Of a DNA stretch of 64,000 nt, positions 1 through 64,000 are shown one piece after another. The DNA lies in contig NZ_KB893646.1 of the NCBI RefSeq assembly GCF_000374125.1, positions 186,001-250,000 of the forward strand, read 5' to 3'. The translations under genes were made by a program, and so were the position numbers. Within the stretch, counting starts at the first letter, position 1; every line of letters begins with the position of its first letter. Below the pieces are notes generated by a model that saw nothing but the letters and a program-made list of their open reading frames with translations, ran no database searches and was not told the DNA's origin. This DNA comes from Niabella aurantiaca DSM 17617 (lineage in GTDB: Bacteria; Bacteroidota; Bacteroidia; Chitinophagales; Chitinophagaceae).

Positions 1-1800
1 TACCTCTCCCAGCTGCTTTGGCGAAGCAAGATTGAATTTTACACCAGCGATCTCAAAAACCTTTTTTTCCGCTTCGGCTGCATCTTTTTCCAGCTCTTTG
101 GAATAGTTCTTCAAAAACTCCTCGTCGATCCGCACCCCTTCAAATTCCATATCGGCAAGCACGCGTACCAATGGGTTTTCTACTTCCTCAAAAACTTTTT
201 GCACCTGCCGTTTTTCCAGCATGGGCGCAAATACTTCTTTCAGCTGCAGGGTAATATCGGCATCTTCTGCCGCATAGTCTTTTGCTTTTTCGATCTCCAC
301 ATCCCGCATATTCCCCTGGCTCTTGCCCTTCTTGCCGATCAGCTCTTCAATGTGGATGGGCTCATACCCCAGGTATTGGGCGCTCAGCTGGTCCATTCCC
401 CGCTTGCCATCAGGTTCAATAACATAATGTGCCAGCATGGTATCAAAGATCTTTCCTTTCGGTTCCACGCCATACCATTTTAAAACCAGCAGGTCGTATT
501 TCAGGTTCTGCCCGATCCATATTTTACTTTCGTCTTCAAACAGGGGCGCCAGCCCGGCCAGTATGTTTTTTGTGGCTTCCCTGTCTGCCGGGCAGGGAAT
601 ATAGTAGCCCGTACCCGCCTTTATGGAAAAGCTCAGGCCCACCAGCTCTGCAAGGTTGGCATCAATACCGGTGGTTTCGGTATCAAAGCAAACCTCCGTT
701 ACCGGCAGCAACTCACCGACCAGCTTCCTGATGGCGGCCTCATCCGTAACGGCCTTATAATCCGGCAGTGTGTCCTTAATGGTCTTCAGTGATGAAAAAG
801 CCGGAGCCGGTTCTGCTTCCACCGGTTCCGCAATGTCGGCACCGCCGATCACATTCCCAAACAGGTCGATCTGCACGCCCTTATTAGCGGACGTTTTTCC
901 CGCGGGGGCAGCTGCCTGGTCGCCGGCCTCTTCTCCCAGCAAGCGTTTGGTCAGAGTCCGGAACTCCAGTTCCCCAAAGATCTCTTTTAACGCCTCTTTG
1001 TTCCAGTCTTTCAGCTGGAAATCTCCTTCATGGAAATCCACCGGCACATCGGTGATGATGGTTGCCAGCTTTTTCGACAGGATGGCCATCTCCTTTCCTT
1101 CCTGTACTTTGCGGCCCAGCGCCCCTTTTATATGATCGGCATTGGCCACCACGTTTTCGAGTGTTTCATATTCCGCCAGTAATTTTGCGGCCGTCTTTTC
1201 TCCCACGCCTGCAATGCCGGGAATATTATCCACGGCGTCGCCCATCAGCCCCAGCACATCGATCACCTGCGATACGGTCTTGATATTCCATTTGGCACAT
1301 ACTTCTTCAGGCCCCATAATTTCTACATCCCCGCCCTGGTAGCCGGGTTTGTATATTTTTATCTTGTCGCTCACCAGCTGGCCATAATCCTTATCCGGCG
1401 TTACCATAAAGACATCATAGCCTTCCGCTGCGGCTTTCTTACTTAGTGTACCGATGATATCATCCGCCTCGTAGCCATCCGACTCAATTACCGGTATATT
1501 AAACCCTTTAATAATGCGTTTGATGTCCGGCACGGCAATTAAAATATCCTCCGGTGTTTCCTGCCGGTTGGCCTTATAGTCTGCGTAATCCGTATGGCGT
1601 TCCGTAAGGGCATGCGTATCAAAGCAAACCGCCATATGGGTGGGCTTTTGCTTGTTGATCAGTTCTATTAAGGTATTGGTAAACCCAAACTGGGCGTTGG
1701 TGTTTTTATTTTTACTGGTAATGCGGGGGCTGCGGATGAGTGCGTAATACGCCCGGAAAACCAGGGCATACGCATCCAACAGGAATAACTTTTTCTCCAT
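1..1800 (-). CDS. polA: DNA polymerase I, N-terminal 600 codons (truncated by window edge)
   Basis: DNA repair and Okazaki-fragment processing polymerase. Reading down from the ATG at 1800, the 5'-3' exonuclease domain fills about residues 1-290, with the acidic motifs ESDGYEADD (106-114), VTPDKD (133-138), GDAVDNIPG (187-195) and the helix-hairpin segment GVGEKTAAKLL (198-208). A linker rich in Ala and Pro follows (about 290-340). The 3'-5' proofreading domain begins with intact DTETTG (373-378), so proofreading is probably active. The start of the polymerase domain is reached near residue 590 (FNLASPKQLGE) and the rest, including the catalytic palm, lies beyond base 1. The reading frame is open across the whole stretch. 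The divergent neighbour is separated by repeats, so the gene appears to be transcribed alone. Confidence 0.96.
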   Translation of the reverse strand, partial: MEKKLFLLDAYALVFRAYYALIRSPRITSKNKNTNAQFGFTNTLIELINKQKPTHMAVCFDTHALTERHTDYADYKANRQETPEDILIAVPDIKRIIKGFNIPVIESDGYEADDIIGTLSKKAAAEGYDVFMVTPDKDYGQLVSDKIKIYKPGYQGGDVEIMGPEEVCAKWNIKTVSQVIDVLGLMGDAVDNIPGIAGVGEKTAAKLLAEYETLENVVANADHIKGALGRKVQEGKEMAILSKKLATIITDVPVDFHEGDFQLKDWNKEALKEIFGELEFRTLTKRLLGEEAGDQAAAPAGKTSANKGVQIDLFGNVIGGADIAEPVEAEPAPAFSSLKTIKDTLPDYKAVTDEAAIRKLVGELLPVTEVCFDTETTGIDANLAELVGLSFSIKAGTGYYIPCPADREATKNILAGLAPLFEDESKIWIGQNLKYDLLVLKWYGVEPKGKIFDTMLAHYVIEPDGKRGMDQLSAQYLGYEPIHIEELIGKKGKSQGNMRDVEIEKAKDYAAEDADITLQLKEVFAPMLEKRQVQKVFEEVENPLVRVLADMEFEGVRIDEEFLKNYSKELEKDAAEAEKKVFEIAGVKFNLASPKQLGEV

Positions 1801-1862
1801 TCCGCTAAGGTAGGGATTTTCGGGTTTGAGACCCATGTATGGGTGCCGCTTCCGGAGCGGAT

Positions 1863-2053
1863 GCATAAATTTTTAGCTGCTGATCCGCTGATGGATTTGG
1901 CGAAAGCCGGTACAATCGAATCAGTATCTCCGGAACAGATCTGCGCATCTGCGGCAACAGACGCATAAATTTTAGCCGCTGATTCGCTGATGGATTTGGC
2001 GAAAGCCGGCGCAATTGAATCAGCACTCCGGTACAGACCTGCGCATCTGCGGC
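1863..2053. repeat. two tandem copies of an approximately 95-100 bp intergenic repeat
   Basis: Unit 1 (1863-1962) and unit 2 (1963-2053) share blocks beginning GCATAAATTTT, then GATGGATTTGGCGAAAGCC, and ending CTGCGCATCTGCGGC. No coding potential is evident. The 16-bp end CTGCGCATCTGCGGCT (2039-2054) recurs as its reverse complement at 33609-33624, and a close variant lies at 34008-34024. This is therefore a dispersed family and not a local duplication only. Confidence 0.75.
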
Positions 2054-2084
2054 TATTAAACTGAAAACAATCCCGCTGGCCCTT

Positions 2085-2759
2085 CTACCCGATCGAAAGC
2101 AATTCCGTTTTCCCGTACTTCGATTCCGTTCGTACCACGCCGAAGCCCGGCACAAACCACTCGGTCATTTCCATTTTTACCGGGATCCCAAAACCCATAT
2201 TGATCACCGTTTTTGACAGGGAAGTGATCTTATAGGCCTCCCAGGATCCAGCAGGCGTACTGATCTTTTCCTTTGCAACCACCTTCCGGTCCGTAATGTC
2301 CATCGTTACAGAGGCCGGTATGCCGTTGGCCATTTTCATATCCATCGCAAAACTCCCGTCTTTTAGTTCCTGCCCCACAGAAAGCGAGGAGGGATACTCC
2401 AGGTACATGCCCTTACCGCTGGCTTCGGCACCCTGCATCTGGCTGCTTTGCTGGGGCGCCAGCATCATTTTCATATCCATCAGCAACATCCCGTTTTTAC
2501 ATGCAACCGTTCCGGATGAAACCGCTACCGACTTGTCCTTCCGGTCAAAGACCTCGGACCGCAAGCTACCATTGCTGATGCCATCTTTAACGGTTACCGT
2601 ACCGATCTTATAAACAACCTTGCCGTCTGCGTTTCCCTTCCTGTTAAATATTCCAACAGTGATGGTCTTATCACGCTGAAAAAAATAATAACTGCATTGG
2701 GCCCGGACGGCACCATAAACCCCCAGCAGCGCCAGCAATATGGCCAGTTTTGATTTCAT
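2085..2759 (-). CDS. exported hypothetical protein (TapB/DUF3108-like)
   Basis: A protein of about 224 residues with a cleavable signal peptide (MKSKLAILLALLGVYGAVRA, then QCSYYF). The mature part is beta-rich and ends in a segment typical of DUF3108/TapB-like periplasmic proteins: an aliphatic beta strand, SWEAYKITS, then EWFVPGFGVVRTES. I chose the ATG at 2759 because the signal peptide begins there; the frame stays open upstream to 2885 but that extension has no protein-like character. It is divergent from the OmpA-family gene at 2937, with the start region shared by both promoters. The biochemical role is unknown; the family assignment is tentative. Confidence 0.75.
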   Translation of the reverse strand: MKSKLAILLALLGVYGAVRAQCSYYFFQRDKTITVGIFNRKGNADGKVVYKIGTVTVKDGISNGSLRSEVFDRKDKSVAVSSGTVACKNGMLLMDMKMMLAPQQSSQMQGAEASGKGMYLEYPSSLSVGQELKDGSFAMDMKMANGIPASVTMDITDRKVVAKEKISTPAGSWEAYKITSLSKTVINMGFGIPVKMEMTEWFVPGFGVVRTESKYGKTELLSIG

Positions 2760-2936
2760 ATATACATATTTAAAATACAGCAGTAAAAATACCCCATCCA
2801 CCGGAGTGGCACCATCGCCAAAATAAGGGAGTGGCAGCGCGGTGCACTGTTTTTGAAACAGGTTTTTATACATGGGGCTTTTCATTTATATTTACCGCAA
2901 ATCTGACTTCTGATATAACCGTCTATTCAAACTACC

Positions 2937-4982
2937 ATGAAAAAAAGATCGTTACTGCTTTCCTTTGTCTGCCTTTTAGCTGCCTTTCAACCTGCTTTTG
3001 CCCAGGATGATTTTGTTACCAGCACTGCCAGCACGGATGACCCGGGCTACCCTCTGTATCAAAAAGGATTTTATGCCGGGCTGCGTGGCGGCTATCTTTT
3101 AAAAAATAAATCCCTGTATGAGAACCCGCTTTACCGTCTGAACAGCGGCCTGTTTGCCGAAATAAACGGTGGCTGGAGAAAAAACGCCTTTGGATGGGAG
3201 CTGGCCCTCGGCATGCTCCGGGTTAAAAGAAACCACCCGGATATGCACCGCTTTTCAGCAGCAGCGGAAGATGTGCTCAAAGGCATGGGAAATGCGGCCC
3301 AGTTCCAGAATGCACTGGACTCCGGCCAAGCAGGGAACGATTATTTTACCTTCCCGGAAAACACACAGCAGGTAGCGGTCAGCAAGGACCTTAACAGCTA
3401 CTATGCCCTTACCGGCCCGCGCCTTTGGTTTGGCCGGCAAAAGCTGCAGGGCTCTGTTTATGCGCAGGGTGGTGTGGCAATGACCCGTTTTGGCTATTAT
3501 TATTTAAAAGGCAGCGGCGCTTCACCGGATAGCTATACCTATAGTATGAATAATGCGCTTGTTTCAAGCAGCCCTGTTGGAAGCGTTGCAGCGGGAAGTC
3601 CGACAACCGGTACCGCTACCGTTAATATAGAGGGCAATTACGAAAAATACGGCATGACCAGCGCCTTTTTTGATGCCTATAAAGCAAGCGGCGCCGCAAG
3701 CCCGGCAGATGTAAAAGAAAAAAACAAAATGCAGTTTCTGGCCCGTGGTGGTGCCAGCCTGGAGCTTTTCCTTTCGACCAAAGCCTCCTTATCGCTGGGC
3801 GTGGACTACTGGTACCTCCCCTCACCGGAAATGAAAGGCCAGTCGGCCTCCGATGGTACAGCAAGCGGCGTCCTCAAGCCCTATATTGTTAAAGACCCCG
3901 CGTCTGAGCGCGACCAGCCCTACCAGGACAAATATGCTTTTACAAAACCCTATACAGAAAAGAAGAACCTGGGCTTTTTAAGCGCCAGCCTGGGCGTAAA
4001 GATCTGGCTGGGCAAAAAACGGCCCGCGCCGGTGAACGATCGGCCCGTTGTGCAGCAGCCGATACCCCCTGCGGATAAAAACCTGGCGGTAAAAGTCATC
4101 GACAAACCCACCGGAAAACCATTGGACGGTGTAAACATCAAAATCGAAAAAGAAGGCGATGAATCCATTATTGAAACCACGACGATGGAAGATGGCAGCA
4201 TTCCCCTGCAAAGAGCATTAGCTGCGGGCAATTACAAGATCACCGGTATTAAGAATGGCATCAAAACCACCGAGGCTACCGTAGCCGCGGCCGATTTTTC
4301 CGCACCTGCCGCCACCATTTACCGGGAGCTGATCCACAACGATATCCGGTTTACCCTGGCGGGTAAGACCATCAATAAAGCCGATATGAGTCCGCTGCCG
4401 TTTATCCAGACATCCCTTACCAATTTAAGCAAGGGCAGCGCCGGGCAGAAAGCCTCCGATTCCATCGGCCGGTTCTATTACCAGCTGGATCAGCAAACCG
4501 ATTATAATGTCATCGCGCAGAATAAAGGCTATTTTTCCAACCGGGAAAAGGTTACCACAAAGGGGCTGAACCGCAGCGAGGTCATCTATGTGAACCTGGC
4601 GCTGGAGGTGATGGAGCTGAAAAAAGATGCGTCCATTGTATTAAAAGATATCTATTACGATTATAACAAATGGAACATTCGCCCCGATGCGGCAATGGTG
4701 CTGGATAACCTGGTAAAAACACTGGAAGAAAATCCCACGGTTAAAATTGAGCTTTCGTCCCATACAGACAGCCGGGGCGGGGATGCCTTCAATATGACCC
4801 TCTCCCGCAAGCGAGCGGAATCTGCGGTGCGCTACCTGGTAAGTAAGGGCATTGCGGCGGACCGGCTGAAGGCGATGGGCTACGGAGAAAGCCGGTTGCT
4901 GAACGACTGCGGCAACGATGTACCCTGCAGCGAGGAGCAGCATCAACTGAACCGGCGCACGGAAATAAAAGTGCTGGAGTAA
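2937..4982 (+). CDS. OmpA-family outer-membrane protein with carboxypeptidase-like repeats
   Basis: A 681-residue envelope protein. Signal peptide at residues 1-23 (ending AFAQ). Residues about 35-360 look like an outer-membrane beta-barrel, with alternating aromatic strands such as GFYAGLRGGYLL and LGFLSASLGVKIWLG. Residues about 375-560 contain two carboxypeptidase-regulatory-like segments (VKVIDKPTGKPLDGVNI and FTLAGKTINKADMSPLPF). The C-terminal 115 residues are an OmpA/MotB peptidoglycan-binding domain, with DIYYDYNKWNIRPDA and the motif SSHTDSRGGDAFNMTLSRKR. The likely role is to tether the outer membrane to peptidoglycan. The architecture is usual for Bacteroidota. Confidence 0.92.
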   Translation: MKKRSLLLSFVCLLAAFQPAFAQDDFVTSTASTDDPGYPLYQKGFYAGLRGGYLLKNKSLYENPLYRLNSGLFAEINGGWRKNAFGWELALGMLRVKRNHPDMHRFSAAAEDVLKGMGNAAQFQNALDSGQAGNDYFTFPENTQQVAVSKDLNSYYALTGPRLWFGRQKLQGSVYAQGGVAMTRFGYYYLKGSGASPDSYTYSMNNALVSSSPVGSVAAGSPTTGTATVNIEGNYEKYGMTSAFFDAYKASGAASPADVKEKNKMQFLARGGASLELFLSTKASLSLGVDYWYLPSPEMKGQSASDGTASGVLKPYIVKDPASERDQPYQDKYAFTKPYTEKKNLGFLSASLGVKIWLGKKRPAPVNDRPVVQQPIPPADKNLAVKVIDKPTGKPLDGVNIKIEKEGDESIIETTTMEDGSIPLQRALAAGNYKITGIKNGIKTTEATVAAADFSAPAATIYRELIHNDIRFTLAGKTINKADMSPLPFIQTSLTNLSKGSAGQKASDSIGRFYYQLDQQTDYNVIAQNKGYFSNREKVTTKGLNRSEVIYVNLALEVMELKKDASIVLKDIYYDYNKWNIRPDAAMVLDNLVKTLEENPTVKIELSSHTDSRGGDAFNMTLSRKRAESAVRYLVSKGIAADRLKAMGYGESRLLNDCGNDVPCSEEQHQLNRRTEIKVLE

Positions 4983-4986
4983 GATT

Positions 4987-5026
4987 CCTGTTAGGTTTTG
5001 TCCGCCGCGGGGGCCGGCCTAACAGG
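4987..5026. repeat. inverted repeat of the CCTGTTAGG family, possible terminator
   Basis: CCTGTTAGG (4987-4995) and CCTAACAGG (5018-5026) form a 9-bp perfect stem around a GC-rich loop just after the OmpA-family stop codon. The same motif recurs at 15538-15581 and 63949-63958. There is no long T-run, so termination is only a possibility. Confidence 0.6.
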
Positions 5027-5030
5027 TTCC

Positions 5031-5195
5031 TTATCCTTCAGTATATTTAGATCTATGCATGCTGATGTTGGGAACAGAGGTGTTAAAAAGTTCGGCCAGT
5101 TGTTGCCGGTTCATCCGCACAGAACCGTCTTTGACATATAATACATTTAATTTTTGCAAAAATAAGAAGAGGAACTCTTCGTTTTTGCCTGTCAT
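5031..5195 (-). pseudogene. remnant of a RhuM-family protein, N-terminal fragment
   Basis: About 54 codons starting MTGKNEEFLF. The segment VRMNRQQLAELFNTSVPNIS matches the conserved N-terminal helix-turn-helix-like motif of RhuM-family (virulence protein / Fic-associated) proteins, which normally continue for about 250 more residues. Here the frame stops after SMHRSKYTEG, and the usual downstream sequence is not found in the other frames near 5030. I read this as a decayed gene end left at the border of the accessory region. The frame is open upstream to 5276 but that part is not protein-like. Confidence 0.55.
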
Positions 5196-5276
5196 TCTGA
5201 CAAAATCGTCCCTTGAAATCGTCCATGTTAATCCCTTAAAAAAGGGATACACGAGGGATACAGGAGCACTGGACAA

Positions 5277-5846
5277 ACACGGGACAAAGGATGCAAATAA
5301 TGCACAATAGTTCAGCCCTCCCGGTTTGGTTTAAAATAAGGCAATTTGAGGTGTTGGAATGTTGTTTGAATGTTTTATTTAGTGCCGAGCAAATAGCCGC
5401 TATGTGGCCTTAAAATCGGCCTGGCGGCCGTTGAAAACTCAACAGATCTTCCAGCTGCTGCAAATCCTGAAAACCAGAAAAATAGCGCCCTGTCATCCTG
5501 GCATTGTTTGCAAAAAGGTAAAAAAATGGTTGTTCTTGCCAACCAAATCGGTAACGGTAAGCAACCGGCCCGGCTACCTGTAGAGATGGGTTTACCGCCC
5601 ATTATTTTTACCAGCCGCGCATCGCCGTTACCCACCCCAGGGAGCCATCAGTTCCCTGCATCTTGCTCCATATACCCGGGGTCAACCGATCCTCCAAACA
5701 AGCATCTTCCAAAAAACAAGACCCCTCAAATACCCCCGGCATCATCCACCCCCAAACTTGTCGTTTTTACACGGCTTCCATTCCCCAAAACCACTCCATC
5801 TTTGTAGCGTTAAAAAGCAAAAGCACACAACCCTAAAACAGGCGTT
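5277..5846. other. intergenic stretch with a possible degraded coding remnant
   Basis: No intact gene is seen. On the minus strand between about 5395 and 5560 one frame reads FGWQEQPFFYLFANNARMTG and then YFSGFQDLQQLEDLLSFQRP before a stop. This looks like real but broken coding sequence; upstream it shifts frame near 5560 (KIMGGKPISTGSRAGCLPLP in the neighbouring frame). I do not recognise the family. The rest holds no hairpin or promoter that I can support. Confidence 0.35.
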
Positions 5847-6725
5847 ATGAACAATAGAACCAACACAAAAAATCTTTTCAACTCCATACGTTTAATCATC
5901 ATTATTATGCTTACAGCAGCCACCACCCACGCGCAACAACACGGCTCCCCGGCCGATAGCAGCTATGCCCCCGTTAACGGCATCAAGGTTTATTATAAGG
6001 TATATGGACAGGGCCAGCCCCTGGTATTGTTACACGGGGCTTTTATGACCATCGATGGCAACTGGGGCCAGCTCATCCCCGAGCTGTCAAAAAACCACAA
6101 GGTGATTGCCCTGGAATTACAGGGGCACGGGCATACCCCGTACTCCGACCGCCCGTTATCCCACGCCACCCTGGCCGCCGATGTGGCCGGTGTAATGGAT
6201 CACCTGCATATAGACAGTGCCGATGTGGTGGGCTATAGTTTTGGTGGCGCCGTGGCCTACCAGTTTGCCATACAATACCCCAGGCGCTTAAAAAAGCTGG
6301 TCATCATTTCTGCCACCTATAAAAGCGAAGGCTGGCTGCCCCAGGTAAACGAAGCCTTTAAACAAATGAAGCCGGAACTGTTTGACAACTCACCCATGCA
6401 GGCCGCCTACAATGCCGTAGCGCCGGATACCACCAAATGGATCCCCTTCCTGCAGCAGATGATCGCCTCTGCCCGGCAGCCCTTTAACCTGGGCGATGCC
6501 AACATTGCCAAAATTACCGCCCCCGTGCTCATCATTGCCGGTGACAATGACGGGCTGGATAAGCTGGAGCTCATCAAAACCTACCAGCTGCTGGGCGGCA
6601 ATATAATGGCCGGTTTTGGCCCCGCGCCCGCATCCCAGCTGGCCATTGTACCCGGGCAGGGCCACGTAAGCCTTATGGAACAAACCACCGCGCTTTTAAA
6701 TCTCCTTAACGGTTTTTTAAAGTAG
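5847..6725 (+). CDS. secreted alpha/beta hydrolase
   Basis: A 292-residue alpha/beta-hydrolase-fold enzyme with an N-terminal signal peptide (ending THAQ, residues 1-30). The oxyanion region LLHGAF (61-66) is followed by LQGHGHTPYSDRP, then the nucleophile elbow GYSFGG with Ser131. The Asp candidate is in VLIIAGDNDGLDKLE, and the catalytic His is in PGQGHVSLME near the C-terminus. All triad positions are present, so it should be active in the periplasm or outside the cell. The substrate cannot be told from sequence; it resembles esterase and C-C hydrolase relatives. It stands alone, with repeats on both sides. Confidence 0.88.
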   Translation: MNNRTNTKNLFNSIRLIIIIMLTAATTHAQQHGSPADSSYAPVNGIKVYYKVYGQGQPLVLLHGAFMTIDGNWGQLIPELSKNHKVIALELQGHGHTPYSDRPLSHATLAADVAGVMDHLHIDSADVVGYSFGGAVAYQFAIQYPRRLKKLVIISATYKSEGWLPQVNEAFKQMKPELFDNSPMQAAYNAVAPDTTKWIPFLQQMIASARQPFNLGDANIAKITAPVLIIAGDNDGLDKLELIKTYQLLGGNIMAGFGPAPASQLAIVPGQGHVSLMEQTTALLNLLNGFLK

Positions 6726-7203
6726 GAGGAGGGGCATCCTCATCGCGTATCATCGTCATCCCCACTGGCCCCCCGGGCGGCGGCGCATCATCGTCATCCT
6801 GACCGAGCCTGAAGGGCGATCGGAAGGATATCTCCGGCGGCGGTTTTTATTAACCGAGCTGCAGTGCTTATGGCACCGGTCTGGAGCCTGTCCCACCAAC
6901 GGCGGGATCGCACTCTTGTGCTGTGGAATATGGAGCGGCAGAATCGCACACTTAAACGCCTCAATATATATCCGCCATCGATACCGGCCGCCTGCGACCG
7001 GTTGATGGCGGTTTCTTTGGTTACCTTGGTTTGGTGCCTGCCCCGCAGAAAGCGGGACCGAACTCTTGTACTGTGAAATAAGCATCCGCCATCGCCAACA
7101 CCTGGGGCCATCGGCCCCATACATAGCACTTCCTGTCTCCCGAAATAGTACCTTTTTGCCCAAGCCGGAAGGCCTGCACGCGTTAGAGCCTGTACTACAA
7201 ACA
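6726..7203. repeat. intergenic repeat cluster (dispersed elements)
   Basis: No gene is supported. Two copies of ATCATCGTCATCC lie at about 6750 and 6787. Two copies of a roughly 65-bp element (6864-6930 and 7023-7080) share TGCCTG or GAGCCTGTCCC, a GCGGGA segment and ACTCTTGT.CTGTG.AATA. A third copy is at 9693-9759. In copies two and three a small stem CCCGC/GCGGG surrounds AGAAA. These repeats create spurious short open frames containing RDRTL. Confidence 0.7.
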
Positions 7204-8046
7204 CTATTTATTTTTTGCACGGGTATCTTTCAATATCTTTTTTGCATCGCCATCCAGCTTTCGTTTCAGTTTTGCTATGTCTTCTGCCGGGGGCAGTGTT
7301 TCCGGTTGTACGCCCCGCTCGTTAAGCATATCTCTTACCGCTTTATTATTGTCTACATGCTCTTTTGATATTTGCTGGCCGCCTTTCAGGTCTTTTTCCA
7401 CCACGTTATGACTGGTTAGCTCCGTAGCAAAATCCTTGGCTTTAATGGTAAGGGTAGGCAAAAAATCTGCCAGGGCACGATTAGCAGGCACGCTCAGCTT
7501 CTTTTTCATATCCGCCGTGCTAAAGCCGCCGAACAATGCCTGGTCTCCTTTGGAGCGGATCAGCGCAAAACTTTGCTCATCCACCCCACGCTCGTAAATA
7601 ATGCCCGACAGTTTTTTCTCCGATTTTGTCAGTTTTTCCCGGGCCGATACTCTTGCTACTTCCAGCAGGCGCTGTTCAATAATTTCCTGCTTGCGGGTTT
7701 GTACGGCAAAATAAGTTTGAGCAAAAGCAATGGCCGGTTTGGCCGGGTCGCCGTTCTGCGCTACCAGGTAGCAGGCATAGCGGGTAAGGGCAATGTCCTG
7801 AACTTCGCGTTGAGACCCGCTCCCCAATAAGACCATTTTCGTGACATCACGAAAATGGTCCGTCACTGCTTCCCCGGCGGCTTCGCAGGATTTACGTGCT
7901 TTATCCAGCGCATTCAAAAAATTTTCCCAGCGGCTATAGCCCAAAATAGGCTGTAGCTCCCGGGCGCTCCAGCATTCCACGCCTTTAACTTCATAGCAGG
8001 CTGCTTCAAATTTTTGTAATAATTCGGTGATCAGTTCTTTTTTCAT
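7204..8046 (-). CDS. dinD: DNA-damage-inducible protein D
   Basis: A 280-residue protein of the DinD family. It begins MKKELITELLQKFEAACYEV, has the BRO-N-like core CWSARELQPILGYSRWENF, then the conserved segment DIALTRYACYLVAQNGDPAK and the C-terminal HNVVEKDLKGGQQISKEHVD with NNKAVRDMLNERGV. In enterobacteria DinD is SOS-induced and inhibits RecA-mediated strand exchange; here the function is inferred from family only. The ATG at 8046 is chosen because homology starts there; the frame is open upstream to 8109 in repeat-like DNA. It lies in the accessory region between two dispersed repeat copies and is often mobile. Confidence 0.9.
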   Translation of the reverse strand: MKKELITELLQKFEAACYEVKGVECWSARELQPILGYSRWENFLNALDKARKSCEAAGEAVTDHFRDVTKMVLLGSGSQREVQDIALTRYACYLVAQNGDPAKPAIAFAQTYFAVQTRKQEIIEQRLLEVARVSAREKLTKSEKKLSGIIYERGVDEQSFALIRSKGDQALFGGFSTADMKKKLSVPANRALADFLPTLTIKAKDFATELTSHNVVEKDLKGGQQISKEHVDNNKAVRDMLNERGVQPETLPPAEDIAKLKRKLDGDAKKILKDTRAKNK

Positions 8047-8100
8047 GGTTATACTTTTAGGTAAAGTTAAAAATAAAGCTTGATGAATACTGCAGCAATA

Positions 8101-8186
8101 CCCGGTCATCCCCCCAGCGAGCGGGCGGAGGGATCTTCCCGCTACCTTGTGCCTTCTTGCGCAGGCCTCCCGGCCGGTGTATATGT
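8101..8186. repeat. dispersed intergenic repeat, element B copy 1
   Basis: Shares with 9790-9885 the blocks CCCGGTCATCC, CGGAGGGATCT, a TCTTGT or CCTTGT segment and CCCGGCCGG.GTATAT, with differences in between. It lies just upstream of dinD, so it may influence that promoter region. Confidence 0.7.
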
Positions 8187-8277
8187 GGCAGTTTCAGGTA
8201 ATCCTTGATAATTGGATTTTGGTCTCATTCGTTATCCAAATATTGAAGAGATACCTCTACTGTGGAAGACGAGGCAC

Positions 8278-8304
8278 AAAAAAACCGCCCTTACCGGGCG
8301 GCTT
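8278..8304 (-). terminator. intrinsic terminator of the coiled-coil gene
   Basis: Read on the minus strand: GCCGCCC, a short loop, GGGCGGTTTTTTT. The stem is 8285-8290 with 8296-8301, and the T-run is the A-run at 8278-8284 of the plus strand. It is placed right after the stop codon at 8313. Confidence 0.85.
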
Positions 8305-8312
8305 TCCTGGGG

Positions 8313-8729
8313 TTATACCAGACTGTCCTTTTGGGCCTGCACTTCGGCTATAAAGGTGGCGGTCTCCTCCAGCTGCCGCAGCACCTGCTGCAGGTCGTAC
8401 TCCTTTTCCAGCAGCGCTACCGCGCCGTAGTTGGCCTTGCGGTCTGTAAGCAAAAAAATGCTGTACTCCGCACGCTTGCGTTTTTTAACGTTCTCCTCCT
8501 TTAGCTCGCCCTCCGGCAGGCCGGCAATAATGGCATCCAGCGTGGTTAACTCCGCCTGCTTGGCCGCCAGCTCGGTAGAAATTTCAACGGAGTTTTCCGC
8601 ATAAATTTCCTTTTGCCTTTCTATGGAAAGTTTTTTCCATTCCAGGTCTTTTTGCTCCTTAGTGGCAATGTTCAGCACCGCATTACAGTCGGTAACGGTT
8701 GTCAGCTGCGTGGTTGAATAATTTGGCAT
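8313..8729 (-). CDS. hypothetical coiled-coil protein downstream of an XRE regulator
   Basis: A 138-residue protein without signal peptide or membrane segment. It is almost wholly helical, with charged heptad-like runs (KEQKDLEWKKLSIERQKEIY, then a stretch with LKEENVKKRKRAEYS) and a Glu/Gln-rich C-terminus (LEKEYDLQQVLRQLEETATF). I do not recognise the family. It is 87 bp downstream of the XRE regulator on the same strand and ends at a clear terminator, so the two probably form an operon. It may bind or modulate the regulator, but that is inference from order only. Confidence 0.75.
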   Translation of the reverse strand: MPNYSTTQLTTVTDCNAVLNIATKEQKDLEWKKLSIERQKEIYAENSVEISTELAAKQAELTTLDAIIAGLPEGELKEENVKKRKRAEYSIFLLTDRKANYGAVALLEKEYDLQQVLRQLEETATFIAEVQAQKDSLV

Positions 8730-8816
8730 TTTCTATAAATTTTTAAGTGAAACAATACCGCAAACCTACCCCGCTTTATACGCCACCGCAGCCGCCCGGC
8801 CGGTATTTAAAATTGT

Positions 8817-9353
8817 TTAACAGCCGGTAGCCTTGCTGCAGGTTTGCAGCGCCGCCTGCTGCCTTGCTCTTAAGGTAGCCAGCTTATACTCCGCCACCAG
8901 CTGCCTTGCGGGGCCACAGCGGTCCAGCCCATCCAGTATATCCAGCTCCATATTTTGCAGCAGGCTCATTTGCCGGGTAGCGGGGGTGGCCTCCTCCATC
9001 AGCCGCTGTACCATGGCCAGCTTTTGGGTAAGCAGGTGGTGGCGTTCCTGCATTTTGCTAAGGGCCATACTTATACGCAGCGCATCCGCCGCCGCCTTAC
9101 GGGCATGCGCGTTCAGCGCTTTTTGCATCTTTAGCAGGTGTACCTGCTGGCGGGCCTGGGCAGGCTGCCCCGCCACCGCTTTTAGCGGCTGCGGGTGCAG
9201 CAGCTGCAATTGCAGCTGTGCCAGCCTTGCAGATGCTTTTTGCGGCAGGTTGCGCTGCCCTCTTTCATACATACAAATAACGCTGGTAGATACGCCTATA
9301 AGGGCCGCCAGCTCCTGCTGGGTAAGGTGCAGTTGCGCTCTTAAGGATTTCAT
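8817..9353 (-). CDS. XRE-type helix-turn-helix regulator with long helical tail
   Basis: A 178-residue protein. Residues 1-45 form a Cro/CI-type helix-turn-helix (LTQQELAALIGVSTSVICMY then ERGQRNLP). The remaining 130 residues are helical, rich in Ala, Gln, Leu and Arg, and end LRARQQAALQTCSKATGC. The length and tail are unusual for a plain XRE repressor and suggest a dimer or partner interface. The upstream region carries a 19-bp palindrome and several TTCACAA motifs, suggesting autoregulation. It is followed by a coiled-coil gene in a likely operon. Confidence 0.82.
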   Translation of the reverse strand: MKSLRAQLHLTQQELAALIGVSTSVICMYERGQRNLPQKASARLAQLQLQLLHPQPLKAVAGQPAQARQQVHLLKMQKALNAHARKAAADALRISMALSKMQERHHLLTQKLAMVQRLMEEATPATRQMSLLQNMELDILDGLDRCGPARQLVAEYKLATLRARQQAALQTCSKATGC

Positions 9354-9385
9354 AGCTCATATAGATTAACGGTTTTTCAATACAT

Positions 9386-9498
9386 GGTTGTGAATGAGTG
9401 CTTCGTAAATTTTTTAAATATTTACACCGCGGCTTTTCACAATTTGTGAAAACGGTTTTTGTAAAAAGCATTTTCATTCACAACTTTTTCATTCACAA
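9386..9498 (-). promoter_or_regulatory. operator-like cluster upstream of the XRE regulator
   Basis: TTTTCACAATTTGTGAAAA (9434-9452) is a palindrome with 9-bp perfect arms around one central base. Two direct copies of TTTTCATTCACAA lie at 9471-9483 and 9486-9498, and an inverted half-site TTGTGAATGA lies at about 9388-9397. The shared core TTCACAA, in both orientations within about 110 bp of the start codon, looks like an array of binding sites for the XRE protein. Confidence 0.6.
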
Positions 9499-9692
9499 AA
9501 ATTGCTGGTGGGCAGGGCCTGGGCATGGTGGGTTTTACGCGTTGCAGTCATAGCTTTGTTTTTTAAAGGGTTATTAATATAGGGAGCCTGTAGGCCAAAA
9601 GCAGCTGTATGGTTCCTGTACTAAAGCTACTACAAATTATTAATATTTAGCATGTAATGGCTTGTTAAAAAGGGCGGTATGGGCCCGGCTTA

Positions 9693-9885
9693 GTGCTTAT
9701 AGCAGCGGTGTGGAGCCTGTCCCGCAGAAAGCGGGATCGCACTCTTCAGCGGTGGAATAAGCGTCAGCCAGTGCTACCCGCCCGCAACACCCGGTCATCC
9801 CGACCGGCCCCGCCCAGCGGGCAAGCGGAGGGATCTCTCCGGTATCTTGTACCTTCCTGGGCCGTCTTCCCGGCCGGCGTATATT
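9693..9885. repeat. adjacent dispersed repeats (element A copy 3 and element B copy 2)
   Basis: Element A (9693-9759) matches 6864-6930 and 7023-7080 and contains the stem CCCGC AGAAA GCGGG (9721-9735). Element B (9790-9885) matches 8101-8186. Their juxtaposition here suggests they may belong to one larger mobile or decaying unit. Confidence 0.7.
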
Positions 9886-10423
9886 CGTAATTAGGCAGCT
9901 GCTTAAAGCGGACTGCTGTAGCTACGGTATCGGCAAAATAGGATAAAGCTTATTAACAACGCCGCACTGGCCGGGGACCTGTGCGAGTTAGATTGCGGGA
10001 GCCTGTACATGCTTTTTAGCAAGCCGCACCCGGAACGTTCTCATTGAGGTAAGCGGCCCATCGGCTTCCAAATCGCCGCTCAGGACCAGGTGCTTTAACC
10101 GGGAAGAGGCAAATAGCTCGCACAAAGGAGTACGCCCATCGCTGAGTCCCATGGTTTCCCCCAATTATGCGCGCCGCAGGTTTCCACCGCCGGCTGCAGT
10201 AACCCAGCACATTGTCGTCGTATACAGAAAGGTCTTTAAACCGCAATATCCCCTTTTCATCGCACTCCCTAAATAATTCCGGCCGGGAGGCGATCTGAGA
10301 GTAACAAACAAGAATCAACAATGGTCAAAGATTGTAGAACTATCCAAAAGGGAGTTTGTTAAGGTCGCAGCATAGCGAAAATCTGAAATGCACCCGCCCT
10401 AAGGACAAACACATAATTTTAAA
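9886..10423. other. intergenic stretch with a possible degraded coding remnant
   Basis: No intact gene. On the minus strand, 10016-10321 reads as about 100 codons (including ELFRECDEKGILRFKDLSVY), while the neighbouring frame over about 9970-10130 gives ELFASSRLKHLVLSGDLEAD and ends shortly after. Both pieces look protein-like but do not join in one frame, which suggests a frameshifted leftover gene of unknown family. The composition falls sharply to A+T-rich after about 10330. Confidence 0.3.
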
Positions 10424-10541
10424 TAAATTTGCTATATTAGCGACAGCAACTTGTCATGAACAGCATTTGAGTTTAATAACTGCCAAAAAAACTGTCTTAA
10501 TATTGTGTTGCCATAACTGCTTTTAATGTATTTATTAAAAG
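10424..10541 (+). promoter_or_regulatory. candidate promoter and dyad upstream of the two-gene cassette
   Basis: TAAATTTG (10424-10431) fits the Bacteroidota -7 box TAnnTTTG, though no clear -33 TTG is seen at the expected distance. CTTTTAAT/ATTAAAAG (10520-10527 and 10534-10541) is a perfect 8-bp inverted repeat with a 6-bp spacer, ending 33 bp before the start codon at 10575. It could be an operator for one of the nearby XRE proteins. Confidence 0.4.
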
Positions 10542-10574
10542 TAAAGATATTCTGGAATTAACCTAAACTGTACA

Positions 10575-13088
10575 ATGACCCAAATAGACAATGCAGCCCA
10601 AGCTTTCGAACTTTATAAGAGTTTATATCACCGATACCTGCAAACTGACCTAAGCGAATCTGATACCCGATCTAAATTGATAGATGCTATTTTGATAGAT
10701 GTATTAGGATGGGAGGAGGGCGACATTCAAAGAGAAGGTCATGTTGAGTCGGGCTATTATGATTATCGAATTTCTGTCCCAGGCATTCACTTTATTGTTG
10801 AAGCAAAAAGGCAGCTTAAAGAGTTGACCCTTCCCTCGCATCATAAAAGAGCAACTATAAATACTTTGCTAAAAGGCAACAGTGAGGTTATAAATCAAAT
10901 TAGAAATTATGCTATCGATGAAGGGATACAATATGGTATAATCACGAATGGATATCAATTTGTAGTTCTAAAGATATTTAATAACGATGGCAAACCATGG
11001 AAAGATAACTCATGTCTTATATTTCAAGACGTCGATACAATCGAAAGCCGGTTTATTGAATTTTTCGAAAATTTATCAAAGTATTCTGTTGTAAACAATG
11101 GGGGTTTCAAATTTGATCTTCCTATAAATAATGTAGAATACAAAACAATCTTATCGACTCTAATTGATAGAGATAAAGAGCTTATTCGAAATTCACTTAG
11201 CGGCAGTATAACACCTCTTATTGATACGGTCTTTGGAGAGATTTTTTCTGAGGAGCGAGAAGATGATAAGGAGTTTATAAAGAAATGCTTTGTTGAAAAT
11301 GAAGAAACAAAAAAGAATAAAGATGAAATTGAGAGATTATTTGGAGACTACGCACCACAACTTTCACAAATAATCCCCGCAGTTAATTCATCAAGTATAG
11401 CATCTCAAATCAGTGAGGAATTAAATGCGGAAGAAATCAACATAAAAAATAGTTATCCCCCAAAACCAATCATTATAATTGGCTCCAAAGGGGCAGGAAA
11501 AACTTCATTTATAAATCATCTATTTAAATACAAGTTGGAGGATAAGGAATTAGAAAATCACTTTATTGTATATATAGATTTCAGAAAATTCTTTGAAGGT
11601 GCTACTAATTTCGAACCTGAAAAAATTGCTAGCGAAATATTGGAGTCGATTTATAACAAGTACGAAACTTTTGAATTTCATTCATTGAAGGTTCTGAAAA
11701 GAATCTATTTTAAGGAAATAAAACGAAACGATGATAGTATTTGGTTATATGACAAAACGAACAATGAGGAAGCATATAACACTAAACTTTCAAGTTTTTT
11801 GGAAAATGAAAAGAAGAACTCCTTTAGCCATCTTGAAGCTCTTTCAAAATACATTATTAGAGAACGGCGAAAGAGATTAGTTGTTATTATTGATAACGCA
11901 GATCAATTTAATGATACTATTCAAGAAAAACTTTTCATTTTCTCTCACTCTCTAACCAAAGCAACTCTTTGCGGATCAGTAATTTCACTTCGAGAAGGGT
12001 ATTATTATAAATGGCAAAATTCTCCCCCTTTCGACGCGTATGAGAGCAATGTGTATCATATAACGGCTCCTAATTATATGGAGATTTTGCAAAAGCGAAT
12101 AGATTTTGCGCTAGAAAAAGCGCATCTTTTTGAAACGAAAATTCGTGGAACTAATCAAAAAGGTATTAAGTATGAGTTCCCATCAGGTTATATTGTTGAT
12201 TTTCTTTCAGGACTTAAGCATTCGCTATTTTCTAGCGCAAACTCTGAGTTAATCAGTTTTTTAAATCATACTACTTATCCAAATATTCGAGAGGGACTAA
12301 AGGTCTTTAAATCATTTTTGACATCAGGACATACAAAAGTGCAAGAATATATTTTAAGAGAGCAATATAAAAATGAACATAACAAATTACACTCAATTAT
12401 TCCAACTCACGAATTTATTAAGTCAATTGCGCTTCAAAACAGGCATTACTATAATTCTCAGATTAGTATCATAATAAATGTATTTGTTCCGCCTATAGAT
12501 TCGACCGATCATTTTATAAAATTATACGTTTTAAAAGATTTAGATGAGCATATAGAACAACGTAGTTATACTAGTAAGTTTATGTCAAGCAAAACCTTGT
12601 CGGAAAAGCTAAATTCACTAGGATATAAGATCAATAGCATTAAATCGGCAATTAGCGAATTACTGAAGCAGTCCCTGATCGATACAGATGAACAAATTTC
12701 TGATGTCGAGTGGAAAGATCTGCCCAATGAGTTTAATTTGAGTTTAACTGCTAAAGGACACTATTATTTGAAAGAATTGGTAAATCGCTTTCATTACTAC
12801 GATTTGATTTTACAAGATTGCCCAATTTTTAATTCAGTGGAATTTGATAAATTAAAAACGGCCTTTCCTCTTTCAAATGAAAATGGGATTAGATATCTTC
12901 CAGATAGAAAGCAATGTGTGACAGAATTTATTTCATATTTGCAAAATATGGAACAACGCCAATCTAATCAGGTTAAAACCGTTTACGGCAATTTAATGGA
13001 CACAATTGGATGTATGGTTCATGGAGAGATCGAAAAGATGAATGGTAATACAAATAAGTATTACCATAACAATACTAGTGCTCGTTAA
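10575..13088 (+). CDS. HsdR-N-like nuclease and P-loop ATPase fusion, candidate defence protein A
   Basis: An 837-residue cytoplasmic protein. Residues about 1-150 resemble the HsdR N-terminal PD-(D/E)XK fold: LIDAILIDVLGW, then Asp63 in GYYDYRIS and E76-x-K78 in HFIVEAKRQ, followed by QIRNYAIDEGIQYGIITNGY. A P-loop ATPase follows, with Walker A GSKGAGKTS (303-311) and a Walker B-like VVIIDNADQF (Asp440). Residues 450-560 contain SLREGYYYKWQNSPPFDAY and a YHITAPNYMEILQKRIDFAL segment typical of STAND- or KAP-like ATPases. The C-terminal third is helical with probable winged-helix character. Codons are A+T-rich, unlike both flanks. Gene B begins 31 bp downstream. I do not recognise it as a named defence system; a defence role is inferred from domains and setting. 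Confidence 0.85.
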   Translation: MTQIDNAAQAFELYKSLYHRYLQTDLSESDTRSKLIDAILIDVLGWEEGDIQREGHVESGYYDYRISVPGIHFIVEAKRQLKELTLPSHHKRATINTLLKGNSEVINQIRNYAIDEGIQYGIITNGYQFVVLKIFNNDGKPWKDNSCLIFQDVDTIESRFIEFFENLSKYSVVNNGGFKFDLPINNVEYKTILSTLIDRDKELIRNSLSGSITPLIDTVFGEIFSEEREDDKEFIKKCFVENEETKKNKDEIERLFGDYAPQLSQIIPAVNSSSIASQISEELNAEEINIKNSYPPKPIIIIGSKGAGKTSFINHLFKYKLEDKELENHFIVYIDFRKFFEGATNFEPEKIASEILESIYNKYETFEFHSLKVLKRIYFKEIKRNDDSIWLYDKTNNEEAYNTKLSSFLENEKKNSFSHLEALSKYIIRERRKRLVVIIDNADQFNDTIQEKLFIFSHSLTKATLCGSVISLREGYYYKWQNSPPFDAYESNVYHITAPNYMEILQKRIDFALEKAHLFETKIRGTNQKGIKYEFPSGYIVDFLSGLKHSLFSSANSELISFLNHTTYPNIREGLKVFKSFLTSGHTKVQEYILREQYKNEHNKLHSIIPTHEFIKSIALQNRHYYNSQISIIINVFVPPIDSTDHFIKLYVLKDLDEHIEQRSYTSKFMSSKTLSEKLNSLGYKINSIKSAISELLKQSLIDTDEQISDVEWKDLPNEFNLSLTAKGHYYLKELVNRFHYYDLILQDCPIFNSVEFDKLKTAFPLSNENGIRYLPDRKQCVTEFISYLQNMEQRQSNQVKTVYGNLMDTIGCMVHGEIEKMNGNTNKYYHNNTSAR

Positions 13089-13119
13089 AATAACAGAAAC
13101 GGTATGATTCTATTATAAT

Positions 13120-14547
13120 ATGAAGATAAGTAAGCTATTCAACCTTGATAAATCTCAAGCTGAACTTGATTTTGTTGATATTGATATAACAAAGGATTTG
13201 CCATTATTTCTTGACCCATTTTTTTTAGGTAACCGACAAGATAAGTGGTCTTTAGAGGCAACTTTAACTTTGAAGAGTTTCTTCCAGAAATTAATTGACT
13301 TGACAAAGGCCGGCAAAGAAAAAGAGGCGAGAGAACTTTTTGAATTCCTGCATGAACCCAATTCAACATGTTTAGGTATGTCTTTAGATAAGCCTGACGG
13401 GAATGGTGTGGGCAAAACGGATACTTCAAAAATTTATAAAAATCTTTTGAAAAGTAGAGCTATACAATCGGGACTTTTACAAGATATAGAGGACAATATT
13501 TTATTTGTGGATGGTTTTGGGAAAGATAAGTTATCTGATATGACAACCAATATTATTCGAAAACATCTCATACAATATACCGGAGCCCAGTGCGATCTTC
13601 ATAACATCCCGCTTACCGATAACGTCCCATCGGAATTTTACTGGAACAGACAGGAAGGTGCATGGAAAGCCGAATATACCAGAATGCTTGTGGTGGAACA
13701 AAGGAAAATATTGCTTGTGCCTAAAGGTGTTGTTTCATTTCGTGAATCATATACGCCAGAAAAATATTACAATCACTTTGTTTTGAATTTTCTTCAAAAC
13801 GAGCATTTAAAGTTAAATACAGCCTTGGTAAAACAAAGGAAAGGCGGTAAGAAATATGTTACAAAAAAGGATATTAAAGAAACCACTCCACAAACGAAAG
13901 AATTTTTAAGACAGTTTACTACAAACCACCCGGAGGTTTTGGCAGCGTTCAAGAAAAAGACCAAGAACAATTCAGTAAAAAATATAGAAATATCAGATAT
14001 AAGTGTTAAAAATGTTTGTAAACTGCTTGGAGAACAATTGGTGAATATCCCAGCTGGAGTTAGGAACGCATCAGCCTTCCACAATAAAATACTTGGAATA
14101 CTTGAACTTATTTTTTATCCCAAATTGATTTTTCCTATGAAGGAGAAAGGAATTCATCAAGGTAGAAAGCGAATCGATATTACATTTGACAATGCTGCTG
14201 ATACAGGAATCTTATATAGGTTATCTGAAAAAATGAGATTGCCTTGTCAATATATTTTCATTGAATGCAAGAATTATACGTCTGATCCAGAAAATCCGGA
14301 GTTAGACCAGCTGGCAGGAAGGTTTGCCGTTAATCGCGGCACAGTTGGATTCTTAATTTGCAGAAGTTTTACTAATAGAAAATTATTTATTGAGAGATGT
14401 AGAGATACATACAAAGATGGACGCGGGTTAATTATTCCTTTAGTAGATCAAGACATTATTAATCTTTTGGATAACCATAATGAATATAATGATTCTTTTT
14501 TTGACAAATATCTTTCTGATATTATTAGGGAAATAACGGTTAATTAG
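13120..14547 (+). CDS. restriction-endonuclease-like protein, candidate defence protein B
   Basis: A 475-residue cytoplasmic protein. The N-terminal two thirds have no domain I recognise; conserved-looking motifs include FVDIDITKDLPLFLDPFFLG, FVDGFGKDKLSDMTTNIIRK and VVEQRKILLVPKGVVSF. The C-terminal part has a PD-(D/E)XK pattern: GRKRIDITF (Asp353), then FIECKNYTS with E382-x-K384, then LDQLAGRFAVNRGTVGFLIC, as in Mrr-like nucleases. It lies 31 bp after gene A and probably shares its transcript. The stretch around 13570-13760 is less A+T-rich than the rest, hinting at mosaic origin. It ends 6 bp from the convergent XRE gene. The substrate and trigger are unknown. Confidence 0.82.
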   Translation: MKISKLFNLDKSQAELDFVDIDITKDLPLFLDPFFLGNRQDKWSLEATLTLKSFFQKLIDLTKAGKEKEARELFEFLHEPNSTCLGMSLDKPDGNGVGKTDTSKIYKNLLKSRAIQSGLLQDIEDNILFVDGFGKDKLSDMTTNIIRKHLIQYTGAQCDLHNIPLTDNVPSEFYWNRQEGAWKAEYTRMLVVEQRKILLVPKGVVSFRESYTPEKYYNHFVLNFLQNEHLKLNTALVKQRKGGKKYVTKKDIKETTPQTKEFLRQFTTNHPEVLAAFKKKTKNNSVKNIEISDISVKNVCKLLGEQLVNIPAGVRNASAFHNKILGILELIFYPKLIFPMKEKGIHQGRKRIDITFDNAADTGILYRLSEKMRLPCQYIFIECKNYTSDPENPELDQLAGRFAVNRGTVGFLICRSFTNRKLFIERCRDTYKDGRGLIIPLVDQDIINLLDNHNEYNDSFFDKYLSDIIREITVN

Positions 14548-14553
14548 AGCATG

Positions 14554-14775
14554 CTACTTCCGATCTACCAGTTTCACACCCTCACACACATACTCCAATA
14601 ATTCACCCGGTTTTACACCAATAGCTAAGGCAATCAGATATAATTCTTCAACCCTTAATTTGGCAGTAGAATTAATGGTCAATTCGCTTACTCGCGGTTT
14701 GCTTAAACCCGTTTTACGCGCTACTTCCGATTTATTGGTCGATCGGGCCTGTAAATATTCTCCAAGCCTTGTCAT
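14554..14775 (-). CDS. small XRE-family regulator 1
   Basis: A 73-residue protein that is little more than a Cro/CI helix-turn-helix: MTRLGEYLQARSTNKSEVAR, then KTGLSKPRVSELTINS and a C-terminal helix pair ending CEGVKLVDRK. It is convergent with nuclease gene B (6 bp between stop codons) and lies 31 bp downstream of a second small XRE gene on the same strand, so the two are probably co-transcribed. Likely a repressor of itself or the neighbouring cassette; this rests on position. Confidence 0.85.
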   Translation of the reverse strand: MTRLGEYLQARSTNKSEVARKTGLSKPRVSELTINSTAKLRVEELYLIALAIGVKPGELLEYVCEGVKLVDRK

Positions 14776-14806
14776 TGGATTTCAATAGTTTCAAAAAACA
14801 GATTAA

Positions 14807-15022
14807 TTACTTTTTAGGACTTACCAGCAACTCACAAACTTCCACACCCAGCACCTCCGCAATTTTAAACAGCGTTTCAACCGTGGGCTGGTTATCATTC
14901 GTGCACCATTTGGATACAGTAGTTCTGCTTACGCCCAATTGTTCCGCCAGCCAAATATTTGACTTTTCATTTTCCAGCAAGACTATTTTAATCCGATTAT
15001 AGCGTTTCTTTTGTGTAGCCAT
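14807..15022 (-). CDS. small XRE-family regulator 2
   Basis: A 71-residue helix-turn-helix protein: NIWLAEQLGVSRTTVSKWCT then NDNQPTVETLFKIAEVLGVE. Proteins of this length and sequence type often accompany restriction or other defence genes in Bacteroidota. It is the first gene of a two-gene minus-strand unit that runs toward the nuclease cassette. The sequence just upstream (15028-15049) carries an imperfect dyad, GTTAATTAC ACTA CTAACTAAC, suited to autoregulation. Confidence 0.87.
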   Translation of the reverse strand: MATQKKRYNRIKIVLLENEKSNIWLAEQLGVSRTTVSKWCTNDNQPTVETLFKIAEVLGVEVCELLVSPKK

Positions 15023-15027
15023 GGGAA

Positions 15028-15049
15028 GTTAATTACACTACTAACTAAC
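15028..15049 (-). promoter_or_regulatory. dyad upstream of XRE regulator 2
   Basis: GTTAATTAC (15028-15036) and CTAACTAAC (15041-15049) are inverted with 7 of 9 positions matching, five bases before the start codon at 15022. The position fits an operator for the downstream XRE proteins. The surrounding 15050-15180 is very A+T-rich without other clear signals. Confidence 0.4.
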
Positions 15050-15234
15050 AAAAAAGCAAGCACTTATCTTTTTTATTAAAAAAATCATGCATAAATTTTT
15101 AAATTTGGTGATTTTAAATACATTTATGTTTATATTTGAACTATGAAATCAAATAAATTTTATGCTTTTTGATGATACATAAGGATTAAGTTATTTTGCG
15201 AGCACTATTATATAAGTGTTTGCTTTATTGATCT

Positions 15235-15387
15235 GGCTTTGAGAACTACGACCTTTCAACGACTCCGGAAAAATAAGGTAAACGCTCACGAATGTACTGC
15301 GTGGGCGTTCTTATTTGGAGTCGGGGTGTCGTAGCCCTTCAAAGCCAATAAGGACTAACCCACGCTTCTTTTTGCGTGTGGTGGTCC
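15235..15387. ncRNA. candidate structured RNA: extended five-helix hairpin plus a second hairpin
   Basis: Paired arms nest in order: GGCTTTGA/TCAAAGCC (15235-15242 with 15339-15346), CTACGAC/GTCGTAG (15246-15252 with 15328-15334), CGACTCC/GGAGTCG (15260-15266 with 15317-15323), AAATAAG/CTTATTT (15271-15277 with 15310-15316) and AACGCTCACG/CGTGGGCGTT (15281-15290 with 15300-15309, one G-T), closing on a 9-nt loop. A second hairpin follows at 15352-15387 (GGAC...GTCC outside, CACGC/GCGTG inside). No open frame or T-run explains it, and no reverse transcriptase is nearby. The strand is unknown. It could be a small RNA or a non-autonomous element; the family is not recognised. Confidence 0.6.
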
Positions 15388-15537
15388 GGCTTAAAAAATT
15401 TCCAGTTGCTAAAACCACTACTATGCACGCCGTTACTACACCTATACAAAACACCAACACCACTTTTACTTTTAATAAGCGGCTTTGGCCGGGGGCCGCC
15501 GGAAAAGCCGGCAGCTGCCTGCCCGCGCTGCGCTGCA

Positions 15538-15581
15538 GACCTGTTAGGTCTGTACGCGGCGGGCAACAGACCTAACAGGTC
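15538..15581. repeat. perfect inverted repeat, CCTGTTAGG family
   Basis: GACCTGTTAGGTCTGT (15538-15553) and its exact complement ACAGACCTAACAGGTC (15566-15581) surround a 12-base loop. The 5' arm matches the motif at 4987 and 63949. The surrounding 15390-15756 shows no gene; the last 80 bases lead into the next coding region. Confidence 0.75.
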
Positions 15582-15756
15582 GCTTCCCCATCCGGAGCGG
15601 GCAACTGCAAAAAGTAGCATCGGCCCGCCCGTCTCCACAGTCTGCGTGTTCCCCAGGCAGCAGCCTGGGCTGGTAATAATACTTTAGAGATTTCTCCACT
15701 ACGCTGCGCTCCGGTCGAAATGACAGAAGAAAAACCTTCACCCCCCAAAACAAAAA

Positions 15757-16374
15757 ATGATGAAAAACAAAAATGATAAAGACCCGTTTGAAACCTTCGG
15801 CTGGAACTTTGCTGTTGTTACAGACCCTTACCAGGTGTTTGCCGTATGCTTTGTTTTTGCAGACATCGGCGCCTTTCGCAAAACCATACGGCAGGTGCTG
15901 CTATCCGCCGCCAGCAATAAAGTGCATAAAAAAACGGAGCCGGCCAATGTGCTTTGCATGTTTAGAGCCATAAGCTCTGTAATGCTGGCCGCGCACCAGC
16001 TGTACCGGCAGGGCAAAACCAGCGCGCTGCAAATAGCACCGGGGCAGCTTGCCCAAAAGCAACTCTATGCCCGGCCGGATGGCAGCTGGGCTGCGTGGGA
16101 GTACCTGCCCAAAAACCTTTCCACAAAAGACTACCAGGATCCTTACCGCGTGTTTCGCCGTTTTTTTAAACACCAATCCATAGCCGGGTGGCGGCTAAGC
16201 CTGCAGCAGGTACTGGATTATGCGCTGGCGGGCTATACGGGCCATAAGGATCTTAATTTGCTAAAGCTGTATTTTCATTTAACCCGGCTAATGGAGGCCG
16301 CCCACCTTATAGATGTGCGGGAAGTGCCCTGTGTAGATGGCCAGCTGAAGCCCCGGTGGGAGGAGGAAACATAA
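15757..16374 (+). CDS. hypothetical protein, tandem paralogue 1
   Basis: A 205-residue cytoplasmic protein of unknown family. It is a paralogue of the next gene: both start with DPF.T..W and share P..VF..CF, DI.AFRK, AAH..YRQG and a final LT.L.EAA.L segment, with the same order and spacing. This copy has an extra insertion with QIAPGQLAQKQLYARPDGSW. It is predicted all-helical, without signal or membrane segments. The next gene starts 64 bp downstream, suggesting co-transcription. The ATG at 15757 is followed by a second in-frame ATG, so the exact start is uncertain by one codon. No function is claimed. Confidence 0.75.
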   Translation: MMKNKNDKDPFETFGWNFAVVTDPYQVFAVCFVFADIGAFRKTIRQVLLSAASNKVHKKTEPANVLCMFRAISSVMLAAHQLYRQGKTSALQIAPGQLAQKQLYARPDGSWAAWEYLPKNLSTKDYQDPYRVFRRFFKHQSIAGWRLSLQQVLDYALAGYTGHKDLNLLKLYFHLTRLMEAAHLIDVREVPCVDGQLKPRWEEET

Positions 16375-16438
16375 CGCGCCCATTGCCCGGCCGGGAGCTG
16401 TGCTGCTGTTGTTGTAATAACGCTCCAAAATTAAAACC

Positions 16439-16951
16439 ATGAAAACGATAAAAACGCCTGATCCCTTCCATACAGAAAGCTGGTGCCTGGAAGCCACCAC
16501 CAACCCCCAACGTGTATTTTTTCTTTGTTTTGAGCATGCCGGGGATATTGATGCGTTCCGCAAAATGCTGCTGCACGTAATGCTCTTTATTGAGCAGTTT
16601 GAGCCCCAAAAGGAAATACCCGTGTACCGCGTATGCTGTGCCTTTATGGCCCTGCACTCCGTTATAGCGGCCGCCCATTATATTTACCGGCAGGGTGCGC
16701 CCCACCCCGGCGGAGAGGAGCAAACAGGTTTTGCCTCCTACTTTATATCCGCAGCCGAGCACGCCAACCTGCATGAAGTACTAAAAACCTTTTTCAGCTA
16801 CCAAACCCGGCAGGAGTGGATGGCCAATATGCACCTGGTACTATACCATTGTTTAACAGACCGGGCCATTGGTGTGGAAATGGACCTGTTCTCTCATTGG
16901 TTTTACCTTACCAAACTGCTGGAAGCGGCATGGTTAATGGCGGCGCGCTAA
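16439..16951 (+). CDS. hypothetical protein, tandem paralogue 2
   Basis: A 170-residue helical protein, clearly related to the preceding gene across its length. Shared blocks are DPFHTESW, NPQRVFFLCFEHAG, DIDAFRKMLLHVM, AAHYIYRQG and FYLTKLLEAAWL. Two copies of one family kept side by side with similar codon use argue for function, possibly as a hetero-oligomer. A cysteine-rich helical-bundle gene lies about 157 bp downstream on the same strand. The family is unrecognised. Confidence 0.75.
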   Translation: MKTIKTPDPFHTESWCLEATTNPQRVFFLCFEHAGDIDAFRKMLLHVMLFIEQFEPQKEIPVYRVCCAFMALHSVIAAAHYIYRQGAPHPGGEEQTGFASYFISAAEHANLHEVLKTFFSYQTRQEWMANMHLVLYHCLTDRAIGVEMDLFSHWFYLTKLLEAAWLMAAR

Positions 16952-17108
16952 TGGGGCCGTTTTGCCTAATAATGCCGGCACCTCTCAGGGCTTCGGGGCC
17001 GGCCCCGCAAAACACCGGTCGGTAAGCCGGTCACCCCCACCCCAAACGGGCATATTGTTTGTGCCCCCTTTACAGGAGTATCGCTTTTTTAAAAAAAACG
17101 CATTTATT

Positions 17109-17435
17109 ATGGAAACATTCGGAAACAGAATGGCGGAGCTGCTGAACCGCTGCGCTGCCGTTTGCGATCATTGTGCCGCGGCCTGCCTTAAGGAAAAAGA
17201 GGTAGAGCTGCTGGCGGCCTGTATTGAGGCAGATATGGCCTGTGCCGCTGTTTGCCGCACTACCGCCCTACTGCTGGAGCTGGGCATTGGCGAGCAAAAC
17301 GCCCTGTTGCTGTGCGCAGAAGTATGCAAGCATTGTGCGGATGAATGCAATAAGCACGAGCACGACCATTGCAGGGCCTGCACAGAGATCTGCAACGAGT
17401 GCGCAGTGGAGTGCGGCCAGTCTGCCGTGGCATAA
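17109..17435 (+). CDS. cysteine-rich four-helix-bundle copper-binding-type protein (DUF326)
   Basis: A 108-residue protein with 16 cysteines in paired patterns along amphipathic helices (CAAVCDHCAAAC, CAEVCKHCADEC, CRACTEICNECAVEC). This is the pattern of the DUF326/Csp family, in which four-helix bundles store Cu(I) on cysteines lining the core. There is no signal peptide, so it would be cytosolic. The ATG at 17109 is chosen because the helical repeat begins there; the frame is open further upstream but reads as intergenic sequence. Copper storage is inferred from the family. Confidence 0.88.
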   Translation: METFGNRMAELLNRCAAVCDHCAAACLKEKEVELLAACIEADMACAAVCRTTALLLELGIGEQNALLLCAEVCKHCADECNKHEHDHCRACTEICNECAVECGQSAVA

Positions 17436-17483
17436 CACCTGTTGAAAATTTTCCCCGGTCTGTGTATCTTTCTGCCTAAAAGA

Positions 17484-17589
17484 AGTATATGCCATTTGCC
17501 CCGATGCGGTGGAGCAGGGCGCGGGCACACTGGACGCGCTGGCCCGTGAGCTAAAGCAAAGCCAGCGGCTGTATTTTTGGTGGGATTAG
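17484..17589 (+). pseudogene. C-terminal coding remnant, possibly DUF4253
   Basis: About 34 codons read AICPDAVEQGAGTLDALARE, then LKQSQRLYFWWD and stop, with host-like codon use but no start or upstream body. The ending resembles, from memory, the C-terminus of DUF4253 proteins; that assignment is weak. It is best read as the surviving end of a deleted gene. Confidence 0.4.
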
Positions 17590-17607
17590 CAAGACGTCTT
17601 CAAAAAG

Positions 17608-17634
17608 TATTGTTGGTGTTTCTCACCAACAATA
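17608..17634. repeat. perfect 11-bp hairpin
   Basis: TATTGTTGGTG (17608-17618), loop TTTCT, CACCAACAATA (17624-17634). It has no T-run, so it is not a typical terminator. It sits between a gene remnant and the dispersed repeat below. Confidence 0.65.
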
Positions 17635-17649
17635 GCTGACTGGGACCTC

Positions 17650-17782
17650 TGTCATGCTGAACTTGGCTCAGCATCTAAAATAGAATCTGTTCAGCTTATA
17701 ATACATGCTTCGCCCGAACAAACGGCCTGCCCGGCATTTCAGCATCCAGCAGGGTACTCTTTAATAGATGCTGAAACAAGTT
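17650..17782. repeat. inverted pair of GTCATGCTGAAC-type dispersed repeats
   Basis: TGCTGAACTTGGCTCAGCATCT (about 17654-17675) and TAGATGCTGAAACAAGTT (17765-17782) are partial copies of the same short repeat in opposite orientation, about 90 bp apart. Such elements are common between genes in this phylum. Their convergent placement could be a miniature element or two independent copies. Confidence 0.55.
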
Positions 17783-17891
17783 GTCAATAACGATCCTCCA
17801 TAAACAAACTTTTTTCCATTGCCAGTTTTTCACCGGCAAGAGCCCCCAAATATGAATTATAAACGATATATTGCTTTGTAAAAAACCGACC

Positions 17892-19289
17892 ATGATGCGG
17901 CAATATATAACGATGATCCTGCTGTTCTTGCTGCCTTGCCTGCCCTGCGGCGCACAGGAAAAAGCCCCGCAAGCGCGGCCCAACGTACTTTTAATATTGA
18001 CCGATGACCAGCGCCGGGGCGGTACTTTTTTATCGCCGGAGCTGCTGAGCACCCCGGTGCTGGACAGCCTGGCGCACAGCGGCATCCGCTTTATAAACTC
18101 CTATATTATGGGCGGCACCAGCGGGGCGGTATGCGCGCCCAGCCGGGGCAGCATGCTTACCGGGCGCAGCGTGTTTGAAATGGGCGGCAACTACGGGCAA
18201 AAGATACCGGAGGCCCTTATAACCCTGCCCCAATACCTGAAGGCCAACGGCTACTATACCTGGATGACGGGCAAGTGGCACAATGAATACAGCTCCTTTG
18301 TAAGAAGCTTTAGCGGCGGCGCTTCCCTTTTCTTTAACGGCATGGGCCCGCAGTATGATTTTAAGGTGAACGATTTCCGGCAGGATGGCGCTTACAGCCC
18401 GCAAAACAGCCGGCTGGTAAAAGGCATACATGCTACGGACCTGTTTGCAGATGAGGCCGTTCGCTTTTTGGAAAACTATAAAGGCCGCCAGCCCTTTTTT
18501 GCTTACGTGGCGTTTAAAACCCCGCACGATCCGCGTACCGTGGCGCCCGCATTTGAACACCGGTACCCGGCAACAGGTGTTCAGCTGCCGCCTAATTTTT
18601 TAAAGCAGCACCCGTTTGATAATGGCGATCTGAAGATACGGGATGAAAAGCTGGCAGCTTTTCCCCGCGACAGCGCGGAGATCCGGCAACATATTGCAGA
18701 CTACTATGCCATGATCACCCATATTGACCAGCGCATCGGCGATATCCTGAACACATTGAAAAAGCAGGGACTGCAAAAAAACACCCTGGTCATTTTTGCC
18801 GCCGATAACGGGCTGGCGGTGGGCCAGCACGGCCTGATGGGAAAACAGAACCTGTATGAGCACAGTGTAGGTGTGCCGTTGCTGTTTTCCGGTCCGGGTG
18901 TAAAACCGGGGCAAACCAGCAAAGCGCTTACCTATCTTACGGATATTTTTCCCACACTTTGCGCTTACCTGCACCTGCCGGAGCCGCAGGGGATGCTGGG
19001 TCAAAGCCTGCTGCCTGCGCTGGGCGGTGCACGGTACAGGGGGCGTAAGTCTGAGTACTATATTTATGCCCACTACCAGCGCGGGCTGCGGATGGGCGCT
19101 TACAAGCTGATCGAATACCTGGTAAAAGGCCAGCGGCATACCCAGCTGTTTAACCTGGACAAGGATCCCTGGGAGCAGCGGAACCTGACCGGTGAAAAAA
19201 GCATGCAGAAACAAATACGGGCAATGCGCACAGAAATGAAGCGGTGGCACCAGCTGGCAAAGGATCCCATGCCGGTGTTTTATAAGTAA
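17892..19289 (+). CDS. sulfatase family protein (arylsulfatase-like)
   Basis: A 465-residue exported sulfatase. Signal peptide MMRQYITMILLFLLPCLPCG, then the N-terminal metal ligands LTDDQ (Asp38, Asp39). The formylglycine motif CAPSR (Cys81) is followed by GSMLTGR, so the cysteine-type activating enzyme would be needed in the cell. Further active-site segments are TGKWHNEYSS, TPHDPR and FAADNGLAVGQHGLMGKQNL. The protein ends with a typical C-terminal subdomain including LFNLDKDPWEQRNL. It would cleave sulfate esters of polysaccharide or other organics in the periplasm; the substrate is unknown. The ATG at 17892 starts the signal peptide. Transcribed alone. Confidence 0.92.
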   Translation: MMRQYITMILLFLLPCLPCGAQEKAPQARPNVLLILTDDQRRGGTFLSPELLSTPVLDSLAHSGIRFINSYIMGGTSGAVCAPSRGSMLTGRSVFEMGGNYGQKIPEALITLPQYLKANGYYTWMTGKWHNEYSSFVRSFSGGASLFFNGMGPQYDFKVNDFRQDGAYSPQNSRLVKGIHATDLFADEAVRFLENYKGRQPFFAYVAFKTPHDPRTVAPAFEHRYPATGVQLPPNFLKQHPFDNGDLKIRDEKLAAFPRDSAEIRQHIADYYAMITHIDQRIGDILNTLKKQGLQKNTLVIFAADNGLAVGQHGLMGKQNLYEHSVGVPLLFSGPGVKPGQTSKALTYLTDIFPTLCAYLHLPEPQGMLGQSLLPALGGARYRGRKSEYYIYAHYQRGLRMGAYKLIEYLVKGQRHTQLFNLDKDPWEQRNLTGEKSMQKQIRAMRTEMKRWHQLAKDPMPVFYK

Positions 19290-19662
19290 CGATAGGATAA
19301 TAAAAAGAACCTGCTGCCTGCTGCTGGCATAACGTTTTTCAACCGCGCCGTGTGTCTCGCGCGTCGCCTCCGGAGTGTGGTTGCACAGCATTTCTGGTTC
19401 ATGCGGGCACGACCCGGAGCAGGGCGGATGACACATAGCGCATCAGCACCAGTACAAATACCGGGCACTGCGTTTTCGGCAGCCGGCCACGGTCAGTGTC
19501 CGCACTTGCCTTAGAAGAATAACAGCAGACAATGAAGAATGGTACCAAAAGATCTGTGCTTCGGTGTTTCAGTAGCCCCATCGGAAATTTTCCCGATCGC
19601 GCAACTTCTTTTCCCGATCTTGAAAACAGGTGCCGGCAACATGCGGCATCTTTACATCTTTG

Positions 19663-19786
19663 TTAGTGGATCAATATGTCGCAACCTATGCTGCCCATCC
19701 GGAGCAACGCATAAAGCATCTCCGGCACTCGTCTCTTTTATAAGCAATCAAGCAGCCGCACGGATCTTTATCGGTGCGGCTTTTTG
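19663..19786 (+). ncRNA. candidate small RNA or leader with intrinsic terminator
   Basis: A promoter-like pair (TTG near 19620 and ACATCTTTG ending at 19662) precedes about 120 nt without an open frame. The stretch ends at a strong terminator: AGCCGCAC (19754-19761), GTGCGGCT (19774-19781) and a T-run. It lies 150 bp before the GTG start of the heme receptor. It does not resemble a cobalamin riboswitch. It could be a regulatory small RNA or an attenuated leader of the hmu operon. Confidence 0.45.
19754..19786 (+). terminator. intrinsic terminator upstream of the heme operon
   Basis: An 8-bp perfect GC-rich stem AGCCGCAC/GTGCGGCT followed by TTTTT. The inner GAT/ATC bases extend the stem. It is oriented on the plus strand, before and not after a coding gene. 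Confidence 0.8.
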
Positions 19787-19938
19787 TTGCGGTTTAATTT
19801 TCCTCAACTCATTGAGATCAGTGCTTCCCGTGTTTCAATGGCATGGCCTGGATTTTTCCTGATCGCGCAACTTCTTTTCCCGAATGCGAAAAAGCTTGTC
19901 TGATCATTGGCAGACATTTGCTGCCTCAGTACCATAAC

Positions 19939-21996
19939 GTGCATCACAAAACAATACAATATTATCTCACTGCCTGTTTGTTGCTTATGGCCTTTGGGGC
20001 ACAGGCACAAACGGCAACTGCCGATACCGCGGCATCTATGCTGGATGCAGTAACGGTAACCACGGGCCAGTACCAGCCGCAATCGCTCCGCAAATCGGTT
20101 TATGATGTGCGGGTCATTACCGCAGCGCAGATACAGGCGCGGGGCGCGGTAAGCGTGATGCAGGTACTCAACACCCAGCTGGGTATGCGGCTGAGTAATG
20201 ACAATACATTGGGCGTAACCGATATACAACTGATGGGTATGAGCGGCCGCTCTATAAAAATATTGCTGGATGGTGTGCCGGTAACGGATCGCAACGATAC
20301 ACGGGAAAGCCTTTCCCAGATTGACGTACAGACGATCGACCGCATCGAGATCGTGGAAGGACCCATGTCCGTAGCCTATGGTTCGGACGCATTGGCCGGA
20401 GTGATCAACATCATTACCAGGGATCCCGGTGCGGCAACCTACAGCATCCGGGCAAAGGTGCAGGAGGAAACGGCCGGTAATGAATATTACCCGTTCAGCT
20501 ACCAGGGGCTGCATCAGCAATCGGTAAGCGGCTCCTATAAATTTAAAGCGCCGCTCACCATCAGCGCAGGCATCAACCATATCCTTTTCAATGGCGTTGG
20601 CGGCGATGCTTATGGCCGGCAGAAAGCATGGCTGCCCAAAGAGCAATACCTGGGCCATCTGCGCGCGGGATATCATACAGAAAGGAATAAATTTCATTAC
20701 CGGCTGGATGTGCTGGAGGAGACCATTACAAAAAAAGGCGCGCTGAACCTGAACGTGCGCAAGGCTTTTGACCAGCGGTACCAGACCCGCCGCTATATGC
20801 ACCAGCTGCAGGATCAGTGGAAGCTGAATGACCGGTTGCATTTTAGTTCGTTCTTGTCTTATACGGATTACCGGCGGCGTACCAAAAGCACCAATCACAA
20901 TTTTGAAACGGGTGAAGATGTACCGACCACGGGAACGGGAGAACAGGATGTGGCAAAATTTCAAACCCTGTTCTTCAGAACACAGGGGGTCTATGCACTT
21001 CATGATAAACTTTCGTTACAGCCCGGCGTGGAAATAAGCCGGGACAATGCATCGGGCAACCGCATTAAAGGCAGCCCGGTGATCACAGACTATGCGCTGT
21101 TTGCATCCGCGGAGTATAAACCCTCCGGCCGCATCAACATCCGGCCCGGTTTGCGGATGATCAAAAACTCCATTTATGATGCGCCCCCCGTGGTGCCGGC
21201 ATTAAACATAAAGCTGGGGATCTCCGCTGCATCGGACCTTCGCCTGTCGTATGCACAGGGCTACCGGGCTCCTGCGCTGCGGGAGCTGTATTTTGATTTT
21301 GTGGATGCCAACCATACCATTTACGGCAATCCGGACCTGAAGGCAGAAATCTCGCGCAGCCTGCATTTATCCTGGAACACGTTTTTAAACCGCGCCGCGT
21401 GGAAGACCTCCTTCTCACTTAGTGCTTTTTATAATGTATTTGATGACCTGATCGACTATGCGGCCGATCCCAACAATAGTAGGGCTACCATTCTTTTTAA
21501 TGTAAGCAAGTTTAAAACCGCCGGTATGCTGCTGCAGCAGGGCTTCATCATCCGGCAGCTGCAGGTAGACTGGGGCGTCAGCTATATTGGCCGCTACAAC
21601 CGGTTGAAGGAAGCGGACGGGGAGCTGCCGGAGCTTAACTGGTCGCCCGAGGCCAATGCAGCTATTTATTACAACATGCATAAACCGAAGCTGCAGCTGG
21701 CACTCATCTATAAGTTTACCGGTGCCCGCAAGCAATACCAGTTAAAAAACGGCGCCGACATCAGCCAGGGCGTGCAGCTTACAAAAATGGATGCCTTTCA
21801 CTGGGCCGACTTTTCCGTTACCAAAAAGCTGTGGAGCCTGTTTGCCGTACAGGCCGGCGTAAAAAATATTCTTAACATCAGCAATATCAACAGCACGATC
21901 GGTGGTGATGGCGCCCACAGCAGCAGCGGACCGGTACCGGTAAGCTATGGCCGGTCGTATTTTATAGGACTGGATTTTCGTTTCAATAAACAATAA
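19939..21996 (+). CDS. hmuR: TonB-dependent outer-membrane receptor, HmuR-type
   Basis: About 685 residues from the GTG at 19939, which starts a good signal peptide (HHKTIQYYLTACLLLMAFGA then QAQ). An in-frame ATG exists at 19843, but that extension runs through the duplicated upstream element, so I prefer GTG. A plug domain follows (SVYDVRVITAAQIQARGAVS; GRSIKILLDGVPVTDRND; IEIVEGPMSVAYGSDALAGV), then a 22-strand-type barrel ending in FIGLDFRFNKQ with a terminal aromatic region. There is no carboxypeptidase-like extension, unlike SusC. The operon with HmuY and DUF6607 points to heme or iron-porphyrin uptake. Confidence 0.88.
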   Translation: MHHKTIQYYLTACLLLMAFGAQAQTATADTAASMLDAVTVTTGQYQPQSLRKSVYDVRVITAAQIQARGAVSVMQVLNTQLGMRLSNDNTLGVTDIQLMGMSGRSIKILLDGVPVTDRNDTRESLSQIDVQTIDRIEIVEGPMSVAYGSDALAGVINIITRDPGAATYSIRAKVQEETAGNEYYPFSYQGLHQQSVSGSYKFKAPLTISAGINHILFNGVGGDAYGRQKAWLPKEQYLGHLRAGYHTERNKFHYRLDVLEETITKKGALNLNVRKAFDQRYQTRRYMHQLQDQWKLNDRLHFSSFLSYTDYRRRTKSTNHNFETGEDVPTTGTGEQDVAKFQTLFFRTQGVYALHDKLSLQPGVEISRDNASGNRIKGSPVITDYALFASAEYKPSGRINIRPGLRMIKNSIYDAPPVVPALNIKLGISAASDLRLSYAQGYRAPALRELYFDFVDANHTIYGNPDLKAEISRSLHLSWNTFLNRAAWKTSFSLSAFYNVFDDLIDYAADPNNSRATILFNVSKFKTAGMLLQQGFIIRQLQVDWGVSYIGRYNRLKEADGELPELNWSPEANAAIYYNMHKPKLQLALIYKFTGARKQYQLKNGADISQGVQLTKMDAFHWADFSVTKKLWSLFAVQAGVKNILNISNINSTIGGDGAHSSSGPVPVSYGRSYFIGLDFRFNKQ

Positions 21997-22007
21997 AAAA
22001 TACCAAC

Positions 22008-23087
22008 ATGAATTGTACAACAATGTTACAAAAAGCAATGGCGGTGGCGTGTATGATCCTCGCTATTGCATCCTGCAAAAAAGATAAAGACCCGGTTATC
22101 ATCATACCGCCCTCATCCGGCAGCACCCTGCAGCTGGATGGCGGAACGGGAGGAGCCGCTGCAATCAATGCTGTTTTTGTGGATTTCAGTGCAGATAAGC
22201 AAACCCCTGTATTAAGGGATAGCTGGGACCTGGGATTTTATTGCGGCAGCGATTTTAAAGTAACCATCAACCTCACAAACGGTGCTGCTGCCGTGGCCGT
22301 AAACAAAACGGATATCAATACCGTTACGGCGGCAGATTTTGACCGCGACACGTTGAGAGTAGGCCTGGATGGCATGAGCGTGGTTGGGAGCTTTGCCGTG
22401 ATCGATGACACCAGGGAACCCAACATCTTAAACAAAACGGTGATTGCTGCTGTATCTGCCAATGATGCCGATAACAAGGTGTACATCCTTAACAGGAAAG
22501 GCGGCGATGCTTCGGCAGCCGATGCCAACTTATACAAGATAAGGATCCTCCGAAAAGGAAATGGATATACCCTGCAGTATGCAAAGCTTGCTGAAACTAC
22601 TTTTAAAACGCTGGAAATAGATAAGGAAACCGATTTTAATTTCCGGTTTGCCTCTTTGGTTTCCGGCACGATCGTAAACGTGGAGCCGGCCAAAGCAAAC
22701 TGGGACCTGGTATGGAGCTGGAGCATGTATTATACCGGGCCCTTTCCTTATGCGTTCTCCGACTTTGTGGCAATAAACAATATTGGCGGAGCTGCTGCTT
22801 TTGAAAGGGTTTACGCATCGGACGAGGCGGCAGCCGATGCCTACGCCAAATTTAACAAAGACAGTGCAGCCCAATACACTTTCTCCTCCAGGAGGGATGC
22901 TATCGGCACCACCTGGAGAAGAACCGCGGCGCCGGGAGCTACCCTTCCCGCAGGTGTTTATAAAACAAAATTCTACGTGGTACGGGACGGCAGCGGAAAT
23001 CTATACAAACTAAAATTCCTGAGCTTTACCAGCGAGGACGGCGGTACCCGCGGCAAACCACAAATTGAATATACATTGATCCATTAG
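22008..23087 (+). CDS. hmuY: HmuY-family heme-binding lipoprotein
   Basis: A 359-residue lipoprotein with lipobox IASC (Cys23), followed by a Lys-rich spacer. HmuY-like features are the early motif FVDFSADKQTPVLRDSWDLG, repeated later as AKANWDLVWSWSMYYTGPFP and FSSRRDAIGTTWRR. In Porphyromonas HmuY captures heme at the cell surface and hands it to the receptor HmuR. The axial ligands cannot be assigned by eye. It starts 11 bp after the receptor stop and is certainly in the same operon. Members of the family in soil bacteria may bind other ligands. Confidence 0.85.
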   Translation: MNCTTMLQKAMAVACMILAIASCKKDKDPVIIIPPSSGSTLQLDGGTGGAAAINAVFVDFSADKQTPVLRDSWDLGFYCGSDFKVTINLTNGAAAVAVNKTDINTVTAADFDRDTLRVGLDGMSVVGSFAVIDDTREPNILNKTVIAAVSANDADNKVYILNRKGGDASAADANLYKIRILRKGNGYTLQYAKLAETTFKTLEIDKETDFNFRFASLVSGTIVNVEPAKANWDLVWSWSMYYTGPFPYAFSDFVAINNIGGAAAFERVYASDEAAADAYAKFNKDSAAQYTFSSRRDAIGTTWRRTAAPGATLPAGVYKTKFYVVRDGSGNLYKLKFLSFTSEDGGTRGKPQIEYTLIH

Positions 23088-23106
23088 CATTTAAACTCAA
23101 ATACAC

Positions 23107-24009
23107 ATGAAGAAGATCCTTTTAATAGCAGGCGCAGCCATCACAACCACTACATTGATGGCGCAAACAGGAAAAGAAAACATTGACAAGCTCTGCGGCT
23201 GTTTTGAAGTAAGCTTTAAATATGCAGAGACCTTTGCACCGGAAAAAGACTATAAGTTTCACGAGCGGGAGCAGATCATCGGCGTTACGGAACTGGCCCT
23301 GCCCCTGGTAAACACGGATAAAAAAGTGGTGATCCAGCATTTGCTGGTAATGGGCAGCGGCACCGTTATCAAGCACTGGCGCGAAGACTGGACCTATGAA
23401 AACCTGGTGCAATGGGTGTACAAAGGCGATAAGGTTTGGGAGAAGACAACCCTGCCGGCTGCGGATGTAAAAGGGAAATGGTCACAGTCCGTTTGGGAAG
23501 TAACGGATGCCCCGCGTTACCAGGGCAGCGCTCCCTGGCAGGTAGTGAACGGGCATACCATTTGGGAGAGTACCACAGACGCGCCCCTGCCCCGGAGGGA
23601 ATATACCCAGCGCTCCGATTATAATATCCTGAACCGTACCAACCGCCTGGTGATCACCCGTAAAGGCTATGACCACGTGCAGGAGAACAAAAAGATCATC
23701 CGTGCCAACGGCGCCGATAAGCTGCTGGTGGAAGAGCGGGGACTGAACGGTTATGAAAAGCTGGATAAGGAAGACTGTGCAGCGGGTGCCAGGTACTGGG
23801 AGGAGCACAAAGGCTTTTGGCTGGCGCTGGAGCAGGAATGGGATAAGCTGCTGGATGCAAAGAGCCGCATAAAACTTACAGAGAAGGTGGGCAACCAGGA
23901 GCTGATGCCTACATTATTTGCCATGGCGGATGAATGGAAGGAAAAAAAGCTGACGGCAGCGGATGTCAACGGCAGGATAAAGACCATACTGGAAAAACAT
24001 ATCCAATAA
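23107..24009 (+). CDS. DUF6607 family secreted protein
   Basis: A 300-residue protein with signal peptide (ending TTLMAQ). The family is recognised by KLCGCFEVSFKYAETFAPEK, the Trp-rich EDWTYENLVQWVYKGDKVWE and SQSVWEVTDAPRYQGSAPW, followed by REYTQRSDYNILNRTNR. This family nearly always sits with HmuY and a TonB receptor in Bacteroidota; its function is not known. It lies 19 bp after hmuY and closes the operon, followed by a terminator. Confidence 0.88.
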   Translation: MKKILLIAGAAITTTTLMAQTGKENIDKLCGCFEVSFKYAETFAPEKDYKFHEREQIIGVTELALPLVNTDKKVVIQHLLVMGSGTVIKHWREDWTYENLVQWVYKGDKVWEKTTLPAADVKGKWSQSVWEVTDAPRYQGSAPWQVVNGHTIWESTTDAPLPRREYTQRSDYNILNRTNRLVITRKGYDHVQENKKIIRANGADKLLVEERGLNGYEKLDKEDCAAGARYWEEHKGFWLALEQEWDKLLDAKSRIKLTEKVGNQELMPTLFAMADEWKEKKLTAADVNGRIKTILEKHIQ

Positions 24010-24029
24010 CGCTTTCTTCATGTATCTGT

Positions 24030-24064
24030 AATGCCGCTCCGTAATTGTACGGGCGGCATTTTAT
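24030..24064 (+). terminator. terminator of the heme operon
   Basis: AATGCCGC-T-CCGTA, loop ATTG, TACGG-GCGGCATT (24030-24060) then TT. This is a 13-bp stem with one bulged T, 20 bp after the DUF6607 stop codon. Confidence 0.8.
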
Positions 24065-24188
24065 GCTTTTGCTTCGTTGCCTGTGCGATCTCCGGCAGTG
24101 GATAAGAGTTTAATGATAGGCTATAAAATCCCTTTTGACAGCCACTTTTTCTGAACCTTCTTTTGTATTCGCCCTTGCGGCACCCCAT

Positions 24189-25373
24189 TCATTCAATCAC
24201 ACTGTTTTTCTTTAACAATGCCGCCGCCTCTATCATCATCATACCGCTGAGCTGGGTAGAGAGGTCGATGCTGCCCGGAGGCCGCGCCGTCCAGTCGGAA
24301 TTGATCAGCAGCCCGGGCCGGGCCATCCCCTTTTGATAGATGGATACCGCATTGGCCTTTAAAAAAGCAATGATGGTGGCCTTGTCAGCATCGGCAACAG
24401 CGGTATTCAACGCCAGCCGGGTAAAATAGCGCACCAGTATGCCTTTAAACAAACCACCATCTCCCTGGCCCTCGCTTTTTAGAATACCGGAGGGTGTAAT
24501 GGAGGTATTGCTGATGGCTGCTTTTGCCGTGCGGACGGCATCATTTAAATAAGCCGCGTTCTGCGTGGCATTGTACAGCTCCAGGGCAGCGCCCACAAAC
24601 GTGCCCTGGTTGTAAGTAAACAGGTTCTTGTCGATGGCTTCATCATTCTTTGAGTTGATGCCATCCCAGGCCAGGCCGCTTACGGGGTCCAGCAGGGTTT
24701 GCTTTAACCAGGTATAAAGCCGTACTGCCGCATCCAGGTCCTCCTGCTTCTTATCCAGCTGGTACAGCCTTGCTGCAAGGATGATGGCCGGTGCATTGGC
24801 GGGTGTATTCTTGTAATAGAGCTGGTTCTTGTTCCAGGCAATGCCGCCGCCCATGGTAGTGTTCTCCCCGGTTTTGATGTCGTTCCACAACAATACCGCC
24901 GCATCTTTAAACACGGGGTCCTGCGTGCTGCCGAAGGCCCGCAGCGAAGAGAGGGCCAGCCACTCCATGTCATCATAAAAATTATTGACAAGGCTGTTAC
25001 CGTTCTTGTTTTTTATGCCGCTGAGCAGGGCCTGCATGCGGGTTTTATAGCTTTCAGCCCCGGTGCGCTCGTGCGCATCTGCCAGTACATCCATCGCATG
25101 GGCATTCCACCAGTAGTGAAAGGTTTGGTTGCCGGTATTGTTCTGCATAAAGTACCGGCCGTCGGGCGACCGGTAGGTCTGGTACAATACATCCTGTAAA
25201 GAATCGGCCAGGCCGCTCCAGTCATGGTTTTCTTTAACGCCGGAGCCCGGTTCCGGCGGGTAAAGCGGAAACTGCTCCTTAGCGCAGGATTGGAGCAGGC
25301 CTGCGATGATCAGTGCAATGCAGCTGATGGTATAGTTGATCGAAAAGGTCAGGGACCGGTAATTTTGTTTCAT
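24189..25373 (-). CDS. glycoside hydrolase family 76 (alpha-1,6-mannanase-like) lipoprotein
   Basis: A 394-residue lipoprotein (lipobox LQSC, Cys30). The GH76 fold is shown by TFHYWWNAHAMDVLADAHER, the catalytic pair in NNFYDDMEWLALSS (Asp134, Asp135) and GGIAWNKNQLYYKNTPANAP, with later FTYNQGTFVGAALELY. GH76 enzymes are endo-alpha-1,6-mannanases acting on fungal or yeast mannan. The surface-lipoprotein signal and position after SusC/D/E place it as the degrading enzyme of this locus. It is the last gene of the operon, 27 bp after the SusE-like gene. No other glycosidase is present in the locus. Confidence 0.93.
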   Translation of the reverse strand: MKQNYRSLTFSINYTISCIALIIAGLLQSCAKEQFPLYPPEPGSGVKENHDWSGLADSLQDVLYQTYRSPDGRYFMQNNTGNQTFHYWWNAHAMDVLADAHERTGAESYKTRMQALLSGIKNKNGNSLVNNFYDDMEWLALSSLRAFGSTQDPVFKDAAVLLWNDIKTGENTTMGGGIAWNKNQLYYKNTPANAPAIILAARLYQLDKKQEDLDAAVRLYTWLKQTLLDPVSGLAWDGINSKNDEAIDKNLFTYNQGTFVGAALELYNATQNAAYLNDAVRTAKAAISNTSITPSGILKSEGQGDGGLFKGILVRYFTRLALNTAVADADKATIIAFLKANAVSIYQKGMARPGLLINSDWTARPPGSIDLSTQLSGMMMIEAAALLKKNSVIE

Positions 25374-25400
25374 TGCCTCATGGTTTGTTTTTCCGGATGT

Positions 25401-26534
25401 TTATTTTATCACAATGGTATGGGTGTACTGCTCCAGCGCGGGGCTGAAATCGGCCGTTACATCAATGTTCTTGCCATCTACTTCCGTGGCAAACTTGAAG
25501 GTGTAATCCCATTGAGAGGTATCCCCGTTTTCTGTAAGGAAGTAGTAAGATGCAGGTGTGGTATTGGTGGGGCGGCTGTTGTCCCTGCTGGAGCTGTTGA
25601 AATAGATCATGCCATCCGAGCCGTCTGCATTTTTTACCGTAACCTTGAATTTGTACCGCTCATCGCGTCCCCAGCTTTCCTGCTTAAAGACAACCGGTAT
25701 GTTCTGGCCCAGGAATTTACCAGCGCCGCTGTAGGCCAGGGTGCCCAGCACCTTATTGTCCGGCGCAAAATAGAGGTCGAATTTGATGATCTCGGTAAGG
25801 GTAACTGCTGCATTGTTGAAGTCGATCACGATCCGGTACACACCGGCTTTGTCCTGTGTGGTTGCGCCGTTCTCCTTCAGCTCGCTGCCTTCCACGTGAT
25901 AAACGGCGGGTGTGCCCTGGTTGCGGTCGGCCACCTGGTAACTGCCTGCACGCAGCGAGGTAAAGGCCTCAAATACGCCATTGGCGATCATTTTCATTTT
26001 AACAGCTTTGGAAAGATCATCGCCGCCCTCTGTTGCCGTTCCTGTAAGGTAAGCGTCTACCGGCGCTTCAAAGCCTGCGGGCCGCTCCAGCTCCAGCACA
26101 CGGCTTTCGGTGGCTTTTTGAGCGTTGATGCCCTTGGAGGCGTAGACCGTCCATTTTAATTTGCCGGTTTGCCGGGAGCCGATGCCGGCCAGGGCCGCAA
26201 TGCGGTTGAGCACTTTATGGGTAAGCGTAGCTTTATTATACAGGCCGTTGTTGTTGGACGGCATTTTATAAATGGGCTTTGAAAAATCGCCCGCCTCGGT
26301 ATCAAACGCAATTTCATAGATCACCACACCACCATCTTCGGCCCGCGACTGTTCCCATTCAAAATCAACGGCCGCGCTGGTGGAGGGCTGCAGTTTTACA
26401 AAGGCCTGGTCGTTGGGCCCGTACAAGGTGGTTACGGGGCTTACGTTCAGGTGCTTTAGTTCTTTATCCTTATTACATCCGGCAAGGGTAAGCAGTGCTG
26501 TAAAAAATGCCAGGATCGCTATTGTTTGTTTCAT
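25401..26534 (-). CDS. SusE/SusF-like starch-binding-type lipoprotein
   Basis: A 377-residue lipoprotein (lipobox LAGC at the N-terminus). The N-terminal domain matches the SusE family: FVKLQPSTSAAVDFEWEQSR, YEIAFDTEAGDFSKPIYKMP and GKLKWTVYASKGINAQKATE. It is followed by two beta-sandwich carbohydrate-binding-like modules (one starting FEAPVDAYLTGTATEGGDD). The likely role is to hold mannan fragments on the cell surface for the SusC/SusD complex. The ATG at 26534 is chosen for the lipoprotein signal. It lies 26 bp after the SusD gene. Confidence 0.88.
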   Translation of the reverse strand: MKQTIAILAFFTALLTLAGCNKDKELKHLNVSPVTTLYGPNDQAFVKLQPSTSAAVDFEWEQSRAEDGGVVIYEIAFDTEAGDFSKPIYKMPSNNNGLYNKATLTHKVLNRIAALAGIGSRQTGKLKWTVYASKGINAQKATESRVLELERPAGFEAPVDAYLTGTATEGGDDLSKAVKMKMIANGVFEAFTSLRAGSYQVADRNQGTPAVYHVEGSELKENGATTQDKAGVYRIVIDFNNAAVTLTEIIKFDLYFAPDNKVLGTLAYSGAGKFLGQNIPVVFKQESWGRDERYKFKVTVKNADGSDGMIYFNSSSRDNSRPTNTTPASYYFLTENGDTSQWDYTFKFATEVDGKNIDVTADFSPALEQYTHTIVIK

Positions 26535-26560
26535 GCTGTTTCTTTTTGGGGGTTTAAAAA

Positions 26561-28174
26561 TTACCATCCGGGGTTTTGGGTAAGGTTGCCGTTGGCCTCG
26601 CGTTCGCTCCTGGGTATGGCCCAGAGGTATTGGCGGGTGGCATTGAATTTCCGCTCGCCTACGCGCAGGTACCCGTTGTCGATATCCGGTGTGCCGTACT
26701 TTGCTCCGTGCACCCAGCCGTTGAGCACTTCAGGGCCGGTCTTCCAGCGCTTGATATCGTAAATGCGCAACGATTCAAATGCAAACTCCGAGCGGCGTTC
26801 GTTCCGGATGCGGTTCTTTATGTCGCCACCGGGGTAGCTGAGCGCACCGGCATCGGTAAAGCCCGCCCGGATCCGGATGGGGCGGATGGTTTGGTCCCAT
26901 ACCGCAGCACTCATCTGGCCAAGCTCCGCTTTGGCTTCGGCATGCATCAGCAGGATGTCTGCATAGCGGATCAGGATGAGGTTCAGCCCCGAGTTGAAAT
27001 TGCCGGTATAGGTAGGATCGTAATACTTCCTGAAATAGTACCCGGTACGGGAGCTGATGCCGGCGGAGCTGTACTCATCCGCAGCATCTTCCCCTGCAGG
27101 TGTGGAACCCGGCTGGGTATAGATGGTAACGGTGGTGCCGTTGGTCAGGGTCCAGGGAGAGCGGTGATGCACCAGGGTAGCATCCATACGCGGGTCGCGG
27201 TTCTTATAAGGATCGGTTTCATTATAGCCCGATCCGGCTTCGGTAATGGCTTTCCCGTTGAGCATAAGGTAGCTGTTCACCAGTTCCTGTGTAGGCGCCA
27301 GAGCGTTCAGCCGGGCCTTGGCCGTCATGGGCACAAAGTCAAAATGCTCGCTGTGGGTCCTTTTTACCGGCACAAATCCATTATCCAGGATCACTTCCCT
27401 GTTGTATTCATTGTCCGGCAAGAAAAGTCCGGCATAGGAAGGAAAGAGCCCATAGGTACCGTATTCGCTGCCGGTCATAAACTTATCCGTAACATTGATC
27501 ACCTGCTGCCATTGGCCTTCATACAGGTACACCCGGGCCTTGAAGGCCATTACAGCTCCGCGGGTGATGCGGCCGCGGTCGGCCACGTTGAGCGCTGTAT
27601 TCACCGGCAGGTCGGCTGCCGCTGCATCCAGCTCCGACAGCACAAAGTCCATCACCTGCGCCCGTGGCGTGCGCGCAATGGACCGCGATTCTTCGATGGT
27701 AAGGGTTTTGGTCACCAGGGGCACATCGCCGTAATAGTTGATGAGGTAATAGTGCTGGTAGGCCCTGATGAACCGTACTTCTGCGATCCGGGTTTTCTTT
27801 ATGGCCGCATCGTAGTCGGGTACCTCCTCCACATGCTCTAAGAACGTGTTGCAGGTACGGATGCATTTGTACATGTCGTTCCACTGGTTCTTAAACCGGT
27901 CGCCGGAGGCATCGGCCAGCCCGGCGGGTATGGAGTTGGAGCCGGAGGCATCGCCCCGGGAGGTATAGGCATTGTCCGACAGGGCTTCGTCGTAAAAGAA
28001 CGACCCGGACTGGATCATCTGGTTGTAGATCGTATTTACAAACAGGTCGGCCCGCTCGGCGGAGGTCCAGAAGGTAAGTTCTGAATACCGGTCGATGGGC
28101 GAGAGGTCCAGCTTTTTACAGGCCGGAAGGGCCAGTAGCAAGCCGATAAAAATATAGAGATGAATTTGCTTCAT
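26561..28174 (-). CDS. SusD/RagB-family nutrient-binding lipoprotein
   Basis: A 537-residue lipoprotein (lipobox LPAC, Cys19). The TPR-like SusD core is shown by AEVRFIRAYQHYYLINYYGD and VPLVTKTLT, then ARTPRAQVMDFVLSELDAAA. The C-terminus has RNERRSEFAFESLRIYDIKR and ends YLWAIPRSEREANGNLTQNP. SusD proteins form the lid over the SusC channel and bind the glycan. It starts 7 bp after the SusC stop. The pairing with a GH76 gene suggests mannan oligosaccharides. Confidence 0.95.
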   Translation of the reverse strand: MKQIHLYIFIGLLLALPACKKLDLSPIDRYSELTFWTSAERADLFVNTIYNQMIQSGSFFYDEALSDNAYTSRGDASGSNSIPAGLADASGDRFKNQWNDMYKCIRTCNTFLEHVEEVPDYDAAIKKTRIAEVRFIRAYQHYYLINYYGDVPLVTKTLTIEESRSIARTPRAQVMDFVLSELDAAAADLPVNTALNVADRGRITRGAVMAFKARVYLYEGQWQQVINVTDKFMTGSEYGTYGLFPSYAGLFLPDNEYNREVILDNGFVPVKRTHSEHFDFVPMTAKARLNALAPTQELVNSYLMLNGKAITEAGSGYNETDPYKNRDPRMDATLVHHRSPWTLTNGTTVTIYTQPGSTPAGEDAADEYSSAGISSRTGYYFRKYYDPTYTGNFNSGLNLILIRYADILLMHAEAKAELGQMSAAVWDQTIRPIRIRAGFTDAGALSYPGGDIKNRIRNERRSEFAFESLRIYDIKRWKTGPEVLNGWVHGAKYGTPDIDNGYLRVGERKFNATRQYLWAIPRSEREANGNLTQNPGW

Positions 28175-28181
28175 GTGTTCG

Positions 28182-31100
28182 CTATTTAAAAGTGATATCT
28201 AAACCAACACCGTAGTAAACCGGCGTGGGGTAGGCGCGGCCGCTGTTGGCGCCGGAGTTGGAAAGGTTGCCGTTAAACTCGGATACTTCGGGGTCCAGGA
28301 ACTTCAGCTGCGAAATGGTCAGCAGGTTTTGCCCCACCAGGTACAGCCTTGCTTTTTGCAGACCGGCCCTGCCGGCCCAGGAGTCGGGAACCGTAAAGCC
28401 CAGCTGGATGTTCTTTAACCGGGCATAGGCCGCATTGAAAAGATAGAGGTCGGAGCCCCGCCGGAAATTATTGGTATTGGACGCGCTGCCGTTGGAAGCC
28501 AGCCGTGGATAAGTGGCATCCGGGTTGGTGGGCGTCCAGTAATCCAGCTGATGCTGGTACATTACCTGTGCGTAGTTGTAGTGGAAGGGCTCCACCAGCT
28601 CGCCGCGGATGAACTGCGACCGTTTGCCAACGCCCTGTATGAACAGGGACAGGTCCAGCTGTTTCCATTTTACCGTATAATTAAACCCGAATGTATATCT
28701 TGGAAAAGGGTGCCCCAGCACATAGCGGTCTTTATCGTCGATGACGCCATTTTTATCCACGTCCACAAAACGGAGATCGCCGGGCTGCACATCCACCCCC
28801 GCAGGCTTGGTTCCGTTCTTTACCTCGTCGATGTTCTGAAAAATACCATCGGTCTTTAAACCCACATAGGAGTTGAAGGGCAGGCCTTTCCTGAGGATGA
28901 ACTGCATTTCATCGGAACTGCTGATCTTTTCGCCCCCCTCGATATACACCACTTCATTTTTGGTATCGCCTACATTGAGTGTTATTTCATGGCGCAGGGC
29001 CGCCCCCTGTACAGTGTAGCTGATATTGGTTTCCCAGCCCCGGTTCCTTAATTTGCCCGCGTTATAGTCGGACACGCTGCCGCCGTAAAGGCCGGGCACC
29101 ACGGGGTTTACAAGGATGTCGCGGGTAAGCTTGCTGAAATAGTCGAAAGACAGCGACAACCGGTTGTTAAAAAGACCTGCGTCGATGCCGGCGTTAAAGG
29201 AAGAAGCGGTTTCCCAGCGGATATCCGGGTTGGCCAGGTTGTAATAGGCACCGGAAACGGCCGTATTGTTAAAGCCATACAGGTTCGGATCCGTATAATA
29301 GGTGGTCAGGTACTGGTAGTCGTTCACGTTCTGGTTGCCGAGGTTACCATAGGAGGCTCTTAGCTTCAATGTATTCAGCCCCTGCCACCTGTTTTTCATG
29401 AATGGCTCGCTGGTTATGTTCCAGGCTGCGGAGGCGGAGGGAAAGAAGCCCCAGCGCAGCGCTTTCCGGAACCGGGAAGAGCCATCGTACCGGAAGCTGA
29501 ATTCCGCCATATAGCGGTCGCTGAAACCATAGCCCAGCCGCCCGTAAGCAGAATTCAGGCTGCTTTCGCGCGTGCCGTTGATGGAGGTTTTGCTGGACTC
29601 ATCGATGATGGTTTCGGAGGTATTGGCCCCTGTTTCGTTGTCCACATACTTTTTCCTCAGCTCCGACTCTTTGCCCGTGTACGATTCATTGGTGTAGCCC
29701 GCCAGCGCGCTGATGCGGTGGTCGTGGATCGTTTTGGTGTAATCCAGCTGTATCCGCGGGTTCAAAAAGAGGTTCTTTGTGTTCCTCTCATTGAGGTTGC
29801 GTTCCGATCCGTAAGAGCCCTTTTCGCGCCCGTCCATATAGAACTGCACAAATTTCCGGTGCTCCAGCATATGCCCCAGGAACATGGTAGAACCCAGCGA
29901 ACCGGTGAGCTTAAGATTGGAGGTAAAATTGTATTCACCGGTAATGCTGCCAAACAGGTCGTCGTCATCATACTGGCGGGTGCCGCCTTTTTCGAGGATG
30001 CCCAAAGAGTTCAGTTCGCTGGATGTTTCATTGGTCAGGTAACGGCCCAAAGAATCTTTGATCTTATAATAAGTAGGTACGCGGGAACCATCTACAATGA
30101 GGGTTCCGGTTGATGAGCTGTGATCGGTGATCCGGCGTTTGGCATAGGCAAAGGTTCCGGTTACTTTTAGCCGGCCTACTTCGGTGGTCAGGTTCATACG
30201 GAAATTATAACGCTTCAGCCCCAGGTTGGGACCCATCAGGTTGCTGCGCTGGTTCACGTAGCCGCCGGAAATAAGGTAGGTCGATTTTTCGCCACCGCCG
30301 GAAATGCTGAGGTTATGATTTTGCTGCATGGCAGTCTTCAGGATGGCATCCAGCATCCACTCTTCGCTGCCTTTGTCTTTAAACGCCTGTATCTGCGATG
30401 CGGTGTAAACGGGATTGCCTCCGGCATTTACATTGGCCTCGTTCCGGAGGATGGCGTTCTCAAAACTTTGTACGGGCCGGAACCAGATCTTCGGCTGCTG
30501 CACCCCTACGATGCCGTTGTAGCTGAGCCGGGCGCCGGTATTCCGGCGACCTTTTTTTGTGGTTACCAGCAGCACTCCGTTTGCAGAGCGGGAGCCATAA
30601 ATGGCGGCGGCTCCTGCATCTTTCAGCACCGAAATGCTTTCGATATCGGAGGGATTGATCATGTCGAGGTTGCCCCCGGCCACCCCATCCACCACAATAA
30701 GCGGGGCATTGTTACCCATGGTTCCCACACCGCGGATGTTGATATCGAGGCCCTGCCCCGGCTCAAAATTGCGTTGCTGGATCACCAGGCTGGGGGAGGT
30801 GCCCTGCAATGACTGCACCAGGTTTACACTGGGCCGGTCTTCCAACGCGCCGGAGCGGATCTTGTCTACCGCGCCGGTCAGGTTGGCCCGGCGCTGTGTG
30901 CCATAGCCGACCACCACCACTTCGTTCATATCCTGTATGGAGGTAGACAGCTGTACGTTTACGATGCCGGATGCGGTTACCGGAAGCTCTTTTGTCTGGT
31001 AGCTCACATAGCTGAATTCCAGCACGGCATTGTCTTCCACGCTGAGGGTGAAGCGGCCCCCGGGGTCGGTTACCGTTGCGTTGCGGGTGCCTTTTTCCGT

Positions 31101-31547
31101 TACCGTGGCCCCGGCTATCGGCGCACCTTTATCATTGGTAACGGTTCCCGTAACGTCTTTTTTGATCAACCGGTTCCGGAGCTTTTCGCTTTTCCGTTCC
31201 CGGGCGGCAGTAGCGGGGCGCGGGGCCGGCGCATCTGCAAACAACACGATCTGCTCATCAATAACCCGGTAATGGATGCCGTAGTCTTTCATGGCATCCA
31301 GGAAGGCATAGATCCGCTCATTGCGGGCGGTATAGCTGATCTTCCGGGTGGTATTGATGGCGTTGCCGCTGAATACGAACTGCGCGCCGGTCTGCTTTTC
31401 GATCTGCCTGAACAAGCTGTTCAATGATGTGTTCTGAACGGTAAGATTGAATGTTTTGTTCAAAACATTCTGACTGTTCACCTTTGTTGCGTACAGGTTG
31501 ACGGTGAATATCATACACAGCAATACTTGTGTAACCGTTGTTTTCAT
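28182..31547 (-). CDS. SusC/RagA-family TonB-dependent transporter with STN domain
   Basis: A 1121-residue outer-membrane transporter. A signal peptide is followed by a secretin/TonB short N-terminal (STN) domain (NTSLNSLFRQIEKQTGAQFV then LDAMKDYGIHYRVIDEQIVL), a carboxypeptidase-like domain (VTGTVTNDKGAPIAGATVTE) and the plug (NEVVVVGYGTQRRANLTGAV; SVLKDAGAAAIYGSRSANGV). The barrel fills the rest, ending YYGVGLDITFK. The STN domain is the part that signals to a FecR-type anti-sigma factor, which is present just upstream. The ATG at 31547 is preferred over 31589 because the signal peptide begins there. Confidence 0.96.
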   Translation of the reverse strand: MKTTVTQVLLCMIFTVNLYATKVNSQNVLNKTFNLTVQNTSLNSLFRQIEKQTGAQFVFSGNAINTTRKISYTARNERIYAFLDAMKDYGIHYRVIDEQIVLFADAPAPRPATAARERKSEKLRNRLIKKDVTGTVTNDKGAPIAGATVTEKGTRNATVTDPGGRFTLSVEDNAVLEFSYVSYQTKELPVTASGIVNVQLSTSIQDMNEVVVVGYGTQRRANLTGAVDKIRSGALEDRPSVNLVQSLQGTSPSLVIQQRNFEPGQGLDINIRGVGTMGNNAPLIVVDGVAGGNLDMINPSDIESISVLKDAGAAAIYGSRSANGVLLVTTKKGRRNTGARLSYNGIVGVQQPKIWFRPVQSFENAILRNEANVNAGGNPVYTASQIQAFKDKGSEEWMLDAILKTAMQQNHNLSISGGGEKSTYLISGGYVNQRSNLMGPNLGLKRYNFRMNLTTEVGRLKVTGTFAYAKRRITDHSSSTGTLIVDGSRVPTYYKIKDSLGRYLTNETSSELNSLGILEKGGTRQYDDDDLFGSITGEYNFTSNLKLTGSLGSTMFLGHMLEHRKFVQFYMDGREKGSYGSERNLNERNTKNLFLNPRIQLDYTKTIHDHRISALAGYTNESYTGKESELRKKYVDNETGANTSETIIDESSKTSINGTRESSLNSAYGRLGYGFSDRYMAEFSFRYDGSSRFRKALRWGFFPSASAAWNITSEPFMKNRWQGLNTLKLRASYGNLGNQNVNDYQYLTTYYTDPNLYGFNNTAVSGAYYNLANPDIRWETASSFNAGIDAGLFNNRLSLSFDYFSKLTRDILVNPVVPGLYGGSVSDYNAGKLRNRGWETNISYTVQGAALRHEITLNVGDTKNEVVYIEGGEKISSSDEMQFILRKGLPFNSYVGLKTDGIFQNIDEVKNGTKPAGVDVQPGDLRFVDVDKNGVIDDKDRYVLGHPFPRYTFGFNYTVKWKQLDLSLFIQGVGKRSQFIRGELVEPFHYNYAQVMYQHQLDYWTPTNPDATYPRLASNGSASNTNNFRRGSDLYLFNAAYARLKNIQLGFTVPDSWAGRAGLQKARLYLVGQNLLTISQLKFLDPEVSEFNGNLSNSGANSGRAYPTPVYYGVGLDITFK

Positions 31548-31740
31548 CAGAACTATAATTAGATTAAGCAGGGTATGCTTATTTGTCATAAATTAGTACT
31601 GTTTCTGTTTAATAATCGGATTTATGGACAGAGGCGCCACTCATATTTGAGTAACCCGGGTTGGTTATGTTGCAGCATGATCAACCCATTTTTTATGGAC
31701 TACGATGTATCTGTGGCAGGTACTTTTGTATGGGATCTTA

Positions 31741-32871
31741 TCATGGCGGGCATCCTTTTCCTTTAATTAAAATTTTGGTTCCGTTGATCTCATAGCTTGC
31801 GTTAATGGAGAGGCAGATGACCCGCAGCAATCCAAACAGGTCCTTATTGCTTACATCACCGGTAAACAGGCAATGGTACAGGTTGGTATTTTCGGCCTCC
31901 ATATCGATCCCGTAAACGGCCTTTATATCATCAAATACGCTTTCGAGCCTTGTTTGGTCATACACGAAGGGAACCCGGGCCGCCGCAGGTGCGGCTTTTA
32001 CGGCTGATGAGTCGGGCGCATGCTGCCGGCTGTGATCGATCGGTACCGGGTGCACCACCAGTGTGGCCGTTACCGTTTCTGCCGTTTCGTTATAAACCGC
32101 TTTTTGATTGGCCGTGAGGATCACCGATTTTTCCACATCTTTTTCTGCCTCCTTGCTGCTTTTGTTTTTATACACCTGTACCTTCCCGTAAATAACGGCT
32201 ACTTCTACATTCTTTTCTTTTTCGTTGGTGATGATGTTGAACTTTGTGCCCAGCACCCGGGTAACCGTATTGCGGCAATACACCAGGAAGGGCTTGGAGG
32301 CATCGGGCTTCACTTCAAACAACGCGTTGCCCTCCAGGTACACTTCGCGCAGCGAATCATTGAACTGAACCGGGTAATGGATAACGGCCCCGGGCTGCAA
32401 GGTGATCGATGATCCGTCTGCCAGCGTAAACTGCTGTACGCCGGAGGTATTGTTCTTTACGGTTCTGCTGTTGGAAGGGATCTCCGGCTCATATACCCCG
32501 CCGGTGCGGGTAAGGACGGAGAAGAAATACGCGCCCCCTGCCAGCAGGGCAGCCATACAGGCAGCGGCCCACCAGAAGCGGGAGGTTAAACGGCGCCGGG
32601 CGCGGAGCACCTGCCGGGTGCTTTTGTCGGCGTCCAGGATATTTTTCATGATGGTATGCGCCGTGGAAGGTGGCAGGTCGTCGATCAAAAGCTGGTGCGC
32701 GTGCTCGTAATCCTGCCCGATCTTTTCTTTCAGCAGCGCGTCATACTCATGCGTGAGCAGCATTGCAAAAAATGCATCGTATTCCTCCGTGGAGGCGGTC
32801 TGCTCCAGGTATTTCTTTAATAAATACGCAAATCGTTGTGCTGGTTCCATATTTTCCGGCAAGCGAAACAA
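31741..32871 (-). CDS. FecR-family anti-sigma factor
   Basis: A 376-residue inner-membrane protein. The cytoplasmic N-terminus (about 1-95) is helical and would hold the sigma factor. One transmembrane segment (FWWAAACMAALLAGGAYFFS) is followed by a periplasmic FecR domain (NNTSGVQQFTLADGSSITLQ; GNALFEVKPDASKPFLVYCR; TRVLGTKFNII) and a C-terminal DUF4974 domain (TRLESVFDDIKAVYGIDMEA to NASYEINGTKILIKGKG). It should relay substrate binding by the STN-containing SusC to the sigma factor. It is encoded 60 bp after the sigma gene and about 190 bp before susC. Confidence 0.94.
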   Translation of the reverse strand: MFRLPENMEPAQRFAYLLKKYLEQTASTEEYDAFFAMLLTHEYDALLKEKIGQDYEHAHQLLIDDLPPSTAHTIMKNILDADKSTRQVLRARRRLTSRFWWAAACMAALLAGGAYFFSVLTRTGGVYEPEIPSNSRTVKNNTSGVQQFTLADGSSITLQPGAVIHYPVQFNDSLREVYLEGNALFEVKPDASKPFLVYCRNTVTRVLGTKFNIITNEKEKNVEVAVIYGKVQVYKNKSSKEAEKDVEKSVILTANQKAVYNETAETVTATLVVHPVPIDHSRQHAPDSSAVKAAPAAARVPFVYDQTRLESVFDDIKAVYGIDMEAENTNLYHCLFTGDVSNKDLFGLLRVICLSINASYEINGTKILIKGKGCPP

Positions 32872-32931
32872 TCGCTTCTATGGGTATATACCGCAAAAAA
32901 AAGCGACCGGAGTACAGGGCGGTAAAATTTT

Positions 32932-33495
32932 TTACAGCAGGATCAGTAAAAAACGGGAATTGTTGCGGAGCAATTGCTGCTTGATGGATTTTAAAGCGCG
33001 TGCCATATGGGTTTTAACGGTCAGGGCAGACAGGTTCAGCCGGGCACCGATCTGCGCGTAGGTAAGACCGTCTTCCTTTGCCAGCAGGAATACCTGTTTC
33101 TGCTGAGCGGGCAGTGTATCGATGATCGCCGCAAGTCTTGCCTTGCTTTCTTTTAGCTCCAGCGACAGGAGGCCGTCCTCACCGGAAGCAAGGTCCTTTT
33201 CATCGATGGTCACCCATTGATGGGCCACTTTTTTCAGCTGGTTGATGAGGTGGTTTTTTGTTACGGTCAGCAGCCAGGGCTCCAGCGGCTGATCGGTAAG
33301 CAGGTTTTTACGGGAGAACCAGAGTTTTAGAAAAATATCCTGCACGGCTTCCTGGGCAGGACCGGGGGCTTTCAGATAAAGAACGGAAAGCTTGTAAATG
33401 CGGGGCCGGTAATGATCGTAAAGCAGCTGAAAGGCGTACTCGCTGTCATCAGACAGCAGCTTCAACAACTTTTTTTCGTCATAAACCGGTTTCAT
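32932..33495 (-). CDS. ECF RNA polymerase sigma factor, FecI-like
   Basis: A 187-residue sigma-70 family ECF factor. Region 2 includes SDDSEYAFQLLYDHYRPRIY and AVQDIFLKLWFSRKNLL. Region 4 includes LPAQQKQVFLLAKEDGLTYA and the helix-turn-helix IGARLNLSALTVKTHMARAL. It is partnered with the FecR protein encoded next and probably drives the SusC operon. The ATG at 33495 gives the usual N-terminus; the longer frame to 33597 runs into intergenic repeats. Confidence 0.94.
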   Translation of the reverse strand: MKPVYDEKKLLKLLSDDSEYAFQLLYDHYRPRIYKLSVLYLKAPGPAQEAVQDIFLKLWFSRKNLLTDQPLEPWLLTVTKNHLINQLKKVAHQWVTIDEKDLASGEDGLLSLELKESKARLAAIIDTLPAQQKQVFLLAKEDGLTYAQIGARLNLSALTVKTHMARALKSIKQQLLRNNSRFLLILL

Positions 33496-33608
33496 ACGCA
33501 AATCATGGCAAGTGCCACAGCAAGGTACAACAATAAATGAAAATAAATGTTCCCCGCCTTTGCGGGTTGAATGTGTGGCCGCGCAAATTGAGCGCATGCA
33601 TACATATA

Positions 33609-33624
33609 GCCGCAGATGCGCAGA
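33609..33624. repeat. inverted copy of the 2039-2054 intergenic repeat end
   Basis: AGCCGCAGATGCGCAG is the exact reverse complement of 2039-2054. A related CATCTGCGGCAATTGAA lies at 34013-34029. Confidence 0.6.
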
Positions 33625-33692
33625 TTGATTTGCCGGTCTGTGGATCTGCCACGTATAGGCGGAGCCATCTTATTGGAACTTTATAGAGATAT

Positions 33693-33982
33693 ATAAACCG
33701 GTTCGACCCGGAAAGGGTCGGATAATTATTGAGCATTGTAGGGAGAGGGTGTGCGACCCCGAAGGGGTCGTATCTAATGCAGGAATGCGTCGGCCCACTG
33801 CTCTATGCCCGCTGAGTAACCAGGCGGGCATCTGTGGTAAAAACCCGAACAACCCCATTGAACTTATCGGCACGAATAAACCGGTTCGACCCTGAAAGGG
33901 TCGGATGATTATTGAACATTGTAAGGGACGGTTCTGCGACCCCGAAGGGGTCGTATCTTATACAAAATGCATCAGCCCGCTG
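33693..33982. repeat. two tandem copies of a REP-like double-palindrome repeat
   Basis: Unit 1 (33693-33800) and unit 2 (33876-33982) share ATAAACCGGTTCGACCC and then two palindromes each: CGACCC/GGGTCG (33704-33720; 33887-33903) and CGACCCC GAA GGGGTCG (33754-33770; 33937-33953), separated by GATTATTGAACATTGTA-like sequence. The units differ at scattered bases, so the duplication is not recent. This resembles bacterial REP elements mobilised by TnpA-REP proteins; no such gene is in the window. No gene is supported in 33496-34182. Confidence 0.8.
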
Positions 33983-34155
33983 ACCTGAACCCGCCGGATA
34001 ACCAATCTGTGCATCTGCGGCAATTGAACCCAAAGCAATTGCGCCCACCGCCGGGGCCGATAACCCGGTTTTGGCCGTTTGCGGAGCGGCCAGGTGATTT
34101 CAAATAGTCGCCCCGGCCCATAAACTTACCACAGGTATAAACGCGGCAGATTTCG

Positions 34156-34163
34156 TACCTTTG
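34156..34163 (+). promoter_or_regulatory. candidate -7 box of ileS
   Basis: TACCTTTG fits the Bacteroidota consensus TAnnTTTG and ends 19 bp before the ileS ATG. The -33 element is not clear. Confidence 0.5.
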
Positions 34164-34182
34164 CACTCATTTTTTACTTACT

Positions 34183-37100
34183 ATGAGCGTAAAATACAGA
34201 GAATATCCGGGGCTGAACCTGCCTGCGATCGAGCAGGAGATATTAGCGAAATGGAATGAGCAGCAGGCTTTTGAAAAAAGCGTATCCCTGCGCGAGGGCG
34301 CACCATCCTTCGTTTTTTACGAAGGTCCGCCCAGTGCCAACGGCATGCCCGGTATTCACCACGTCATTTCCCGTACGCTCAAAGACCTGGTTTGCCGGTA
34401 TAAGACTATGCAGGGTTTCCAGGTAAAACGCAAAGGCGGCTGGGATACCCATGGCCTGCCGGTAGAGCTGGGCGTGGAAAAAGAACTGGGCATCACCAAG
34501 GAAGACATCGGCAAAAAGATCTCTGTAGAAGAATACAACCAAAAATGCCGGGAAGCCGTATTGCGCTTTAAGGATAAATGGGACGACCTTACCCGCAAAA
34601 TGGGATATTGGGTAGACCTGAAGGATCCCTATATCACGTTTAAGAATGAATACATTGAAACCCTCTGGTACCTGCTGAAACAGCTTTATAATAAAGGATT
34701 GCTGTACAAAAGCGTCAGCATACAACCCTATTCACCGGCTGCGGGCACAGGTTTAAGCTCCCACGAGCTGAACCAGCCGGGTACCTATAAGGATGTAAAG
34801 GATACCAGCGGCACAGTGTTGTTCAAAGCTGTGCGTAATGAAAAAAGTGAATTCCTATTTGAAGCCCTTGCAAGGGCGGCCAAGACTGAGCTTGCCGAAG
34901 TTGAGCCTGCCGGGACTGAGCTTGCCGAAGTCTTCTTCATGGCCTGGACCACCACCCCCTGGACCCTGCCTTCCAACCTGGGGCTGACCGTAGGGGGCAA
35001 TATCGGCTATGTGCTTGTAAAGACGTTTAATCCATATACTCATCTGCCTGTAAATGTGATCATTGCAAAAGCACTGATATCGAAGTATTTTAAGGCAGAG
35101 GGAGAGAACGGTGACTTTGAAAATTATACCGCCGAAACCAAGCTGTTACCCTGGAAGATCCTCGCGGAGTTTAAGGGAAGCCAGCTGGAAGGCTTAGAAT
35201 ACGAGCAATTATTGCCTTTTGAATCCAATTCCCTGGAAAAAATACAGGAGATCACACCGGGTGCCACTCCGTTTAAAGTAATGGTAGGCGATTTTGTGAC
35301 CACCGAGGACGGAACGGGTATCGTGCACACCGCCCCTGCCTTTGGTGCGGATGACTATAAAGTCGGAAAGAAGCACAATATCGGCATCCTGACCCTGGTA
35401 GACCGTGAAGGAAAATTTATTGAGGGTACGGGCGAATTCAGCGGGCGCTATGTAAAAGACTACAAGGATGAAAAGGATTACGTGGATGTGAATGTAGACA
35501 TCAGCGTAAAGCTGAAAAAAGAGAACCGCGCCTTCAAAGTAGAAAAATACGAGCACAACTACCCGCACTGCTGGCGTACGGACAAGCCCATCCTGTACTA
35601 TCCGCTGGATGCCTGGTTCATAAAGACCACGGCGCTGCGCGACCGGATGGTAGCATTGAACAAGACCATCCACTGGAAGCCAAGGTCTACCGGCGAAGGA
35701 CGTTTTGGCAACTGGCTGGAGAATATGGTAGACTGGAACCTGAGTCGCAGCCGTTTCTGGGGAACCCCCCTGCCTATCTGGGCAACAGAAGATGGCGCGG
35801 AAATGAAATGCATCGGCTCGGTGGAAGAGCTGAACAACGAGATCCGGAAGGCCAATGAAGTGCTGGGTGGTGAGGTAAATAAAAACTACCTGCATGATGG
35901 TATCCTGGATCTGCACAAGCCTTATGTGGATGAAGTGGTGCTGGTGAGTGATTCCGGCAAACCCATGCACCGGGAGCCGGACCTGATCGATGTTTGGTTC
36001 GACAGCGGCGCCATGCCCTATGCCCAATGGGGCCTGAATTATGAAAAGCTAAAAGCGGGCGATCCGCATCCGTTCAACCAGCCTTTTGATACCAATTTCC
36101 CCGCAGATTTTATCTGCGAAGGCGTGGACCAGACCCGCGGATGGTTCTATACCCTGCATGCCATTGCGTCCCTGTTATTTGACAGCGTAGCCTTTAAGAC
36201 TGTGGTGAGCAACGGGCTGGTACTGGATAAGAACGGGAACAAAATGAGCAAGCGCCTGGGCAATGTGGTGGATCCTTTCAGCACCATCGAAACCTTTGGT
36301 GCCGATGCTACCCGCTGGTATTTGATCACCAATGCCTCCCCCTGGGACAACCTGAAATTTGACATCGACGGGATCAAAGAAGTGCAGCGTAAATTCTTTG
36401 GTACCCTGTATAATACCTACCAGTTCTTTGCCCTGTATGCCAATGTGGATGGTTTTACGTACAGCGAAGCCCCCATCCCGGTGGCGGAGCGTCCGGAAAT
36501 TGACCGCTGGATCATTTCTTCCCTGAATACACTGGTAAAAGAGGTAACAGCGGCTATGGACGATTATGAGCCTACCCAGGCCGGCCGGCTGATCGAAGAT
36601 TTTGTAGACGAACATTTAAGTAACTGGTATGTAAGGCTTTGCCGCCGCCGTTTTTGGAAAGGGGAATATGAAGCGGACAAAATAGCTGCCTACCAGACCC
36701 TGTTTGAGTGCCTGGAAACCGTGGTACGACTGATGGCGCCCGTGGCCCCCTTCTTCAGCGATGCCGTTTTCCGCAACCTGAACGAAGTAGCGCACCGCGA
36801 TGACCTCCAATCCGTGCACCATGCCTTATTTCCAAAGGCCGCAGAGACGCTGATCGATCAAAAGCTGGAGGAACGGATGCAGCTGGCGCAGGATGTATCT
36901 TCGCTGATCCTCTCCCTGCGTAAGAAAGTGAACATTAAAGTGCGTCAGCCGTTACATAAAGTATTGATCCCTGTTTTGAACCCGGAAATGAAAGCGCAGC
37001 TGGAAAAAGTAGCAGGGCTGATCAAATCGGAAGTGAATATCAAGAATATTGAATACCTGGTTGATACCGAAGGGTTTATAAAAAAGAAGATCAAGCCGAA

Positions 37101-37605
37101 CTTTGTAGCGCTCGGTAAAAAGCTGGGTGCTAAAATGAAAGCGGTTTCCGGGGCCCTGGCCGCTTTTACCCAGGAAGACATCAGCAACCTGGAGCGGAAG
37201 GGCCTGGTGGAACTGGATATTGACGGGGAAAAAGTACCCATTCAGTTGAATGAAGTAGATATCAGCAGTGAAGACATTCCGGGCTGGACGGTGGCCAACA
37301 AAGGGGCACTGACCGTAGCACTGGATATTACCATAACCGAGGACCTGAAACAGGAAGGAGATGCCCGTGAATTTGTAAACAGGATCCAGAAAATCCGGAA
37401 GGACAGCGATTTTGATGTAACGGACCGGATCGCAGTACAAATTGACACAAATCCTACATTAAAAAATTCGTTAACCGCGTATAAAGACTATATTTGCGCA
37501 GAAATTTTGGCAGATGAGCTGGAATTTAGTCCAATTTCAGCAGGCGGAACCGAAATTGAAGTGAACGAACATAAGTTATATACGATTGTAACAAAAAAAG
37601 GGTAA
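34183..37605 (+). CDS. ileS: isoleucyl-tRNA synthetase
   Basis: A 1140-residue class I synthetase charging tRNA-Ile. The HIGH-equivalent is PPSANGMPGIHH (49-60) and the signature KMSKR is at 687-691. The editing domain has FFMAWTTTPWTLPSNLGL. The anticodon-binding and long C-terminal region (VNIKVRQPLHKVLIPVLN) places it with the long IleRS type common in this phylum. Odd point: residues about 227-250 include TELAEVEPAGTELAEV, encoded by two 18-bp copies of GACTGAGCTTGCCGAAGT, a sequence otherwise seen between genes. It is in frame, inserted just before the conserved FFMAWTTTPWT. The DksA-like gene follows after 5 bp. Confidence 0.97.
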   Translation: MSVKYREYPGLNLPAIEQEILAKWNEQQAFEKSVSLREGAPSFVFYEGPPSANGMPGIHHVISRTLKDLVCRYKTMQGFQVKRKGGWDTHGLPVELGVEKELGITKEDIGKKISVEEYNQKCREAVLRFKDKWDDLTRKMGYWVDLKDPYITFKNEYIETLWYLLKQLYNKGLLYKSVSIQPYSPAAGTGLSSHELNQPGTYKDVKDTSGTVLFKAVRNEKSEFLFEALARAAKTELAEVEPAGTELAEVFFMAWTTTPWTLPSNLGLTVGGNIGYVLVKTFNPYTHLPVNVIIAKALISKYFKAEGENGDFENYTAETKLLPWKILAEFKGSQLEGLEYEQLLPFESNSLEKIQEITPGATPFKVMVGDFVTTEDGTGIVHTAPAFGADDYKVGKKHNIGILTLVDREGKFIEGTGEFSGRYVKDYKDEKDYVDVNVDISVKLKKENRAFKVEKYEHNYPHCWRTDKPILYYPLDAWFIKTTALRDRMVALNKTIHWKPRSTGEGRFGNWLENMVDWNLSRSRFWGTPLPIWATEDGAEMKCIGSVEELNNEIRKANEVLGGEVNKNYLHDGILDLHKPYVDEVVLVSDSGKPMHREPDLIDVWFDSGAMPYAQWGLNYEKLKAGDPHPFNQPFDTNFPADFICEGVDQTRGWFYTLHAIASLLFDSVAFKTVVSNGLVLDKNGNKMSKRLGNVVDPFSTIETFGADATRWYLITNASPWDNLKFDIDGIKEVQRKFFGTLYNTYQFFALYANVDGFTYSEAPIPVAERPEIDRWIISSLNTLVKEVTAAMDDYEPTQAGRLIEDFVDEHLSNWYVRLCRRRFWKGEYEADKIAAYQTLFECLETVVRLMAPVAPFFSDAVFRNLNEVAHRDDLQSVHHALFPKAAETLIDQKLEERMQLAQDVSSLILSLRKKVNIKVRQPLHKVLIPVLNPEMKAQLEKVAGLIKSEVNIKNIEYLVDTEGFIKKKIKPNFVALGKKLGAKMKAVSGALAAFTQEDISNLERKGLVELDIDGEKVPIQLNEVDISSEDIPGWTVANKGALTVALDITITEDLKQEGDAREFVNRIQKIRKDSDFDVTDRIAVQIDTNPTLKNSLTAYKDYICAEILADELEFSPISAGGTEIEVNEHKLYTIVTKKG
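34884..34931 (+). repeat. dispersed repeat inserted in frame within ileS
   Basis: GACTGAGCTTGCCGAAGT occurs at 34884-34901 and 34914-34931. The 30-bp period is a multiple of three and the frame stays open, giving TELAEV twice in the protein (235-240 and 245-250). Confidence 0.85.
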
Positions 37606-37610
37606 CAACA

Positions 37611-38573
37611 ATGGCTACAAAGAAGAAAACCGCAGCAAAAACCGCCCGCACTACCGGCAGCAAAGCCGTTTCTGCAAAAGCGCCTGCAAAGGCAGTTGGT
37701 GCAAAAGCGGTAAAGGCCCCGGCAAAGAAGTCTGCAAGCCCGGCAAGTGGAAAAGCCAGCAAACCTAAGACTCCGGCAAAGGCCGCTGCAAAACCGGCGC
37801 CCCGCAAGGCAACACCGAAAACCACTGCTGCGCGTGGCAGCGCAACCGCCCGCCCGGCAGCAAGTAAAACGGCAAAAACACCAGCAAAGCCGGTTAGCAC
37901 TACCAACGGAAAGTCGACCGCAAAGGTTGCTGCAAAAAAAACGGTAAAAGCGGCTCCCAAACCGGTCAGCAAGGCGAACCCGGCAAATAATAAGAAAGCT
38001 GCAGCAAAAAAGCCCGCAGCTAAAGAATTGGTACCAGTAATAGAAAAAAGCGTGGCAAAGAAAGAAACAAAAGAAGATAAAAAAGCAGCAAAAGCTCCCA
38101 AAAAAGTAGTGGTTCCCAAATTGTCTACAAAAAGTGCGGTAAAATATCAGCCGGATTTTACAAAGAGCGTGCTGGATACCCCGGCAATTGTAAAAGCAAG
38201 CTCCGTAGTGCGGTATTCCGATAGCGACCTGACTGAATTCAAAGAGATCATTTTGAGGAAGCTGGATGCTGCAAAAAAAGAACTCGCATACCTGCAGGGA
38301 CTCATTACCCGCAGGGATGAGGGCGGCGATATGGATGAAGGCCGCTACATGACCATGGAAGACGGCAGCGTGAGCATGGAGCGGGAGCAATTAAGCCAGC
38401 TGGCCAGCCGCCAGATCACGTTCATCGATCACCTGGAAAAAGCATTGATGCGCGTAGAGAACAAGACCTACGGCATCTGCCGGGTAACCGGTCACCTGAT
38501 CGACAAAGCCCGCCTGCGTGCGGTGCCCCATGCTACCTTAAGCATTGAGGCAAAATCGATGATGAACCGCTAA
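37611..38573 (+). CDS. TraR/DksA-family protein with histone-H1-like N-terminal tail
   Basis: A 320-residue protein. Residues 1 to about 165 are Ala/Lys/Pro-rich (many AAKP, AKAPAK and KTAAK units), like histone H1 tails that bind DNA or RNA without sequence preference. Residues about 205-320 are a DksA/TraR-like helical hairpin (LTEFKEIILRKLDAAKKELA) and end YGICRVTGHLIDKARLRAVP then HATLSIEA. Only one cysteine remains of the usual C4 zinc finger. DksA proteins act in the RNA polymerase secondary channel. It follows ileS by 5 bp and is probably co-transcribed. Nucleoid binding of the tail is inference. Confidence 0.88.
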   Translation: MATKKKTAAKTARTTGSKAVSAKAPAKAVGAKAVKAPAKKSASPASGKASKPKTPAKAAAKPAPRKATPKTTAARGSATARPAASKTAKTPAKPVSTTNGKSTAKVAAKKTVKAAPKPVSKANPANNKKAAAKKPAAKELVPVIEKSVAKKETKEDKKAAKAPKKVVVPKLSTKSAVKYQPDFTKSVLDTPAIVKASSVVRYSDSDLTEFKEIILRKLDAAKKELAYLQGLITRRDEGGDMDEGRYMTMEDGSVSMEREQLSQLASRQITFIDHLEKALMRVENKTYGICRVTGHLIDKARLRAVPHATLSIEAKSMMNR

Positions 38574-38599
38574 TTTTATCAGATCTCAATAGGATAAAG

Positions 38600-38631
38600 G
38601 GCGAACCTGTACATGGGTTCGCCTTTTATTT
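38600..38631 (+). terminator. intrinsic terminator after the DksA-like gene
   Basis: GGCGAACC (38600-38607) and GGTTCGCC (38616-38623) form an 8-bp perfect stem followed by TTTTATTTT. It closes the ileS transcript unit. Confidence 0.88.
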
Positions 38632-38713
38632 TAAAACGATTGGTGAACCTGCGTGCCGGTTTTTCTGTTTAACACTTATCTTTAGCCCCGGCAAGACCCC
38701 CAAAAAACAGATC

Positions 38714-39193
38714 ATGACAATACATTTTGGTTACGATAAAAAGCAGGTGATCCAGGCATTGCGCTACCACTTTATTTCAAAGAAAGAGATCAGGATCATG
38801 ATCATCCTGGTAAATGTATTTGCCCTCCTTTCCCTGGTATTGTACGCACTGCATAAGATCACCCCGGTAGCCTTTCTGATCAATTCCTTCCTCTGGCTGC
38901 TGCTAATGATCAGCCTCTGGTTCATCCTGCCCGGAGTGGTTTACCGCAAGGCGGAAACCTTCAAGCACCAGTTTACCATGTATTTCAGCGATGTGGATTT
39001 TACCCTGGAACACACCAAGGGAAAAAGAAGCTGGCCTTATACAGCCCTGCACTCTTACCGCGAAAGTCCTCATTTCTTTCATCTGTATTTTGACGAACGA
39101 TCGTTCTTACTGGTGCCAAAATCGGCTTTTGCAGACAGCGATGCCACATCAACCTTCCGGAATCTGCTGATTGATAAAACGCGGACAAAATAA
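38714..39193 (+). CDS. YcxB-like membrane protein
   Basis: A 159-residue protein with two adjacent transmembrane helices (IMIILVNVFALLSLVLYALH and INSFLWLLLMISLWFILPGV) flanked by cytoplasmic parts. The C-terminal half, including MYFSDVDFTLEHTKGKRSW and FLLVPKSAF, is of the YcxB type. The function is unknown for the family. Transcribed from its own region after a terminator. Confidence 0.78.
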   Translation: MTIHFGYDKKQVIQALRYHFISKKEIRIMIILVNVFALLSLVLYALHKITPVAFLINSFLWLLLMISLWFILPGVVYRKAETFKHQFTMYFSDVDFTLEHTKGKRSWPYTALHSYRESPHFFHLYFDERSFLLVPKSAFADSDATSTFRNLLIDKTRTK

Positions 39194-39254
39194 CCCGGTG
39201 CGGTAAGAAGCATCCGGCCCGGGCGGGAACGCAAAGAAATTGTACAAATTCCCG

Positions 39255-39683
39255 TCAAATGTATTTTTTCATCACAATATGGGGGATGGTAAGATTGGTG
39301 AATTCATTGCTGGATTCCTGGTAGCCCATTTTTTCATAGAAACCGGCGGCGTTTTTCCGGGCATGCATCGATATTTCGCGGTAACCCATATCCCGGGCAA
39401 TGTTTTCGGCAAACTGCATCAATGCCCGGCCGATCCCCTTTCCCTGCAGGTCAAAAATAACCGCCATCTGCCGCAGCAGCACCACCTGCCCCTGTTGTTT
39501 TACCAGCATACAGCAACCCAGCATTTTTTCATCTTCAAAAGCCCCGATCAGGATATTGTTCTTATCGGCATTCAGATCTTCTTCAGTCAGCAGCAGCCCT
39601 AATGGTTTTCGCAAAATTTCATTGCGGAGGTCTACCATTTGCTGGTATTCTTTTGAACCATGATCTATAATTTTTAAAGCCAT
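39255..39683 (-). CDS. GNAT family N-acetyltransferase
   Basis: A 142-residue acetyltransferase. The acetyl-CoA-binding motif A is LRQMAVIFDLQGKGIGRALM (Q/R-x-x-G-x-G/A form), preceded by beta strands KMLGCCMLVKQQGQVVLL and followed by EISMHARKNAAGFYEKMGYQ, the typical motif B. It transfers acetyl to an unknown amine. Alone on the minus strand between plus-strand genes. Confidence 0.92.
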   Translation of the reverse strand: MALKIIDHGSKEYQQMVDLRNEILRKPLGLLLTEEDLNADKNNILIGAFEDEKMLGCCMLVKQQGQVVLLRQMAVIFDLQGKGIGRALMQFAENIARDMGYREISMHARKNAAGFYEKMGYQESSNEFTNLTIPHIVMKKYI

Positions 39684-39817
39684 AAAACGGTTTAAGATTT
39701 GATAAAAATCATAGGTGGCTAAAAGCTGGAATTTGTATCGTAAATTAAGGATTTTTAGGTGTTCTGGAGCATTTTTAGTTTTTTTTTTCTTTCCGACGCA
39801 ATTTTGGTCAAAAACTC

Positions 39818-39825
39818 TATTTTTG
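39818..39825 (+). promoter_or_regulatory. candidate -7 box of the acpP operon
   Basis: TATTTTTG fits TAnnTTTG and lies 24 bp before the acpP ATG, in an A+T-rich leader. Confidence 0.5.
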
Positions 39826-39849
39826 CACCAATAACTAAATTAATAAGAT

Positions 39850-40086
39850 ATGTCAGACATTGCATCAAGAGTTAAAAAAATCATCGTTGACAAACTGGGC
39901 GTTGACGAAGCAGAAGTAACTAATGAAGCTTCTTTTACAAATGATCTCGGTGCCGATTCATTGGATACCGTAGAACTGATCATGGAATTTGAAAAAGAAT
40001 TCAATATTTCGATTCCGGATGAGCAAGCCGAAACAATTACTACTGTTGGTCAGGCTGTATCTTATTTGGAAGAGCACGCCAAGTAG
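39850..40086 (+). CDS. acpP: acyl carrier protein
   Basis: A 78-residue acidic carrier protein. The phosphopantetheine attachment motif is [18 protein letters not shown] with Ser37. It carries growing acyl chains for type II fatty acid synthesis in the cytoplasm. It lies directly before fabF (115 bp) and rnc, the usual order in many bacteria. Confidence 0.98.
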
Positions 40087-40201
40087 TTTATTGGCACGCC
40101 AACTTGGCTTTGGTAAAGTAAAACAACAAATACACCGCCTTTGACTGTGGTCTTCCATATACAAAGGCGGTTTTATCATAAAAAATAAGGACAACCAATT
40201 T

Positions 40202-41452
40202 ATGGAGTTTAAAAGGATCGTTGTAACCGGAATGGGTGCATTAACACCGTTGGGCAATACAGTAGACGAATATTGGAGCGGGTTGATTCATGGAGTTCCG
40301 GGCGCAGCGCCCATCACCTTATTTGATGCCAGTAAATTCAGAACACGATTTGCCTGCGAAGTAAAAAATTTTGACCCCACGCAGTTTCTTGATAAAAAAG
40401 AAGCACGGAAGGTAGACCGGTTCACCCAGTTTGCTTTAGTAGCCAGCGACCAGGCTGTAAGCGATGCCGGCCTTACCAGGGAAAATATCAACCCGGACCG
40501 CATTGGTGTGGTGCTGGGAAGCGGTATCGGAGGGCTAATCACCTTCCAGAATGAAGTAGTGGATTTTGCAAAAGGCGACGGAACTCCCCGTTTTAACCCG
40601 TTCTTTATCCCGAAAATGATCCTGGACATCGCCGCCGGGCAGATCAGCATGCGGCATAATTTCCGGGGGCCCAACTATGCGGTGGTAAGCGCCTGCGCCA
40701 GCAGCACCAACGCAATGATCGATGCCATAAACCTCATTCGCCTGGGCAAGGCCGATATCATTGTAACCGGAGGAAGCGAAGCCGTGATCAGCGAAGCCGG
40801 AGTAGGCGGGTTCAATGCCATGAAGGCCATGAGCGAGCGCAATGATGACCCCGCCACGGCCAGCCGCCCTTATGATAAGGACCGGGATGGCTTTGTGATG
40901 GGAGAAGGCGCTGGCGTATTGATCTTTGAGGAGCTGGAACACGCAAAAAAACGCGGCGCTAAAATTTATTGTGAAGTGATCGGCGGTGGCGCTACCGCAG
41001 ATGCCCACCATATTACAGCCCCGCATCCGGACGGACTGGGGGCCAAGAATGTAATGACAGAAGCGTTGAAAGATGCCGGCATTCAGCCCGCTGACGTGGA
41101 TTATATCAATACACACGGAACCTCTACCCCCCTGGGTGATATTGCAGAAACAAAAGCCATCATTGAAGTATTTGGCGACCATGCGTATGAGCTCAACATC
41201 AGCTCCACAAAGAGCATGACAGGCCACTGCCTGGGCGCTGCCGGGGTCATAGAGGCCATTGCCTGTATCAAAAGCGTGGTGCACAATATGGTGCCCCCTA
41301 CCATTAACCATTTTACGGACGATCCTGAGCTGGACCCGCGATTGAACTTCACCTTCAACAAAGCGCAGGAACGCCCGGTAAATATCGCATTGAGCAATAC
41401 CTTTGGATTTGGCGGCCATAACGCCTGTGTAATCGTAAAAAAGTATTCATAG
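40202..41452 (+). CDS. fabF: beta-ketoacyl-ACP synthase II
   Basis: A 416-residue condensing enzyme elongating acyl-ACP with malonyl-ACP. The active site is complete: Cys165 in VVSACASSTNA, His305 in NTHGTSTPLGD and His342 in SMTGHCLGAAG, with the C-terminal NTFGFGGHNACVIVKK. The length is typical. It is followed after 6 bp by rnc with a GTG start, so translation may be coupled. Confidence 0.98.
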   Translation: MEFKRIVVTGMGALTPLGNTVDEYWSGLIHGVPGAAPITLFDASKFRTRFACEVKNFDPTQFLDKKEARKVDRFTQFALVASDQAVSDAGLTRENINPDRIGVVLGSGIGGLITFQNEVVDFAKGDGTPRFNPFFIPKMILDIAAGQISMRHNFRGPNYAVVSACASSTNAMIDAINLIRLGKADIIVTGGSEAVISEAGVGGFNAMKAMSERNDDPATASRPYDKDRDGFVMGEGAGVLIFEELEHAKKRGAKIYCEVIGGGATADAHHITAPHPDGLGAKNVMTEALKDAGIQPADVDYINTHGTSTPLGDIAETKAIIEVFGDHAYELNISSTKSMTGHCLGAAGVIEAIACIKSVVHNMVPPTINHFTDDPELDPRLNFTFNKAQERPVNIALSNTFGFGGHNACVIVKKYS

Positions 41453-41458
41453 TCATCT

Positions 41459-42187
41459 GTGAATTTTATAAAAGAGATTTTTAGAGAGAAAAACGATGCC
41501 GCTTTAAAAAAGCAGTTACGAAATATATTGGGATTTGCACCCGATAATATCTCTTTATACAAAACCGCGCTGACTCACCGCTCCCTGAGAGAAAACGTAG
41601 ATGAGAACAACGAACGGCTCGAGTACCTGGGCGATGCGGTCCTGAGTGCATTGGTAGCGGACTATCTTTTTAAAAGATATCCTTACCAGGGAGAAGGTTT
41701 TTTAACCGAGATGCGCAGCAAAATGGTAAACCGGCAGCAGCTGAATGAAGTAGCCCTGAAAATGGATCTGAAAAAGATCGCCCATTTCAACAAACAGGAT
41801 CATACGCTCAGAGGCAGCCATATTTTTGGGAATACGCTGGAAGCCCTCGTGGGCGCTATTTACCTGGACCTGGGTTATAAAAAAGCCAGCAAATGGGTGT
41901 ACAACTATATTATAGCCCCGCATATGTTTATGGACGAGCTGGAGTCCAGGGAGATCAATCATAAAAACAAGCTATACGGCTGGGCCAACAAGCTGGGAAA
42001 ATCACTGGAATTTGTAACCATCGAAGAAAAACTGGAAAATGGCCGCCGGTTATTTACAATTGGTGCAGTTGTTGATGGAGAAATAATAGCACAGGGAAAA
42101 GCCTTCAACAAAAAAGACGCCTCCCAGATAGCGGCAAGCCTTGCTGTCAGTTCCCTTGGGATCAATAATAGCGAGGAAGGAATATAG
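41459..42187 (+). CDS. rnc: ribonuclease III
   Basis: A 242-residue double-strand-specific endoribonuclease for rRNA and mRNA processing. The signature NERLEYLGDAVLSALVADYL (51-70) carries the catalytic acidic residues. The C-terminal dsRNA-binding domain (from about residue 165: NHKNKLYGWANKLGKSLEF) ends AFNKKDASQIAASLAVSSLG. The start is GTG at 41459, 6 bp after the fabF stop; the next in-frame ATG would remove part of the catalytic domain. Confidence 0.96.
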   Translation: MNFIKEIFREKNDAALKKQLRNILGFAPDNISLYKTALTHRSLRENVDENNERLEYLGDAVLSALVADYLFKRYPYQGEGFLTEMRSKMVNRQQLNEVALKMDLKKIAHFNKQDHTLRGSHIFGNTLEALVGAIYLDLGYKKASKWVYNYIIAPHMFMDELESREINHKNKLYGWANKLGKSLEFVTIEEKLENGRRLFTIGAVVDGEIIAQGKAFNKKDASQIAASLAVSSLGINNSEEGI

Positions 42188-42281
42188 CCGGTACGTGCAT
42201 ACACATGGAACGTCCTTTATAACATTTTTTCTATGTTATATCGGGCCTCCCGTTCCGGGAGATCAAAAAAAACACAAAATA

Positions 42282-42803
42282 ATGCAGATGAAACATTTTT
42301 TAATGATGGCAACGCTTTTTACCGGTCTTATTGCCGGCCTTACCGCCTGTGGCGGAACAGATAAAAAAGGATTTGCCAAGGCAGAAGACTATGATCAGTA
42401 TATAACTTCCAGCATCACCCGTATGCAGCAAACATTGTTTGCCGTTCAGAAAGTTACCGGCAGTGAAGAACAGGGTACCACCGACCTGGGAAAATTTGCG
42501 TCGCAGATAGACTCCGCAACAACAGGCCTCAAACAGCTGCCGGATTATAACGGAAATACCAGCTACCGCGATGCGGCCGTACGGCTTGCCGAGTTTTATA
42601 AACGGTCCGTAAGCGGGCCGTATGCAGAAATAGCAAAGATCTATAAAGAGGTAAAAGATTCCGCCCTTGCAGACAACCGGGTAAATGAGCTGATCATTAA
42701 ACTGCAGGAAGAAGAAACGCTGGCCGATGATGCGTTCATTAAAGAACGGGAAGCGTTTGCTGCAAAAAACAAGATCGCGCCGGAGGAAGTTCCTGCTAAA
42801 TAA
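42282..42803 (+). CDS. hypothetical lipoprotein
   Basis: A 173-residue lipoprotein with lipobox LTAC near residue 22. The mature part is helical (ITRMQQTLFAVQKVTGSEEQ; AAVRLAEFYKRSVSGPYAEI) and ends FAAKNKIAPEEVPAK. The ATG at 42282 is chosen for the signal peptide; the frame continues upstream without coding character, overlapping rnc. The family is not recognised; similar small helical lipoproteins occur in Chitinophagaceae. Confidence 0.75.
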   Translation: MQMKHFLMMATLFTGLIAGLTACGGTDKKGFAKAEDYDQYITSSITRMQQTLFAVQKVTGSEEQGTTDLGKFASQIDSATTGLKQLPDYNGNTSYRDAAVRLAEFYKRSVSGPYAEIAKIYKEVKDSALADNRVNELIIKLQEEETLADDAFIKEREAFAAKNKIAPEEVPAK

Positions 42804-42862
42804 TTTTTTCTTAATTTAGTGAAGGCGCTGTTGAAACCCGGCAGCGCTTTTTTATTTGATCC

Positions 42863-44041
42863 ATGCTCCGGCTTCCCATATATCTTGATAACTGCGCTAC
42901 CACAGCCTGCGATGCCCGGGTAGTAGCGGAGATGCTGCCCTATTTTACCCAACATTACGGGAACGCCTCCAGCCGGAACCATTCCTTTGGATGGAAGGCC
43001 CAGGCTGCGGTGGAGGAAGCACAGGAACAACTGGCCGCGCTGATCGGCGCAGCGCCCGGCGAGATTGTTTTTACATCCGGGGCTACGGAAAGCTGCAATC
43101 TGGCATTAAGAGGCATCAGTGCATTGTATGCCGGAACGGGTAACCACATCATTACCGTAAAAACGGAGCACAAAGCCGTATTGGATACCTGCGATGCGCT
43201 GGAAAAAAGTGGTATGGAGATCACCTACCTGGATGCCACACCAGACGGCCGGATCAGCCTGCCGGCACTCAAAGCCGCGATCAAACCGGCCACCATCCTC
43301 ATCGCTGTTATGTGGGCCAATAACGAAACCGGTGTCATCATGCCCATAAAAGAGATCGGGGCCCTTGCCCGGGAACATGGCGTTCTGTTCTTTTCGGATG
43401 CCACCCAGGCGGCCGGTAAGGTTCCCATAAATGTAAAGGATGCAGGGTTGGGTCTCATGGCATTCAGCAGCCATAAGTTATACGGACCCAAGGGAATGGG
43501 CGCCCTGTACATCAGCCGGAAGCACCCGCGGGTAAGGCTGACCGCCCAGATCACCGGGGGCGGGCAACAGCAGAACATCCGGAGCGGTACGCTCAATGTG
43601 CCGGGGATCGTCGGTTTTGGCAAGGCCGCTGCGATCTGCCGGGAGGAAATGCAGCAGGAATCAATTCGTCTCCGTACACTCCGGAACAAGCTGGAAGCGG
43701 AACTGTTACAACTCCCGGAAGTGTTGATCAACGGGCTGGCTGCGGAGCGGTTGCCGCATGTATGCAATGCCTCTTTTGCCTACCTGAACAGTAATGAAAT
43801 CCTATCCGCACTGAACAAAGACATTGCGCTTTCTTCCGGGTCGGCCTGTACCTCGGGTTCGCTGGATCCGTCCTATGTTTTAAAAGCCATGCAGCTTCCG
43901 GATCCCCTGGCAAAGGCGGCCATCCGTTTCAGCCTGGGACGGTTCACCAATGACGAAGAAATCACCTACACCATCCGGCACACCACCGACGCCATTCAAG
44001 CGCTCAGAAAGAGCAGTCCTGCCTGGCAGCTTCGTGATTGA
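42863..44041 (+). CDS. cysteine desulfurase, NifS/IscS-type
   Basis: A 392-residue PLP enzyme that removes sulfur from cysteine for Fe-S clusters or other sulfur transfer. It has YLDNCATTACDARV, the cofactor-stacking His104 in KTEHKAVLDTC and PLP Lys205 in FSSHKLYGPKGMG. The catalytic Cys329 lies in SSGSACTSGSLDPSYVL, a loop typical of the IscS/NifS group and not the SufS group. No scaffold gene is adjacent. A possible promoter is not evident. Confidence 0.94.
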   Translation: MLRLPIYLDNCATTACDARVVAEMLPYFTQHYGNASSRNHSFGWKAQAAVEEAQEQLAALIGAAPGEIVFTSGATESCNLALRGISALYAGTGNHIITVKTEHKAVLDTCDALEKSGMEITYLDATPDGRISLPALKAAIKPATILIAVMWANNETGVIMPIKEIGALAREHGVLFFSDATQAAGKVPINVKDAGLGLMAFSSHKLYGPKGMGALYISRKHPRVRLTAQITGGGQQQNIRSGTLNVPGIVGFGKAAAICREEMQQESIRLRTLRNKLEAELLQLPEVLINGLAAERLPHVCNASFAYLNSNEILSALNKDIALSSGSACTSGSLDPSYVLKAMQLPDPLAKAAIRFSLGRFTNDEEITYTIRHTTDAIQALRKSSPAWQLRD

Positions 44042-44079
44042 TTTTTTAGTAACTTTAAGAACCTCGTTAATCTTTATGA

Positions 44080-45279
44080 ATGGTACGGTTGCGCGTTGCA
44101 GGTATGCTCATTTGTGTGTGCTGCTTCTTCCAGGCAGGGGCGCAGGAGGAGTTTATTGACCCGCCCAGTAAGCACCTGTTCACCATTCCTTTTGTACAAT
44201 TCACCGGCGGGGTGATCGTGTTTAAGGCGCTGCTCGATGATTTTAAAGACTCGCTCAACTTTATCCTGGATACCGGAAGCGGCGGCATCTCACTGGACTC
44301 CACCACCGTAAAAAACCTGCAGCTGAAGCCCGGTGCGCCCGAACGGATCATCCGAGGTATCGGAGGCGTAAGAAAAGTAAGCTTTTTAAAGAACCGGAGC
44401 CTGCACCTGGCGGGCTATGAAATAGACAGCCTGAATTTTCATGTCGTCGATTACGATGTGCTGACCGCGCTGTACGGACAAAAAATTGACGGGATCGTCG
44501 GCTATTCTGTTCTGAAACGGTATATCCTGAAGATCAACTATGAAAAGCAGGAGATCGGCTTTTTTTCAAGGGGTTCCATAAAATACCCCAGGGGCGGCTA
44601 TATGATGCGGCCGTATATACGGATGTTGCCGTACTCAAAGTCAACGATCGCCGATAACAGAAAAAGAGAGTTCAATTATTTATTTGACCTGGGCGCCGGG
44701 CTTACTGTTTTATTTTCAGATGATTTTATGAACGACAGCGCCTTTTTAAAATCAAAGCGGAAAACCTATTTAAAGCAAGGGGAAGGCCTGGGCGGCCGGG
44801 TGGATATGCGTCTTACCGTGATGAAATCATTGCGCATTGGCCCCTACAAGTTCCGGAATGTGCCGATCAATATCTTTGATGATGACTACAATGTAACCTC
44901 CTATCCTTCGCTGGGAGGACTGATCGGGAATGAAATTTTCAGAAGGTTCAATGTCATCATTAACTATGGGAAGCAACAGATCCACCTGACACCCAATCGT
45001 TTCTTTACTGCGCCCTTCGATTATGCCTACTCGGGCATTGAGCTGTACCTGATCAACGGCATGGCCATTACCGGAAAGATACCGGCCGGCTCCCCGGCGG
45101 AGAAGGCCGGGCTGAAGGACGGAGACGAGATCCTCGCCGTCAACAACAAGTTTGGGTTACAGCTGGATGACCTGAAACAGGCCCTTCAATCCACCTACGG
45201 TAAAGTGAAGATCATTTACCGCCGCAACGGTGAGCTGCGGTCAACAGTCGTAAATGTCATCAATATCTCCCGGAAATAA
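44080..45279 (+). CDS. secreted aspartic protease-like protein with PDZ domain
   Basis: A 399-residue exported protein (signal ending FQAGAQ). It has two retropepsin-like halves, LDTGSGGISLDS (Asp64) and FDLGAGLTVLFSDD (Asp near 203), as in the Bacteroidota aspartyl protease family; the second motif has DLG in place of DTG. A C-terminal PDZ domain (GKIPAGSPAEKAGLKDGDEI) ends in YRRNGELRSTVVNVINISRK. It likely cleaves or chaperones periplasmic peptides; the substrate is unknown. Confidence 0.85.
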   Translation: MVRLRVAGMLICVCCFFQAGAQEEFIDPPSKHLFTIPFVQFTGGVIVFKALLDDFKDSLNFILDTGSGGISLDSTTVKNLQLKPGAPERIIRGIGGVRKVSFLKNRSLHLAGYEIDSLNFHVVDYDVLTALYGQKIDGIVGYSVLKRYILKINYEKQEIGFFSRGSIKYPRGGYMMRPYIRMLPYSKSTIADNRKREFNYLFDLGAGLTVLFSDDFMNDSAFLKSKRKTYLKQGEGLGGRVDMRLTVMKSLRIGPYKFRNVPINIFDDDYNVTSYPSLGGLIGNEIFRRFNVIINYGKQQIHLTPNRFFTAPFDYAYSGIELYLINGMAITGKIPAGSPAEKAGLKDGDEILAVNNKFGLQLDDLKQALQSTYGKVKIIYRRNGELRSTVVNVINISRK

Positions 45280-45402
45280 TACAAAATTGAATTATAATTC
45301 AGGCCGGTACTTCCCGTATAGTGCCCCCCGGTAGCTGTCAGGATGATAGCCGTTCAGGATAATGGAATGGATCCATTACGGATACAACCGGTATACGGCA
45401 GG

Positions 45403-45873
45403 TTAAATCGTTATACTCAAGAGATATCCGTCGCTGACTTTTTGAGAGGAAGCACCATGGTCCTTTACTTTTACATCACTGATCTCATACTTTCCGGTAT
45501 TGCCCAGCTTTGAGGAATAGGAAACTTCAAGCAGAATATTGGGCTTAACCTTTAGAAAAAAACGGGACCGGTCCGGCATTGGAAAAATAATAGCACCCTT
45601 CAGATCGTCCGGGAATGCTACCGAGATATTGGAACTGCTGATCAGCTGGTTCAAAGCGTTCCGGACCTCGATATCTGTAACGGCGACCTTATTCTCCAAC
45701 AGGTAATTGCCTCCTGTATTTTTATTGGTGAGCGTAATATAAAAACGTACCGAGGCGCAGTTTGCACAGTAATTATCGGCAGCGCCCATAGCCCCGGAGG
45801 GGCCCCTCTCACTACTCTTTTTACATTGCACCAACAATAAAAGCACAAAAGACAAATAAAAAAGGGATCGCAT
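45403..45873 (-). CDS. hypothetical lipoprotein
   Basis: A 156-residue protein with lipobox LVQC near residue 17 and a short Lys/Ser-rich spacer. The mature domain is beta-rich (CANCASVRFYITLTNKNTGG; RSRFFLKVKPNILLEVSYSS) and may be a small sandwich. The ATG at 45873 starts the signal; the longer frame to 45954 is not protein-like. The family is unrecognised. It is convergent with the protease gene and divergent from ruvB. Confidence 0.72.
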   Translation of the reverse strand: MRSLFYLSFVLLLLVQCKKSSERGPSGAMGAADNYCANCASVRFYITLTNKNTGGNYLLENKVAVTDIEVRNALNQLISSSNISVAFPDDLKGAIIFPMPDRSRFFLKVKPNILLEVSYSSKLGNTGKYEISDVKVKDHGASSQKVSDGYLLSITI

Positions 45874-45966
45874 ACTGCTTTTTTTACTATAGACGGGCAA
45901 AATACAAAAAACGAAACAGACCGGGCCAAATTTAGCTACCGGGCGCCGCCTCATTTTTATTTATAA

Positions 45967-45974
45967 TATCTTTG
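45967..45974 (+). promoter_or_regulatory. candidate -7 box of ruvB, very close to the start codon
   Basis: TATCTTTG fits TAnnTTTG exactly and ends 7 bp before the ATG at 45982. Transcription would then begin at or next to the start codon. Confidence 0.5.
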
Positions 45975-45981
45975 GGCAACA

Positions 45982-47016
45982 ATGAGCAACCCCAATTTAA
46001 ACAAAGAAAAGCAGGGCATGAACGCTGTGGAGAGCGATTTTGAGAACACCATCCGCCCGGGCCAGATCAGGGATTTTGCCGGCCAGCCGCAGCTGGTGGA
46101 GAACCTGGTCATTTTTATCAGGGCTGCAAAAATGAGAGGAGAAGCGCTGGACCATATCCTTTTTCATGGCCCCCCGGGACTGGGGAAGACCACCCTGTCC
46201 AGGATCGTAGCTAATGAACTGGGTGTGAACATAAAAGAGACCAGCGGGCCGGTGATCGAAAAGCCGGGCGATCTGGCCGGATTGCTGACCTCACTGGAAC
46301 CCAATGATGTATTGTTCATCGACGAAATTCACCGGTTGAGCACGGTGGTGGAAGAATACTTATATGCGGCGATGGAAGATTACCGGCTGGATATCCTGCT
46401 GGACAGCGGACCCAATGCCCGGAGCATCCAGCTTTCCCTGAACCCGTTTACGCTGGTGGGCGCTACCACGCGGAGCGGGCTGCTGACGGCCCCGCTGCTG
46501 TCGCGGTTTGCCATAAAGTCCCGCCTGGAATATTATAATACAGATACGCTCCAAAAGATCATTTTACGCTCGGCCGAGATACTGGGGGTGACCATTGCGA
46601 AAGATGCGGCGGCAGAAATCGCCGGCAGAAGCCGGGCCACCCCCAGGATCGCCAACGGCCTTTTAAGAAGGGTGCGGGACTTTGCCCAGGTGCTGAACGA
46701 TGGGATCATTGATACGGGTATTACCAGGCATGCCCTGAAGGCGCTGAATGTGGATGAATACGGGTTGGATGAAATGGACAACCGGATCCTGCTGGCCATC
46801 ATCGAAAAATTTAAAGGCGGACCGGTGGGTATCACCACCATCGCCACAGCCGTGGGAGAAGAGCCGGGAACCATCGAAGAGGTGTATGAGCCTTTTTTGA
46901 TACAGGAAGGGTTTTTGCAGCGCACGCCCCGCGGACGCGAGGTAACACATAAAGCCTATGAGCATTTAGGCAAAAAACCGGGAAACCGCACTCCGAACCT
47001 GGAGCTGGACCTTTAA
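45982..47016 (+). CDS. ruvB: Holliday junction branch-migration ATPase RuvB
   Basis: A 344-residue AAA+ motor that works with RuvA to migrate Holliday junctions. Walker [10 protein letters not shown] (63-71), Walker [11 protein letters not shown], sensor [17 protein letters not shown] and a C-terminal winged helix ([32 protein letters not shown]) are intact. RuvA and RuvC are not in this window. The gene ends before a strong bidirectional terminator. Confidence 0.98.
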
Positions 47017-47090
47017 AAAACATTGAAAAGTTAAGAAATCAAAGAGGTTTCATAACCCGTGCTACAGCGGGTATACGGAACCCGGCAAAT

Positions 47091-47129
47091 AAGAAACCCG
47101 CGCCGGTATCCCGGCGCGGGTTTCTTATT
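47091..47129. terminator. bidirectional intrinsic terminator between ruvB and the response regulator
   Basis: AAGAAACCCGCGCCGG (47091-47106) and its exact complement (47111-47126) around TATC give a 16-bp stem. A/T-rich ends serve both convergent genes. Confidence 0.9.
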
Positions 47130-47145
47130 GATATCCGGAAAAAAT

Positions 47146-47844
47146 TTAATCCTGCACTACCAGCCGGAATCCATTCCCATGAATGTTCACGATCTCAATT
47201 TTTTCATCGTCCTTCAGGTACTTGCGCAATTTGGCAATGTACACATCCATACTTCTCCCGTTGAAATAGGTATCGCTGCCCCAGATCTTTTTGAGCGCCT
47301 GTTCACGGGGCAGGAGGTCATTCAAATGCTCTGCCAGCATTTTCAGTAATTCGTTCTCTTTTGGAGAAAGCGTTTGTGTATTGTCGTTGTGAATGAGCTG
47401 GCGCAATTTGGGATTAAAATGATAGCTGGCCAGCTGGTATTCCTTGTTCTCTGTTTCTTTATTCAGCTCCTCATTTCTTTTAAGGATGGCACGGATCTTT
47501 AAAAGCAATACCTCACTGTCAAAAGGTTTGGTGATGTAATCATCGGCTCCCAGCTTATATCCCTGGATGATGTCTTCCTTCATGGTCTTGGCGCTCAGGA
47601 AGAACAGGGGAATGTCCGGGTCCACATTGCGCACTTCTTCTGCCAGGGTAAAGCCGTCCATATGCGGCATCATCACATCCAGCAGGCAGAGGTCAAATTT
47701 TTCACGCTGAAACGCAGCCAGACCTAAACGGCCATCCCGCTCCAGGGTAACGTCGTAATCATTCAGTTCCAGGTAATTTTTCAATACATTGCCAAGGTTA
47801 GGATCATCTTCGCACAATAATATCCTCGGTTTTTTTGTTTCCAT
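47146..47844 (-). CDS. OmpR/PhoB-family response regulator
   Basis: A 232-residue two-component regulator. The receiver domain has the acidic pocket LLCEDDP, the phosphorylated Asp56 in LCLLDVMMPHMDG, and FFLSAKTMKEDI and DYITKPF (Lys). A C-terminal winged-helix DNA-binding domain follows (LSPKENELLKMLAEHLNDLL; GRSMDVYIAKLRKYLKDDEK). It resembles the RprY-type regulators of Bacteroidota. No histidine kinase lies next to it, so the partner must be elsewhere. Confidence 0.95.
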   Translation of the reverse strand: METKKPRILLCEDDPNLGNVLKNYLELNDYDVTLERDGRLGLAAFQREKFDLCLLDVMMPHMDGFTLAEEVRNVDPDIPLFFLSAKTMKEDIIQGYKLGADDYITKPFDSEVLLLKIRAILKRNEELNKETENKEYQLASYHFNPKLRQLIHNDNTQTLSPKENELLKMLAEHLNDLLPREQALKKIWGSDTYFNGRSMDVYIAKLRKYLKDDEKIEIVNIHGNGFRLVVQD

Positions 47845-48147
47845 GTTGCTGTGTTTGAGTTATTAGATGGCAAATAAAGTTAATGCTTTTTAATACACTA
47901 ACAAATGGAAACGAATTTTTTGTTAAAAAGCAGCTGCCCTGCTGCAATGCAGAAACGCGCAGGAACGGCGATGACCGGAAAAATAAACAAAGGAGGCTGC
48001 CCGGCATATGTTTCAGCAAACATAGAAGACAGCCCCCCTGATGGAGCAAGACCGGTGATTTCAGTGCGCGTACCGGGATAACGATCATTTATCCGGCACA
48101 GCCGGGATGTTTTTCCTTTAATGATACAGGAATCGATCTCCGGCGGC
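47845..48147. other. intergenic stretch without identifiable features
   Basis: About 300 bp upstream of the response regulator. It holds no convincing gene, repeat or terminator; the region next to 47845 is A+T-rich and presumably contains the promoter. Confidence 0.5.
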
Positions 48148-48546
48148 CTATTTTTTGAAAATACGAAAGGTTCCTTCGCCACTTACATCGGCGCCATCTC
48201 CCCAGGTTCCGTCCATCGTGGTGAAACCGGCGTCAACGACCGCCTGTGTAGAATAAGAAGTGGCCGGTGGATAGGTATAGGTGGTTTTAACCGTGTTACC
48301 CGCTACAATATAAGTGCCCTCTGCTTTTCCGGCAGCAGCAGTGTCCGCATCGTCCGCATAAACCCTTACCGTTCCGTTTGAACGGAACAGGAAGTTAAAT
48401 GTCTTGTCCGGTACGGCACTTCCATAACCATACATTCCTTCCCAATAACCTACAACGGTGGGTGCCGGCGGCGCATCTTCTTTTTTCTTCTTGCATGCGG
48501 CAATGATGCACAGGGCAACGATGGCGAACAGTAATGTTGATTTCAT
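48148..48546 (-). CDS. small hypothetical lipoprotein
   Basis: A 132-residue lipoprotein (lipobox IAAC, near residue 18, followed by KKKKED). The mature part is a small beta-rich domain: VVGYWEGMYGYGSAVPDKTF, FLFRSNGTVRVYADD, then TYIVAGNTVKTTYTY and GTFRIFKK. This resembles the lipocalin-like or META-like small domains in Bacteroidota lipoproteins. The function is unknown. Confidence 0.78.
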   Translation of the reverse strand: MKSTLLFAIVALCIIAACKKKKEDAPPAPTVVGYWEGMYGYGSAVPDKTFNFLFRSNGTVRVYADDADTAAAGKAEGTYIVAGNTVKTTYTYPPATSYSTQAVVDAGFTTMDGTWGDGADVSGEGTFRIFKK

Positions 48547-48760
48547 AATACGGGGGTTTTAGTTTTTAAGATTGAATCACCCAAAATTATCCGGATGGCT
48601 GGATTGCCACCAGCGCAGATTCCCTGTTTTTTTTACCGTATTTCTACGTATTTTGTATCCGGTAACTACCTTGTGCGGGCAACAGGAACAGTTTATGGTT
48701 GCCAGGGTTTTTATTTTTTTCAATAAACTTTGGGAATATTGCAACACCAAATATTAAATT

Positions 48761-50293
48761 ATGGCAGATACAGCACAATTTTTACAGGCCGTAAAGGATG
48801 GCTACACTTTTAAAGGAGAAAGTTATAAGATAGGCCGGGCGCTCCTCAACGGGGAAGTAGTACCGGATGCAGATGTAAACCTGCCTTTTAAAACGCTGAA
48901 CCGCCACGGTTTGATCGCGGGCGCCACAGGTACGGGAAAGACCAAGACCCTGCAGGTATTGTCGGAAGGACTGAGCGATGCAAGCATCCCGGTGTTGTTG
49001 ATGGACATAAAAGGAGACCTGAGCGGGATTGGTGCTGCAGGCGCAACCAATGATAAAATTGCGGAGCGTTGCCAGAAGCTTGGGATCGAATTTAAGCCGG
49101 AGGCCTATCCCATCGAGTTCCTGACATTGAGCGAAGAAAAAGGGACCCGCCTGAGAGCTACCGTAAGCGAATTTGGCCCGGTGCTGTTCTCAAAGATCCT
49201 GAACCTGAATGATACACAGGGAGGATTTGTGGCCCTTATTTTTAAATATTGTGATGATAATAAATTACCCCTGGTAGATCTGAAGGATTTTATCAAGGTA
49301 CTGCAATACGTGAGTGATGAAGGAAAAGCGGAGCTTGAAAAAAACTATGGAAAGATATCCACCTCCTCTACCGGAACCATTCTGCGGAAGGTGATCGAAT
49401 TGCAGCAGCAGGGTGCCGATCTCTTTTTTGGCGAGCGCAGTTTTGATGTGGAAGACCTGATGCGCATCAACAGCGACGGGCGCGGCATGGTTTCGATCGT
49501 ACGCGTTACCGACCTGCAGGACCGCCCCAAGCTGTTTTCTACCTTTATGCTGCAACTGCTGGCAGAATTGTACGCAAGCCTTCCGGAGGCGGGAGACCTG
49601 GAGAAACCCAAGCTGGTGCTGTTTATTGATGAGGCGCACCTGATCTTTAATGAGGCCAGCACAGCGTTGCTGGACCAATTGGAGACCATCGTAAAGCTGA
49701 TCCGATCCAAAGGAGTGGGCGTATTTTTCTGTACACAGAACCCGATGGATGTGCCGGCTCCCATACTGGCGCAGCTGGGATTAAAAGTGCAGCACGCCCT
49801 GAGGGCCTTTACAGCGGCCGATCGTAAGGTGATCCGGCAAACAGCAGAGAACTACCCGCTGAGCGATTTTTATAAGACAGATGAATTGCTGACGCAAGTG
49901 GGTATCGGAGAGGCCCTGGTGACCATGCTGAATGAAAAAGGGATCCCTACCCCGCTGGTACACTGTATGCTGCGGGCACCGCAAAGCCGGATGGATGTTT
50001 TAACGGATGCGGAGATCAACAGCATTACCGCCCAATCGAAGATCGCGGCGCATTATAACGAGGTGATCGACAGCGAAAGCGCCTACGAAATACTGGCGCA
50101 AAAACTGAACGACGCTGCCGAAAGAACGGCGCAACAGGCAGAAGAAAAAACAACAAAGCGCGGAGCTGCGGAAAAAGGCTTCTTCGACAACCCGATCGTT
50201 AAAAGCATCGCGCGTACGGCGGGCAACACCATCGTACGGTCGCTGCTGGGTGCGATTGGGCTGGGCGGCAGGAGAAAGAAAGGGCTCTTTTAA
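48761..50293 (+). CDS. HerA-like helicase (DUF853 family ATPase)
   Basis: A 510-residue ATPase. The P-loop is GATGTGKTK (54-62) preceded by LNRHGLIA, then VLLMDIKGDLSGIGAAG. Walker B is KLVLFIDEAHLIFNEAS, followed by FFCTQNPMDVPAPILAQLGL and an arginine-finger-type region RKVIRQTAENYPLSDF. DUF853 proteins are related to HerA/FtsK motors; the role in bacteria is unclear. The tail after residue 440 is Ala/Glu/Lys-rich and ends in GRRKKG. No NurA partner is adjacent, so a DNA-end-processing role is not supported here. Confidence 0.9.
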   Translation: MADTAQFLQAVKDGYTFKGESYKIGRALLNGEVVPDADVNLPFKTLNRHGLIAGATGTGKTKTLQVLSEGLSDASIPVLLMDIKGDLSGIGAAGATNDKIAERCQKLGIEFKPEAYPIEFLTLSEEKGTRLRATVSEFGPVLFSKILNLNDTQGGFVALIFKYCDDNKLPLVDLKDFIKVLQYVSDEGKAELEKNYGKISTSSTGTILRKVIELQQQGADLFFGERSFDVEDLMRINSDGRGMVSIVRVTDLQDRPKLFSTFMLQLLAELYASLPEAGDLEKPKLVLFIDEAHLIFNEASTALLDQLETIVKLIRSKGVGVFFCTQNPMDVPAPILAQLGLKVQHALRAFTAADRKVIRQTAENYPLSDFYKTDELLTQVGIGEALVTMLNEKGIPTPLVHCMLRAPQSRMDVLTDAEINSITAQSKIAAHYNEVIDSESAYEILAQKLNDAAERTAQQAEEKTTKRGAAEKGFFDNPIVKSIARTAGNTIVRSLLGAIGLGGRRKKGLF

Positions 50294-50422
50294 ACTTAAA
50301 ATATCCAATGAAGAATTTGAAATGAAAAAGGAGATCCCGCTTAGGTGCGGAAGCCTTCTGATCCGAAAGAAAGCCCTTTCTTCGTTTTGCATGGGATATG
50401 CACTATTTTAGTTTTCCCCGGA

Positions 50423-52804
50423 CTACTTTACCGTAAACGTAGCCTCTGAAAAAACAGGGGTCCCTTTGCTGGAAATACCCTGTAATACAATTTTATAATC
50501 GCCCCTGAAGTCGGATGTAAAGCAGTCCAGGCTCAACGGCTGCCGGCTGTTGAGTTCGATATCCGGCTTCCAAAGCAAGGTGGTACGGTTGTCGGGGATC
50601 CGCAGATCGCCTTTATTCCCATCTGCATAAACCGGTGCGTAGAAGATCCGCTGCAGCTGCAACCCTTCGTAATCGATGGCAACAGCAGAGGGGTCGAGCT
50701 CAAACCCGTCAAATGCAGATGTATAGGTCTGGAAACTTACAATGCCGGAATACAGGGAAGAGCCGATGAGATACCTGCGGGGCACCACATCCAGCCTTTT
50801 TACCTTGTACGGGTTATAATTAAAGATGCTGTTATAATCGGCCAGGGGCACACCATCCAGCAATACCAGCACCGCATACCGGTATACATTCTGGTATTTT
50901 TCATCATAGATCGTCATATGGAGCTTCCGGTCGCGCATCACCACATTTATCGGCCGTACATATTCGCGCAATACCTCCTCCATGGTTGAAAACCGTTTGT
51001 AGTTGTCCAGGAGGTAACTGATCTCGGGCTTACCATAAAAAGGCAGGGTATCCTTTGCTGCTGGCGTTGTATAGCTATTGATCCGGTCTTTATAATAGAT
51101 ATTGACCGTTTGCATGGCAATGCTGCGTTTTAACAGGTACGCGCTGTCCGCAGGATCAGGAAAATAGAGCGGCTGGGTAAAGGAACGGTTTGCACTGTCG
51201 ATGAACGGCGAAATAATTGCAGTAGTATAGCTATCGGTGGAGTTAGCGGAAGGGGTTGGCTTGATAAATATATCCCCCGGGCCATAGTATTTTTTAACAT
51301 TGAAGCGGACAATGCCCGAAGAGTCGCTGGTGCCGTTGTAAAGGCCAAAGGGAATGGATGGAGCCGTTAGCAGGCAGGAAACTCCCGGGGCAGGTTGTTG
51401 GTTCCAGTTATTCAAAACCCTTGCGGCAACAATATGCCCATCATACTCGGGCAGGTATTTTAATGAGGGGTCAAACAATGGTTTACCGGTATCAAAATGC
51501 CGCCATCCGTTTACAAGCATCAGGTTCTCTATGTAGTCTCCGTGAGTTGCCCCGGGCGTAAGATAAAATTCCGGGGATTCAATAGTTCCTGAAAGGCTGG
51601 CAGTGAGCTGGAGATACGTGCGGATATCCGATGCTTCTGTATGCCGATCCATTGCGTAAACCGAAAGGGAGCCCTGTATGGTTTCAAGACTGTCTCCATC
51701 CAACGCGGGTACCAGCTTTATGGCAGCATGGTCCCTTATCGCCAGTTCCTGTTTACCGGTACTAATGGCTACCACTGTTGAAGGCTGTTTGGCGGGAATG
51801 AAGACCAGGCGTTCATTTACAGGCCGGCGGTCTTGATCGAACAGTGTAAAGCAGATCACACCGGTTCCGAGCCTGGCTTTACTTACCCGGATCTCGATCG
51901 CATTACGGGTTTGCAGATCCACGGTGGTGGCAAACCGGTTCTTTTGTTCGTTGTGCGCCACCAGCGTCATCCGTTGCGGATCTGTGTTGTGGATCGTTAT
52001 TTTGACCAGATAGGTGCCGTTTCCGTTATCGCTTATGTTTAAAACAGCACCGCTGGTCCGGGGCACGGGCAGCGTTGCTTTTAGAAGATCTTTCCCCGGT
52101 ATCATTACTGCCGCGGTATATTTCCTGCCGGGCAGCGGTGTATAGGTAAACTGGCCCAGCCCAAATTTCAGGAGCTCAAAACGGGCAACGGTATCCGTGC
52201 CGTTTTCGATAACGTATCCGGTGGCTGGCAGTCCTTTTGTGGTTTTGGGGTCCAGTACCTGCACGCCTAATTTCGAGGGGATCCCTTCAACCAGGGTCCC
52301 CCCTTCGGGAAAGAACCGGATAATGGCCGCCGGCTGCACAGTACGGGCCGGACGGACGGCTGCCGCAACCGTATTGGTAACAAGGATCCTTTTTCTAAAG
52401 AGGGCGTTTTCGTTGCCTTGCTTCATCCGGCTGGTATAGGCAACAAGGGTATAAGCGCCCGTGGCAAGATGAACGGGAAGGTAAAAACTGCCCTTTCCCG
52501 TGCCCCGGTTGGCCTGTATCTTGGATTGGATCACCGATCGTCCTTTATCATTTATGAGTTCGATATAAAGGATACTATTGTAGTGCGCCAAAACATGCGT
52601 GCCTGCATTCAGAAGATACGTTTTAAACCAGAGGAGCTCGCCGGCCAGGTAGGCCTCCTTGTCGCTGTGAACAAAAATGGTTTCGTGTACCGGTTCTTTT
52701 ATGGAATCCTGCAGCTGCGCCATAGCCGCCATGTGTGTGTACAGACCGATGAGGACCATCAACAGCCGGCAACAACGAAGAAAAGAATGAAGGATCATAA
52801 ACAT
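50423..52804 (-). CDS. MG2-domain-type surface protein in a TonB-receptor operon
   Basis: A 793-residue exported protein (signal ending HMAAMAQ). The N-terminal module ETIFVHSDKEAYLAGELLWF then FKTYLLNAGTHVL is the macroglobulin MG2-like domain often seen in Bacteroidota proteins linked to TonB receptors. Further beta modules follow, and a C-terminal plug-like segment (VRPINVVMRDRKLHMTIYDE; AVLVLLDGVPLADYNSIFNY; KVKRLDVVPRRYLIGSSLYS) resembles a TonB plug without a barrel. It is the last gene of the operon, 15 bp after the DUF4249 gene. It may assist receptor assembly or bind a substrate; function unknown. Confidence 0.8.
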   Translation of the reverse strand: MFMILHSFLRCCRLLMVLIGLYTHMAAMAQLQDSIKEPVHETIFVHSDKEAYLAGELLWFKTYLLNAGTHVLAHYNSILYIELINDKGRSVIQSKIQANRGTGKGSFYLPVHLATGAYTLVAYTSRMKQGNENALFRKRILVTNTVAAAVRPARTVQPAAIIRFFPEGGTLVEGIPSKLGVQVLDPKTTKGLPATGYVIENGTDTVARFELLKFGLGQFTYTPLPGRKYTAAVMIPGKDLLKATLPVPRTSGAVLNISDNGNGTYLVKITIHNTDPQRMTLVAHNEQKNRFATTVDLQTRNAIEIRVSKARLGTGVICFTLFDQDRRPVNERLVFIPAKQPSTVVAISTGKQELAIRDHAAIKLVPALDGDSLETIQGSLSVYAMDRHTEASDIRTYLQLTASLSGTIESPEFYLTPGATHGDYIENLMLVNGWRHFDTGKPLFDPSLKYLPEYDGHIVAARVLNNWNQQPAPGVSCLLTAPSIPFGLYNGTSDSSGIVRFNVKKYYGPGDIFIKPTPSANSTDSYTTAIISPFIDSANRSFTQPLYFPDPADSAYLLKRSIAMQTVNIYYKDRINSYTTPAAKDTLPFYGKPEISYLLDNYKRFSTMEEVLREYVRPINVVMRDRKLHMTIYDEKYQNVYRYAVLVLLDGVPLADYNSIFNYNPYKVKRLDVVPRRYLIGSSLYSGIVSFQTYTSAFDGFELDPSAVAIDYEGLQLQRIFYAPVYADGNKGDLRIPDNRTTLLWKPDIELNSRQPLSLDCFTSDFRGDYKIVLQGISSKGTPVFSEATFTVK

Positions 52805-52819
52805 ATTTGCTCAAAATTA

Positions 52820-53971
52820 TCAGGGCCAGTAAGATGGTTTTTGAACCTTTCCGCCTCTTGTTCTGCAATCTGTACAGCTTGAAAAACCAGCCGCATATCC
52901 CTCTGTGCGGGGTTCCCGTATCGTATAGTCTACGGGGATAATGTTGCCTGGGCCGAACGCCACACGGGTGCTGTCCTTGTTTTGGAGTACAAATTGCAAT
53001 TCGCAGTATTGTCCGAAGGCCCATCCGGCGGGGCGGTTTATAAATATCCGTTTCTGTGCGGGCGCCGTTGCCGAAATATACCCGATAACAGGCTCCTTTG
53101 GATCACTGGTACAATGGATATTGCCCCTTAACTCGGAAGGTAAGGGGCCAAAAATATCGCCGATAGACTCCGTATTCTTTTTCATGAGGTCATAGAATTC
53201 ATAGGCGGCTTTGTCCATGGCATATTGGCGCAGCAGGATGCTGTATTTTACAGAAAGACGTTCGTCGCCGGCCGGTATCAGGTTCAGCGGCTGCTGAAAA
53301 ATGACATCCGAGGTGAGTTTTGCGGAGTTGGCGATATAGATGCTATTGGACCGGCCATATTTCCAGCAATAGTAAATGTCTTCCTCCGGAAATCTCCGGA
53401 CCCTGACCCCGGCCGGATCTGCGTCGGGAGATTCAGGATCGTAGATCAGCGTGGATCTGAAAAAGCTGTTGATCTCCCAGGTTTCATCAAAATCCCACCG
53501 GTAATAGATCGTACTGTTGGTTGCATCATGCGTATTCACATATAATTGAATACCTTTTTCGCTCTGCTTCCAGCCGATGCTATCGATTTCCGGGGTCATT
53601 TTTACGGATACAAAATCGGAGAGATATTCCTTTCCATTGGCGGTTCTGATCCGTATACGGTAACGATTGTTTGAAGACAACCCGAGGGTATTTTCATAAT
53701 TGCCCGGTGTGCTCATGGGCAATTGCTTTACAGAGTTGTCGCTGCCTTCAACGGAAACGCTTGCATGAAGCTCGGGGCTCGCTTCCCTGATGCCGTTAAC
53801 CGGCGTGGTCCTTGACAGGACCAGGTTTGTTGCAACGCTACCGGCGTTCAGGGTCCCTTCCACAACCAGGTAGCCGGTTCCCGGGGCGTCGATCTCCGGG
53901 TAGTACCGGTCCTTGCATGCCATGCAGAGAACGATGATGACCAGTATCTGAAAATAGTATCCCTGTTTCAT
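52820..53971 (-). CDS. DUF4249 family lipoprotein
   Basis: A 383-residue lipoprotein (lipobox LCMAC near residue 19). The family shows YLVVEGTLNAGSVATNLVLS then RTTPVNG, the RYRIRIRTANGKEYLSDFV strand and a C-terminal cluster of Cys (CSDCRTRGGK-like: SSCTDCRTRGGKVQKP). DUF4249 proteins almost always accompany a TonB receptor and are thought to be its surface partner. It starts 1 bp after the receptor stop, so they are translationally coupled. Confidence 0.9.
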   Translation of the reverse strand: MKQGYYFQILVIIVLCMACKDRYYPEIDAPGTGYLVVEGTLNAGSVATNLVLSRTTPVNGIREASPELHASVSVEGSDNSVKQLPMSTPGNYENTLGLSSNNRYRIRIRTANGKEYLSDFVSVKMTPEIDSIGWKQSEKGIQLYVNTHDATNSTIYYRWDFDETWEINSFFRSTLIYDPESPDADPAGVRVRRFPEEDIYYCWKYGRSNSIYIANSAKLTSDVIFQQPLNLIPAGDERLSVKYSILLRQYAMDKAAYEFYDLMKKNTESIGDIFGPLPSELRGNIHCTSDPKEPVIGYISATAPAQKRIFINRPAGWAFGQYCELQFVLQNKDSTRVAFGPGNIIPVDYTIREPRTEGYAAGFSSCTDCRTRGGKVQKPSYWP

Positions 53972-53972
53972 T

Positions 53973-56738
53973 TTAAAATCGGATATTATAATTGATAAAT
54001 GGTATGGCGCTTCCGAAAATGGATAGTTTGTATCCGTTCACAGCACCTTTTTCAGAGATAAAATATACCGAATACGGATTTCGTCTTCCCAAAAGGTTGT
54101 ACACACCGATCGTCCAGGAATTATGGGTCTTCTGGTGCACTTTATGGTTCCCGTCAATATTCATCGAAAAGTCCGTCCGGTAATAATCGGGGATTCGGTA
54201 TTGGTTCCGCTCGGAATACAGCATTCTTTCTGAACCCTGGTAGTAGAAGCGGCCTATCGGGTAGGTGATCGGCCTTCCAGTGCTGTACGTGGAGTTAAGC
54301 GACAGGCTGAACCGGTGGTTGATCCTGAAATTGCCGACAATGGTTATGTCATGGGGTTTGTCATAATTGGCAGGATAATCGGCTCCGTTGTTGACCATCG
54401 AACCAAGGCTTTGATCGGTAGACCGCAGCAGGATGCGGGAATATGTATAGCCGATCCAGCCATTCAGCTTGCCCACCGGCTTTTTGATCAGGAACTCAAG
54501 ACCGTAGGCCTTACCTTTAGTACTGATCACATCCGTTTCGATATGATGATTGAGCAGCAGGGTTGCACCGGGCTTGTAATCCAGGTAGTTTTTAATGTTC
54601 TTATAATAGACCTCAACCGATGTTTCGATGGTATTTGACTTCAGGTTCTTATAAAAGCCAAGGGAAACCTGGTCGCCGGTCTGAGGCCTGATATTGGGAT
54701 CGCTTAGTTTCCAGATATCGGTCGGCGAGATGATCGTGGTGTTCGACAGCAAATGAATATATTGTCTTAATGAATTGTATCCTGCCTTTACGGAGAAGGT
54801 GGGAGTAAAGGCATAACGCATAGAGAAACGGATCTCCGGTCCCTGGTAATTATTGATCACCTTTCCTTTGTTGTAATGTGTGATACCGGTGCGGGTATCA
54901 TCGGTAAGGGGCTGCCCTTCCCGGTAATGGCTTACATCCTGCGGGCCCAAATAGGAATAAAACGAATAGCGGAGACCGGTACTGAAAGAAAGCTTACCCG
55001 TGGCGTTGAAGCGATGCGTTATATATGCGGCGTTTTCGAGTGCCCGCTCTGCACTTACTGTATCGGCCCTTACCAGCGACTGGTCGCTGGCGGGTTCAAA
55101 AGTGCCCGGCTGCAGCAGGTAAGAAAGGGAACTGACCCCAAAATCAAACGAATGCTTTTGGTTCATGAAATAAACAAAGTTCAGCTTGCCGTAAAGCTGC
55201 CGTATATCAAAGAACAGTTTAAACCCGTTGATGACATTGGAATCAGCGCCGATATTATAACGGTAATAATCATAGCCGCCGATAAATTCCGCCTGTAAGC
55301 GACGTGTAAAATTCTTTTTCCATTTCAGCGACAGGTTCCGGTTGGTATAGCGATAGGTGGTATCACTATTCAGATTAAACCGGTCATTGCTATAATAAGC
55401 GTTCATGTAAATACTGCTGCTGGAATCGAACCGGTGGCTGACGCCAAGGTTAAGATCCTGGAAGGAAGCCCGGCTTTGGTCATATTCCTCCGGCAAAAGA
55501 TTGATCAGCCAGTTGGCATAGGTGGTACGTCCGCCAAAAATAAAGGAGGTTTTGTCTTTTACAATGGGCCCTTCCAGCTGAAGGCGGCTGGTGATCAGCC
55601 CGATCCCTGCTGATCCGGTGAGCTGTTTCTTATTTCCCTCCCGGCTGTTCACATCCAGTACAGATGCCAGGCGGCCTCCGTATTTTGCCGGCACAGAGCT
55701 TTTGTAGAGTTCAACATCTTTTACAATATCCGGGTTAAAGGCGGCAAACATGCCAAAAAAATGCGCAGGATTATAAATGGTGGCATCATTGAAAAGAATA
55801 AGATTCTGATCCGTCGAGCCCCCCCTTACGTTAAAACCGGTGCTGGCTTCTCCAACTGTTTTTACACCCGGTAAGGTGGTTACCGCCCGCAGGATGTCAG
55901 CCTCGCCAAAAACCGTCGGAATGCGTTTGATCTCCTGGATGCTCAGGCGTGATACCCCCATCTGCACATTCCGTATATTCCTTGTTTGCGTGGAGGAAAC
56001 GATCACTTCTTTTAACGTAGGCACCTGTTCCTGCACGGCAACATCCATGCGCCCGTCGGTATGCACCACCAGGTTCAGGTTGGTTTCCCGGATGCCCAGC
56101 CCCATAATATTGAGCACGTGTTTCCCGGGCGGGATGCTGAGCGCGTAATTCCCATAGGCATCAGAATTTGAAAAATAGGCATTGTCAACCGCCACAGAAG
56201 CATTGGGGAAGGGCTCTCCCGTACGTGCGCTTTTTATGTTCCCGGTCAGCAGCACCTGAGGATGACGCGGGCCATTCCGGTTCCCGATCTCATAGACTTT
56301 TTCCTCCGCCTTAATATGCCGCCGGTCTTTATCGTTCAATCCATAATCGGTTGATGGCACCGTCTTTGGCATTGGAGCTGCCCCGCCGGAACGGTAGTAT
56401 ATACCCGCAGGCAGCGCGAGCTGAATCTTTAAATTGCCGGTGATATATACTTTTTTCCCCCCATCGTCAATGGCATAGGTCAAAGCGGTCCCGTTCAGGG
56501 CATTTTGCAGCTGCGCAGCTAAAGGGCCGTTTCCGGATGGAGCCGGGATCATTAAAGAATCGATCTGCTTCCTGTCGTAGTAAAAAAAATATCCGGACTG
56601 TTGCTCCAGTTGCAAAAAACAGGCCTTCAGAGGGATACTGTCCCGTGTGGCATCCACCGGCGGTATTGCCGTTTGTGCCATAGTGGAAACGGAGCACAGG
56701 TTGGGGAAAAGGAAGAATATGAAAATCCTTTTTAACAT
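53973..56738 (-). CDS. TonB-dependent receptor with STN and carboxypeptidase-like domains
   Basis: A 921-residue outer-membrane receptor. After the signal peptide an STN-like segment (DSIPLKACFLQLEQQSGYFF then YYDRKQI) is followed by a carboxypeptidase-like domain (LLTGNIKSARTGEPFPNASV), the plug (FGEADILRAVTTLPGVKTVG; GFNVRGGSTDQNLILFNDAT; AKYGGRLASVLDVNSREG) and a long barrel. It belongs to the receptor group paired with DUF4249, not SusD. It overlaps the upstream gene by one base (TAATG). No sigma/FecR pair adjoins it, so the STN domain here may be structural. Confidence 0.93.
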   Translation of the reverse strand: MLKRIFIFFLFPNLCSVSTMAQTAIPPVDATRDSIPLKACFLQLEQQSGYFFYYDRKQIDSLMIPAPSGNGPLAAQLQNALNGTALTYAIDDGGKKVYITGNLKIQLALPAGIYYRSGGAAPMPKTVPSTDYGLNDKDRRHIKAEEKVYEIGNRNGPRHPQVLLTGNIKSARTGEPFPNASVAVDNAYFSNSDAYGNYALSIPPGKHVLNIMGLGIRETNLNLVVHTDGRMDVAVQEQVPTLKEVIVSSTQTRNIRNVQMGVSRLSIQEIKRIPTVFGEADILRAVTTLPGVKTVGEASTGFNVRGGSTDQNLILFNDATIYNPAHFFGMFAAFNPDIVKDVELYKSSVPAKYGGRLASVLDVNSREGNKKQLTGSAGIGLITSRLQLEGPIVKDKTSFIFGGRTTYANWLINLLPEEYDQSRASFQDLNLGVSHRFDSSSSIYMNAYYSNDRFNLNSDTTYRYTNRNLSLKWKKNFTRRLQAEFIGGYDYYRYNIGADSNVINGFKLFFDIRQLYGKLNFVYFMNQKHSFDFGVSSLSYLLQPGTFEPASDQSLVRADTVSAERALENAAYITHRFNATGKLSFSTGLRYSFYSYLGPQDVSHYREGQPLTDDTRTGITHYNKGKVINNYQGPEIRFSMRYAFTPTFSVKAGYNSLRQYIHLLSNTTIISPTDIWKLSDPNIRPQTGDQVSLGFYKNLKSNTIETSVEVYYKNIKNYLDYKPGATLLLNHHIETDVISTKGKAYGLEFLIKKPVGKLNGWIGYTYSRILLRSTDQSLGSMVNNGADYPANYDKPHDITIVGNFRINHRFSLSLNSTYSTGRPITYPIGRFYYQGSERMLYSERNQYRIPDYYRTDFSMNIDGNHKVHQKTHNSWTIGVYNLLGRRNPYSVYFISEKGAVNGYKLSIFGSAIPFINYNIRF

Positions 56739-57445
56739 TAGTCCTGGTTATAAAGTTGAGCGGCCAGCCGGATGGCGGCCTCAGGCTCTTTTCTGAACCT
56801 GATCTGTTTTCTTTTCAGCGCTTTATGAATGGCTGCTTTTTTCTCTTTCAAAAGTGCATATAAATGTTTTTTTGAAGATACGGGGTAAAACGCCCCCTCC
56901 TTATACAGATAGAACCGGTTGCTCCAGGCAAATTCCCGCTCTACCTTCGATTGACCAACGGTTTCCTTGATGAATTTCTTTCGCAATACCAACGGGGTAA
57001 GCCGCCCTTCATCAAGGATCTCATAAAAACCGGCAGGCAGCGCTTTGCTGTCAGCGGGCCCCAGTTTTATAAATTTTCCCTTGTCAATGGTAAACGCATC
57101 CAACAGGTTGCCAGGAAGGATAACGGGCATTTTATTGGCGTTTTCGATCAATAGCTCGCCGGCAACCGCATCATACTTTAGCCGGACGTTCTTGTACCAG
57201 GTACTGTCAAAATACAATGTACCCTCCGTCCATTGATCTTCACCCAGGAACGGTGTGCCGGTTATGGTGGGCAGGTATCCCTGGTACAGGCGTCCGTTGT
57301 AAATGGGCAAATCATTGTTAAATCTTGCATAGAACTCGTCGGGGAGGTAGACCGGGTCTTTAAAAAGAGAGGCCCGGCCCTGCTGGGCATACAAAGCAGC
57401 AGTCAGCAGTATGCAAAAAAGCGTTAGAACCGTTTCCTTTTTCAT
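56738..57445 (-). CDS. exported hypothetical protein, first gene of the TonB-receptor operon
   Basis: A 235-residue protein with signal peptide (ending LYAQQG). It contains ITGTPFLGEDQWTEGTLYFD, the repeat-like YKNVRLKYDAVAGELLIENA and VILPGNLLDAFTIDKGKFIK, and a basic C-terminus (KKAAIHKALKRKQIRFRKEP). Similar proteins precede receptor genes in Bacteroidota but have no named function. The stop overlaps the receptor start by one base, which fixes the operon order. Confidence 0.82.
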   Translation of the reverse strand: MKKETVLTLFCILLTAALYAQQGRASLFKDPVYLPDEFYARFNNDLPIYNGRLYQGYLPTITGTPFLGEDQWTEGTLYFDSTWYKNVRLKYDAVAGELLIENANKMPVILPGNLLDAFTIDKGKFIKLGPADSKALPAGFYEILDEGRLTPLVLRKKFIKETVGQSKVEREFAWSNRFYLYKEGAFYPVSSKKHLYALLKEKKAAIHKALKRKQIRFRKEPEAAIRLAAQLYNQD

Positions 57446-57630
57446 GGGTGGTCAACAATGGTTATTGCTGTAGAACATAAAAATAGGCTAAATACAATTC
57501 CGGTACAAATATTTTCAATTGTTTGGTTCAACCGATTGAACAAAGCCGGGAAAACACGTTTTTGTATGGCTTTTTTTTACACCTTTGCGGCGTGCCCTGT
57601 GATCTTGCGGCGCAGTTAAATTATTTTCAT

Positions 57631-58818
57631 ATGAACGAAAACTTTACAAAACGGATCGGTGCAGAAGTAGATGAAATAAAGGCTTCCGGCCTGTATAAGA
57701 CCGAGCGCATCATCGAAAGCGCCCAGGGAGCAGAAATACAGGTGAATGGCAGAACCGTGATCAATTTTTGCGCAAACAATTACCTGGGCCTGTCTTCCCA
57801 TCCGGAAGTGATCAAAGCCGCGCATGCGACCATTGATGCCCGCGGGTACGGAATGAGCAGCGTACGCTTTATTTGTGGTACGCAGGATATTCATAAAGAG
57901 CTGGAGCAAAAGATATCAGCGTTCCTTGGAACAGAAGATACGATCTTATATGCAGCGGCCTTTGATGCCAACGGCGGCGTGTTTGAACCGCTGTTTAACG
58001 ACGAGGATGCCATTATCTCCGATGCGCTGAACCATGCAAGCATCATCGACGGCGTGCGTCTTTGCAAAGCGCAACGCTACCGGTACGAGCACAATAATAT
58101 GGCGGACCTGGAAGCAAAACTGAAAGAAGCCGCTGGTGCCCGCAGCCGGATCATTGTTACCGATGGTTCGTTCAGCATGGACGGCACCATTGCCCAGCTG
58201 GATAAGATCGTGGAGCTGGCGGAAAAATATGATGCGGTGATCATGATCGATGAATGCCATTCCTCCGGGTTCCTGGGCAAGACCGGTCGCGGCACGCATG
58301 AGTACCGGGGCGTAATGGGCAGGATCGACATCATTACCGGAACGCTGGGAAAGGCACTGGGCGGCGCTTCCGGCGGGTTCACCTCCGGGCGGAAAGAGAT
58401 CATCGATATGCTGCGTCAGAAATCAAGACCTTATTTATTCAGCAATACCCTGGCACCTTCCATTGTAGGCGGCTCCATTGCCGTGCTGGATATGCTCTCT
58501 TCATCTACACAGCTGCGCGACAAGCTGGAGTACAATACCCAATATTTCCGGGAAAAGATGAGCGCAGCCGGATTTGATATTAAACCGGGCGACCACCCTA
58601 TTGTACCCATTATGTTGTATGATGCAGTGCTGGCGGCGGACTTTGCTTCGAAGCTCCTGGATGAAGGTATTTATGTGATCGGGTTCTTCTTCCCCGTGGT
58701 ACCAAAGGGCCAGGCACGCATACGGGTACAGCTCAGTGCCGGTCACGAACAGGCGCACCTGGATCAGGCGATCGCGGCCTTTACAAAAGTGGGAAAAGAA
58801 CTGGGAGTATTAAAATAA
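57631..58818 (+). CDS. kbl: glycine C-acetyltransferase (2-amino-3-ketobutyrate CoA ligase)
   Basis: A 395-residue PLP enzyme of the alpha-oxoamine synthase family, in threonine breakdown: 2-amino-3-ketobutyrate plus CoA gives glycine and acetyl-CoA. Key features are [35 protein letters not shown], the Asp-containing [10 protein letters not shown] (207-216) and PLP Lys241 in [14 protein letters not shown]. The ATG at 57631 is chosen as the usual N-terminus. Threonine dehydrogenase is not adjacent. A related serine-palmitoyl-type function is less likely because the sequence closely follows the Kbl pattern. Confidence 0.94.
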
Positions 58819-58823
58819 TTACG

Positions 58824-59813
58824 ATGGTATATACAGGGCTCATAGGAGATGATCGTGTACCAACGGCCTCTTGTGAGCCTTTGTCATTAACGCAAGGGGT
58901 ACTGCGGAGACCTTTTTGGGTACTGGTGCTGCTGTTTTTTTTGGGGACTGCGGACGCACAACAGGTAAAGGTGCCTGATCAATACCCTTCGCCCATGCAG
59001 GAGACCGTGCGTTTGCATGAACGGATCTCATTTGATGAACACAGGGGCATTGCTTATACGCTGGACAGCTTACTGACCAAACCGGTAGAGGTCTATATTC
59101 CGGAACGGCTAAAAAAAGCCAGGTGGGCAGATCTGCTCATTCATTTTCACGGAGTCAGTTATGTAACCGCATCAGCGGCGGAAAACAGTAAAACAAACCT
59201 TATTGCTGTATCCGTAAACCTGGGTTCGGGGTCGGCAGCCTATTCCAGGCCTTTTCAGAATGATACCGTTTTTAAACGGCTGGTAACGGCAGTATGGAAC
59301 TCCGTCCGGGAACATCTGGGAAACGGGATGCAGCAGCGCCGGATCATTTTAAGCGGGTTCAGTGCAGGCTATGGCGCTATCAGAAGCATCCTGTCGGACT
59401 CCGCAGATTTTAAAGTGGTCAATACGGTTTTGCTGCTGGATGGTTTGCACGCCAGCTATATACCGGAGCGGAAAGTGCTGGCGCAGGGCGGGCTTATCGA
59501 CACGGTGAGCCTGGCGCCTTTCCTGGCCTTTGCCCGGCTGGCAGCTGAACCGGCCACCGGCAGGCGAATGCTGTTCACCCATTCGGAGATCTTTCCGGGA
59601 ACCTTTGTAAGTACAACCGAAACGGCCGGCTACCTGCTGCGGCAATTGGGGCTGAAAGCGCGGCCTGTTTTAAAAAAGGGACCGGTGGGCATGCAGCAGA
59701 TCAGTGAAGCCGGCCAGGGAAATTTCCAGGTGCTGGGGTTTGCGGGGAATTCCGCTCCGGACCATGTGGACCATTTTCACGGGCTGCCCTTTTTCCTCCG
59801 CCGGCTGCTTTAA
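58824..59813 (+). CDS. secreted alpha/beta hydrolase-fold protein
   Basis: A protein of up to 329 residues. A signal-like segment RRPFWVLVLLFFLGTADAQQ begins only at about residue 28, so translation may start later than the ATG at 58824, which lies 5 bp after kbl. The hydrolase core has LLIHFHGVS (oxyanion region), the nucleophile elbow GFSAGYGA and a C-terminal SAPDHVDHFHGLPFFL carrying the likely catalytic His. The Asp is not certain. The substrate is unknown. Confidence 0.75.
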   Translation: MVYTGLIGDDRVPTASCEPLSLTQGVLRRPFWVLVLLFFLGTADAQQVKVPDQYPSPMQETVRLHERISFDEHRGIAYTLDSLLTKPVEVYIPERLKKARWADLLIHFHGVSYVTASAAENSKTNLIAVSVNLGSGSAAYSRPFQNDTVFKRLVTAVWNSVREHLGNGMQQRRIILSGFSAGYGAIRSILSDSADFKVVNTVLLLDGLHASYIPERKVLAQGGLIDTVSLAPFLAFARLAAEPATGRRMLFTHSEIFPGTFVSTTETAGYLLRQLGLKARPVLKKGPVGMQQISEAGQGNFQVLGFAGNSAPDHVDHFHGLPFFLRRLL

Positions 59814-59963
59814 TCCGGAGGCGGACCGGGTTGCAAACACGGGAAAGGCCGAGGGGCTTCAACAAAGCAGGCTGTTCCTTTTTCCGCCGGTACCAATGGC
59901 AGCCATTCCTTTGAAAAAAATCGGTAGGTTTGATCCTTCCGGTTGGTTTAATAAAAAGACGAT

Positions 59964-61499
59964 ATGAATAAATTTATCTGTTGCTGCACTGTCCTCCTGT
60001 GTTTTACCGGTATATACGCTCAAACATCCAAATCCAAAGCGGAACCTGCCAAACAGGAAAAACCGGCAGCTGAAAAAAAGCCTGCCTCACCCGACCTGAG
60101 CTTTGATCCGGACGCCGCGGTGACCACCCACCATACGGTGACCATCAATGGGCAGAAAGTGCCGTATAAAGCGATTGCCGGAACGCTGCCGGTTTGGGAT
60201 GAGGATGGAAAGGCCATTGCCGGTTTGTTTTATACCTACTATGAACGTACGGATGTAAACAAAACAGCCCGCCCGCTGGTGATCTCTTTTAACGGCGGGC
60301 CCGGTTCCGCTTCTGTATGGATGCATATCGGCTATACCGGGCCGGTGTTGCTGAATATAGACGACGAGGGCTACCCGGTACAACCTTACGGGTATAAGGA
60401 AAACCATCATTCGATCCTTGATGTAGCTGATATCGTTTATGTAGATCCTGTGAATACCGGGTACTCCCGGATCGTGGGCAAGGACGTTCCCAGGACCAAG
60501 TTCTTTGGGGTCAATGCAGATATTAAATACCTGGCAGACTGGATCAATACTTTTGTAACAAGGTTCGATCGCTGGGGTTCTCCAAAGTACCTGATCGGTG
60601 AAAGCTACGGTACCACCCGGGTTTCCGGTCTGGCGCTGGAGCTGCAGCAGGCACACTGGATGTACCTCAACGGGGTCATACTGGTATCACCCACCGGCCT
60701 GGGTATAGAAAGGGGAACGGCAACAGATGCCGCCCTGCGCCTGCCGTATTTTGCCGCTACGGCCTGGTATCATAAAAAACTGGGAGCGGACCTGCAGCAA
60801 AAAGACCTGGAAGCGTTTTTACCGGAGGTGGAAGCGTTTACCATGAACCAGCTGCTGCCGGCCATCAATAAAGGAAGCCTGCTGGATGATGCCACAAGGA
60901 ACACGATTGCGGAGAAAATGGCCGCATACTCGGGATTGTCGCAACAGGTGATCCTGCAAAACAACCTGGACGTTTCGCCAAACCTGTTCTGGAAGGAGCT
61001 GCTGCGTAAGGAGGGGTTTACCATTGGCCGTCTGGACTCGCGTTACAAGGGGATCGATAAGCGCGACGGTGGCGAGCGGCCGGACTTTAATGCCGAGCTG
61101 ACGGCATGGCTGCACGCTTTTACACCACCGATCAATATGTACCTGCGGAATGAGCTGAATTATAAGACGGACTACCCGTATAATGTATTTGGCCCGGTGC
61201 ATCCCTGGGATAACAACAATGACCATACCGGTGAAAACCTGCGCAGCGCGATGTCCATCAATCCCTATCTTCATCTGCTGGTGCAATCCGGTTATTATGA
61301 TGGCGCCTGCGATTATTTTAACGCCAAATACAATCTCTGGCAGATGGATCCTTCCGGTAAGTTAAAGGACCGGATCCAGTGGGCCGGGTTCCGCGGCGGG
61401 CATATGATGTACCTGCGAAAGGAGGATCTGAAAACGAGCACGGAGCAGATCCGGGCATTCATTAAAACATCCATTCCGAGCAAGGCAGCAAAGTATTAA
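59964..61499 (+). CDS. serine carboxypeptidase, peptidase family S10
   Basis: A 511-residue exported peptidase (signal ending GIYAQ). After a Lys/Ala/Pro-rich spacer (21-45), the S10 core has FNGGPGSASVWMH (oxyanion and substrate region), Ser214 in IGESYGTTR, the catalytic Asp in SGYYDGACDYFNAKY and His in FRGGHMMYL. All three are present. It removes C-terminal residues from peptides at acidic pH in characterised family members; bacterial roles are less clear. It probably acts in the periplasm. It lies 150 bp after the alpha/beta hydrolase gene. Confidence 0.93.
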   Translation: MNKFICCCTVLLCFTGIYAQTSKSKAEPAKQEKPAAEKKPASPDLSFDPDAAVTTHHTVTINGQKVPYKAIAGTLPVWDEDGKAIAGLFYTYYERTDVNKTARPLVISFNGGPGSASVWMHIGYTGPVLLNIDDEGYPVQPYGYKENHHSILDVADIVYVDPVNTGYSRIVGKDVPRTKFFGVNADIKYLADWINTFVTRFDRWGSPKYLIGESYGTTRVSGLALELQQAHWMYLNGVILVSPTGLGIERGTATDAALRLPYFAATAWYHKKLGADLQQKDLEAFLPEVEAFTMNQLLPAINKGSLLDDATRNTIAEKMAAYSGLSQQVILQNNLDVSPNLFWKELLRKEGFTIGRLDSRYKGIDKRDGGERPDFNAELTAWLHAFTPPINMYLRNELNYKTDYPYNVFGPVHPWDNNNDHTGENLRSAMSINPYLHLLVQSGYYDGACDYFNAKYNLWQMDPSGKLKDRIQWAGFRGGHMMYLRKEDLKTSTEQIRAFIKTSIPSKAAKY

Positions 61500-61711
61500 T
61501 CAGATCGCTATCGCCACAAGAATGCCGGGGCACAAAGCTGCATCATCGACCATATATTTTATGTAGCGCTCACGATGGTCCCGCCATTGCGCCCCGATGC
61601 CTGATATTGCCTATACCGCGAACTGAAGTTTGCAGTTGATGCCTGGCCGGGCCCCTTCAAATGGAATGCGGAAGATCATCGGCCAGTGGGCGGGAACAGA
61701 ATTGAGCGCAT

Positions 61712-61742
61712 AAAAAAGACGGTCTCATTCAGAACCGCCTTT
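61712..61742 (-). terminator. terminator of the YceI gene
   Basis: On the minus strand GGCGGT (61734-61739) pairs ACCGTC (61718-61723) across a 10-nt loop and is followed by TTTTTT. The stem includes one G-T pair. Confidence 0.65.
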
Positions 61743-61765
61743 TGAGATCTTATTTTGACCAGGTG

Positions 61766-62293
61766 TTATGCCTCCTTCACCAGTTCTGCATTGATGTGTA
61801 GTTTTACGTCGTCACCTACCACAACACCTCCTGTTTCGGTCATCGCACTCCAGCTCAGTCCAAAATCCTTACGGTTGATCTTTCCGTTCAGCTCAAAACC
61901 CGCTACGGTCTGACCATAGGCATTGGGACCAATACCGCCCAGCTCTACCTTCAGGGTTACACTTTTTTTCACCCCGCGAATGGTCAGATCCCCGGTCATT
62001 TCAAATTCATCACTGCCTTTGGGTACAATCGCTGTTGATTCAAAAGTTAACTTCGGGTGGTTGGCGGCATCAAAAAAATCAGCAGATTTCAAGTGTTCAT
62101 CACGCTGTGCCGGTCCGGTTGAAATACTATCGATATCCGCGCTGAAGCTTACTTTAGCGTCGCTGAAATCTTCTTTATCGGCAATAACAGTACCCTCAAA
62201 AGAGGTGAATTTTCCGGATACGTTTGAAATCACCAGGTGTCTTACTTTAAAGCCTATTTCCGAATGCATCGGATCCATTGTCCAAGTTGCCAT
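61766..62293 (-). CDS. YceI family lipid-binding-type protein
   Basis: A 175-residue protein without an obvious signal peptide. The YceI beta-barrel is shown by WTMDPMHSEIGFKVRHLVIS, GKFTSFEGTVIADKEDFSDA, STGPAQRDEHLKSADFFDAA and the C-terminal GKINRKDFGLSWSAMTETGG. Family members bind isoprenoid-type lipids such as polyprenyl pyrophosphate. The ATG at 62293 is chosen because homology begins there; the open frame to 62326 adds nothing recognisable. It stands alone with its own terminator. Confidence 0.93.
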   Translation of the reverse strand: MATWTMDPMHSEIGFKVRHLVISNVSGKFTSFEGTVIADKEDFSDAKVSFSADIDSISTGPAQRDEHLKSADFFDAANHPKLTFESTAIVPKGSDEFEMTGDLTIRGVKKSVTLKVELGGIGPNAYGQTVAGFELNGKINRKDFGLSWSAMTETGGVVVGDDVKLHINAELVKEA

Positions 62294-62363
62294 AGTTATT
62301 TTATTTTTTGTGATTTGATACCACAAAATTAATGTTGAAACATCGGTTGAAAAATAACCTACA

Positions 62364-62633
62364 TTAAGATGGGATGTTAAGGTTTTGTAAAGATCCGGGT
62401 GAATAAGGATCCGGATTCAGCCATCGTGGTAAATTACCAGCGCTACGGTCACTGCACAACGCGGGGAGCTTGTAATCACCTGTAACAGCATTGCGTATGC
62501 CATTGTCGTAAAAATAAACCTTTCTCTTACGGTTAATTTCATTGTGAAGATTGCGTGCAAAGGCCGTGAGGCGGTGGACCAGGAAAACCTGTTCCGGCAG
62601 GTAAATATATTGATCCACTGTTTCACTTTTCAT
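62364..62633 (-). pseudogene. remnant of an ATPase with DUF4143 domain
   Basis: About 45 codons contain HRLTAFARNLHNEINRKRKV and YFYDNGIRNAVTGDY, which match the conserved DUF4143 region of Bacteroidota P-loop ATPases of about 380-400 residues. After this the frame diverges, and DNA resembling the next conserved block continues in another frame, indicating small deletions. The N-terminal ATPase part is absent. I read this as a decayed gene. The segment carries no start of its own. Confidence 0.7.
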
Positions 62634-62638
62634 AGATT

Positions 62639-62713
62639 ATATTCCTTAAAAAAGGAATATTTGTGGAGTATAATCCTGAAATAGACTCATTTTTATGGAT
62701 CATATTCCACAAA
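62639..62713. repeat. two palindromic elements beside the ATPase remnant
   Basis: ATATTCCTT AAAA AAGGAATAT (62639-62660) is a perfect 9-bp inverted repeat. TTTGTGGAGTATAATCC (62660-62676) and GGATCATATTCCACAAA (62697-62713) are inverted with 15 of 17 matches. They could be old operator or mobile-element ends. Confidence 0.5.
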
Positions 62714-62753
62714 AGCACAAAAATGCTTGGCAGCAGATCAAGAACATCCGGGA

Positions 62754-63923
62754 TCAGGGGAAAATAGCGGCCAGCTTATTTTCCAGGTCAATGCCTCTCA
62801 GACCTTCGGCAATGATCTTGCCTTGCGGGTCAATAAGCACGTTAAAGGGGATGCCGCCAAATTTATACATCGGAACCACGGGGGACTCCCATTTTTTAAG
62901 ATCGCTTACCTGTGTCCATGCCAGCTTATCGTTTTGAATGGCGTTCTTCCAGGCATTGGCATCATCATCCAGCGAAACGCCTAAAATGGTAAAGCCTTTG
63001 GATTTATACTTATTAAAAGCGGCAACAATATTGGGGTTTTCCGCGCGGCAGGGACGGCACCAGCTGGCCCAAAAATCTACCAGTACATATTGCCCTTTAA
63101 ACGAACCAAGCGATACCGGTTTGCCGGTAATATCCGGCAAGGTGAAATCAGGGGCCTGCTTTCCGATCCAGGTACGGTCTTCCGCTGCTTTGATCTCCTG
63201 TTGGAGATTGAGTTTTAGTCCGGCTACGGCTACGTGGTTGGGGAATTTTTTTGTAACCCCGTCGATCAGGTCGATGACCTGCTTGTTGTCGAGCGGCTCA
63301 AGGCCCAGGCCCTGTCCGTTGGCGGTTGACTGGTAATAGCCCAGCTCAAACATGGATAAAGCCGGGTTGATGCCTTTTTTAATTTCGCCCAATGTATATT
63401 CCTTTAACCGGACCCCGTCCTGTTTGATCGTTTGCATGAGCAACGCAGCGGTACTGTCGGCAACTTTTACACTCCGGAGGCTGTCCAGCTGATGGGCCTT
63501 GTTGACCAGCGGGATCATCTTTTCATTGAATGCCAGCATAAATTCCTTCATGGCCTGGCTTGCAGGGGAATTCTTTACCTCGAATTTTTCGGGCAGTTGA
63601 GGATTCCGGGAACCCATCGTAATGTCCAGATCCACTTCCGGCCCGTCATTGATAACGGAAGCTACCGGAAATTGGAGCTGATCCAGCCGGATATTGTAAA
63701 TAGCGTCTTCCATCGCTTCGGTCTTTAATGTAAATTTTCCGTTTTCGATATCCGAAGAGTCAACGATCACCGGTTGCATAGAGCCTACAGGAACTTCTTC
63801 CAGATATACTTTTTTGCCCTGGGTATTGGCGATGCTTCCGTTTACAGTGAAGGTCTTTTTATTGTCTTGCTGGCAACTGCTGAAGACAGCTGCCAGGAGG
63901 ACTATTGCTACGAACTTTTTCAT
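62754..63923 (-). CDS. TlpA-like thiol-disulfide oxidoreductase lipoprotein (DUF4369)
   Basis: A 389-residue lipoprotein (lipobox FSSC, Cys17). The N-terminal DUF4369 domain has FTVNGSIANTQGKKVYLEEV, a helical middle covers about 120-240, and a C-terminal thioredoxin-like domain follows (IGKQAPDFTLPDITGKPVSL; VDFWASWCRPCRAENPNIVA with the CRPC active site). It probably reduces disulfides or supports cytochrome maturation in the periplasm; Bacteroidota encode many such proteins. It is complete within the window; the upstream gene is not visible. Confidence 0.93.
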   Translation of the reverse strand: MKKFVAIVLLAAVFSSCQQDNKKTFTVNGSIANTQGKKVYLEEVPVGSMQPVIVDSSDIENGKFTLKTEAMEDAIYNIRLDQLQFPVASVINDGPEVDLDITMGSRNPQLPEKFEVKNSPASQAMKEFMLAFNEKMIPLVNKAHQLDSLRSVKVADSTAALLMQTIKQDGVRLKEYTLGEIKKGINPALSMFELGYYQSTANGQGLGLEPLDNKQVIDLIDGVTKKFPNHVAVAGLKLNLQQEIKAAEDRTWIGKQAPDFTLPDITGKPVSLGSFKGQYVLVDFWASWCRPCRAENPNIVAAFNKYKSKGFTILGVSLDDDANAWKNAIQNDKLAWTQVSDLKKWESPVVPMYKFGGIPFNVLIDPQGKIIAEGLRGIDLENKLAAIFP

Positions 63924-63948
63924 TATTTTAATTTTTCCAGGATCGAGG

Positions 63949-63958
63949 ACCTGTTAGG
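63949..63958. repeat. half of a CCTGTTAGG-family repeat
   Basis: ACCTGTTAGG matches the arms at 4987 and 15539. The complementary arm, if present, lies beyond the window end. Confidence 0.5.
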
Positions 63959-64000
63959 TTTTACGCCTTTTATTGCAATTTTTTCAACAAGATCTCGTTG

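Follow-up and report, generated by a model that had tools for sequence, protein, structure and literature searches.

The window analysed here, a 64,000-nucleotide stretch of DNA from Niabella aurantiaca DSM 17617, contains two adjacent genes, called A and B below, that encode proteins with PD-(D/E)XK nuclease domains. The features of the locus are as follows.

5847..6725, + strand: alpha/beta-hydrolase gene, the left anchor of the hotspot in relatives
10575..13088, + strand: protein A gene, 837 aa (HsdR-N-like PD-(D/E)XK domain, AAA+ ATPase and C-terminal helical region; phrog_14719)
10575..11100, + strand: PD-(D/E)XK nuclease domain of A (E28, D63, E76-x-K78 and Q108, invariant in 78 sequences)
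11190..12765, + strand: AAA+ ATPase region of A, then winged-helix region (Walker A 303-310, Walker B D440, R473, R508, R572)
13090..13119, + strand: promoter-like match directly upstream of B (10 of 12 consensus bases; weak evidence)
13120..14547, + strand: protein B gene, 475 aa (N-terminal domain and C-terminal FokI-like PD-(D/E)XK domain; PDC-M36A, phrog_27295)
13993..14544, + strand: nuclease domain of B (D353, E382-x-K384, Q397)
14554..14775, - strand: XRE-type regulator, which marks the right edge of the hotspot and is conserved across the genus
14807..15022, - strand: second small XRE/CI-type regulator

The two reading frames, their coordinates and the 31 bp that separate them on the + strand are exactly those of the original prediction, which had proposed a two-gene defence system, and the pair is indeed A+T-rich, with a G+C content of 0.31-0.36 vs approximately 0.50 in the flanks. 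Given this spacing, A and B are probably co-transcribed at this locus. The promoter-like match at 13090..13119 is a weak indication that B might have a start of its own, in a region where such matches are fewer than in shuffled sequence. No methyltransferase or specificity gene is apparent among the open reading frames of the 5-22 kb interval of the window, in keeping with the earlier view that this is not a classical restriction-modification (R-M) locus.

The accessory region that had been noted here is a genus-wide cargo hotspot. The slot is bounded on the left by the alpha/beta-hydrolase gene and on the right by the small XRE gene and the gene of a 170-aa protein, and what lies between them varies: A and B in the source genome, a complete type I R-M system (HsdR-Mrr-HsdS-HsdM) in G010, a Schlafen-type helicase with a MazG-like protein, a dCTP deaminase and RmrA in G014, a Schlafen helicase and a MazG-like protein in G006 and G008 (the left anchor being only a fragment in the latter), and a 1091-aa DEAD/ResIII helicase in G005. 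Because the orthologous slot carries other defence genes in relatives, there is direct evidence that it is a defence hotspot of the genus with exchangeable cargo. Defence hotspots also hold non-defence genes (PMC9122126), and the support that this location lends to a defensive role of A and B is guilt by association.

Protein A is composed of a nuclease domain (residues ~1-175), an AAA+ ATPase with a winged-helix region (~206-730) and a short C-terminal helical region. The HsdR-N-like pattern and the Walker A and B motifs initially read from its sequence are borne out by an alignment of 78 sequences, most of them only 17-25% identical to A, in which E28, D63, E76, K78 and Q108 of the nuclease and G303, G306, G308, K309, D440, N441 and D443 of the ATPase are all invariant. 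In the AlphaFold2 model (pLDDT 86.9), residues 28-133 follow the helix and strand order of PD-(D/E)XK nucleases, the second and third strands carrying D63 and E76-x-K78. The resemblance is weak in sequence: the N-terminal profile had a single PDB match at E<=1, namely 3h1t, an R subunit of a type I system (E 0.01), and HSDR_N_2 and HSDR_N matched 12 and 5, respectively, of 38 family members. Matches of A profiles to small GTPases or LRRK2 were short or confined to a generic P-loop, and were discarded.

The motor of A was compared with known folds in a search that was filled by ATPase matches and barely probed the nuclease domain. Over ~250-330 residues, Cdc6/Orc (Z 13.7), BrxC (13.3), TnsC (13.0) and RdrA (12.8) matched about equally well, and the CED-4/Apaf-1 folds were also related, at a lower level than Orc/Cdc6; such tied scores, obtained with a predicted model, reflect a common motor fold and not a function. 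The ~110-230 residues that follow the motor have a winged-helix and helical make-up in the model, and no repeat family of the TPR type was matched in the 38 members. An enzyme with this architecture could be a modification-dependent (type IV-like) or otherwise sequence-directed restriction enzyme, whose ATPase would scan or translocate DNA rather than act as an infection-triggered, STAND-like switch. The HsdR-N-like nuclease, the presence of the DNA-binding Orc/Cdc6 and TnsC among the closest motor folds, and one relative annotated as 'Predicted type IV restriction endonuclease' would all suit such an activity; however, the motor is not of the SF2 type and no modified-base reader domain was recognised in the 38 members, and we consider this explanation unlikely. 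Elsewhere in the family, where annotations were inspected, they read hypothetical protein, P-loop NTPase fold or type I/IV restriction-like protein.

Protein B combines a conserved N-terminal domain (~1-285) with a C-terminal nuclease (292-475). The second PD-(D/E)XK pattern that had been noticed at its C-terminus is conserved: each of D353, E382, K384 and Q397 is retained in 90% or more of 18 aligned B sequences, and all four are invariant in an alignment of the nuclease domain that includes a Paenibacillus protein (L021) in which this domain is joined to an unrelated N-terminus. In the AlphaFold2 model (pLDDT 81.4), residues 292-475 adopt the fold of FokI and Nt.BspD6I (Z 12.1-12.5 over ~160 residues). 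In an alignment of 25 sequences, ten positions of the N-terminal domain of B are invariant, among them D26, E79, D136, S139, D140 and N144; the domain had no sequence match in the PDB, and no solved fold stood out for it in the whole-model structure search. A profile match of B to Na,K-ATPase beta was rejected as short or generic.

The original prediction treated A and B as one system, and in this lineage they could act together, with the ATPase of A detecting the invader and nucleic acid being cut by the two nucleases or by B as a second effector. This reading draws on the 31-bp spacing on the same strand, on the similarly low G+C content of two genes that form a single hotspot cargo, and on the rarity of such an arrangement, since only 5 of 98 A homologues have a same-strand open reading frame within 50 bp (the median gap between A and the next downstream frame is 257 bp). 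The co-occurrence of homologues had been set beforehand as a refuting test, and the two were found apart. Relatives of A were gathered by profile from viral contigs (18) and genomes (80), and by similarity from plasmids and E. coli; those of B came from viral contigs (18), genomes and plasmids, giving ~24 loci. None of 101 A loci holds B, as judged by profile and also, in the 98 loci of the two scans, by tblastn, and 86 of the 101 have at least 2 kb of downstream sequence (in 71 this length is available on either side). Conversely, A was found at none of the ~24 B loci, and across the A loci surveyed no recurrent partner of A was detected. The closest relatives also stand alone: that of A (67-68% identity) in a prophage-like tail gene cluster of Flavipsychrobacter (L109), the tail genes being read from the sequence by eye, and those of B in L023 (64%) and L086 (62%). 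Because the homologues are found apart, the two-gene reading is not supported; as a general rule it is ruled out by the absent co-occurrence, and even for this lineage it appears quite improbable. What stands of the first interpretation is that two nucleases, one of them fused to an ATPase, share a defence-type slot. Close spacing of two genes at one locus does not amount to one system, and a functional link restricted to this locus is conceivable because 31 bp is tighter than usual for A.

Outside the genus, many relatives of A and B lie on mobile elements. The A family occurs in at least 12 phyla as a single gene, often in prophages, and in E. coli singly in Rac-type and lambdoid prophages. 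One E. coli relative of B lies in a P4-like satellite, between psu-type genes and the integrase, and another in a satellite-like element that also carries a capsid gene of the P2 family; further relatives are found in P2-like prophages and on small plasmids, and two, one closer and one more distant, in type I R-M operons (L024 and L028). Genes identified by Pfam Phage_portal adjoin A in L039, L046 and L049, and B in L097 and L098. The gpA-gpQ region of P2 is a hotspot for defence genes, and the psu-integrase site of P4-like satellites is another (PMC9122126); the portal-adjacent positions of A and B would fit the former. Among INPHARED phage records neither A nor B had a match, whereas viral contigs did match, those for B being missed when the contigs were scanned with the single sequence. 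That A and B primarily serve the elements that carry them (in plasmid or prophage competition, stability or regulation) rather than host anti-phage defence is very improbable, for all the relatives on prophages, satellites and small plasmids, as A and B here and the R-M-embedded relatives of B lie in chromosomal defence contexts, and competition among elements is often itself defence.

The reading that we favour, and regard as probable, is that A and B are two independent, self-contained candidate defence proteins, both expected to cut DNA, that have accumulated in the same chromosomal hotspot and are not an obligate pair, because each belongs to its own widespread and probably self-sufficient family. 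The analysis establishes their domain architecture, the conservation of their catalytic residues, their occurrence as single genes and their place in a hotspot, whereas anti-phage activity, the trigger, oligomerisation, the substrate and the fate of the cell are inferences. The ATPase of A, which is of the Orc/Cdc6-TnsC-RdrA-STAND kind, would most likely bind an infection cue such as phage DNA or a DNA-protein complex, perhaps through its winged-helix region; ATP-dependent assembly would then activate the N-terminal HsdR-like nuclease, leading to DNA cleavage. In B, the N-terminal domain may sense infection or be switched by it, and could thereby control the C-terminal FokI-like nuclease. It is possible, if rather doubtful, that A founds a widespread (at least 12 phyla), compact, single-gene form of immunity. 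Its AAA+ motor, similar to replication initiators of the Orc/Cdc6 type and equipped with a winged-helix region in place of a repeat-based sensor, would then recognise incoming DNA and turn on the HsdR-type nuclease directly; in parallel, the N-terminal domain of B would be a new sensing or enzymatic module to which a FokI-like nuclease was added.

Of the two proteins, A offers more that is new: it represents a compact nuclease-ATPase family encoded by a single gene, whose motor resembles those of Orc/Cdc6, RdrA and STAND proteins and which lacks sensor repeats. Its nuclease and ATPase core is invariant across at least 12 phyla, yet it has no convincing model in PADLOC-DB 2.0, where matches to mad8, DrmMI, RM IIG or similar models were partial or weak and confined to few members. 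A corresponds at full length to phrog_14719, whose function is not annotated, and no named system or paper was found for it in a literature search that covered sources other than preprints and most subscription journals. An IbfA-like ATPase-TOPRIM protein (PMC12111858) was considered and set aside, as the domains differ. Since relatives of A reside in E. coli prophages, its function is directly testable in laboratory E. coli. B, in contrast, is a candidate family already listed in PADLOC, and the pair is not a new two-gene system; although no named system with this domain order had been known to the initial reading, the match of B means that the pair is not entirely nameless. The contribution of B is its conserved N-terminal domain, which is seen again by itself on small plasmids and, joined to nucleases, in satellites and R-M operons. 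As a whole, the locus illustrates clearly how the cargo of a chromosomal defence hotspot can be exchanged within a genus of Bacteroidota.

Among known systems, the search of defence-system models that had been recommended assigned B to PDC-M36A nearly at full length (E 2.6e-40, residues 3-450), and the relatives of B lie in type I R-M operons, P2-like prophages and P4-like satellites. No second PDC-M36 component was detected beside B, and A had no match among the PDC-M36 models. The label PDC-M36A hints at a candidate system of several genes, so B may ordinarily depend on a partner. B is also a full-length match to phrog_27295, and one E. coli relative is named DUF8370 family protein; neither PDC-M36 nor DUF8370 was mentioned in the literature searched, again apart from preprints and most subscription journals. 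B was also compared with protease-activated nuclease pairs (PMC12799240), of which it could have been one half, and the idea was rejected because the nuclease there is of the MBL type and not PD-(D/E)XK. The likeness of B to FokI and Nt.BspD6I is limited to its C-terminal fold; its N-terminal half is an unrelated conserved domain, and no methyltransferase partner is apparent nearby.

Protein A resembles HsdR in its N-terminal nuclease, but its motor is of the AAA+/KAP type rather than an SF2 translocase, and neither HsdM nor HsdS is apparent among the reading frames of the 5-22 kb interval. From RdrA of RADAR and BrxC of BREX, whose motor folds are similar, A differs by the nuclease at its own N-terminus and by the lack of RdrB, Pgl or Brx partners nearby. 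Many KAP NTPases have transmembrane segments in or near the NTPase domain. A scores above the curated cut-off of Pfam KAP_NTPase (PF07693; 31.1 vs 20 bits), a family that matched 16 of the 38 members at E<=0.01, but it has no membrane-like segment, as no 19-residue window exceeds a hydropathy of 1.6 (maximum 1.18). Avs and nuclease-STAND proteins are single-gene defence proteins that join an N-terminal nuclease effector to a STAND ATPase. A shares with them the N-terminal nuclease and the STAND/Orc-like P-loop ATPase in one polypeptide, carried as prophage or defence cargo, and STAND proteins with an Mrr-type nuclease do occur in hotspots (PMC9122126). However, A is only ~830 aa long and, without a matched TPR-type family, has a C-terminal part made of a winged-helix region and short helices.

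Both halves of B, the second protein of the pair, have relatives in other settings.

Window 13120-13975: N-terminal domain of B, residues 1-285
L019 4001-4948, L020 3980-4894 and L022 3538-4446: stand-alone relatives of this domain on small plasmids
L021 3071-4528: Paenibacillus plasmid protein with a B-type nuclease domain
L024 2967-11099: type I R-M locus with extra defence candidates

In Bacillus, Acinetobacter and Staphylococcus, small plasmids encode single-domain proteins of about 302-317 aa that correspond to the N-terminal domain without the rest of B, and D26, E79, D136, S139, D140 and N144 are invariant in this domain, these plasmid proteins included. Because it is found alone on plasmids with invariant residues, the domain is probably functional by itself. 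The nuclease domain of the Paenibacillus protein is 45% identical to that of B, and its N-terminal half is unrelated, which makes the B-type nuclease a modular one. In the type I R-M locus, PDC-S02, a dCTP deaminase and a B relative are consecutive, a dense stacking of candidate defences.

The window also holds a sulfatase gene (17919-19289), and the 93 sulfatase-family matches in the Niabella aurantiaca DSM 17617 genome amount to a large expansion of this family.

At the left edge of the hotspot, the chromosomal slot occupied here by A and B, the intergenic stretch at window 9790-9988 is probably a small dispersed element: related genomes carry further copies near the same locus, two in G014 (L189) and one in G005 (L187).

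Window 7204-8109, minus strand: gene whose product we take to be DinD-like
L189 7978-9918, L201 2881-4845 and L204 6434-8377: Schlafen group 3 helicase genes

The DinD-like gene is intact in the window and has a near-identical copy in G016, but in several relatives it is disrupted or reduced to fragments. The same hotspot carries, as cargo common to three related genomes, the Schlafen group 3 helicase with an adjoining MazG-like gene; the helicase gives AbiO/Nhi-like PADLOC matches.
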